The translations under genes and the position numbers were made by a program. Below the pieces are notes generated by a model, which saw only the letters and a program-made list of their open reading frames with translations, was not told where the DNA came from and did not search any database. From IMG/VR virus record IMGVR_UViG_3300046009_010204, positions 1 through 34,508 of that record: a stretch of 34,508 bases of DNA. The stretch is one strand, 5' to 3'. This DNA is from a virus. Each line of letters opens with the position of its first letter. The first letter of the stretch is position 1. Shown here piece by piece: positions 1-34,508 of the stretch.

Positions 1-34
1 GAGTGCTCCAACTGCCTAAATTTTGTAATTAAAA

Positions 35-42
35 AATAAATA
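35..42 (+). promoter_or_regulatory. candidate T4-type late promoter (weak)
   Basis: AATAAATA matches 7 of 8 bases of the T4 late promoter consensus TATAAATA, recognised by the gp55 sigma factor with gp33/gp45. It would give a leader of about 135 nt before the gene at 183. The sequence is very AT-rich here, so a chance match is quite possible. Confidence 0.25.
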
Positions 43-137
43 TTTTTAGTAAAATTATCAAAACAGAATAAAAATCTGTCACTTTTAGTCAAAACTGCTC
101 ATTTTTGGCGTATTTGATATCGAAATTCTTTACAGTT

Positions 138-145
138 TGTAAATA
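138..145 (+). promoter_or_regulatory. candidate late promoter of the prohead-core gene
   Basis: TGTAAATA matches 7 of 8 bases of the T4 late box TATAAATA. Initiation about 6 nt downstream would leave a leader of roughly 32 nt containing AAGGAG before the ATG at 183. The position suits a head-module promoter better than the copy at 35-42. The rest of the 182-nt left-edge spacer shows only a weak 5-bp hairpin at 63-79. Confidence 0.35.
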
Positions 146-182
146 TATCTACATATTGCCACAACCATAAGGAGAATTCGCA

Positions 183-1109
183 ATGTCAACTAAATTTGAG
201 CAATTGCTTGACTACATTGTCAACGAAGAAATGGATAAGGCCAATGAGCTTTTTCATGAAATCGTTGTAGAAAAGTCACGCGAAATTTATGAAAATCTCA
301 TCGCTGAAGAAGATGAGGAAGAACAACAAGACGAATCTACAGATAGAGAAGAAGAGCAAGAACAGCAAGACGAATCTATGGGTAGAGAAGAAGAGGAAGA
401 ACAGCAAGACGAATCTATGGGTAATGATGATACATCATTAGAAGATAGTTATGAACTAGAAGCAGAGGATGATGATGAGGACGATATGCCCGATCAAGAT
501 AAAGGGGATGATGTTCTTAGAGATATTGAAGTAGATGGTATGGGTGATGAAGAAGATGCTATTTTAGATATCAAGCAGGCAATTGAAGATCTAGAAGCTG
601 CCTTTGATGAATTAAAAGCAGCAAAAGGAATGCCTGATTCAGACATGGATTCATCCGATGACATGGACATGGACACGGACATGGATTCAAAAGATGATAT
701 GATGGGATTACGAGAATACAGAGAAACTGTTGCTAAACCAAGTGGACATGTAGCCGGTGCAAATACTGGTGAAAAAATGCCTGTTTCGAATGAAGGCCAA
801 AGTCCAATTAGCAGTGGATCTGGTAAACCTACCAGTGGTGCCAATAGTAAAAATATTGTAGCTAAAGGTGCAACTTCAAATGAAGATGGAACCAGTCCTA
901 AAGGTAAAGTTGGAGGGGTGGTAAAACAAGGTGGTAAATTTGTTGGAAACAATACGCACAATGTTGATAATGTTAAATCCGGAGTGAAAACTCTTAGTAA
1001 AGTAGCACATCCAGCTGATGCAGAAGGTCATGCTGTCGGTGCTGGAACAGGTGAAAACAGTGTCAAAGGTGCAACAAATACTACCAGTCCTTTGAAGCAC
1101 ATCAAATAA
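183..1109 (+). CDS. acidic prohead core protein (gp67/gp68-like position)
   Basis: This 308-aa protein has a predicted helical N-terminus (residues about 1-40), then a very acidic Glu/Asp/Gln stretch with three short repeats, Asp/Met-rich runs near residues 150-175, and a Gly/Ser/Asn/Lys low-complexity C-terminal half. It stands directly upstream of the gp21 protease and gp22 scaffold genes, where T4-like phages keep small prohead-core proteins. That context and the strong negative charge suggest a core component that gp21 digests during head maturation. Homology to gp67 or gp68 cannot be shown by eye, because such proteins diverge fast. A good ribosome site (AAGGAG) precedes the ATG. A different internal head protein is the main alternative. 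Confidence 0.7.
   Translation: MSTKFEQLLDYIVNEEMDKANELFHEIVVEKSREIYENLIAEEDEEEQQDESTDREEEQEQQDESMGREEEEEQQDESMGNDDTSLEDSYELEAEDDDEDDMPDQDKGDDVLRDIEVDGMGDEEDAILDIKQAIEDLEAAFDELKAAKGMPDSDMDSSDDMDMDTDMDSKDDMMGLREYRETVAKPSGHVAGANTGEKMPVSNEGQSPISSGSGKPTSGANSKNIVAKGATSNEDGTSPKGKVGGVVKQGGKFVGNNTHNVDNVKSGVKTLSKVAHPADAEGHAVGAGTGENSVKGATNTTSPLKHIK
324..422 (+). repeat. 39-nt in-frame tandem repeat, 2.5 copies
   Basis: Copies start at 324, 363 and 402 and encode QQDESxxREEExE (13 residues); the third stops after QQDESMG. They are nearly identical in DNA, implying recent duplication. The effect is to lengthen the acidic part of the prohead-core protein. Confidence 0.9.
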
Positions 1110-1122
1110 TTAGAGATTTGGG

Positions 1123-1752
1123 ATGAAATTAACTTATCTTAGAGAACATTTAAGTTTCGATCAATCCGGTATTATACTGGAAAGTGATGATAAAGATGGT
1201 AAAACTCTTTACTTAAAGGGTATTGCCATCCAGGGCGGAATTAGAAATGCAAATGGACGAATATATCCAGTAAATGAAATTGAACGTGCAGTTAAAACAC
1301 TAAATGATCAAATACAAAACGGATATTCTGTATTAGGAGAAGTTGACCATCCCGATGATCTAAAAGTAAATTTGGACCGAGTCTCACATATGATAACACA
1401 GATGTGGATGGAAGGTCCTAATGGTTATGGTAAAATGAAAATTTTACCTACACCGATGGGTAACTTAATTCGTACTATGCTCGAAAGTGGTGTAAAACTT
1501 GGAGTTAGTTCTCGAGGTAGTGGCAATGTCAATGACACAAACGGTCAAGTGTCCGATTTCGAGATAATCACAGTAGATGTAGTTGCTCAACCCAGTGCCC
1601 CTGGTGCTTATCCTACTCCCGTGTATGAACATTTGATGAATACACGTTATGGTATGAAAGCACACAGGGTCTCTGTAGAAACACAAGATGATCCAAAGGC
1701 CCAAAAATATCTTCAAGAGGCGATCTTGAAAGTTATTAAAGGTCTAAAATAA
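1123..1752 (+). CDS. 21: prohead core protease, gp21-like
   Basis: This is the maturation protease that digests the scaffold and trims the capsid protein after prohead assembly. The 209-aa length is close to T4 gp21 (about 212). It shows the family's catalytic landmarks: a histidine in the GEVDHP motif (His76) and a serine in GVSSRG (Ser129/130), followed by a VDVVAQPSAPGA segment (about 152-163) typical of prohead proteases. The nucleophile assignment between the two serines rests on family knowledge. It lies 13 nt after the core protein and just before gp22 and gp23, its expected substrates. The call is well supported by motifs, length and gene order. Confidence 0.92.
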   Translation: MKLTYLREHLSFDQSGIILESDDKDGKTLYLKGIAIQGGIRNANGRIYPVNEIERAVKTLNDQIQNGYSVLGEVDHPDDLKVNLDRVSHMITQMWMEGPNGYGKMKILPTPMGNLIRTMLESGVKLGVSSRGSGNVNDTNGQVSDFEIITVDVVAQPSAPGAYPTPVYEHLMNTRYGMKAHRVSVETQDDPKAQKYLQEAILKVIKGLK

Positions 1753-1769
1753 AGCCCGAGGAGAAATAT

Positions 1770-2858
1770 ATGTTGGACGCATTCAAACAGTTAGTCGAAT
1801 CAGGCGTGATGACAGAAGAAACAAGAACTATTGTTGAAACTGCATTACAAGCTAAGATTCAAGAGAATCGCGACCAAGTTGCCGCTGAGCTTCGTGAAGA
1901 ATTTGCACAAAAATACAATCATGATAAACAAATTATGGTTGAAGCAATTGACAAGATGTTAAGCGACAGATTGGCTGCTGAAATGGCCGAATTGTACGAA
2001 GATAAAAAAGCTTTAACAGAAGCAAAAGTTGTCTATGAACAAAAAATAGTACAGCACAGTAAAATGTTAGAAAGTTTTATCATTTCACAACTAGGTAAAG
2101 AATTAATAGAATTTCAAAGTGATCGTAAAAAGGTCACAGAGAATTTTTCTAAATTAGAAAGTTTTGTTGTACATGCATTAGCTAAAGAAATTTCAGAATT
2201 TGCACAGGATAAGCGCGATCTAACTGAAACGAAAGTTCGTTTAGTGCGCGAAGCTAAAGGTAAATTTGAAGAAATTCGTAAACAGTTTATTCAACGTTCT
2301 GCAAAAGTTGTTGAGAACACTATTAGTAAAAAACTTACAGCTGAAATTTATCAGCTGAAAGAAGATATTGAAAGTGCTCGTAATAACGATTTCGGACGTA
2401 GAATTTACGAAGCTTTTGCACAAGAGTATAGTGTAAGTTTCTTAAATGAAAAATCTGAAACCAGTAAATTGTTAAAGATTATTCATAATAAAGATAAACA
2501 ACTTGCCGAAGCTCAACAGCAGATTGCAGAAAAACAGCAAATTGCAGAATCTAAAGAACGTGAATTACGTGTTCAGAAAGATCTCATGGAGCGTAAAGCT
2601 GTGATGGCTGAAATGTTGGCACCATTGGATGCTAGCAAAAGAGAAGTAATGCAGCAATTATTAGAGAGCGTTGAAACACGTAAACTAGGATCTGCATTTG
2701 AAAAATACCTACCCGCAGTAATGGAGGGTGAAAGTAAGGTTGCCGCAAAGAAAACTGTACTTGCCGAAAGTAAAGAAATCACTGGTAATCGTGAATCCAA
2801 GCCAGAGGTAGGCTTAGATAACATCTTAGATATCCGCAAATTAGCTGGTCTAAGATAA
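1770..2858 (+). CDS. 22: prohead scaffold protein, gp22-like
   Basis: The 362-aa protein is almost entirely charged helix with long coiled-coil character, rich in Glu, Lys, Gln and Ala, as expected for the T4 major scaffold gp22. It is longer than T4 gp22 (about 269 aa). Part of the extra length looks like internal duplication: a block beginning HSKMLESFIISQLGKELIEF at about residue 97 is echoed by FSKLESFVVHALAKEISEF at about residue 126. Several L/I-x-E tripeptides (for example LAE near the C-terminus) are potential gp21 cleavage sites. The ribosome site is GAGGAGA. Its place between gp21 and gp23 is the canonical T4 order. Confidence 0.88.
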   Translation: MLDAFKQLVESGVMTEETRTIVETALQAKIQENRDQVAAELREEFAQKYNHDKQIMVEAIDKMLSDRLAAEMAELYEDKKALTEAKVVYEQKIVQHSKMLESFIISQLGKELIEFQSDRKKVTENFSKLESFVVHALAKEISEFAQDKRDLTETKVRLVREAKGKFEEIRKQFIQRSAKVVENTISKKLTAEIYQLKEDIESARNNDFGRRIYEAFAQEYSVSFLNEKSETSKLLKIIHNKDKQLAEAQQQIAEKQQIAESKERELRVQKDLMERKAVMAEMLAPLDASKREVMQQLLESVETRKLGSAFEKYLPAVMEGESKVAAKKTVLAESKEITGNRESKPEVGLDNILDIRKLAGLR

Positions 2859-2883
2859 TTAGAAAAAATTCAAGGAGACAAAA

Positions 2884-4065
2884 ATGTCACAACTTTTAAA
2901 TGAAAGATGGTCAGAGACCAAAGTCGCTCTGCTTGAAGGCCTACAGGGTAATAAGCGCGGAGTCATGGACGTATGTTTAGAAAATACTCGTCGTTACTTG
3001 ACAGAAAGCGCAACCGCTGGCGCAACAAGCACAGGAAATATTGCAACACTTAACCGTGTTATTCTTCCAGTAATTCGTCGTGTAATGCCAACCGTTATTG
3101 CTAACGAAATCGTTGGTGTTCAGCCTATGACTGGACCAGTTGCACAAATCCATACACTACGTGTTCGTTATGCTGATGACGGCAACAACGTTGTAGCAGG
3201 TGAAGAAGCTCTAAGCCCATTCAAGATTGCTGCTGCTTACTCAGGTAATAACGTAGACGCAACACCTAAAGCTGACACAACTGCTAGCTTAGAAGGTCGT
3301 CCAGGTCGTAGAATGAGCATTCAAATCTTAAAGGCACCAGTAGAAGCTAAGTCACGTAAACTAAGCGCTCGCTGGACCTTTGAGGCTGCACAAGACGCAC
3401 AAGCACAACAAGGTATCGATATTGAAGCAGAAATTATGGCTGCTCTAGCACAAGAAATTACTGCTGAGATCGATCAAGAGATTCTTGCTTCTCTACGTAG
3501 TTTAGCCAGTGTTGAAGAAACATATGACCAGTCATTAGTTTCTGGTACTGCTACATTCGTTGGCGATGAACATGCTGCTCTTGCAATTCAAATCAACCGT
3601 GTTGCAAACTTGATTGCTCAGCGTACACGTCGTGGTGCTGGTAATTGGGCAGTTGTTTCTAACCAAGCTCTTACAATTCTTCAAAGCGCAACAACTAGTG
3701 CATTCGCTCGTACAACAGAAGGCACTTTTGAAGCACCAACTAACACCAAGTTTGTTGGTACACTAAATGGCGCAATGCGTGTTTATGTTGATGCATATCT
3801 AAGCGATGCAACAGCACAAGACAACAATCAGGTTCTAATTGGTTATAAGGGCGCAAGCGAAGCTGATGCTGCTGCTTTCTATTGCCCATATATTCCTCTA
3901 ATGAGCTCCGGTGTTGTTCTTGATCCGGCAACATTCGAGCCAGTAGTTGGCTTCTTAACACGTTACGGTTATGTTGAGTTAACAAATACAGCTAGCTCAC
4001 TCGGTAACGCCGCTGACTACTTAGGTAAAGTTGCAATTACTCACGCTAAAGTTAGCTTCAAGTAA
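2884..4065 (+). CDS. 23: major capsid protein, gp23-like
   Basis: This 393-aa protein forms the hexameric capsid shell. Conserved T4-like segments are visible: an N-terminal helical delta region, then RRVMPTVIANEIVGVQPMTGP (from about residue 66), followed by the KAPVEAKSRKLSARWTFEAAQD segment that corresponds to the 'VTAKSR..LKAxYTxELAQD' signature of marine gp23s. The gp21-type site L-T-E at residues 39-41 (codon for Glu at 3004-3006) predicts loss of a 41-residue N-terminal peptide. The protein is short compared with T4 (521 aa) and seems to lack much of the T4 insertion domain. No gp24 vertex paralogue is seen nearby. The ribosome site is AAGGAG, and a strong terminator follows. Confidence 0.96.
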   Translation: MSQLLNERWSETKVALLEGLQGNKRGVMDVCLENTRRYLTESATAGATSTGNIATLNRVILPVIRRVMPTVIANEIVGVQPMTGPVAQIHTLRVRYADDGNNVVAGEEALSPFKIAAAYSGNNVDATPKADTTASLEGRPGRRMSIQILKAPVEAKSRKLSARWTFEAAQDAQAQQGIDIEAEIMAALAQEITAEIDQEILASLRSLASVEETYDQSLVSGTATFVGDEHAALAIQINRVANLIAQRTRRGAGNWAVVSNQALTILQSATTSAFARTTEGTFEAPTNTKFVGTLNGAMRVYVDAYLSDATAQDNNQVLIGYKGASEADAAAFYCPYIPLMSSGVVLDPATFEPVVGFLTRYGYVELTNTASSLGNAADYLGKVAITHAKVSFK

Positions 4066-4087
4066 TTTACTTTACTTACTAAGTACA

Positions 4088-4115
4088 AAAACGCCCTTCG
4101 GGGCGTTTTCTTTTT
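4088..4115 (+). terminator. intrinsic terminator after gp23
   Basis: A perfect 9-bp stem (AAAACGCCC / GGGCGTTTT) closed by a UUCG tetraloop is followed by CTTTTT. It lies 22 nt past the gp23 stop and should end the head-gene transcript, keeping abundant capsid mRNA separate from the fibre genes. Confidence 0.95.
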
Positions 4116-4120
4116 ATATC

Positions 4121-4205
4121 GCTAAATAATTTGTTCGCCCTTTTAGGGGTTTATGCGGCACCCACCGCGTAGGCAATAGAACTGTCTAATACAAAGGAGA
4201 AACAA
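4121..4205 (+). promoter_or_regulatory. structured leader of the 4206 gene with weak late-type box
   Basis: GCTAAATA (4121-4128) is a 6-of-8 match to the late box, sitting just after the gp23 terminator where a new promoter is needed. The leader holds GTTC at 4133-4136, which can pair with GAAC at 4179-4182 to enclose a hairpin ATGCGG/CCGCGT (4153-4158 with 4165-4170, one G-U pair). The loop of that hairpin contains ACCC (4160-4163), complementary to GGGT (4147-4150), so a pseudoknot is possible. The ribosome site AAGGAG follows. Function is unknown; pairing was done by eye. Confidence 0.4.
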
Positions 4206-5090
4206 ATGGGACGTCCTATTAATAAAAAATATTTTGCAAATACAAATGCACCATACGATGATGCACAAACTGGCGGACTGACTGGAGTCGGCGGAGAAGG
4301 AGTATCAACCGTAGTAGTTGGTTCATCTGGTACTAACTACTCTGAAGGTGCAACAATTACTTTTAGTAATCCTCAGATTTCAGGAGGATCTACTGCTACA
4401 GGATCTGCTACGGTAACATCAGGTAACGGCGGAATTACAGCAGTTTCTGTTACATCAAATGGAGCCGGTTATACAAGTACAGCAACAATTACAGTTACTA
4501 CTGCAACAGGAGTTAATGTAGCAGGTACCGGTACATCGGGGCAAAGCGTTATATATGTAACTACATCTGGTTTATTTGTAGGAATGTCTATTACTGGTAC
4601 AGGTGTAGGTGCTAGCGCAAAAATAAATTCAATAGCATCTGCATCAGTTGTGCCAAGCGTGGCAAATGCAAGCACAGTTACAGGTACTTTAATTTTCCGC
4701 GATGATGGTAGTGGTGCTTCATTTGTAACATCATTAACTAGCAGCCAACAAAATGGTATTACTGTCTACGCTTATGTTCCTGGCGGTAGTAGTGGTGTAA
4801 TTGGTGATATTATGAAACAAGAAGCTAGTCGCAGATATCTTGTGCAAACTGCACAAGGTTCAGGTCAGTGTATTTTAGTAACAACTTCAACATTGGCATC
4901 AGGAGAAATGTATATTACTGCCTCTGATGTTTTAGGTAACACTTATTTTGTTGACAAACTGACATCAAGAAAAGCAAGATTGTATCAGTATAATCTATCA
5001 ACCGGTTCTTATGAATATGCCGACGGTGATGTAACACGTTGGAGTTTAGATACCGCTACGACTGGTACAGTTCAAATCGCAAATAATTAA
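4206..5090 (+). CDS. virion structural protein, Gly/Thr/Ser-rich beta protein
   Basis: The 294-aa protein starts MGRPINKKYF, then carries repeated beta-strand motifs of the type 'VxxxGTNYSEGATITFSNP' and 'VTSNGAGYTSTATITV' (about residues 35-100), further Gly/Thr/Val-rich strands, and a better structured C-terminal part from about residue 195 to 294. Such proteins commonly sit directly downstream of gp23 in marine T4-like phages and are usually labelled virion structural proteins; this is recalled family knowledge, not searched. It is a monocistronic unit, with its own leader after one terminator and another terminator after it, which suggests high or separately tuned expression. A head-decoration role is one guess; the exact role is unknown. 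Confidence 0.7.
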   Translation: MGRPINKKYFANTNAPYDDAQTGGLTGVGGEGVSTVVVGSSGTNYSEGATITFSNPQISGGSTATGSATVTSGNGGITAVSVTSNGAGYTSTATITVTTATGVNVAGTGTSGQSVIYVTTSGLFVGMSITGTGVGASAKINSIASASVVPSVANASTVTGTLIFRDDGSGASFVTSLTSSQQNGITVYAYVPGGSSGVIGDIMKQEASRRYLVQTAQGSGQCILVTTSTLASGEMYITASDVLGNTYFVDKLTSRKARLYQYNLSTGSYEYADGDVTRWSLDTATTGTVQIANN

Positions 5091-5100
5091 AAATTATTTG
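5080..5100. repeat. 9-bp AT-rich inverted repeat over the stop codon
   Basis: CAAATAATT and AATTATTTG are perfect inverted arms around a 3-nt AAA loop, covering the end of the 4206 gene. The hairpin lies 7 nt before the intrinsic terminator and may stabilise the mRNA 3' end. It could be chance in AT-rich DNA. Confidence 0.5.
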
Positions 5101-5107
5101 ATTTGAC

Positions 5108-5132
5108 AAAGGGCTCTTTTGAGCCCTTTTTT
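5108..5132 (+). terminator. intrinsic terminator after the 4206 gene
   Basis: A 9-bp stem AAAGGGCTC / GAGCCCTTT with a TTTT loop runs into TTT. It lies 17 nt after the stop codon. Together with the terminator at 4088 it isolates the 4206 gene as a single-gene unit. Confidence 0.93.
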
Positions 5133-5170
5133 GTTGATCATGCATAATACTCAATTAGGTAAATACTGGT

Positions 5171-5698
5171 ATGATTACAGAATGGCGCAATCCTAGATTA
5201 GTTTCTCAATATTCGGAATCAAATGCTGAAACTATTCATATAAAGTGGGATGATTCTAACGGTTATGCAGGTCTGCGTTCATCTAATGGGTCTTCAGTAG
5301 GTACATTAGGAAAATTAATTCATATAGCTAGAAGCCCTAAGCCGGATATTGTGAATAAAACATATTATATTAAAATGACCAACTATAGTTTTACAAATTT
5401 ATCTAATACAATTAACGGAATTGAACTTAAATTACTTAGTAAAAGAGTTGGAAGAATTACAGATGATACCGTTTCATTAACATATAATAACCAATTAATA
5501 GGAGAGAATCAGGCAAGGTTAGAGATAAATCCCACTATGTATTATGGAGGACCTTTATTATTATGGGGCGTATCAAATATTACCAAACAGATAATAGAAG
5601 ATCCTTCATTTGGTGTAGTTTTAAGATTTAAAAGTCATCCTGAATGGCCGCATAGTGATCCGATGGATTTAATATCGGTACAGCTACGAATTCATTAA
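5171..5698 (+). CDS. unknown 175-aa protein, probable virion component
   Basis: I do not recognise this protein. It is 175 aa, mixed polar with many predicted beta strands, no signal peptide and no membrane segment. A Gly/Ser-rich stretch occupies residues about 32-45, and the C-terminus (PEWPHSDPMDLISVQLRIH) looks like a closing beta strand. It opens the fibre region, between a terminator and the 1804-aa beta-helix protein, so a structural role is plausible. No clear ribosome site precedes the ATG at 5171, and a second in-frame ATG at codon 34 or later is too far in to be preferred. Translation could be weak. Confidence 0.6.
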   Translation: MITEWRNPRLVSQYSESNAETIHIKWDDSNGYAGLRSSNGSSVGTLGKLIHIARSPKPDIVNKTYYIKMTNYSFTNLSNTINGIELKLLSKRVGRITDDTVSLTYNNQLIGENQARLEINPTMYYGGPLLLWGVSNITKQIIEDPSFGVVLRFKSHPEWPHSDPMDLISVQLRIH

Positions 5699-5701
5699 AC
5701 T

Positions 5702-5709
5702 AATAAATA
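5702..5709 (+). promoter_or_regulatory. candidate late promoter before the 1804-aa protein
   Basis: AATAAATA is a 7-of-8 match to the late box, directly after the 5698 stop. The predicted start would fall near 5715, inside or at the edge of the ribosome site AAAGGAA, which gives a very short leader and lowers confidence. Confidence 0.25.
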
Positions 5710-5726
5710 CTCTAAAGGAATAGAAA

Positions 5727-8700
5727 ATGGCTGATTTAGTAAGAGTTTCGGGAACAAGGCAGGTAACATTATCTGGTCCAAATACCATTGCTGCACCTGC
5801 TGGTAATGTTGTCCTAAGCTCTACCAGTACAATTGTTACAGGTCAATTAAATGTATTATCAGATGCAATTGTAATCGGATCAGCTAGAATTGGTCAGAAA
5901 TTAGTTGTTAGTGATGTTGGCCGATCAGATCAAGAAATCGTCTTTAATACTAATAATGCTGCTAATGTAGGTAATCCTTTTGGAATTGAATATACAGCTA
6001 CAAACGTCTATTTTAACGCTACATCAGAACCTGATATTACTACACAGAAAAATTTAAGAAAACAGGCCGGTGCTTATTTTCCAGGCGGTGTAGGAATTGA
6101 AAAAGATTTAAATGTAGGCGGATTTATCTATGGTAGAATTCAGTTCTCTAGTACTACCAGTCAAATTACAGTTGAATCAACTAATACAAATGAATTATAT
6201 TATCCTACATTTGTAAAAACTATAGGTGTTACTGGAGTTCCACTATATGCAGATCTAGTCGGAACTTACGGTGCTTTAAGTTATAACCCCGGACTAGGTA
6301 CCTTATCTGTTGAAAAAATTACAGTTAAAGATCAAACTACTGCTTCTAGTATATCTACAGGAGCATTAGTGGTAGACGGCGGTGTTGGTATTAAGGAAAA
6401 TTTGTATGTAGATGACATATATACAAAATTTTTAAGAAATGTTACCGAAAAAATAACAGTTAAACCACCGACTTCTGATCCTTATCTTGAAGTTCAAGGC
6501 AATATTAGAGTATTAGGTGATAGACCCATTGGTACTGCTCCAGTAGTTACTAATACACTCTATGTAACTGTAGACGGTAATGATACTAATGACGGTCTTG
6601 CTCAGGATTCTAGCAGAGCATGTAGAACAATAGGGGGAGCAATTAATAGTCCATACTATAGACCAGGTACACAAATTTTAGTTAGTGCAGGAACTTACTA
6701 CGAAGATAATCCTCTTAGATTATTACCATATACTTCAATTCGTGGCAGTGATATAAGAACAACGTTCATAGAACCAATTAATAAAACTCAAGACCTTTTC
6801 CATTTAGATAGTGGTTGCTATCTAAATTATATGACCTTCTTGAATGGAAGAAGCGGACTCTTAGAAGGTGAATATGCACAAGGATTTAATAGAGGTGCTT
6901 ATGCAACAGCTTTCCCTCCATTAGTGGGCGATGATAGAATAGATTTATTCCATTCACCATATGTTCAAAATTGTACTAACCAGAGCGGACCATGGCTTAA
7001 AGACGGTACACTGTTTATACCAAATCAAACAGTTCAAGTTCCTATCGCAGTGGGTACAGGTACATGGGTAAAAAATACAACATCGGTGATTGTGGTAGTC
7101 AGTACCGGTACTATTACCCAAGGTATGTATGTAAATTCAGGTCAACAAAATCCGGGATTTTTTAATGCAAGAACTTTATTATTAGCTAATAAACCATTCT
7201 TACAAGAACAAACTGTAGCATATGTTGACCAACAGGTTGCAGCTAATGTGGCAAATTCATCAAGTATATGGTATGGATTTGTCTACAATGATGAAAAATG
7301 TTTTAGAGATGTAGGTATTTTGGTAGAAAATGTTGCCTATGATGCAGCATTCGGTGGCAATCAAAAAGCAGTAGAAAGCGGATTGGCATACTACGATGGA
7401 GTAGTTAGTGTTATAGAAGGACAAGAAGCCCAAACAACTGCGGCGATTAATTATCTGAATACTCTAACAACACAGGTCATTGTTAATTCAACTTGCACTG
7501 ATCTATTAAGTGGAACAGGTAAGTTTAAACAAGTTATAAACTTTGTATTGACCGGTGGCGATATATCGATAAACAGTATTAATAGTTTATTTTCTACAAT
7601 TACAAACATTATTAATAATGGTCCTGATGCGGCACCTTCCATTTATACTAGCACAGGACCAGATGCTGCTTATGTTAGTGCAGAAATATTATTACAGGCC
7701 AATCGTAAGTTTATTCAAGAAGATACTGTAAACTATATTAACAATATTGTTAAAAATTTCCCATATAGTAAAATCAAATGCAAAAGAGATACTGGATTAA
7801 TTGTTGATAGTATAGCTTTAGATTTATTATATCCTACTACTGCTACCAGTCAGTCAACTTTTGCAGGTTTACAATACTATAATCAATCTAATTACGTCAG
7901 TATAGCTACTGAAGTTACAGCTACAGTGGCAGCTATAGATTATTTGAAAACTATGAGTGCAAAAGTTGTTCTTAACATTACAACTGCTACTGACTTTATT
8001 TTGGGTATTAATAGATTTAGTACTGGTACACAAAACACAAGCTATGAACCTGCTACTAACGACGAAGTTACTAAATTAAATTCAGAATACAATACTATAA
8101 TTGACATATTAGAAAATGGAAATGCAGGATGGACTGATAAAATTATACCTAATGGACCGAGAACAGATTTTATAAGTCCAAATAATGCAGTTACAATTTT
8201 ACAAGCAAATAAAACTTATCTACAGCAAGAAGTTGTAGCTTATTTGTCTGCAAGTACCAGTACAGGCGGGTTAGGATTAACCACTTTCAATACTGCTACC
8301 TATATTACTGATATTAGAAATATAATTGATTCGATCAGTTTTGATTTATTACATGGTGGGAATAAACAGGCAGTACAAAGCGGGCTTTATTATTATGGTG
8401 TAACAAATACTAATATTGTAATAGAAGGGCAATCTACTGCAACAACTCTTGCGTATAATAGAATTTCATTTATTCTACCACAGTTGGTAACTAATAATCC
8501 TATTACAGTAAGTCCAGGTGTGACAGAAGTACAAGATACTTCTTTACCTGCGGCTACAATAGCTGAAGCAGTACAACTAATACAATTGGTAACAACTATT
8601 ACGAATATTATAACCAATGGTCCAAACGTTGCAAGCCCTCCAATGCCTATCAGTCTTGTGGCTAGTGCGGATGTAAACGATAAAAAAGCTTACGATATAT

Positions 8701-11141
8701 TGGTAGCTAATAGAGCTTTTATTCAAGATGAAGTTATTGCCTATATAGATAATTACTTTAATGCAGGTAATTTTAATTACAATGAAGAAAAATGTTATAG
8801 AGATGTAGGACTAATTGTCGATGCAGTATCTCAAGATGTTCTTTTAGGTGGTAATCAAAAAAGCATTGATGCAGGATTAGCTTACTGGACTGGAGGGTAT
8901 AATTCTGTTGCAGGACAAGTATCTACCACAACAGCAGCTATATCTCATGCTGAAAATATTTCATTAGATATTATTGCTAATATAGCAGTAACACCACAAA
9001 CTGGTACAGAAATAAGTCAAATTATTAATCCATTCTTCCAGTACGGTGGGGACTATATGCCACAGCAGGCAGTTAGCAGAAACTATAACATAATTAAAAC
9101 AATTATAGAAAATGGTCCGCTATATGCTCCTCCAGTATATGCCGGTGGAGGTCTGTTTGCATTAACAGGTCTCAACGGATCTGATGTAAAAATTAGTCCA
9201 CAAGTTACTAGTGTACAGACTGTGTCAACAAATACCTATAGAATTGGTTTGAACACAGCTACAATAGGGTTCGGTAATGATGCTACTTTATATTTTGGAG
9301 ATGTTTATACTTTCCCATTAACAAGTCAAGAGGTAGAGGCAAAAAGTATAGAATTTTCAGGTACATCAACTACATGGAATAGTAGAAAAGTCGATCCAAT
9401 TGGGTCTATGGGCGGTAGTTTGGTAGACGGAGCAGTTATTAGTGCTAGAAGTCCAATACAATCATTTGTCTATGATGCATTTACACAGGTTAATCAGGGC
9501 GGAAGAGGTATTCATATTAAGAATAACGGATATGCTCAATTGGTTTCAGTGTTTACAATTTTCTGCTCGATCGGTGTTGAGGTAGAAAGTGGAGGCATTG
9601 CTTCAATTGTAAACAGTAATGCTAACTTTGGAGATATTTGTCTATTAGCAAGAGGGTATGGTTCTAGAAAATTCAGTGGTACAGTTTACAATCCGAGACT
9701 TAAATCTTATCCCCCAGATCCAGAATTAAATCAATATTACCCAACTGGTTATTGGCCAGACAATGGACAGGTACAGATCTTTACTCCTGATATATTAGAT
9801 AGACCACATATTTCTTTAGTAATGGAAGTTATTGCTCCCGAGTTTGTCTATGATGTTGATGGGAACCCTATTATTCAAACAAATGACCAAGGATTGTCTG
9901 GATTTTTAAATGCTATTGTTAATACTGGTACGTTAAATACCGGAAGTATTACTATTAACGGTATAGCTACAGACGGAATAGCAATAGGTAATGCAGTCTA
10001 TATAAGAGATCAAAATAATAGTTTTACTGGTACAAACGGTCTTTTATACGCCGAAACTGGAACTGTGGTAACAAATATCGGTTATCAAAGTATTACTTTG
10101 AATAAAGCAATCAGTAGTGGAGGATTTGATCCAGGTAACACTGCAACAAATTCTTATAATAATTTATTTTTTGATATAATTATCTGCGGTAATGCATACT
10201 ATACTGTTTTAAGTAGTACTATTGCATTGAATCCTAGAAACACAGGTACAAATATATTAACTACTGCGTCAGGGGGAGATTTCTTAACCGATCAAGTTGA
10301 AGCTCACTTGGCAGCTTTGAATCATCTTAATACTTGTACACTGCAAATAATCAGTAATCAAGTTATTACACCAACAGCAGGAAATACATCGACTCAATAT
10401 ACTGATCAATTTGTATTAGGAGGTAGCGGATCTAATACATTTATTAATCAAAGATTTGGATACATGAGAAATATTATCAATGCGGCAAATATTACCGCAG
10501 CTGAAGCCGTTGTTCCTAATAATCTTAGAACCAAAACTGGTACTATTCCTCAAGGTGCAGGGGCTGCGGTTACACTAATTGAAAATAATTTAGAATTTCT
10601 TTCTGAAGAAGTTAATGCATATGTTAAGCAATTATATCCAAGTTTAACATATAATGAATTAAAATGTAAACGCGATATAGAAATTATTCTACAACGGCTA
10701 ATTTATGATTTAGAATCGGGCGGAAATTATAATAGTGTTATGGTGGGGTTAAGTTATTGGTCAAGAGACGGTACTCATCATATTGTTCAACTGGGAGAAA
10801 ATGTACGACGTAATGATCTATTCCCTGACGGAGCAGTTGTCAATTTCTACCAAAGAAGCTATATCAGTGCATCTGGATATGTATTTGAATATGTAGGTGC
10901 AGGTACAGACTATGGCGCATTACCGCAGGTTGGTAGAGCCGATCCTGTTCAAACAAAAGAAGTTGTGCAATTAGATAGTGGTAAGGTATTTTTTACCAGT
11001 ACAGATCAAAACGGCGATTTTAGAATCGGTCCAGGATTAGTAATTAGCCAGGCTACTGGTGTACTTAGTGGAAGAACATTTACCAAGAGCCTATTTGCAA
11101 ATATGACACCATTTATATTAGCCGTAGAAGGAGCATTATAA
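5727..11141 (+). CDS. large virion protein with pectate-lyase-like (DUF1565-type) region
   Basis: At 1804 aa this is the longest protein here and almost certainly a tail or baseplate-associated structural protein. The N-terminus (1-270) holds fibre modules including one GALVVDGGVGIKENLYVDD copy. Residues about 276-375 match the start of right-handed beta-helix proteins (NTLYVTVDGNDTNDGLAQDS, TIGGAI, ILVSAGTYYEDNPLRLLPYTSIRG). Then come five copies of a helical repeat with core K-C-x-R-D-x-G-L-I-V-D and G-G-N-Q-K (cores at C525, C685, D862, C1023 and C1647; the third lacks the Cys). Beta-helix-like sequence returns near residues 1250-1330. The C-terminus (GDFRIGPGLVISQATG) is globular. Similar proteins occur in marine T4-like phages. 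Binding target and any enzymatic activity are unknown. Confidence 0.8.
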   Translation: MADLVRVSGTRQVTLSGPNTIAAPAGNVVLSSTSTIVTGQLNVLSDAIVIGSARIGQKLVVSDVGRSDQEIVFNTNNAANVGNPFGIEYTATNVYFNATSEPDITTQKNLRKQAGAYFPGGVGIEKDLNVGGFIYGRIQFSSTTSQITVESTNTNELYYPTFVKTIGVTGVPLYADLVGTYGALSYNPGLGTLSVEKITVKDQTTASSISTGALVVDGGVGIKENLYVDDIYTKFLRNVTEKITVKPPTSDPYLEVQGNIRVLGDRPIGTAPVVTNTLYVTVDGNDTNDGLAQDSSRACRTIGGAINSPYYRPGTQILVSAGTYYEDNPLRLLPYTSIRGSDIRTTFIEPINKTQDLFHLDSGCYLNYMTFLNGRSGLLEGEYAQGFNRGAYATAFPPLVGDDRIDLFHSPYVQNCTNQSGPWLKDGTLFIPNQTVQVPIAVGTGTWVKNTTSVIVVVSTGTITQGMYVNSGQQNPGFFNARTLLLANKPFLQEQTVAYVDQQVAANVANSSSIWYGFVYNDEKCFRDVGILVENVAYDAAFGGNQKAVESGLAYYDGVVSVIEGQEAQTTAAINYLNTLTTQVIVNSTCTDLLSGTGKFKQVINFVLTGGDISINSINSLFSTITNIINNGPDAAPSIYTSTGPDAAYVSAEILLQANRKFIQEDTVNYINNIVKNFPYSKIKCKRDTGLIVDSIALDLLYPTTATSQSTFAGLQYYNQSNYVSIATEVTATVAAIDYLKTMSAKVVLNITTATDFILGINRFSTGTQNTSYEPATNDEVTKLNSEYNTIIDILENGNAGWTDKIIPNGPRTDFISPNNAVTILQANKTYLQQEVVAYLSASTSTGGLGLTTFNTATYITDIRNIIDSISFDLLHGGNKQAVQSGLYYYGVTNTNIVIEGQSTATTLAYNRISFILPQLVTNNPITVSPGVTEVQDTSLPAATIAEAVQLIQLVTTITNIITNGPNVASPPMPISLVASADVNDKKAYDILVANRAFIQDEVIAYIDNYFNAGNFNYNEEKCYRDVGLIVDAVSQDVLLGGNQKSIDAGLAYWTGGYNSVAGQVSTTTAAISHAENISLDIIANIAVTPQTGTEISQIINPFFQYGGDYMPQQAVSRNYNIIKTIIENGPLYAPPVYAGGGLFALTGLNGSDVKISPQVTSVQTVSTNTYRIGLNTATIGFGNDATLYFGDVYTFPLTSQEVEAKSIEFSGTSTTWNSRKVDPIGSMGGSLVDGAVISARSPIQSFVYDAFTQVNQGGRGIHIKNNGYAQLVSVFTIFCSIGVEVESGGIASIVNSNANFGDICLLARGYGSRKFSGTVYNPRLKSYPPDPELNQYYPTGYWPDNGQVQIFTPDILDRPHISLVMEVIAPEFVYDVDGNPIIQTNDQGLSGFLNAIVNTGTLNTGSITINGIATDGIAIGNAVYIRDQNNSFTGTNGLLYAETGTVVTNIGYQSITLNKAISSGGFDPGNTATNSYNNLFFDIIICGNAYYTVLSSTIALNPRNTGTNILTTASGGDFLTDQVEAHLAALNHLNTCTLQIISNQVITPTAGNTSTQYTDQFVLGGSGSNTFINQRFGYMRNIINAANITAAEAVVPNNLRTKTGTIPQGAGAAVTLIENNLEFLSEEVNAYVKQLYPSLTYNELKCKRDIEIILQRLIYDLESGGNYNSVMVGLSYWSRDGTHHIVQLGENVRRNDLFPDGAVVNFYQRSYISASGYVFEYVGAGTDYGALPQVGRADPVQTKEVVQLDSGKVFFTSTDQNGDFRIGPGLVISQATGVLSGRTFTKSLFANMTPFILAVEGAL

Positions 11142-11151
11142 AGGAAAGATT

Positions 11152-11541
11152 ATGGCATTAATTCCATTAAACACGTTTAAAACTAAAACCGCAAGAGTCA
11201 GTAATGGGGTCTACAGCACTTCGACTGTATATACAGCACCTGTAGGTGTTACCAGTATTATTTTAATGGCACAAATATCTAATGTTGGTACACAAACAGA
11301 AAGCGTTAGTTTTATGCATCATAGAAATAGAAGAGTTTTAGCCGATGCTCAAGGTAATGGTGCTCAAGAACCTAATGTTGATACTTTTTTAGTGAAAGAT
11401 TTTCAAATTCCTGCTCAAGATGCAGCTAATCCTTTGAGTGGAAAATTAATTATAGAGACATTAGATAGTATAAGATGTATTGGTTCTAATACTTCTACAC
11501 TACAATTGACCTTAAGTATATTAGAAACTGCTAACGAATAA
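11152..11541 (+). CDS. small virion-associated protein, beta-rich
   Basis: A 129-aa protein beginning MALIPLNTFKTKTARV, with predicted strands such as STSTVYTAPVGVTSIILMAQISNV, which resembles small beta-sandwich proteins encoded among marine phage fibre genes. There is no signal peptide or membrane helix. It is 10 nt after the 1804-aa gene, with AAAGGAAAG as ribosome site, and 16 nt before the next fibre gene. It is probably a structural partner of these neighbours, for example a cap or connector. No precise function can be given. Confidence 0.65.
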   Translation: MALIPLNTFKTKTARVSNGVYSTSTVYTAPVGVTSIILMAQISNVGTQTESVSFMHHRNRRVLADAQGNGAQEPNVDTFLVKDFQIPAQDAANPLSGKLIIETLDSIRCIGSNTSTLQLTLSILETANE

Positions 11542-11557
11542 TTAGAGATAAGATATT

Positions 11558-13798
11558 ATGGCACGACTTATAAGCGGACAAACACTTCGACGAGGTGGTA
11601 GCGGTGAGTTTATTGATCTAAGAGGAGCTCAACCACAATTACCAGTCACTCCTACTACCGATACAGGTTTTACACTGATTACGGACAGTTTTCTTAGAAC
11701 TTCTTATCGTAGTAGTCTAGGTTTTATAGAATTTAATTCAGGTACAATGTTTAGTGCCATGCCTGATGGTTCTATTAGAATTTTATCTTCTGGCACCAGT
11801 TTCTCTGCAGTGAATACTTATACCGCTAATTTGGTAGTTCAAGGCGGCATAGGGGTTGGCGCAAATATTATTACAAGAGATGATATTACTGTCAATGGAT
11901 TAACAATAGGACAGGGATATAGAAATGACGAAGATGGAGCAGTTAATAATATAGTAATTAGAGCTGTTGCATCAACAGTCACTAATGATTTTAGTAACGG
12001 ACAGAACAGTGTTGTAATAGGTTATAATGCTTTACAGAATCTTAATAGTGCTTATAAATCTATTGCAATAGGTAGACTGGCTCTAAGTTCAGGTACTAAT
12101 ATTAGAAACAGTATTGCAATCGGGGATAGTGCCTTAAAAGAAAACGGTGTTACATACAGCAACTTTATTAGAGCTATTACTAGTGCAACTGTAATAAGCA
12201 ATAAACCTATATTAGGAATCACCAATGCTAAACCTGCTGTTGTAACAGTTGATTATCATAACCTTAGTACCGGGTCAAGAATTTCTATTTATGATGTAAA
12301 CGGTGTCAGTACCGGTTCATTCAGTTTGGTCAATGAACAATCTTTCTTTGTAGAAACTCTAAGTACAAATACATTTGCTCTTTATAATAGTTTACCATTA
12401 ACAACTAGCACTGCATTAGATACCACATTAGGGATAGCCACTACATATGTCAATAGTGGAACTTTAGTATATCCTATTGAAATTACAGTCCCTAACAATG
12501 ATTACACCACAAGTACAGGGATTATATTAACTAATTTTACCAATGGATTAGAAGAACTAGAAGGAATGACCTTTTATGTTTATCCTTTAGGTTCCGATAG
12601 ATTTCAGTTATATGCCGATCCAATATTGAGTGATGGTGCAGATGGTACTATCTATACTCCATACGTGTCTGGAGGTACAAGCACTAGGGTTCTTTTAAGT
12701 AACAATAATATTGCAATCGGAACAAATGCAGGTAAAAGTTTATACGATGGAGAAAGAAATTTCTTTCTAGGTGATTTCATTGCACAAAATTTAACTACAG
12801 GTAGTTATAATTTCTTTTTAGGTCATGAAGTAGGTAATAATTTAAAAAGAGGTAGCGGCAATGTATCTATCATGGGAGATAATCTCGTTGATGGTAGAGA
12901 CAATCAAGTTAATATCGGTGGTATATTCTATTACAACGGAGCAGGATATTTACAACTAAATGCTGATACCGGAATTGGATTAGGTACAGCGGCTACAGGT
13001 ACAAATACAGGTGCATTAGCAGTACTAGGTGGAATAAGTGTAAGTGAAAATATTATTACCTATGGACCTGTTCAAATTAATGATAGTACCGTTACAACTA
13101 GTTCATCTAATGGAGCATTAACAGTAATTGGTGGAGTTGGAATAGGTGGCGATCTACGAGTGGGCGGAATTATTTATGGTACAGTATCCGGAGCCGGTTC
13201 TGCAACTAATGCAGTATCGCTAGCCGGTGGTAACACAGGCACAGTATTATATCAATCTGCTCCTAATGTAACTGCATTTTTACCAATCGGTAATAATGGT
13301 GAAGTATTAACCAGTGATGGTACACTTCCGGTGTGGTCGTCTTCAGTCGGTATTGCTGCGTTTGCAACTTCAGCAGGTAATGCAAATGAAATATTTGTTG
13401 ATCAAGCTGATACAACTACTCAATATTATTTGGTGTTGACCAATACCGTATCAAATTATACAACCGTTACAACACAAACTTTATTAATTTATGATGCTAC
13501 TGATTCTAGTTTATCTATCCCTAAAGTAAATATTACAAGTAATTTAGCATCAACAAGCACAAATAGTAATCAGGCATTAGTTGTTTCGGGAGGGATTGCC
13601 AGCCAAGGCAGTATAAGAAGTCCCGAAGGACAAGTTGATGAAAATTATCTTTTGTATACACCTAGAGTCACTATCAGTACATCTACTCCATTGAATGCTA
13701 GAATAGGAGATTTTTGGATTGATCCGAACTATGGAATAGAATTACAGTTTATAAAAGATGGTACAAGTACTATTTGGATACAATTTACAGGGATTTAA
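11558..13798 (+). CDS. tail fibre-like structural protein
   Basis: The 746-aa protein is made of fibre modules. After an N-terminal region (1-85) come a module copy (VVQGGIGVGANI, about 90-105), beta-roll-type repeats (NSVVIGYNALQNL, SIAIGRLALSSG, SIAIGDSALKENG, about 148-205), a Thr/Ser-rich beta region (205-385), a second repeat group (NIAIGTNAGKSL, NFFLGDFIAQNL, NFFLGHEVGNNL, about 385-450), and three more GALxVxGGxxxxxNI modules (about 480-700). It closes with a compact domain holding GDFWIDPNYGIELQF. The AIGxxAL repeats are the same class as in the two larger fibres downstream. It is probably a trimeric fibre segment. The ribosome site is weak (TTAGAGATAAG). Confidence 0.75.
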   Translation: MARLISGQTLRRGGSGEFIDLRGAQPQLPVTPTTDTGFTLITDSFLRTSYRSSLGFIEFNSGTMFSAMPDGSIRILSSGTSFSAVNTYTANLVVQGGIGVGANIITRDDITVNGLTIGQGYRNDEDGAVNNIVIRAVASTVTNDFSNGQNSVVIGYNALQNLNSAYKSIAIGRLALSSGTNIRNSIAIGDSALKENGVTYSNFIRAITSATVISNKPILGITNAKPAVVTVDYHNLSTGSRISIYDVNGVSTGSFSLVNEQSFFVETLSTNTFALYNSLPLTTSTALDTTLGIATTYVNSGTLVYPIEITVPNNDYTTSTGIILTNFTNGLEELEGMTFYVYPLGSDRFQLYADPILSDGADGTIYTPYVSGGTSTRVLLSNNNIAIGTNAGKSLYDGERNFFLGDFIAQNLTTGSYNFFLGHEVGNNLKRGSGNVSIMGDNLVDGRDNQVNIGGIFYYNGAGYLQLNADTGIGLGTAATGTNTGALAVLGGISVSENIITYGPVQINDSTVTTSSSNGALTVIGGVGIGGDLRVGGIIYGTVSGAGSATNAVSLAGGNTGTVLYQSAPNVTAFLPIGNNGEVLTSDGTLPVWSSSVGIAAFATSAGNANEIFVDQADTTTQYYLVLTNTVSNYTTVTTQTLLIYDATDSSLSIPKVNITSNLASTSTNSNQALVVSGGIASQGSIRSPEGQVDENYLLYTPRVTISTSTPLNARIGDFWIDPNYGIELQFIKDGTSTIWIQFTGI

Positions 13799-13806
13799 TT
13801 TATAAA

Positions 13807-14904
13807 ATGACTCAATTAAATTTTCCAACCAATCCAGTCATAGGTCAACAATATACTATAGGTACAAATACCTGGGAATGGAATGGAGCTGCTTGGATAA
13901 AACTTGTACCACCAAAAAATATAGCAAATGTCTTTACAGTAACAAATGTATTGTTTGTAACTTCGTCTACAGATGCTAATAGTACATCATCGGGTTCACT
14001 AATTGTAACAGGTGGAGTCGGTATAGGCGGTAATTTGTTTGTAGGATCTTCGGGAACATTTTCTGGAGACCTTATTCCTTCGCAAGACGGAATATATAAT
14101 TTAGGTAGTGCAGAAAACAGATGGAATACACTGTATGTATCATCGAGTACAATAGATATAGGCGGAGCTTTGATTACGTCTCAAGATGGTACTGTAAAGA
14201 CTGCCAATTTGAAAATTATAGGTTCTATTGATAGTAACTCAACCGATACAGGATCTTTACAGGTAGTAGGTGGGATCGGGATCGGTGGAAATTCTACATT
14301 TGCCGGTATCACTTATATCACAAATAATACAAATTCTACATCTACAAATACAGGTGCGTTAATTGTATCTGGAGGAGTAGGAATAAGTCAAGATTTATAT
14401 GTCAATGGATCGACCAACATTTTAGGTATAACTAATATTTCAAATGTTACTGCTTCTACATCTACAACTACTGGAGCAGTTATAATATCAGGTGGTCTAG
14501 CAGTAGGTCAAAATATTCATGTTAACAATAGTGTAATAGCGGATACATTTGAAATACCTTATGCTAAAATTTCTACTTCAAAGGTGACTATAAATAATAC
14601 TGCTACTATTCTTGTTGATAGTTACCTAATAGCAGATTACAGAACAGCAGAATATACAGCACAAATAAGTTCAGGTATAGGTTCAACAGCTACATTTCAA
14701 GTGAGTAAAATTTTAATGACAGTCAATAATAATAACACTGTATTTGCAACTGAATATGGCATAATTAACACACAAGGTCCATTGGTTACACTAGGAGCAT
14801 GGGATGCCGATGTTTCGGGTGCTACAGTGGTAAATTTATATTTTACTCCAAATCAAGCTACCGATAAATCGATTACTGTTGTTAGGACTGCTATTAAGGT
14901 ATAA
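13807..14904 (+). CDS. tail fibre-like structural protein with W-rich N-terminus
   Basis: I place the start at ATG 13807 (365 aa); a longer frame from 13774 would overlap the previous gene by 25 nt and adds an unconvincing leader. The N-terminus MTQLNFPTNPVIGQQYTIG followed by NTWEWNGAAWIKL resembles the small 'P-x-x-G-x-x-Y-T...W-x-W-N-G-x-A-W' domain seen at the start of many phage fibre proteins. Four copies of the TGSLxVxGGVGIGGNLxVxG module follow (about residues 55-250), interrupted by GDLIPSQDGIYNLGSAENRW, a motif common in phage tail proteins. The C-terminal 100 residues are a separate beta domain. It is likely assembled together with the fibres on each side. Confidence 0.72.
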   Translation: MTQLNFPTNPVIGQQYTIGTNTWEWNGAAWIKLVPPKNIANVFTVTNVLFVTSSTDANSTSSGSLIVTGGVGIGGNLFVGSSGTFSGDLIPSQDGIYNLGSAENRWNTLYVSSSTIDIGGALITSQDGTVKTANLKIIGSIDSNSTDTGSLQVVGGIGIGGNSTFAGITYITNNTNSTSTNTGALIVSGGVGISQDLYVNGSTNILGITNISNVTASTSTTTGAVIISGGLAVGQNIHVNNSVIADTFEIPYAKISTSKVTINNTATILVDSYLIADYRTAEYTAQISSGIGSTATFQVSKILMTVNNNNTVFATEYGIINTQGPLVTLGAWDADVSGATVVNLYFTPNQATDKSITVVRTAIKV

Positions 14905-14915
14905 GGTAAAATCAA

Positions 14916-17900
14916 ATGACAACTTTTAATAATGATTTCGTACTCAAAAGTCTTTCTGTACAATCTGATACACAAATAGGAGGTGAAACTACTATAACAA
15001 CTACTACCTTGGCGGTGGTTACAGGAGGCGGTAATGGGGCATTAAAGGTTGTCGGTGGTACATATGTCGGTGAAAATTTAATTGTTAACAGTACGAGTTG
15101 GAATACTGGTACTAGTACAGCAAATGCTTTGTATGTTAAAGGTGGTGGGTGGTTTGATGAAAGTTTAGTTGTAGATGGACCTGCACTGTTCAATGATATT
15201 GTAATATTTAATGGTACTTCAACTTTTGTCTTGAGTACAAATACGGTATATACTGATAATCTTATTCAATTACACATACCCCCAGGGGGAGATATAAACA
15301 ACCATGACTGGACATTTGATGACGGTAAAGACATAGGTTTCATTTTTCATTTTTATAAAGGTGTAGATAAAACTTCATTTTTAGGTTGGGATAATGCTTC
15401 TGGTTATTTAGAATGGTTCGATGACGGGACAGAAACTAATGGTGTATTCACTGGAACAAGTTACGGAACTATCAGGGCTAAAGATCTTATATTAGTAGGT
15501 TCTACTAATGCTGTCAGTACTCAGTCTGGGTCTCTACAGGTTGCAGGCGGTGTAGGAATTGAAAAAGATCTATATGTTGGTGGTACAATTTATGGTGTAT
15601 TAGACACAGCATATTCGGGTTTCAGTGGATATAGTGGTATAAGTGGATATAGCGGATATTCAGGTATTAGTGGATATTCAGGTATTAGTGGATATTCGAG
15701 TTACAGCGGTTACAGTGGTGAATCGGGGTATTCAGGAATCTCAGGCTATTCAGGATTTAGCGGAGCGGCAGCATTTTCATCAAGTGGTTTTTCAGGTGAT
15801 TCTGGTTACAGTGGTATATCAGGCTATTCAGGTATCAGTGGTTTCTCAGGTATAAGTGGTTATTCGGGTATAAGTGGTTATTCAGGATATTCAGGTATCA
15901 GTGGATTTAGTGGCTATTCAGGTTATTCAGGTATCAGTGGGTACTCAGGCATCAGTGGGTACTCAGGCATCAGTGGGTACTCAGGTATCAGTGGTTTCTC
16001 AGGCATCAGTGGGTACTCAGGCATCAGTGGGTACTCAGGTATCAGTGGTTTCTCAGGTATCAGTGGGTACTCAGGTATAAGTGGTTTTTCAGGTATCAGC
16101 GGATATTCGGGTATAAGTGGCTTCTCTGGATTTAGTGGATATTCAGGAAGAAGTGGTTTTAGTGGTTTAATCGATAATCCATTTTCTGGAATTTTAACAA
16201 TTACAAATGTAACGCAAGCTAGTTCTACAATTACTGGCGCATTACAGGTATCAGGTGGTGTAGGAGTTGGTGGCAATTTATATGTCGGTGGTGAAATAGT
16301 TGCGCAAAAATTGACCATTGAGTTAACCACAGTGACCACTACTTTAGTTGTAACTGATGATATTATTCAAACTACCAATAGCACAAATGCAACAAGTACA
16401 ACATCTGGAGCACTTGTGGTTACCGGTGGAGCTGGTATTGGAAAAGATTTATATGTCGGTGGTAATCTCAACCTTACAGGTGCACTGACACAAAATGGTT
16501 CTAATGTAATAACAACTGCCAGTACATGGTCTGCAACTCCTACTGCATTAGGCACAGTATATGCTTATACACCTTCTAATAATAATATAAGTTTAGGATA
16601 TCAATCTGGCAATACAACAAATTCTGGATCAGATAATATTGCTATTGGTCGTTTAAGTTTATCTAGTCTTACAACCGGTACCTGTAATATAGCTATAGGA
16701 ACCAATGCTCTCCGTTGTAATACCACAGGTGTTAACAACACTGCTATTGGGGGTAATGCTCTATATGGTAATACTACAGGATGTGCCAATACAGCAATTG
16801 GATTAAGTGCTCTCCGTTGTAATACAACAGGTAACTTTAACACCGCAATCGGGGTTGGTTCTCTCTATGGTAATACTACAGGATGTGCCAATACAGCAAT
16901 TGGATTCAATGCTCTCCGTTGTAATACCACAGGTATCCAGAATGTTGCTATTGGGGTCAATGCTCTCCTTTGTAATACAACAGGTAACTTTAACACTGCA
17001 ATCGGGTTTGGTGCTCTCTATGGTAATACCACAGGTTGTGATAATACAGCAATTGGACACAATGCTCTCCGTTGTAATATCATAGGTATGCAGAATGTCG
17101 CTATTGGATTAAGTGCTCTCCGTTGTAATACCACAGGTAATTATAATACCGCAATTGGGGTTGGGAGTCTCATATACAATACTACAGGTTGTTTTAATAC
17201 TGCAATTGGATTCAATGCTCTCCGTTGTAATACCACAGGTATCAACAACACAGCAATTGGGGGTAATGCTCTATATGGTAATACCATAGGTAATTGTAAC
17301 ACCGCAATCGGGTTTGAAGCTCTACGTTGTAATACTACAGGTGTTAACAACACTGCTATTGGAGTCAATGCCCTTTGTATAAATACCATAGGTGTTAGCA
17401 ACACCGCAGTTGGTCGAGATGCTCTCCGTTGTAATACCACAGGTAATTATAATACCGCAATTGGTGTCTCTGCTCTCGTATACAATACTACAGGTTGTTT
17501 AAATACTGCAATTGGATTCAATGCTCTCCGTTGTAATACCACAGGTGTTAACAACACTGCTATTGGGGGTAATGCTCTATATGGTAATACTACAGGATGT
17601 GCCAATACAGCAATTGGAATCAATGCTCTCTTTAACAATACCATAGGATGTAATAATGTAGCTATTGGTAACAATGTTCTCCGTTGTAATACCACAGGTA
17701 GAAACAATATTGCAATAGGTTGTAATGCTCTCTATGGTAATACTTCAGGTATTAACAATACAGCAATAGGGTTAAATGCTCTCCGTTGTAATACTACAGG
17801 TAATAATAATATCGGTATTGGATTTTGTGCATTGTTTAATAACACATCGGGCTTAAGAAATAATGCTCAAGGATATCAGGCACTATTTTGTAATACTACT

Positions 17901-19181
17901 GGTGTTGATAATACTGCTTTAGGTTTCAGATCACTATATGGTAACACTACTGGAATTTTTAACTTTGCAGTAGGATGTAGATCACTTCATTGTAATACAT
18001 TTGGTTCTTGTAATATTGCTATCGGAGGGGGTGCACTTTATTTTAATACCACCGGTAGTGATAATGTTGCTCTCGGAAATTGTGCACTTACTAATAACAC
18101 TACAGGTTGTAACAATATTGCTGTAGGACTTGCTGCACTTAACTGTAATAGCATTGGTGTTGATAATATTGCTATTGGTTGTAAAGCACTTTTCAATAAT
18201 ACATTCGGATGCAATAATATAGCAATTGGAGAATGTGCAGGATGCTCGATCACAACAGGTAATTCCAATGTTATCATAGGTGGAAATAACGGATCTACAA
18301 TAGCTACAAGTTCGTGCAATGTTATAATTAGTGATGGTGTTGGCAATATTAAACTCACAGCCAATTCAGCCAATCAAGTTACTATCCCTGCAAGTACAAA
18401 TGCTACAAGTACAACTACAGGTGCTTTAGTAGTTGCCGGCGGTGCTGGTATTGGAAAAGATTTATATGTCGGTGGTACAATCTACGGTGTGTTAGATACG
18501 GCATACTCTGGAAAAAGCGGATACTCAGGTATCAGTGGTTTCTCAGGATACTCAGGTATCAGTGGTTTCTCAGGATACTCAGGTATCAGTGGTTTCTCAG
18601 GATACTCAGGTATCAGTGGATTTAGTGGTTATTCAGGTATCAGTGGTTTCTCTGGATATTCAGGTATCAGTGGTTTCTCTGGATATTCAGGTATCAGTGG
18701 TTTTAGTGGATTAATAGATAATCCTTATCCCAATGTTCTAACTATATCAAATACTACGCAATCTACCTCTACTACGACTGGTGCACTAGTTGTAACTGGA
18801 GGAGTTGGTGTCGGAAAAGATTTATATGTCGCCGGGTCATTATTCGCTACCACAAAGTCTTTCCGTATTCCTCATCCGACACAAGAAGGTAAGATGTTAG
18901 TATATGGATCTCTTGAAGGTCCTGAAAATGGTGTTTACGTTCGTGGAAGATTAAAAAATAGTACAGTTATTGACCTGCCAGATTATTGGATGTCATTGGT
19001 AGATATGGACACAATTACAGTTTCATTGACACCAATTGATAATCATCAAAAACTCTATGTGAAAAATATTGAAAATTCAAAAATACACATCGGTAATGAA
19101 AATATTTTTGGCGCTACAGATTTTTATTTTATGGTATTAGGAGAACGTAAGGATATAGCCAAACTCCATGTGGAGGACTAA
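14916..19181 (+). CDS. giant tail fibre with two collagen-like arrays and 17-residue beta-roll repeats
   Basis: This 1421-aa protein is a modular adhesin. Residues 1-234 carry fibre modules and a globular insert (about 95-190). Residues 235-417 are collagen-like Gly-x-Ser triplets. Two modules follow (about 425-545), then about 32 copies of a 17-residue repeat NTAIGxNALRCNTTGxx (573-1123) that should form a beta-roll. Another module (about 1150-1185), a second collagen-like array (1199-1265), one more module, and a C-terminal domain (about 1310-1421; FRIPHPTQEGKMLVYGSLEG and VYVRGRL) shared by many marine phage fibres complete it. The two collagen arrays have matching flanks (GTIYGVLDTAYSG before, GFSGLIDNP after), so the unit is duplicated. 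The final domain may act as tip or folding cap. Cysteines recur at fixed repeat positions, which is unusual. Confidence 0.85.
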   Translation: MTTFNNDFVLKSLSVQSDTQIGGETTITTTTLAVVTGGGNGALKVVGGTYVGENLIVNSTSWNTGTSTANALYVKGGGWFDESLVVDGPALFNDIVIFNGTSTFVLSTNTVYTDNLIQLHIPPGGDINNHDWTFDDGKDIGFIFHFYKGVDKTSFLGWDNASGYLEWFDDGTETNGVFTGTSYGTIRAKDLILVGSTNAVSTQSGSLQVAGGVGIEKDLYVGGTIYGVLDTAYSGFSGYSGISGYSGYSGISGYSGISGYSSYSGYSGESGYSGISGYSGFSGAAAFSSSGFSGDSGYSGISGYSGISGFSGISGYSGISGYSGYSGISGFSGYSGYSGISGYSGISGYSGISGYSGISGFSGISGYSGISGYSGISGFSGISGYSGISGFSGISGYSGISGFSGFSGYSGRSGFSGLIDNPFSGILTITNVTQASSTITGALQVSGGVGVGGNLYVGGEIVAQKLTIELTTVTTTLVVTDDIIQTTNSTNATSTTSGALVVTGGAGIGKDLYVGGNLNLTGALTQNGSNVITTASTWSATPTALGTVYAYTPSNNNISLGYQSGNTTNSGSDNIAIGRLSLSSLTTGTCNIAIGTNALRCNTTGVNNTAIGGNALYGNTTGCANTAIGLSALRCNTTGNFNTAIGVGSLYGNTTGCANTAIGFNALRCNTTGIQNVAIGVNALLCNTTGNFNTAIGFGALYGNTTGCDNTAIGHNALRCNIIGMQNVAIGLSALRCNTTGNYNTAIGVGSLIYNTTGCFNTAIGFNALRCNTTGINNTAIGGNALYGNTIGNCNTAIGFEALRCNTTGVNNTAIGVNALCINTIGVSNTAVGRDALRCNTTGNYNTAIGVSALVYNTTGCLNTAIGFNALRCNTTGVNNTAIGGNALYGNTTGCANTAIGINALFNNTIGCNNVAIGNNVLRCNTTGRNNIAIGCNALYGNTSGINNTAIGLNALRCNTTGNNNIGIGFCALFNNTSGLRNNAQGYQALFCNTTGVDNTALGFRSLYGNTTGIFNFAVGCRSLHCNTFGSCNIAIGGGALYFNTTGSDNVALGNCALTNNTTGCNNIAVGLAALNCNSIGVDNIAIGCKALFNNTFGCNNIAIGECAGCSITTGNSNVIIGGNNGSTIATSSCNVIISDGVGNIKLTANSANQVTIPASTNATSTTTGALVVAGGAGIGKDLYVGGTIYGVLDTAYSGKSGYSGISGFSGYSGISGFSGYSGISGFSGYSGISGFSGYSGISGFSGYSGISGFSGYSGISGFSGLIDNPYPNVLTISNTTQSTSTTTGALVVTGGVGVGKDLYVAGSLFATTKSFRIPHPTQEGKMLVYGSLEGPENGVYVRGRLKNSTVIDLPDYWMSLVDMDTITVSLTPIDNHQKLYVKNIENSKIHIGNENIFGATDFYFMVLGERKDIAKLHVED
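15618..16166 (+). repeat. collagen-like Gly-x-Ser array 1
   Basis: About 61 Gly-x-Ser triplets (GYSGISGFS and variants). DNA between 15925 and 16100 is built from near-identical 18-nt units (for example TACTCAGGCATCAGTGGG) in a 54-nt higher-order pattern, a sign of recent slippage or unequal exchange. The array is coding, not CRISPR. Confidence 0.95.
16632..18284 (+). repeat. 51-nt coding repeats, about 32 copies (17-residue unit)
   Basis: The protein unit is NTAIGxNALRCNTTGxx. Units with LRCNTTG and YGNTTGCA often alternate, giving a 102-nt higher-order unit, and segments such as NTAIGGNALYGNTTGCA recur almost unchanged at units 3 and 19. Repeats are closest to each other in the first two thirds and drift after about 17790. 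Confidence 0.95.
18510..18710 (+). repeat. collagen-like array 2, 27-nt tandem repeat
   Basis: About seven copies of a 27-nt unit encoding GISGFSGYS, nearly identical in DNA. It shares repeat type and flanking sequences with array 1 and is separated from it by about 2.3 kb. Confidence 0.95.
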
Positions 19182-19898
19182 ATGGCAATATTTTACAATA
19201 CTAAAATTGTAACCAATGGATTAGTATTGTGTTTAGATGCAGCTAACTCAAAAAGCTATCCAGGAAGTGGTACTACGTGGAGTGATCTTAGCAAAAACGG
19301 GTATAATGGAAGCTTAGTAAATAGTCCAACCTTTGTCAATGCTAATGGTGGGTATTTTGCATTTGATTATACTAATGATTATGTAACAACAACTGGTATG
19401 CAGAATTTTTCATACGCAACCGGGATAACTGTATCTGTATGGCATTACAATGGAGGCGGAACGGGGTTTTATAGAGGTGTTGTTAATAATGGAACAGTTG
19501 CAGATAGACTTGGCGGATTTGATTTAAGATATGGAAGAGAGGATTATTTCGGGGGCGATAACAACGGCACAAAGTTAAACTGGGCAATAACTAATAGTTC
19601 TGGAACTACTACAGGGATGTCAATATTTGCTAATATAAATGAGTGGCACTGTTATACTTGTATGTATGACAATTCTGTTTTAAGGGCATATAAGGATGGT
19701 GTGCTATTCAATTCGAGTTCTCATTCCTCAGGCGGACAACTTAAAACAATGTCCGACAGTACGACTATAGGAGTGTCCCCTGGTACTTCAGAATATTTGG
19801 ACGGTAGATTATCACAAGTTTTGATTTATAATAAAGTATTATCGGCCTCTGACATTACAAATAATTTTCAAGCTCTACGTGGGAGATATGGACTATGA
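19182..19898 (+). CDS. LamG/concanavalin A-like lectin, array member 1
   Basis: A 238-aa single-domain protein of the laminin-G-like (LamG, PF13385-type) jelly-roll fold. It shows the N-terminal TNGLVLCLDAANSKSYPGSG and TTWSDLS signature, a central carbohydrate-binding-type sandwich (SVWHYNGGG, WHCYTCMYDNSVLRAYKDG), and the closing strand LSQVLIYNKVLSASDITNNF followed by QALRGRYGL. It starts immediately after the stop of the giant fibre (TAAATG) with GGAGG as ribosome site inside the fibre's last codons. As the first of four such genes it probably acts as a virion-displayed sugar-binding protein; the ligand is unknown. Confidence 0.85.
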   Translation: MAIFYNTKIVTNGLVLCLDAANSKSYPGSGTTWSDLSKNGYNGSLVNSPTFVNANGGYFAFDYTNDYVTTTGMQNFSYATGITVSVWHYNGGGTGFYRGVVNNGTVADRLGGFDLRYGREDYFGGDNNGTKLNWAITNSSGTTTGMSIFANINEWHCYTCMYDNSVLRAYKDGVLFNSSSHSSGGQLKTMSDSTTIGVSPGTSEYLDGRLSQVLIYNKVLSASDITNNFQALRGRYGL

Positions 19899-21082
19899 GT
19901 GCGTTTGCAGGTCCAGAAATATCTAATAGTGGATTGGTATTCTATTTTGATATAAACAATACTGAGAAGTCTTGGAAAGGTAAACCTACTACAAATTTAG
20001 TAAATCCTTCGTGGGCAGCATGGTCAGTTGATGGATCAGGTCAAGGTAATATTGGAACACGTACTATTAATAGCACTTATTATTGTACAATCTCTGACGT
20101 TAATCAAAATACTCGCCAAAATATATACATTGAAGGTGTATCAGCAAGTACAACTTATACATTTTCTGTAAAATATAAAAAAATATCAGGAACTCCCACC
20201 TTGCGTTTTCAGATCCAGGCTTACAATGGGGTTACGTATTTAAGTTTAATGTCATTCGCTACTACAGCAGAATTAGGTATTACTGATAAAGAGGATTGGC
20301 AAACAGCTTCTATTACTTTAACAACGCCTGCTAATACAACAAGAGTTTTATGGTTTATGCAGGATGGCGATGATTACACAACATATACGCATTCATTTGA
20401 ATTGAAAGAAGTTCAAATGGAAGCAGGTTCGATTTATTCACCGTTTGTAGATGGTACAAGATCAAACACACAAGCTATTTTAGATTTAACTGGAAGTAAT
20501 ACAATTACTGCTAATAGTTTAACCTATAATTCTAATAACACTTTTAGTTTTGATGGTTCTAATTATGTATCTTCAACTGCACTAAGTGGATCTTATTCTT
20601 CTTTTACAGTTAGTTTATGGTTGTATTCTACAGCAGTTGAAAATTATAGAAATCCTATAGATTGTAATTATGCCTATAACGGTACATCTGGAAATATAGG
20701 TCCGAGATTAGAACAAAGTTCGTCAGGAAATTTAACTTGGATTTTTAGTGGGGTTACAAATGATAATGGTTTATATAACTTTTATACAATTATTGATTCC
20801 GGGATGTCTCTAAACAAGTGGTATCATGCGGCAATAACACTAAATGCCGGATCATCAGTTTCTACATACTTAGACGGCCGCCCTATTTCTTTAAATCAAA
20901 ATGTTGCTCAAGGATTCGTAAATGTTATGAATTCAGTTAATGTAGGAAGAGGATTTCATTTAGGAGATTCTGCAAGATACTTTAAAGGTAAAGTTGACAA
21001 TGTTATGATACATAATACTGCACTTACTCCTGCAGAAATAGCACGAAACTTTCAAGCCTTGCGTGGGAGATATGGAATATGA
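19895..21082 (+). CDS. LamG lectin with extra N-terminal carbohydrate-binding-like domain, array member 2
   Basis: At 395 aa this member is about 160 residues longer than its siblings. It begins MSAFAGPEISNSGLVFYFDI, then an inserted beta-sandwich (about residues 35-185; GVSASTTYTFSVKYKKISG, DWQTASITLTTPANTTRV, FELKEVQMEAGSIYSPF) that resembles CBM4/9-type binding modules, then the LamG domain (about 190-395; FSFDGSNYVSS, WYHAAITLNAGSSVSTYLDG, VDNVMIHNTALTPAEI), ending FQALRGRYGI. It overlaps the previous gene by four bases (ATGA), so translation is coupled. Two binding domains suggest a different or wider glycan preference. Confidence 0.82.
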   Translation: MSAFAGPEISNSGLVFYFDINNTEKSWKGKPTTNLVNPSWAAWSVDGSGQGNIGTRTINSTYYCTISDVNQNTRQNIYIEGVSASTTYTFSVKYKKISGTPTLRFQIQAYNGVTYLSLMSFATTAELGITDKEDWQTASITLTTPANTTRVLWFMQDGDDYTTYTHSFELKEVQMEAGSIYSPFVDGTRSNTQAILDLTGSNTITANSLTYNSNNTFSFDGSNYVSSTALSGSYSSFTVSLWLYSTAVENYRNPIDCNYAYNGTSGNIGPRLEQSSSGNLTWIFSGVTNDNGLYNFYTIIDSGMSLNKWYHAAITLNAGSSVSTYLDGRPISLNQNVAQGFVNVMNSVNVGRGFHLGDSARYFKGKVDNVMIHNTALTPAEIARNFQALRGRYGI

Positions 21083-21768
21083 GTTTGCATCATAACCCAA
21101 GAATTGTTACCAATGGATTAGTATTGTGTTTAGATGCAGCTAATACAAAAAGCTATCCCGGTAGTGGTACTACATGGACTGATTTGTCAAAAAATGTTAA
21201 TAATTCTACATTAACCAATGGACCTACGTTTAGTAATTCTAATGGAGGAAGCATTGTATTTGACGGTTCAAATGATTTTATAGATGGCGGTAATCCGTCT
21301 TCTTTGACTATTACGGATAATATTACAGTGTCCGCCATAATTAGTAGAACCTCTTATAATTCGAGTAATCAGCTGATCATTAGAAGAAATGACCGTGATT
21401 CCTATGCATTACAATTAGGAATTTCTACCCCAGAAGTTTGGTGGAAACTATATTTCGGATCATCTACATGGGGACAGACGGCAACAACGTCATTGGAATT
21501 AAACGAATGGGCTATGATTTCTGGAACATATGATAGAAATACTATGAGATTATATAAAAATGGAATTCAAGTTCAAACACTTTCTGCGACATCTGCAATT
21601 GATTATTCGGGAAGCATTACACCGAATTTAATTATTGGAAGAGACGATCCTATTTCTGGAAGATATTTCATAGGAAATATCGCATATGTATCAATATACA
21701 ATATAGCCTTGACCGCCCAAGAAGTAGCTCAAAACTTTCAAGCTCTACGTGGGAGATATAGTATATGA
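21079..21768 (+). CDS. LamG lectin, array member 3
   Basis: A 229-aa LamG-type protein starting MSLHHNPRIVTNGLVLCLDA; its first 40 residues are nearly those of member 1 (TKSYPGSGTTWTDLS), with similarity also at DNA level. It continues with IVFDGSNDFIDGG, a central sandwich, ALTAQEVAQNF and the shared end QALRGRYSI. It overlaps both neighbours by ATGA. The middle of the protein, which would hold the binding face, differs much more between members than the two ends do. Confidence 0.85.
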   Translation: MSLHHNPRIVTNGLVLCLDAANTKSYPGSGTTWTDLSKNVNNSTLTNGPTFSNSNGGSIVFDGSNDFIDGGNPSSLTITDNITVSAIISRTSYNSSNQLIIRRNDRDSYALQLGISTPEVWWKLYFGSSTWGQTATTSLELNEWAMISGTYDRNTMRLYKNGIQVQTLSATSAIDYSGSITPNLIIGRDDPISGRYFIGNIAYVSIYNIALTAQEVAQNFQALRGRYSI

Positions 21769-22466
21769 GTTTACATCATAACCCAAGAATTGTCACCAGT
21801 AGATTACAGTTGTATTTAGATGCTATAAATTTAAAAAGTTATTCAGGTAATGGACTAACGTGGACAGGACTTTTAGATAGTTCATACGCAACACTAGGAG
21901 CAAACACTCTTTACAATACTTCTGGTTATTTTGGTTTAGATGCCACTGTAAACTCTGCAATGGTTACAGCAGGGATAACTTATCCCTCTACATGGAGTCA
22001 ACCCACTTCTTTCGAAATGTGGACATATTTTGACTCGGATGGCACATGGCATAACACGAATCGTGGAGGATTGTTTAGTCGGGGTAGCACAGCTGGCACT
22101 TTTGGCTTAATAAGAAGAAATGTTGATAATGAAGTCGGAATGTGGTTGAGACACGATACAGCTACAATTCAAGTATATGGGACTGTGACAAGTAATACTT
22201 GGGTACATATCGTAGGAACATGGGACGGTACATCAAATGTAAACCTATACATAAACGGAACAGTGAGTAGTAGTGCAAATGGATCGCCCACAGGATCACC
22301 TGACGTAGGTAATTATTCTTTAGGGGGACAGGGTAGTACTCTTAACAATGCTCCCGGTAATTACATGAAAGGTAGAATTGCTGTGGCTAAAATATATAAT
22401 AAAGAATTGAATATCAATGAAGTGCAACAAAATTTTAATGCTCTTCGAGGCAGGTTTAATGTATGA
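21765..22466 (+). CDS. LamG lectin, array member 4
   Basis: A 233-aa LamG-type protein. Its first 11 residues (MSLHHNPRIVT) are identical to member 3, then it diverges (SRLQLYLDAINLKSYSGNGLTW). The domain core includes WVHIVGTWDGTSNVNLYING and MKGRIAVAKIYNKELNINEV, and it ends FNALRGRFNV, a drifted form of the shared tail. It overlaps member 3 and the truncated fifth member by ATGA. It is likely another glycan-binding virion protein. Confidence 0.84.
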   Translation: MSLHHNPRIVTSRLQLYLDAINLKSYSGNGLTWTGLLDSSYATLGANTLYNTSGYFGLDATVNSAMVTAGITYPSTWSQPTSFEMWTYFDSDGTWHNTNRGGLFSRGSTAGTFGLIRRNVDNEVGMWLRHDTATIQVYGTVTSNTWVHIVGTWDGTSNVNLYINGTVSSSANGSPTGSPDVGNYSLGGQGSTLNNAPGNYMKGRIAVAKIYNKELNINEVQQNFNALRGRFNV

Positions 22467-22561
22467 GTAGCTTTGCTGGCCCCCAAATAGATAAAGGGGG
22501 AATAATATTTCTTACTGACCCGAAAAACTCAAAGTCATTAAGTAATAATAAAAGAGTATAA
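22463..22561 (+). pseudogene. truncated fifth LamG cassette (32 codons)
   Basis: An ATGA overlap with member 4 opens a frame encoding MSSFAGPQIDKGGIIFLTDP then KNSKSLSNNKRV and stop. Its start matches the beginning of member 2 (MSAFAGPEISNSGLVFYFDI), but the reading stops about 28 residues in and no LamG continuation is seen in any frame downstream. This looks like the 5' stub of a lectin gene whose body was deleted. It may still be translated as a short peptide. Confidence 0.75.
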
Positions 22562-22564
22562 AAA

Positions 22565-22572
22565 CATAAATA
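22565..22572 (+). promoter_or_regulatory. candidate late promoter before the S74 fibre
   Basis: CATAAATA matches 7 of 8 bases of the late box. Initiation near 22578 would give the 1402-aa fibre its own transcript with a leader of about 160 nt. It would start inside the small ORF at 22575. Confidence 0.25.
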
Positions 22573-22574
22573 AT

Positions 22575-22724
22575 ATGTGCATCATCAATGTATTGGAAAC
22601 AAATTATGACAAAACAATCGACATTAAAACATTTGACAGAACATATAATAAAAATTTTAATAATGTAGAAGAAATTTATATTGAACTTTTGAAAGAATAC
22701 AATGATGCTGAAATTATAACTTAA
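22575..22724 (+). CDS. small 49-aa ORF of unknown function
   Basis: Between the truncated lectin and the next fibre, an ATG opens 49 codons (MCIINVLETNYDKTIDIKTF then a charged segment, LLKEYNDAEIIT). Composition is normal for a soluble small protein (acidic, Asn/Ile-rich) and unlike LamG. There is no clear ribosome site, and a possible late promoter box overlaps its start, so it may be only the leader of the downstream gene. Real coding is uncertain. Confidence 0.35.
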   Translation: MCIINVLETNYDKTIDIKTFDRTYNKNFNNVEEIYIELLKEYNDAEIIT

Positions 22725-22736
22725 CCAAATAGAACC

Positions 22737-25700
22737 ATGGCAAATACCGATAAAGATATTGTAATTACACCTAATAAAGGATCGTCTGTTGATGATCCGA
22801 AGATAGTTTTTACTGCAGGAAATGCAACATTAGGTCCTTATAATATAACAGTTCGAACATATCCCACAGGAAATGGCACATTAAGTTGGGAAGGAAGTGC
22901 GGGTCAGCTTTTTAGTATAGAAAACTCTTTGACAGGTGTTATTTACAGTGTAAATGATATATCAGGTATCCCTTCTCTAGAAGTGTATGATACGGGTCAA
23001 GTTCGCATAGCGCAATACAGTGGAAACGTTCTCATCGGAACAGCGACTGATGGAGGATTTAAACTAAATGTAAATGGTGATTTGCAAGGTAACAGCATAA
23101 CACTTACCACAAATACTGGAAACTCTGTAGTTGCATCAGCAAACATCATTGCGGCTAATTTGATTGCTACAAATAATGTGGTTGCAGGCAACATTAGTGT
23201 GAGCGGAAATATTACAGGCACTTTAGGAAGTTCAACCTCACTTCCCAATTCAGGAGTAGTTGCTACCACATATGGTGGGGTGACAAGTATACCTGCCATT
23301 ACCGTAGATGCTAAGGGAAGAATTACAAGCGCATCTAATGTAACAGCAACACCCGCTTATGCGTCTATTACAAACAAACCTGCAGTTAATTTAAGATTTA
23401 CGGGTGATGTAACAGGTACAGCTAATCTTAACTTAAGTAATCAAAATACTAATTCCTTGGATGTATCATTAACTGTTGGAGCAAACTCTGTCGCTTTAGG
23501 AACAGATACAACAGGAAACTATACCGATAGGGTTGTTGGTGGTACAGGTATAACAGCAACAGGCACTACAGGTGAAGGTAACGTAATTACAGTTGGTTTA
23601 GGAACAAGCGGAGTAACGGCAGGTATTTACGGTAATGCAAATGCTGTGTCACAAATTACTGTAGACGCTACTGGTAGAGTAACTAGTGCATCTAACCTAT
23701 TAATTGATAGAAATTATGGTATAACAACAAACAAACCTGCGGTTAATTTAAACTTTACTGGAGATGTTACTGGTACAGCTAATCTTAACTTAACCAATCA
23801 AAATACTAATTCATTAGATGTAACATTAACTGTAGCAACAAACTCTGTCGCTTTAGGAACAGATACAACAGGAAATTATACTAATACAGTTGTCGCAGGA
23901 ACGGGTATAACAGCAACAGGTACAGCCGACGAAGGTAATGTTATAACCGTCTCACATGCTGATACTAGCTCTGTAGCAAACGTATCTAGTGACAACTCAA
24001 ATGGTATTGTCATTCAGGACGTATCTTTAGAATTCGATACATTTGGGCATGTAACAGCAGCTTCAGTAGCTACAGCTAACCTTGATACACGTTACTTAGG
24101 ATTAACGGCAAAGGCAAGTGATTCAGACTTACTAGACGGACAAGATTCAACGTATTATTTAAACTATAATAATTTTGTTAATGATCCTGCGGCTAATATA
24201 ATATTAACAGGTGATGTTACCGGAACAGCAAACGCAGTTTTGACGGCTAATTCAACTGTTATATCAATAACAACTACGATAGCAACAAACTCTGTCGCTT
24301 TAGGTACAGATACAACAGGAAACTACACAAATCGTGTTGTTGGAGGTACAGGTATTACTGCTACAGGTACAGCAGATGAAGGTAATGTTATAACTGTTGC
24401 ATTAGCTACCAGTGGTGTAACTGCGGGCAGTTACGGTAATGCAAATGCTGTGCCACGAGTAACACTTGATACTACTGGTAGAGTAACATCAGCAGCCAAC
24501 TTATTAATTGATAGAAATTATGGTATAACTACAAACAAACCTGCGGTTAATTTAAGATTTACTGGCGATGTTACGGGTACAGCTAATCTTAACTTAACCA
24601 ATCAAAATACTAATTCATTAGATGTAACATTAACTGTCGCAACCAATTCTGTTGCCTTAGGAACAGATACAACAGGAAACTACACAGATCGTGTTGTTGG
24701 AGGCACAGGTATTACTGCTACAGGTACTACAGGTGAAGGTAACGTAATCACTGTTGCATTAGCTACCAGTGGTGTTACAGCAGGTAGTTACGGTAATGCA
24801 AATGTGGTATCACAAGTAACAGTTGATACTACGGGTAGAGTAACAAGTGCATCTAATGTAGCTATTGATAGAAATTATGGTATAACAACAAACAAACCTG
24901 CGGTTAATTTAAGATTTACGGGTGATGTAACAGGTACAGCTAATCTTAACTTAACCAATCAAAATACTAATTCATTAGATGTAACATTAACTGTTGCGTC
25001 AAACTCTGTTGCACTTGGAACAGATACAACAGGAAACTACACAGATCGTGTTGTTGGTGGTACAGGTATAACAGCAACAGGTACTACAGGTGAAGGTAAC
25101 GTAATCACTGTTGGGTTAGCTACTAGTGGTGTAACGGCAGCCACTTATGGAAATTCTACTATAGTTCCTGTGATAACAGTTGACGCACAAGGTCGTATTA
25201 CTGCAGCGTCTAATGTGACCATTAGTGCAGGTGGGGGTGGTGGAGCAACATTAGATGCACAAAAGAACTTTACTGTTGTTGATGCCTGTGCATTAACAGC
25301 AACAGGTTGTCATAATATCTTTATTGGACGGTATGCAGGTCGTTGTACAACATTTGGATCATATAATTTCTTTGCCGGATTTAGTGCAGGTCGTAGTAAC
25401 ACTACAGGCGTTTCAAATAACTTCTTTGGTTTTTTTGCGGGGTACAACAACACCATCGGCTGTGAAAACATCTTCATTGGCCGCCGTGCTGGGTTCTGCA
25501 ATACTACAGGTTGTAATAATAACTTCTTTGGTTGTTACGCAGGATGTTTAAATACTACAGGTGTTCATAATAGCTTCTTTGGATTTTGGGCGGGTCGTTA
25601 CAATACTACAGGTTCCTACAATAACTTTATTGGAGAAAATGCAGGTCGTTGTAATACCACAGGTTGTGATAATAACTTCTTAGGACGGTGTGCTGGATGC

Positions 25701-26945
25701 GGCAATACGACAGCCAGGAACAACAACTTCTTTGGGCGCGCTACAGGTTGTTTAAATACTACTGGCTGTGACAACAACTTTTTTGGATTAAGTGCGGGTC
25801 GTTGTAATACCACAGGTTGTAATAATAGTTTCTTTGGTCGTTATGCGGGTCGTTACAATACTACAGGTATTCATAATAACTTCTTTGGTAATGGCGCAGG
25901 TTGTTGTAATAGTACAGGTTGCAATAATAACTTTTTTGGATTAAGTGCAGGAAATAAGAATACCACAGGTAGTTATAATAATTTCTTCGGAACATTAACA
26001 GCTTTAAGTAACACAACAGGTAATCATAATAATTTCTTTGGTCGTAATGCAGGTGGATGTAATACTACAGGTTGTTATAATAACTTCTTTGGTCTCGACG
26101 CAGGATATAATAATACTACAGGTAATTTAAATATTGCTCTAGGTAAAAATGCAGGTTATAGAAATACAACCGGGTCAAAAAACATCTTTATAGGAGAAAA
26201 CACTGCATCAGGTGCTTATAATATTGGCACTTATAATACGTTTATTGGTACTTCTGCAGGTACAAATAATGTCAATGGTTGTCACAATAACTTTATTGGC
26301 AGAGCTACAGGTTATTGTAATGATTCCGGCACTTATAATACGTTTATTGGGTGGGCCGCGGGGTTTTCAAATACTACGGGAAATCATAATATTTTTATAG
26401 GAACATCGGCAGGTATAGAAAGTATTAATGGAAATCATAATCTTTTTGCTGGTTTGTGTGCCGGAAATTGTAACACTACAGGTACTAATAACATATTCTT
26501 CGGATGTTGTAGTGGGGTAGGAGCTACTGGTCTTGCAAACATAACGACTGAATCAAATCGTATTATTATGGGCAATAGCTCCCACGCTTGTGCTCAAATA
26601 CAAATTGCTTGGACAGCTGTTTCTGATATTCGTGATAAATGTATTTTCGGCCCTGTCCCACATGGAAGAGGATTTTTAAGTAATGTTAATCCTATAGCTT
26701 ATGCATTCAAAAACCGTATAACGAATGAAATTACTGATCCTCCAAATAAAAAACGTTATGGATTTAGTGCACAAGAAATTGCAGCATTAGAGGGTGTTGA
26801 AAAGGTTATCGTCAGTGACGATACTCCAGATAAGTTACAAATAACAAGCGATTATTTGATACCTATTCTGGTTAATGCTATAAAAGAAATGTCAGCGGAG
26901 ATTGATCAATTAAAAGCAAGAATTGAGGCGATTGAATCTAAATAA
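22737..26945 (+). CDS. long tail fibre with C-terminal peptidase S74 chaperone domain
   Basis: The 1402-aa protein has an N-terminal region (1-210) with fibre motifs (GNVLIGTATDGGFKLNVNGD), then about five copies of a 119-residue repeat (FTGDVTGTANLNLTNQNTNS ... GGTGITATGT; about 213-835), a Gly linker, about 24 copies of a 17-residue repeat NNFFGxxAGRCNTTGCx (859-1260), and a C-terminal intramolecular chaperone. The last is shown by VSDIRDK with Ser1296 and Lys1301 in the S-D-x-R-x-K spacing of the S74 self-cleaving dyad, followed by PIAYAFKN, RYGFSAQEI and a coiled coil (EIDQLKARIEAIE). S74 domains trimerise fibres and are then cut off just before the Ser. No good ribosome site precedes the ATG. 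This is a strong candidate for a host-recognition fibre. Confidence 0.9.
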   Translation: MANTDKDIVITPNKGSSVDDPKIVFTAGNATLGPYNITVRTYPTGNGTLSWEGSAGQLFSIENSLTGVIYSVNDISGIPSLEVYDTGQVRIAQYSGNVLIGTATDGGFKLNVNGDLQGNSITLTTNTGNSVVASANIIAANLIATNNVVAGNISVSGNITGTLGSSTSLPNSGVVATTYGGVTSIPAITVDAKGRITSASNVTATPAYASITNKPAVNLRFTGDVTGTANLNLSNQNTNSLDVSLTVGANSVALGTDTTGNYTDRVVGGTGITATGTTGEGNVITVGLGTSGVTAGIYGNANAVSQITVDATGRVTSASNLLIDRNYGITTNKPAVNLNFTGDVTGTANLNLTNQNTNSLDVTLTVATNSVALGTDTTGNYTNTVVAGTGITATGTADEGNVITVSHADTSSVANVSSDNSNGIVIQDVSLEFDTFGHVTAASVATANLDTRYLGLTAKASDSDLLDGQDSTYYLNYNNFVNDPAANIILTGDVTGTANAVLTANSTVISITTTIATNSVALGTDTTGNYTNRVVGGTGITATGTADEGNVITVALATSGVTAGSYGNANAVPRVTLDTTGRVTSAANLLIDRNYGITTNKPAVNLRFTGDVTGTANLNLTNQNTNSLDVTLTVATNSVALGTDTTGNYTDRVVGGTGITATGTTGEGNVITVALATSGVTAGSYGNANVVSQVTVDTTGRVTSASNVAIDRNYGITTNKPAVNLRFTGDVTGTANLNLTNQNTNSLDVTLTVASNSVALGTDTTGNYTDRVVGGTGITATGTTGEGNVITVGLATSGVTAATYGNSTIVPVITVDAQGRITAASNVTISAGGGGGATLDAQKNFTVVDACALTATGCHNIFIGRYAGRCTTFGSYNFFAGFSAGRSNTTGVSNNFFGFFAGYNNTIGCENIFIGRRAGFCNTTGCNNNFFGCYAGCLNTTGVHNSFFGFWAGRYNTTGSYNNFIGENAGRCNTTGCDNNFLGRCAGCGNTTARNNNFFGRATGCLNTTGCDNNFFGLSAGRCNTTGCNNSFFGRYAGRYNTTGIHNNFFGNGAGCCNSTGCNNNFFGLSAGNKNTTGSYNNFFGTLTALSNTTGNHNNFFGRNAGGCNTTGCYNNFFGLDAGYNNTTGNLNIALGKNAGYRNTTGSKNIFIGENTASGAYNIGTYNTFIGTSAGTNNVNGCHNNFIGRATGYCNDSGTYNTFIGWAAGFSNTTGNHNIFIGTSAGIESINGNHNLFAGLCAGNCNTTGTNNIFFGCCSGVGATGLANITTESNRIIMGNSSHACAQIQIAWTAVSDIRDKCIFGPVPHGRGFLSNVNPIAYAFKNRITNEITDPPNKKRYGFSAQEIAALEGVEKVIVSDDTPDKLQITSDYLIPILVNAIKEMSAEIDQLKARIEAIESK
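23373..25247 (+). repeat. 357-nt coding repeats, five copies
   Basis: The segment starting AACAAACCTGC recurs at 23373, 23730, 24534 and 24891, with a diverged copy starting near 24177; spacing is exactly 357 nt (119 codons) for the neighbouring pairs and 447 nt where about 90 nt extra (LDGQDSTYYLNYNN) is inserted. Long stretches are nearly identical in DNA, so copy number can probably change by recombination. Confidence 0.92.
25311..26520 (+). repeat. 51-nt coding repeats, about 24 copies
   Basis: Unit NNFFGxxAGRCNTTGCx, the same 17-residue period and the same two cysteine columns (positions 11 and 16) as the array in the giant collagen-like fibre, but with Phe-Phe in place of Ala-Ile. Units 17-24 are more diverged and some lack Cys. 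Confidence 0.93.
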
Positions 26946-26948
26946 ATA
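26941..26948 (+). promoter_or_regulatory. candidate late promoter of the sugar-modification cassette
   Basis: AATAAATA (7 of 8 to the late box), overlapping the S74 fibre stop codon, followed by TTATTTTTATGGAGA. Initiation near 26954 would leave about 16 nt with ribosome site GGAGA before the ATG at 26970, a well-formed arrangement. Confidence 0.4.
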
Positions 26949-26969
26949 TTATTTTTATGGAGATACATT

Positions 26970-27641
26970 ATGAAAAAGATTTTGATAGCCACACCATGTT
27001 TATATGGTAAAGTTGATGCATATTATGTTCACAGTTTATGTGAATCAATTAAATTGGGGTTGAAAGAAGATCTTGCGATTAACGCAGTCTTCCTTTCTAA
27101 TGAATCAATTCTCCCCATGGCAAGAAACGAATTGTTCAACCTTGCTTATACTCAAGGTTATGATCACATGGTATTCATCGATGATGATGAATACTGGAGT
27201 CCGAATATTCTCATTGAAATTCTTAAGTCTCCGAAGGATGTCGTTGCTGTTCCCGTTGTCAATAAGGGTGACAAAAAGATTGAATATAATGTCTACCTTT
27301 CGGAGAATAGTAAAGTTGATCCTACAGATGGATATATCAACGTTCAAAAAGTTGGAACTGGGTTTGTAAAGCTGTCTCGAAAAGTGTTAACTGACTTATG
27401 GCAATCCAATCCTGAAATATCTTTTCGAGGTAAAATTTTAAAAAACATTTGTGAATTTTCTGTTCGGAATGATTCATTCGTCGGTGAAGATATCACTTTA
27501 TCACGAAAGATAAAAGAGTTGGGTTATGAAATTTGGGTTAACCCCAAACACACTGTAGCTCATTTGGGTGTTAAAATGTACAAAGGTAACTTTGAAAAAG
27601 ATTATAATGAAAAACATTCTATTCTACAATCTGTGGCATAA
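26970..27641 (+). CDS. glycosyltransferase, GT-A fold (GT2-like)
   Basis: A 223-aa protein with the GT-A pattern: KKILIATPCLYGKVDAYYVH at the N-terminus for nucleotide-sugar binding, a metal-binding acidic motif FIDDDEYW (Asp71-Asp73), then GTGFVKLSRKVL and, near the C-terminus, GEDITLSRKIKELGYEIWVN and HLG, which resembles the acceptor/base region (ED...R) of GT2-type enzymes. It is short for GT2, so it is a minimal domain. It is cytoplasmic, with no membrane segments. It leads the four-gene glycosyltransferase run; donor and acceptor sugars cannot be read from the sequence. Confidence 0.8.
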   Translation: MKKILIATPCLYGKVDAYYVHSLCESIKLGLKEDLAINAVFLSNESILPMARNELFNLAYTQGYDHMVFIDDDEYWSPNILIEILKSPKDVVAVPVVNKGDKKIEYNVYLSENSKVDPTDGYINVQKVGTGFVKLSRKVLTDLWQSNPEISFRGKILKNICEFSVRNDSFVGEDITLSRKIKELGYEIWVNPKHTVAHLGVKMYKGNFEKDYNEKHSILQSVA

Positions 27642-28569
27642 TGGTGACGTTTTTTCAGGTCGAGGTTACCTTAAACACATTAAAGACTCGCTCCCTAACG
27701 TAAAGTTCGGCTACTATCATGTGTGCAATTCAAAGATCGTTACTGATCTTATTCGCACACAATTTAAGCCTGATTTGAAAAAATGGCAAGTCGAACAACT
27801 AAACTACAATAAGATTTTTGAAACAGATGAAACCATCTACATCAACACATGGGTGGGAGCGTACTTTTATCAAAATCAAGCGCGAATGGGCGACCACAAA
27901 GAGTTTGTGGCAAACCTCCCAGGAGAAGGTCACGCAAATTACTTGTCATTACATAAAATTTATACTTTTATAATTGACTATTTAAATAAGAACCATGGGT
28001 GTGATATAATTTTGAGTGACAATCCTTTACTTTATGTTCCAAAAGTAAATTGGAGTGTTTATGAAATCAAATCAGCTGATAACTTCCTGCAACAACATAA
28101 AGGTAAAAAACATTTGATTTGTAATGGAAAAGTTCGTAGTATGCAAAGCGGATTGGATAACCTTGCCCCTATAATAGAACATTTAGCTAAAACTTATTCG
28201 ACTGATACTTTCATTTGCACAGAAAAATTTGAAACAAAATTAAACAATGTATATTTTACCTCTGATATATTCAATATTGATTGTGACTTAAATGAGATTG
28301 CATACATGTCAACACATTGTGACACTATCATGGGAAAGAATTCGGGTCCTTTCATGTTTACTCATGTTAAAGAGAATATAAATAATGTTAACAAGATTTT
28401 TGTTGCGATGAGTCACAATGTGAGTGACTGCTATCCCCACCACATTAAAAATCTGCCTTGCAAATATTTCTTTACTGCAGCAGAGTCACCCAATCTTGTA
28501 GCAAACGCAATTGAAAGTGCAATAAAATTATCTCATGGATTAATTATAAACTTATCTAGATATGAATAA
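27607..28569 (+). CDS. probable GT-B-type glycosyltransferase or related protein
   Basis: I choose ATG 27607 (320 aa, MKNILFYNLWHNGDVFSGRG); the longer GTG-started frame from 27568 would only add 13 residues lying inside the previous gene. The N-terminal NLWHNGDVFSGRGYLKHIKD resembles the GDxxxxxxxLKxLK start of GT9-like enzymes, and the C-terminal half has IMGKNSGPFMFTHV, where GT9 enzymes carry a D/N-S-G-xxH/F nucleotide-sugar loop. Overall identity to any one family is not clear. It overlaps the previous gene by 35 nt and the next by 8 nt, so translation is coupled. Confidence 0.6.
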   Translation: MKNILFYNLWHNGDVFSGRGYLKHIKDSLPNVKFGYYHVCNSKIVTDLIRTQFKPDLKKWQVEQLNYNKIFETDETIYINTWVGAYFYQNQARMGDHKEFVANLPGEGHANYLSLHKIYTFIIDYLNKNHGCDIILSDNPLLYVPKVNWSVYEIKSADNFLQQHKGKKHLICNGKVRSMQSGLDNLAPIIEHLAKTYSTDTFICTEKFETKLNNVYFTSDIFNIDCDLNEIAYMSTHCDTIMGKNSGPFMFTHVKENINNVNKIFVAMSHNVSDCYPHHIKNLPCKYFFTAAESPNLVANAIESAIKLSHGLIINLSRYE

Positions 28570-29287
28570 AATTGATGTGATTATTCCCACAATGTGGCGA
28601 GATGAAAACTTCCCCGATGCTTTAAAAAAATATTGTGAGTGTAAGTCTATCAATAAGATCATTGTAATCGACAATGATTATGTTAAACGCCCAAAAGATT
28701 TAATCAAACACGATAAGTTGACCTTAGTTAATTATGGCAAAAATATTTATGTGAACCCTGCATGGAATGAAGGATACTATCGTTCAAACGCAGATATAAT
28801 CAATCTTTTAAACGATGATATATATGTTGAAGATGGTGTTTTTGAGTTTATGCAAAATTTAGATTTTTCCGAAATAGACATAATCGGAGTGCATTTAAAG
28901 GATGGTATCACCAACTATCACATCACCAACCATCCCGATAGAAAAGAAGAACTTATTCGCTTAAACGTAAATAAGTCACAACCTATTGGTGGGCAGAGTT
29001 TTGCTTATGGTGTGTGTATGTTTGTGAAAAGATCATCTTATCGTGTAATACCAAGTTTATATCAAGTGTGGTATGGGGATGATTATTTGATTCAACGATG
29101 CAAAAATATTTATACTTTAAAAACAAGCAAGATTCATGGTGTAGTTTCAAAAACTATTGTCAGTGAAGATATAAAACAAAGTGTTCAAAGAAGAATTGAT
29201 CTTGATACTGTAAACGTGTACCGATATAATCATTTCTTTAATGGAAGAAATTGGGAAATTGTACAAAACACAATGAGGAAATTATGA
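28562..29287 (+). CDS. glycosyltransferase, GT-A fold (GT2-like)
   Basis: A 241-aa protein beginning MNKIDVIIPTMWRDENFPDA, the beta1-loop of GT2 enzymes, with IIVIDND (about 33-39), NPAWNEGYYRSNADIINLLNDDIYV (acidic metal-binding Asn84-Asp85-Asp86) and, later, a GGQSFAYGVCMFVKRS segment like the acceptor-side region, then WYGDDYL, where GT2 members keep a catalytic ED/DD. It is soluble. It overlaps the previous gene by 8 nt and shares ATGA with the next. It probably adds one sugar in the same pathway as the neighbouring transferases. Confidence 0.78.
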   Translation: MNKIDVIIPTMWRDENFPDALKKYCECKSINKIIVIDNDYVKRPKDLIKHDKLTLVNYGKNIYVNPAWNEGYYRSNADIINLLNDDIYVEDGVFEFMQNLDFSEIDIIGVHLKDGITNYHITNHPDRKEELIRLNVNKSQPIGGQSFAYGVCMFVKRSSYRVIPSLYQVWYGDDYLIQRCKNIYTLKTSKIHGVVSKTIVSEDIKQSVQRRIDLDTVNVYRYNHFFNGRNWEIVQNTMRKL

Positions 29288-30183
29288 GTAAATATAGTAT
29301 TTTCCACCTTCAAGGGGGGATTGGTAAACATGTAGCAGCGACCGCTGTAGCAAGGTGCATTAAAAACAACTACCCAGATAGAAAACTAATTGTGGTTTGT
29401 GCTTACCCAGATTTGTTTATAAATCTAAACTTTGTCGAACGTGTATATACTTTGGGTAATACAAGTTATTTTTATCAAAGGTATGTTCAAGATAAAGATT
29501 CTATTTTGTTCCATCACGAACCCTACTTTACTACAAATCACATTCACAAAAGAAAAAGACTTATCCCTAACTGGTGTGAGATGTATGGATTGAAGTATAA
29601 TAATGAAATGCCAATTTTAAAGTTTAACAAGTTGCAATTTGACTTATCAAAAACTTTCTGGCAAAGAAACAAACCTCTAATGTTGATTCATACAAACGGG
29701 GGATTGATGGCAACTGACGCAAAACCATATGCATGGACACGTGACATGCCTCCCGATATTGCTCAGGATCTTATTAATCATTACAAAAATGATTATCACA
29801 TCTATCAGGTAACAAAATTTAACTCACCAAAACTTGATGGAGCAGAACACATTTTTGCTACACCTCAACAATCTTTAAGTTTGATTGAATTTTTTACCAT
29901 TTTACTCCATGCAAAAAAAAGAATTTTAATCGATTCAAGTTTGCAACACGCCGCGGCTGCAATGAATAAAAAATCAACCGTTTTATGGAATGGAACAAGC
30001 CCCAAGGTATTTGGTTATGATATGCATGATAATATTTGCACAGAAATTCCATACGACTTTAAACTTCCCGGAAGCTATCTATTTGACTTTGATTTTAACG
30101 GGAATGAACATGAATATCCTTTCACAGAAGATGTAAAATTGTTTGATGTAAATAAGATTATTGAATCTGTGGACAAGCAATAG
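29284..30183 (+). CDS. glycosyltransferase family 9 (heptosyltransferase)-like protein
   Basis: The start is set at ATG 29284 (299 aa), which has GAGGAAATT upstream and an ATGA overlap; a frame from 29251 would lie inside the previous gene. The N-terminus SIFHLQGGIGKHVAATAVAR resembles the Gly-rich loop of GT-B glycosyltransferases, followed by a Rossmann strand (RKLIVVCAYPDLFIN). The C-terminal half has RILIDSSLQHAAAAMNKKST and VLWNGTSPKVFGY, a close pattern to the D-S/T-x-x-x-H-x-A-A-A-x...GxTSP donor-binding loop of GT9. It is the fourth enzyme of the cassette. Confidence 0.75.
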   Translation: MSKYSIFHLQGGIGKHVAATAVARCIKNNYPDRKLIVVCAYPDLFINLNFVERVYTLGNTSYFYQRYVQDKDSILFHHEPYFTTNHIHKRKRLIPNWCEMYGLKYNNEMPILKFNKLQFDLSKTFWQRNKPLMLIHTNGGLMATDAKPYAWTRDMPPDIAQDLINHYKNDYHIYQVTKFNSPKLDGAEHIFATPQQSLSLIEFFTILLHAKKRILIDSSLQHAAAAMNKKSTVLWNGTSPKVFGYDMHDNICTEIPYDFKLPGSYLFDFDFNGNEHEYPFTEDVKLFDVNKIIESVDKQ

Positions 30184-30192
30184 GAGATTATT

Positions 30193-31125
30193 ATGGCTAA
30201 TGAACCCCCAAAACAAATTGAACCAAAATCTTATTACTTTATGGCAGGACTGCCTCGAGCGGGTAGCACTCTATTATCTGCTATTTTAAATCAAAATCCA
30301 CGAATCTATTCCGGACCTAGCTCGCCTGTAGTGCCTACGATGCTTGCTCTTGAAACATCTTTGGCACAAGATGAATTGTTTTTAGCGTATCCAAAACCAC
30401 AAATTGCTGCACAAATGATTGCAAACATTTTGCCACAATTTTATATGGATGTTGACAAACCCGTAATCATTGATAAAAACAGATCATGGGTTAATCGGTT
30501 ACATTATATTTCAGGATACTTTGGCATTCAGCCAAAAGTTATTTGCCCTGTTAGAAGTATTGATGAAATCCTTGCATCGTTCATCGCAATGCAAAGAAGA
30601 AATCTTCAAAAAGTTGATAGCGTAAAACTTAATTTTCTTGATGAAATGCTTGTTAAATCAAATCTCCCACTAACAGATGATAATCGATGTGAGCTATTAG
30701 CAAGCCCCATGGGCATTTTAGGTCAAAGTTATGAGGGGTTAAAGCAATGCATCATGCAAGGACAACAAAGGGCTTTACACTTTGTCGAATATGATGATTT
30801 ACTTGATAATCCACAAGATACCATGGAAAAAATTTACGACTTTCTTGAAGAGGACTACTTCAAACATGACTTTGCAAACCTGGTAAATATTCACCAAGAA
30901 AACGATGGTCAAGTATATGGAATGGCAGACATGCATGATGTTCGTACAACTTTGGGTCGTCGTGGTATAAATCCTGCTGAAATTTTATCTGAAACAATTA
31001 TAAATAAATGTAAGAACGCTGAATTTTGGCGTACAATGAATGAAGAAATTCCTCAAGAAGAATTTCTTCCAGATAATGAACTCCCCATAACACAAGAAAA
31101 TCCTTCATTTATAATAGGAGCTTAA
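30193..31125 (+). CDS. sulfotransferase (PAPS-dependent)
   Basis: A 310-aa enzyme that should move sulfate from PAPS to a hydroxyl, likely on a glycan. The 5'-phosphosulfate loop FMAGLPRAGSTLLSAIL is textbook (Pro21-Leu28), with the 3'-phosphate motif at CPVRSIDEILASF (Arg121 to Ser129) and the FVEYDDLLDNPQDTMEKIYDFL segment typical of the family (Sulfotransfer_3/PF13469 type). The C-terminus (LPITQENPSFIIGA) appears complete. It has a clear ribosome site (TAGGAGA) and comes between glycosyltransferases and the APS-kinase-like fusion, which could supply PAPS. A stand-alone sulfotransferase of this type is known from marine T4-like phages. Confidence 0.88.
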   Translation: MANEPPKQIEPKSYYFMAGLPRAGSTLLSAILNQNPRIYSGPSSPVVPTMLALETSLAQDELFLAYPKPQIAAQMIANILPQFYMDVDKPVIIDKNRSWVNRLHYISGYFGIQPKVICPVRSIDEILASFIAMQRRNLQKVDSVKLNFLDEMLVKSNLPLTDDNRCELLASPMGILGQSYEGLKQCIMQGQQRALHFVEYDDLLDNPQDTMEKIYDFLEEDYFKHDFANLVNIHQENDGQVYGMADMHDVRTTLGRRGINPAEILSETIINKCKNAEFWRTMNEEIPQEEFLPDNELPITQENPSFIIGA

Positions 31126-31126
31126 A

Positions 31127-31384
31127 ATGCTTGAACAACAACTAACAGCACAGCAAAGAGTAGATGGAACAGTACGAGCAGCACGTGACAGCGTTTGGGT
31201 TGTTACAAATGAACTTCAAAAGAAAGCTGACACAGGAGTGCTTTCAGAAGAAGGTCGCGGAAATATTGAACGCAACGTTGCTCATTTAGAAATCGTTATG
31301 TCAGATCCACAAGTTGTTGAACTTGGGGGCGATCTATCCGATCTTACAGCAGCAATTACTAATGGAAAGGCAGCGTTGGCTTAA
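31127..31384 (+). CDS. small 85-aa protein of unknown function
   Basis: I do not recognise it. It is a soluble, helical, mildly acidic protein (MLEQQLTAQQRVDGTVRAAR at the start, DLSDLTAAITNGKAALA at the end). It has a good ribosome site (TAGGAG) and lies 1 nt after the sulfotransferase gene and 1 nt before the kinase fusion gene, so it is co-translated with the sulfate enzymes. It might be a partner of either enzyme, or unrelated. Confidence 0.6.
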   Translation: MLEQQLTAQQRVDGTVRAARDSVWVVTNELQKKADTGVLSEEGRGNIERNVAHLEIVMSDPQVVELGGDLSDLTAAITNGKAALA

Positions 31385-31385
31385 T

Positions 31386-32222
31386 ATGCAAAAAATTCTT
31401 ATTATGGGTCTTCCTGGGGCAGGAAAGACATACTTTGCAGAAAGATTAAAAATTTACCTTGAGAAGCACGGAAAAAGGGATCTATCATCTGCACCTGATA
31501 CACCCTTTCAAAACCTAAACGCTCGAGTAAAGTGGTTTAATGCTGACGAAGTACGAAGAAAGTATAATGATTGGGATTTCACCACTGAAGGAAGAATTCG
31601 TCAATCTATTCGAATGCTTGAATTCGCTCTTTCTTGTAATGAAGAATATGTAATTTGCGATTTTGTAGCGCCTCTTGTAGAGATGCGAAACAACTTTAAA
31701 GCAGATTGGACAATCTGGATGGATACCATTGCAGAAGGTAGATTTGATGACACAAATAAGGCATTTATACCACCAGAACAGTATGATTTTCGTATAACAG
31801 AACAAAATGCTGAAGCATGGGTTCCTTATGTGGGTGAAAGAATTGTGCAAAATCTTCGTCGTCCAAGATTTGATTGGCAAAAAGAAAGCGTTCAAATGTT
31901 GGGCCGATGGCAACCTTGGCATGCAGGTCATCGTGCACTATTCGAAAGAGCTCTTGCTAAAACGGGTCAAGTTTGTATTATGATTCGTGATTGTCAGGGG
32001 TGGAATGATAGTAATCCCTTTGCAATTCAGCAAGTTAAAAACTTTATTCGCAGAGATCTAGACCCTCATTATCAAGGTCAGTATGAGATTATTGCAGTCC
32101 CCAACATTGTAAATATAACGTATGGTCGAGATGTGGGATATAAGATAGAGCAAGAAGTTTTTGATGATAATATACACTCAATTAGTGCCACAAAAATACG
32201 TAAAACAATGGGCCTGAAGTAG
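31386..32222 (+). CDS. bifunctional P-loop kinase (APS-kinase-like) fused to HxGH nucleotidylyltransferase
   Basis: The start is ATG 31386 (278 aa); a frame from 31314 runs through the previous gene. The N-terminal half is a small-molecule kinase: Walker A GLPGAGKT (8-15), KWFNADEVRRKYNDWDF, and WTIWMDTIAEGRFDDTNKAF, the last typical of phage proteins labelled adenylylsulfate kinase. The C-terminal half is an HxGH nucleotidylyltransferase (cytidylyltransferase-like fold): GRWQPWHAGH (173-182) and ISATKIR (266-272), the two nucleotide-binding motifs; the first resembles NadM-type NMN adenylyltransferases more than ATP sulfurylase. It could make PAPS for the sulfotransferase, or belong to NAD or sugar-nucleotide metabolism. 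The ribosome site is poor, so translation is probably coupled. Confidence 0.75.
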   Translation: MQKILIMGLPGAGKTYFAERLKIYLEKHGKRDLSSAPDTPFQNLNARVKWFNADEVRRKYNDWDFTTEGRIRQSIRMLEFALSCNEEYVICDFVAPLVEMRNNFKADWTIWMDTIAEGRFDDTNKAFIPPEQYDFRITEQNAEAWVPYVGERIVQNLRRPRFDWQKESVQMLGRWQPWHAGHRALFERALAKTGQVCIMIRDCQGWNDSNPFAIQQVKNFIRRDLDPHYQGQYEIIAVPNIVNITYGRDVGYKIEQEVFDDNIHSISATKIRKTMGLK

Positions 32223-32228
32223 TAACTT

Positions 32229-32266
32229 ACAGTCCTTATAAATATTCAGAAACTTATAGGGACTGT
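32229..32266 (+). promoter_or_regulatory. 13-bp hairpin enclosing the gp13 late promoter and ribosome site
   Basis: ACAGTCCTTATAA (32229-32241) pairs with TTATAGGGACTGT (32254-32266): twelve Watson-Crick pairs and one G-U. The 12-nt loop contains the predicted late start (about 32250). The right arm carries AGGGA, the ribosome site of gp13, and ends one base before its ATG. Read-through RNA should hide this site; RNA begun at the late promoter lacks the left arm and should not. This is the same layout as in T4 genes e and soc. Confidence 0.75.
32237..32244 (+). promoter_or_regulatory. late promoter of gp13
   Basis: TATAAATA is an exact match to the T4 late promoter consensus, in the short spacer before a neck gene that should be expressed late. 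The predicted start is near 32250, with an 18-nt leader. Confidence 0.65.
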
Positions 32267-32267
32267 T

Positions 32268-33227
32268 ATGGCTTCTGTATCATCTAGACAAGAATTAATA
32301 GATTATTGCTTGCGTCGACTAGGTCACCCCGTTATTGAAATTAACGTTGATGATGACCAGATAGAAGATAGAATAGATGATGCTTTACAATTCTATCGAG
32401 AATATCACTTCGATGCTGTGGAAGAAGTTTATCTGAAGGCACAGATTACTTCCTCAAACTTAATTTTAACTACCAATACTGCAAATGCATTTGTCGGTGG
32501 TGAAAAAATTACGGGTCAAACTTCTGGTGTTTTAACAACAGTTGTCTCTACACCTCTCTCAGGAAACTTAATTCAAGTTTACAAGACAACTCAAGACGTA
32601 GATTTCACAGCAGGAGAAACAGTAATTGCTGATTCTGGTGCAACAGGTGTTGTCACTTCCTTTTCAAAGGGTACATACGATAATCGTTACTTCCCTATTT
32701 CTGATGCAGTGTATGGAATCAAGAAAGTTTTACCTTTCTATAACCGAACATCAGGCATAAACTTATTTGATATTCGGTATCAAATGTTGGTTCAAGATTT
32801 GTATAATCTTATGTCAGTAGACATGATTCATTATACAATGATTCAGAATCACCTTCAAATGATTAATATGCTTCTTGTTGGAGAAAAACCTTTCCGCTAT
32901 AATCGACATATGAATAAATTGTTTGTTGATATGGATTGGGAAAAAGACGCAGGATTGGGTGATTACTTAATTGTTAATGCCTTTAGAATTCTAGATCCAA
33001 GCACGTATACTGATGTTTATAATGATATGTTCCTTAAAAGATATGCAACAGCTCTTTTGAAACGACAGTGGGGAGAGAACCTAAAGAAATTTGAAGGTGT
33101 TCAGTTACCCGGCGGTGTCACTTTGAATGGACAAAAAATCTTCGAAGAGGCTTTAGAAGAGATACAAAAAATTGAAGATGAAGTTCAGTCAAGATTTGAA
33201 TTGCCTACTGACTTTTTTGTTGGTTAA
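32268..33227 (+). CDS. 13: neck protein gp13-like
   Basis: A 319-aa head-completion/neck protein (T4 gp13 is 309 aa). The start (SSRQELIDYCLRRLGHPVIE and INVDDDQIEDRIDDALQFYR) is a hallmark of gp13 in marine T4-like phages. A beta insert (about residues 65-140) carries two 'GGEKITGQTSGV' and 'AGETVIADSGATGV' hairpins, common in phage structural proteins; the helical remainder (LVQDLYNLMSVDMIHYTMI, FVDMDWEKDAGLGDYLIVNAF, LKRQWGENLKKFEGVQLPGG) matches the family and it ends LPTDFFVG. With gp14 it closes the DNA-filled head and forms the tail attachment site. Confidence 0.9.
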   Translation: MASVSSRQELIDYCLRRLGHPVIEINVDDDQIEDRIDDALQFYREYHFDAVEEVYLKAQITSSNLILTTNTANAFVGGEKITGQTSGVLTTVVSTPLSGNLIQVYKTTQDVDFTAGETVIADSGATGVVTSFSKGTYDNRYFPISDAVYGIKKVLPFYNRTSGINLFDIRYQMLVQDLYNLMSVDMIHYTMIQNHLQMINMLLVGEKPFRYNRHMNKLFVDMDWEKDAGLGDYLIVNAFRILDPSTYTDVYNDMFLKRYATALLKRQWGENLKKFEGVQLPGGVTLNGQKIFEEALEEIQKIEDEVQSRFELPTDFFVG

Positions 33228-33291
33228 TCATCATTCCTGACAAAGCAATTGTACACCCATGTCAATTAAATAACAATACACAAGATAAGTA

Positions 33292-34038
33292 ATGCCAACA
33301 AATTTCTATTTTCAAAGTGGAATACCGATGGGGAAGCGATCAGAGTCGCTTCTTCATGAAGATCTTATTATTGAATGTTTAAAAATTTATGGATTTGATT
33401 GTTATTATATTCCGCGTGTTGCTGTTAACCGTGATTTAATTTTAAATGAAGACCCCACAAATAAGTATGAAGATGCGTTTCCATTAGAAGCTTATTTGGA
33501 GAATACTACAGGGTTTGGAGGTACAGATCTTTTAAGTAAGTTCGGTGTAGAAATACAAGATACCGCTACTTTTATTATAGCTCGTAGAAGATGGGAACAA
33601 TCAGTCGGTAGGAAGAAAGCTAGTGTTTTAGTGAATCGACCTGCAGAGGGGGATTTATTATATTTTCCTGTGACGAAATCATTTTTCGAAATTAAATATG
33701 TTGAAGTAAAAGATCCATTCTTTCAGGTGGGTAAACTTTATGTTTATAAACTTGAGTGTGAACTATTTCAATATAGTCATGAAAATATTAACACTGAAAT
33801 TCGAGAGATTGATGAAATCGAAGATAAGATTAATCAGGGGGTCGATGTTTTTGCATTAGAATTAGAAGATAGCACACCTTTTCTTTTGGAAACAGACAGA
33901 CCATCTGAGCTTCTCATTGAAACATTTGACATAAACACTACCGACAAAAATGCTCAAAATGATGATTTTGATACTAACATATCTGATATTCTTGATTTTA
34001 CAGAGCGCAACCCTTTTGGTGAGGTATATACACGATAA
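33292..34038 (+). CDS. 14: neck protein gp14-like
   Basis: A 248-aa neck protein (T4 gp14 is 256 aa) that partners gp13. Conserved features include MPTNFYFQSG, SESLLHEDLIIECLKIYGFD, YYIPRV, EAYLENTTGFGG and FIIARRRWEQSVG, followed by the FPVTKSFFEIKYVEVKDPFF beta core. A more acidic segment (about residues 190-235) precedes a C-terminal 'ERNPFGE' end. It lies 64 nt after gp13 with only a poor ribosome site (AAGATAAG); the spacer has no convincing late box (ATTAAATA at 33265 matches 6 of 8). gp14 always accompanies gp13, which supports the call. Confidence 0.9.
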   Translation: MPTNFYFQSGIPMGKRSESLLHEDLIIECLKIYGFDCYYIPRVAVNRDLILNEDPTNKYEDAFPLEAYLENTTGFGGTDLLSKFGVEIQDTATFIIARRRWEQSVGRKKASVLVNRPAEGDLLYFPVTKSFFEIKYVEVKDPFFQVGKLYVYKLECELFQYSHENINTEIREIDEIEDKINQGVDVFALELEDSTPFLLETDRPSELLIETFDINTTDKNAQNDDFDTNISDILDFTERNPFGEVYTR

Positions 34039-34508
34039 TGTTAAGCACCGGACGCTTTTATTGGGGTACAATTCGTAAATGCATCATTGCATTTGGAAAT
34101 CTTTTCAATAACGTTGAAATAGAACGTCTAAATGCTAATGGATCAATTAACAAATCGATTCGTGTTCCACTTGCATACGCCCCGAGACAAAAATTTCTTG
34201 CAAGAATAGATCAATTACCTAACGCAGAAGAGAGAAATGTTCAAATTGTTCTGCCTCGTATGTCTTTTGAATTAGTAAAAATAACATATGATTCAACAAG
34301 AAAGATATCTGCGGTTCAACAAAATAGGTATGTGAATTCAACAAACAACACACTTACAACACAATACGCTCCTGTTCCTTATAATATTTTAATAAATCTT
34401 TATATCTACGCAAAAAATTCTGATGATGCATTACAAGTAATAGAACAAATTCTTCCTTATTTTAATCCAGACTTTAATTTAACCATTAAAGCAGTGCCCG
34501 AATTAAAC
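34038..34508 (+). CDS. 15: tail completion/sheath stabiliser gp15-like, 3' truncated by window end
   Basis: The frame opens at ATG 34038, overlapping the gp14 stop by one base, and runs 157 codons to the window edge. The start MLSTGRFYWGTIRKCIIAFG followed by NLFNNVEIERLNANG and IRVPLAYAPRQKFLARI is typical of T4-like gp15, which caps the tail tube and sheath and joins it to the neck; later IVLPRMSFELVKITYDSTRK and PVPYNILINLYIYAKN also fit. The full protein is expected to be about 270 aa. The order gp13-gp14-gp15 is that of T4. Confidence 0.9.
   Translation, partial: MLSTGRFYWGTIRKCIIAFGNLFNNVEIERLNANGSINKSIRVPLAYAPRQKFLARIDQLPNAEERNVQIVLPRMSFELVKITYDSTRKISAVQQNRYVNSTNNTLTTQYAPVPYNILINLYIYAKNSDDALQVIEQILPYFNPDFNLTIKAVPELN

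Follow-up and report, generated by a model that had tools for sequence, protein, structure and literature searches.

In several genes of phage T4 (e, soc, and 49), the late promoter lies within or beside an RNA helix, and this helix hides the Shine-Dalgarno sequence (SD) in longer early RNAs (PMC3014915). Hairpins have also been described for homing endonuclease genes, namely, I-TevI, I-TevII, I-TevIII, segB, and Aeh1 mobE (PMC2988022). For marine T4-like phages, NATAAATA has been reported as the late promoter (PMC2984593). Pelagimyophages have a hypervariable host-recognition cluster whose end lies close to the neck genes (PMC7029224). Prediction of late promoters was unsuccessful in that work, and no promoter or RNA switch at the island border was found described in it.

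The window analyzed here, the whole 34,508-nt stretch of DNA from a T4-like aquatic phage, has a variable fibre/sugar island at the same place in the genome, before the neck genes. Head genes are followed by fibre genes (5.7-26.9 kb), a sugar/sulfo module (27-32.2 kb), gp13, and gp14, and a hairpin around a late promoter lies between the module and gp13. The window itself is a fragment; a near-identical 82.8-kb record (G003) carries the identical hairpin, and homologues of gp55 (the late sigma) and gp45 (the clamp) are present in G003, G014, and G015. The nearest cultured phages by gp13 are the Pelagibacter phages Mosig and HTVC008M, at 42-43% identity.

Layout of the hairpin at the gp13 leader

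The features of the region are as follows.

31362..32222, + strand: gene for a P-loop kinase plus nucleotidyltransferase (phrog_10255; NMN-adenylyltransferase-like C-terminal domain)
32229..32241, + strand: left (anti-SD) arm, ACAGTCCTTATAA; overlaps the late promoter and is predicted to be absent from late transcripts
32237..32244, + strand: late promoter box, exact T4 type, TATAAATA
32242-32253: hairpin loop, between both arms
32250, + strand: predicted late transcript start (+1), in the hairpin loop, from T4 late geometry applied to the sequence
32254..32266, + strand: right arm, TTATAGGGACTGT; holds the SD
32258..32262, + strand: SD of gp13, AGGGA; paired in read-through RNA by folding
32268..33227, + strand: gp13 neck gene (head-tail adaptor Ad2, phrog_211; PHROGs, E 1.1e-43)
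33292..34038, + strand: gp14 neck gene (PHROGs; PF11649 T4_neck-protein)

The two arms form 13 pairs, 12 Watson-Crick and one G-U (U32236-G32259), which confirms the inverted repeat around an exact late box described in an earlier, sequence-only reading of this DNA. That reading was also right to place AGGGA in the right arm but had it end one base before the ATG; the AGGGA ends five bases before the ATG at 32268, and it is the arm that ends one base before. The box is the sole exact one in the window at a proper distance before an SD-bearing gene. Late transcription of the T4 type starts six bases past the box, and with a start at the predicted position, 32250, the whole left arm would be missing from late RNA. 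The gp13 AUG lies just beyond the main stem. The upstream gene ends 45 nt before this start codon, and no intrinsic terminator was found in the 45-nt gap.

As for T4 e, soc, and 49, the box lies in or beside the 5′ arm and the SD in the 3′ arm, and late RNA is predicted to lack the 5′ arm. The hairpin of I-TevII (CCTCGTAT..ATACGAGG around TATAAATA) has almost the same geometry. The setting is different. The three T4 genes are lysis, capsid-accessory, and recombination genes whose SD is hidden in early RNA, whereas here an essential neck gene stands behind fibre and sugar/sulfo genes. The homing endonuclease hairpins restrain a mobile gene within a host gene, whereas gp13 is a core virion gene. 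The carriers found here, unlike T4, are uncultured phages related to Kyanoviridae.

The non-structural module upstream of gp13 (26970-32222) encodes glycosyltransferase-like proteins, a sulfotransferase (30193-31125, PF13469), and the kinase-nucleotidyltransferase fusion (31362-32222), which has APS-kinase-like and NMN-adenylyltransferase-like parts; the module possibly serves surface sulfation or sugar modification. The fusion gene had 388 confirmed matches in viral contigs (L199-L278) and is followed there by many different genes, gp13 being just one of them. Farther upstream, a strong intrinsic terminator (5103-5137) marks the end of the block of head genes, ahead of the fibre genes. On the other side, gp14 is presumably cotranscribed with gp13. 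The 64-nt gap between the two has no obvious SD before 33292, and a strong stem of 13 pairs with a 4-nt loop (33328-33357; -16.4 kcal/mol) lies inside the start of gp14.

Predicted folding of read-through and late RNA

The stem was predicted to fold at -14.9 kcal/mol (z, -4.8), an energy matched by 0 of 200 shuffles, and to fold at 15°C as well. When the region was folded with and without the left arm, a check proposed in the sequence-only reading, the SD was almost fully paired in read-through RNA and largely free in RNA starting at about 32250, with mean unpaired probabilities of 0.00 and 0.70, respectively. With about 50 nt of additional coding sequence, the values per SD base were about 0.001 in read-through RNA and 0.2 to 0.7 in late RNA, where some weak local structure persists around the SD. 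Neither its length nor its energy makes such a stem rare in a window of this size: a shuffled AT-rich 34-kb window holds about two stems of at least 13 bp and zero to two stems at or below -14.9 kcal/mol by chance. It is the position of the stem at the gp13 leader that is unusual, and SD hiding as good as that seen here had a P value of about 0.004 against shuffled left flanks.

The element is likely a cis-acting RNA switch built into the late promoter, by which the gp13 SD would be buried in read-through RNA and free in late RNA. Polymerase arriving from the upstream fibre and sugar/sulfo genes would copy both arms, which would pair and bury the SD, and little or no gp13 would be made from such RNA. 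Polymerase that initiates from the late box (at about 32250) would omit the left arm, and the free SD would allow translation of gp13 and then of gp14. This predicted behavior follows from the anatomy of the site and matches the experimentally proven T4 cases. The layout, predicted folds, covariation, and recurrence were computed; the start point, the read-through RNA, and the translational block are what we infer.

Covariation of the arms in near relatives

Both gp13 and the hairpin itself served as queries in scans of viral contigs; a search of genome contigs for the hairpin gave no match. The relatives recovered comprise near copies of the window (L083-L085) and a graded series (L082/L106, L105, L001/L109, L107, L108, L110, L112-L114, and L116-L117). 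A stem hiding the SD is present in all of them, with the SD unpaired at 0.03 or less in read-through RNA and at 0.68 to 0.95 in late RNA by folding, and it is maintained down to about 71% gp13 identity.

The sequence-only reading had predicted paired arms and compensatory changes in related phages and had staked its claim on them. Both were found: nine distinct relatives retain the stem, with 90.6% of cells paired, and two-sided compensatory changes occur at five pairs, in ten cells (nine distinct sequences). L107, for example, has CGCCC/GGGCG and L116 has TCTCC/GGAGA in place of AGTCC/GGACT. This level of covariation was reached by 0 of 500 shuffles, and slid registers paired at 42 to 57%, in an alignment that leans towards structure, with the arms anchored on the box and SD, the loops removed, and the left arm ungapped against the box. 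The arms were re-anchored in this way because MAFFT misaligned L116. None of the varying pairs falls within the box or the SD core, so conservation of these two elements alone does not explain the pattern. The covariation points to selection on pairing.

Recurrence at gp13 in distant lineages

The kinase-nucleotidyltransferase gene and the gp13 gene of L214 served as starting points for finding further gp13 leaders. The same layout with unrelated arms was found in L214/L279/L283, in L326 and twelve near copies, in L329/L330, in L356/L357/L358, in L344, and in L072. Representative arms (left..right) are given below.

L214 and L279: GAATTTCCTCCA..TGGAGGAAATTC
L326: GTTTTCTCATATTA..TAATATGGGAAAAC
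L329: GAAGATTCCTTGTTGT..ACAACAAGGAATCTTC
L356: ATCTCCTTTT..AAAAGGAGAT
L072: CTTTAGTTTTCTTA..GTAAGAGAACTAAAG

Leaders were scored as SD hiding if the SD was unpaired at less than 0.1 with an energy of -10 or below and was free in late RNA. Among the 69 distinct gp13 leaders that carry an exact box, 21 hid the SD by these measures, against an expectation of 3.3 ± 1.4 (maximum, 6) when left flanks were permuted between loci (60 permutations). Outside T4, 1 of 35 other late leaders hid its SD, in a sample that is small and biased to gp13 neighbours because the loci were fetched around gp13. Within single genomes (G014, G015, G003, and G001), gp13 also stands out among genes. The script that found the gp13 hairpins recovers the known T4 cases e and I-TevII as well. 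On the gp13 tree, the hairpin requires nine changes, of which at least seven are forced by supported branches.

The sequence-only reading had cited T4 e, soc, and other genes as precedents, and the design is indeed documented for e, soc, 49, and I-TevI (PMC3014915). Its suggestion that the design is undescribed outside close relatives of T4 was too strong, in view of the published Aeh1 mobE hairpin (PMC2988022) and the many distant T4-like lineages found here. Among searchable papers, none was found that brings together a neck protein, a late promoter, and a hairpin. Although the design itself is not new, these papers do not appear to describe it, or its repeated evolution, at a neck gene. The gene, an essential neck gene, and the phage group are new for the design, and so are the recurrence and the evidence from covariation. 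The findings extend a mechanism known from a few genes of T4 and Aeh1 to an essential virion gene in many T4-like phages that have not been cultured, with strong covariation in its support.

The hairpin is absent from 48 of the 69 gp13 late leaders and is absent too where gp13 has no box of its own, and it is therefore dispensable in many phages. In gp13 genes lacking a box, the preceding gene was a fibre or structural gene in 28 of 28 judgeable cases, usually only a few bases away. Among named phages, gp13 of P-SSM2, Melnitz, Cr30, phiM12, and phiN3 follows fibre or other genes tightly and lacks both the box and the hairpin, and DLP6 and X1 have neither an exact box nor a comparable stem at gp13. 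Mosig has a box at gp13 with only weak pairing; in HTVC008M, genes on the opposite strand lie upstream of gp13, and no such stem was found. A cyanophage-like group (L008, L135-L158, and L067) has the box followed by GTCC(C/T/G)AAAGAGGAC, a recurring stem of four pairs with its left half upstream of the expected start. This tiny GTCC..GGAC stem was too weak to be counted as the same device.

Insulation and timing as possible uses of the proposed switch

The data agree at least as well with insulation, by which the conserved neck/tail operon would be shielded from the hypervariable host-recognition island, as with timing. We favor insulation, which suits both the position of the hairpin where an exchangeable island ends and its repeated gains at one gene. 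Our tentative proposal is a repeatedly evolved insulator, in which an anti-SD hairpin around the late promoter, with several independent origins at the border between island and neck operon, would leave gp13-gp14 output to be set only by that promoter. The output of gp13 would be tied to its own late promoter regardless of the sequence upstream. If correct, the proposal explains how large receptor-recognition islands are exchanged without disturbing core structural gene expression, and it supplies a sequence signature to seek at other module borders.

The same switch might instead serve timing, following the logic of T4 gene e, with early or middle genes upstream and gp13 silent until late, a use that is possible but that we regard with some doubt. 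The genes immediately upstream argue for it. In the hairpin group the preceding gene is mostly non-structural (kinase-nucleotidyltransferase, peptidase, or 2OG-Fe oxygenase) or a small gene of unknown function. The upstream neighbour was non-structural in 9 of 11 classed hairpin phages versus 11 of 62 phages without the hairpin (Fisher P = 7e-5), a count that leaves out eight hairpin cases of unknown class and uses classes partly judged by eye. Two pairs of close gp13 sisters agree: L072 has the hairpin and a non-fibre gene upstream, while L077 has no hairpin and a fibre gene; L116 has the hairpin behind a sulfotransferase and a small gene, while L120 has no hairpin and a fibre assembly gene. 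After phylogenetic pairing, however, the association was not significant (three to seven pairs, underpowered), and fibre genes lie farther upstream. L326 and its twelve near copies depart from the link with non-structural genes: the stem around their gp13 late box, of fourteen pairs, comes right behind a fibre-like gene.

Promoter predictions also weigh against timing. No conserved sigma-70-type promoter was found for the sugar/sulfo module upstream of gp13. A site at 29202 matching the sigma-70 consensus at 11 of 12 positions was considered as a source of early read-through and rejected, as it is lost in G001, which is 95% identical; in the relative G014, consensus sigma-70 promoters mark a different region. 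The delay of neck completion suggested in the sequence-only reading is a conjecture; the upstream 5 to 32 kb consist mostly of tail fibre genes, normally late, followed by a sugar/sulfo module without a convincing early promoter.

Other accounts of the inverted repeat

Template switching at quasi-palindromes is a known mutational process. It perfects repeats and could mimic compensation without selection, and five or more near-perfect repeats were present. As the sole origin of the pattern it is highly unlikely, for it accounts neither for the repeated placement over the late box and SD of one gene, nor for upkeep across the relatives to the gp13 divergence given above, nor for the rarity of such stems at other late promoters. 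Template switching may be the way in which the arms arise.

A protein operator over the promoter, or a DNA element such as a cruciform, is more improbable still as an alternative to RNA. The repeat does overlap the promoter, and I-TevI is known to repress its own late promoter (PMC2988022). The arm letters, however, change freely while pairing is kept and are wholly different between lineages, which argues against a protein that reads sequence, and the right arm always falls on the SD. Least probable of all is a transcription terminator or a processing or protection site for the upstream mRNA: the hairpin directly follows the upstream stop codon, but no U tract follows the stem, no terminator was called at the hairpin, and the position of the right arm on the SD would be left unexplained.

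Two further arrangements were observed at late boxes. In T4, the late-box flanks of the divergent genes 53 and 4 (L101 27349 (+) and 27371 (-); T4 77.35 kb) complement each other's SD, and each leader is predicted to hide its own SD. In L002, L003, L095:1887, and L101:37187 (T4 gene 9), the late box immediately follows an intrinsic terminator, and the pyrimidine tail of this terminator can pair with the following gene's SD; such a tail is a possible simple route to an anti-SD arm.
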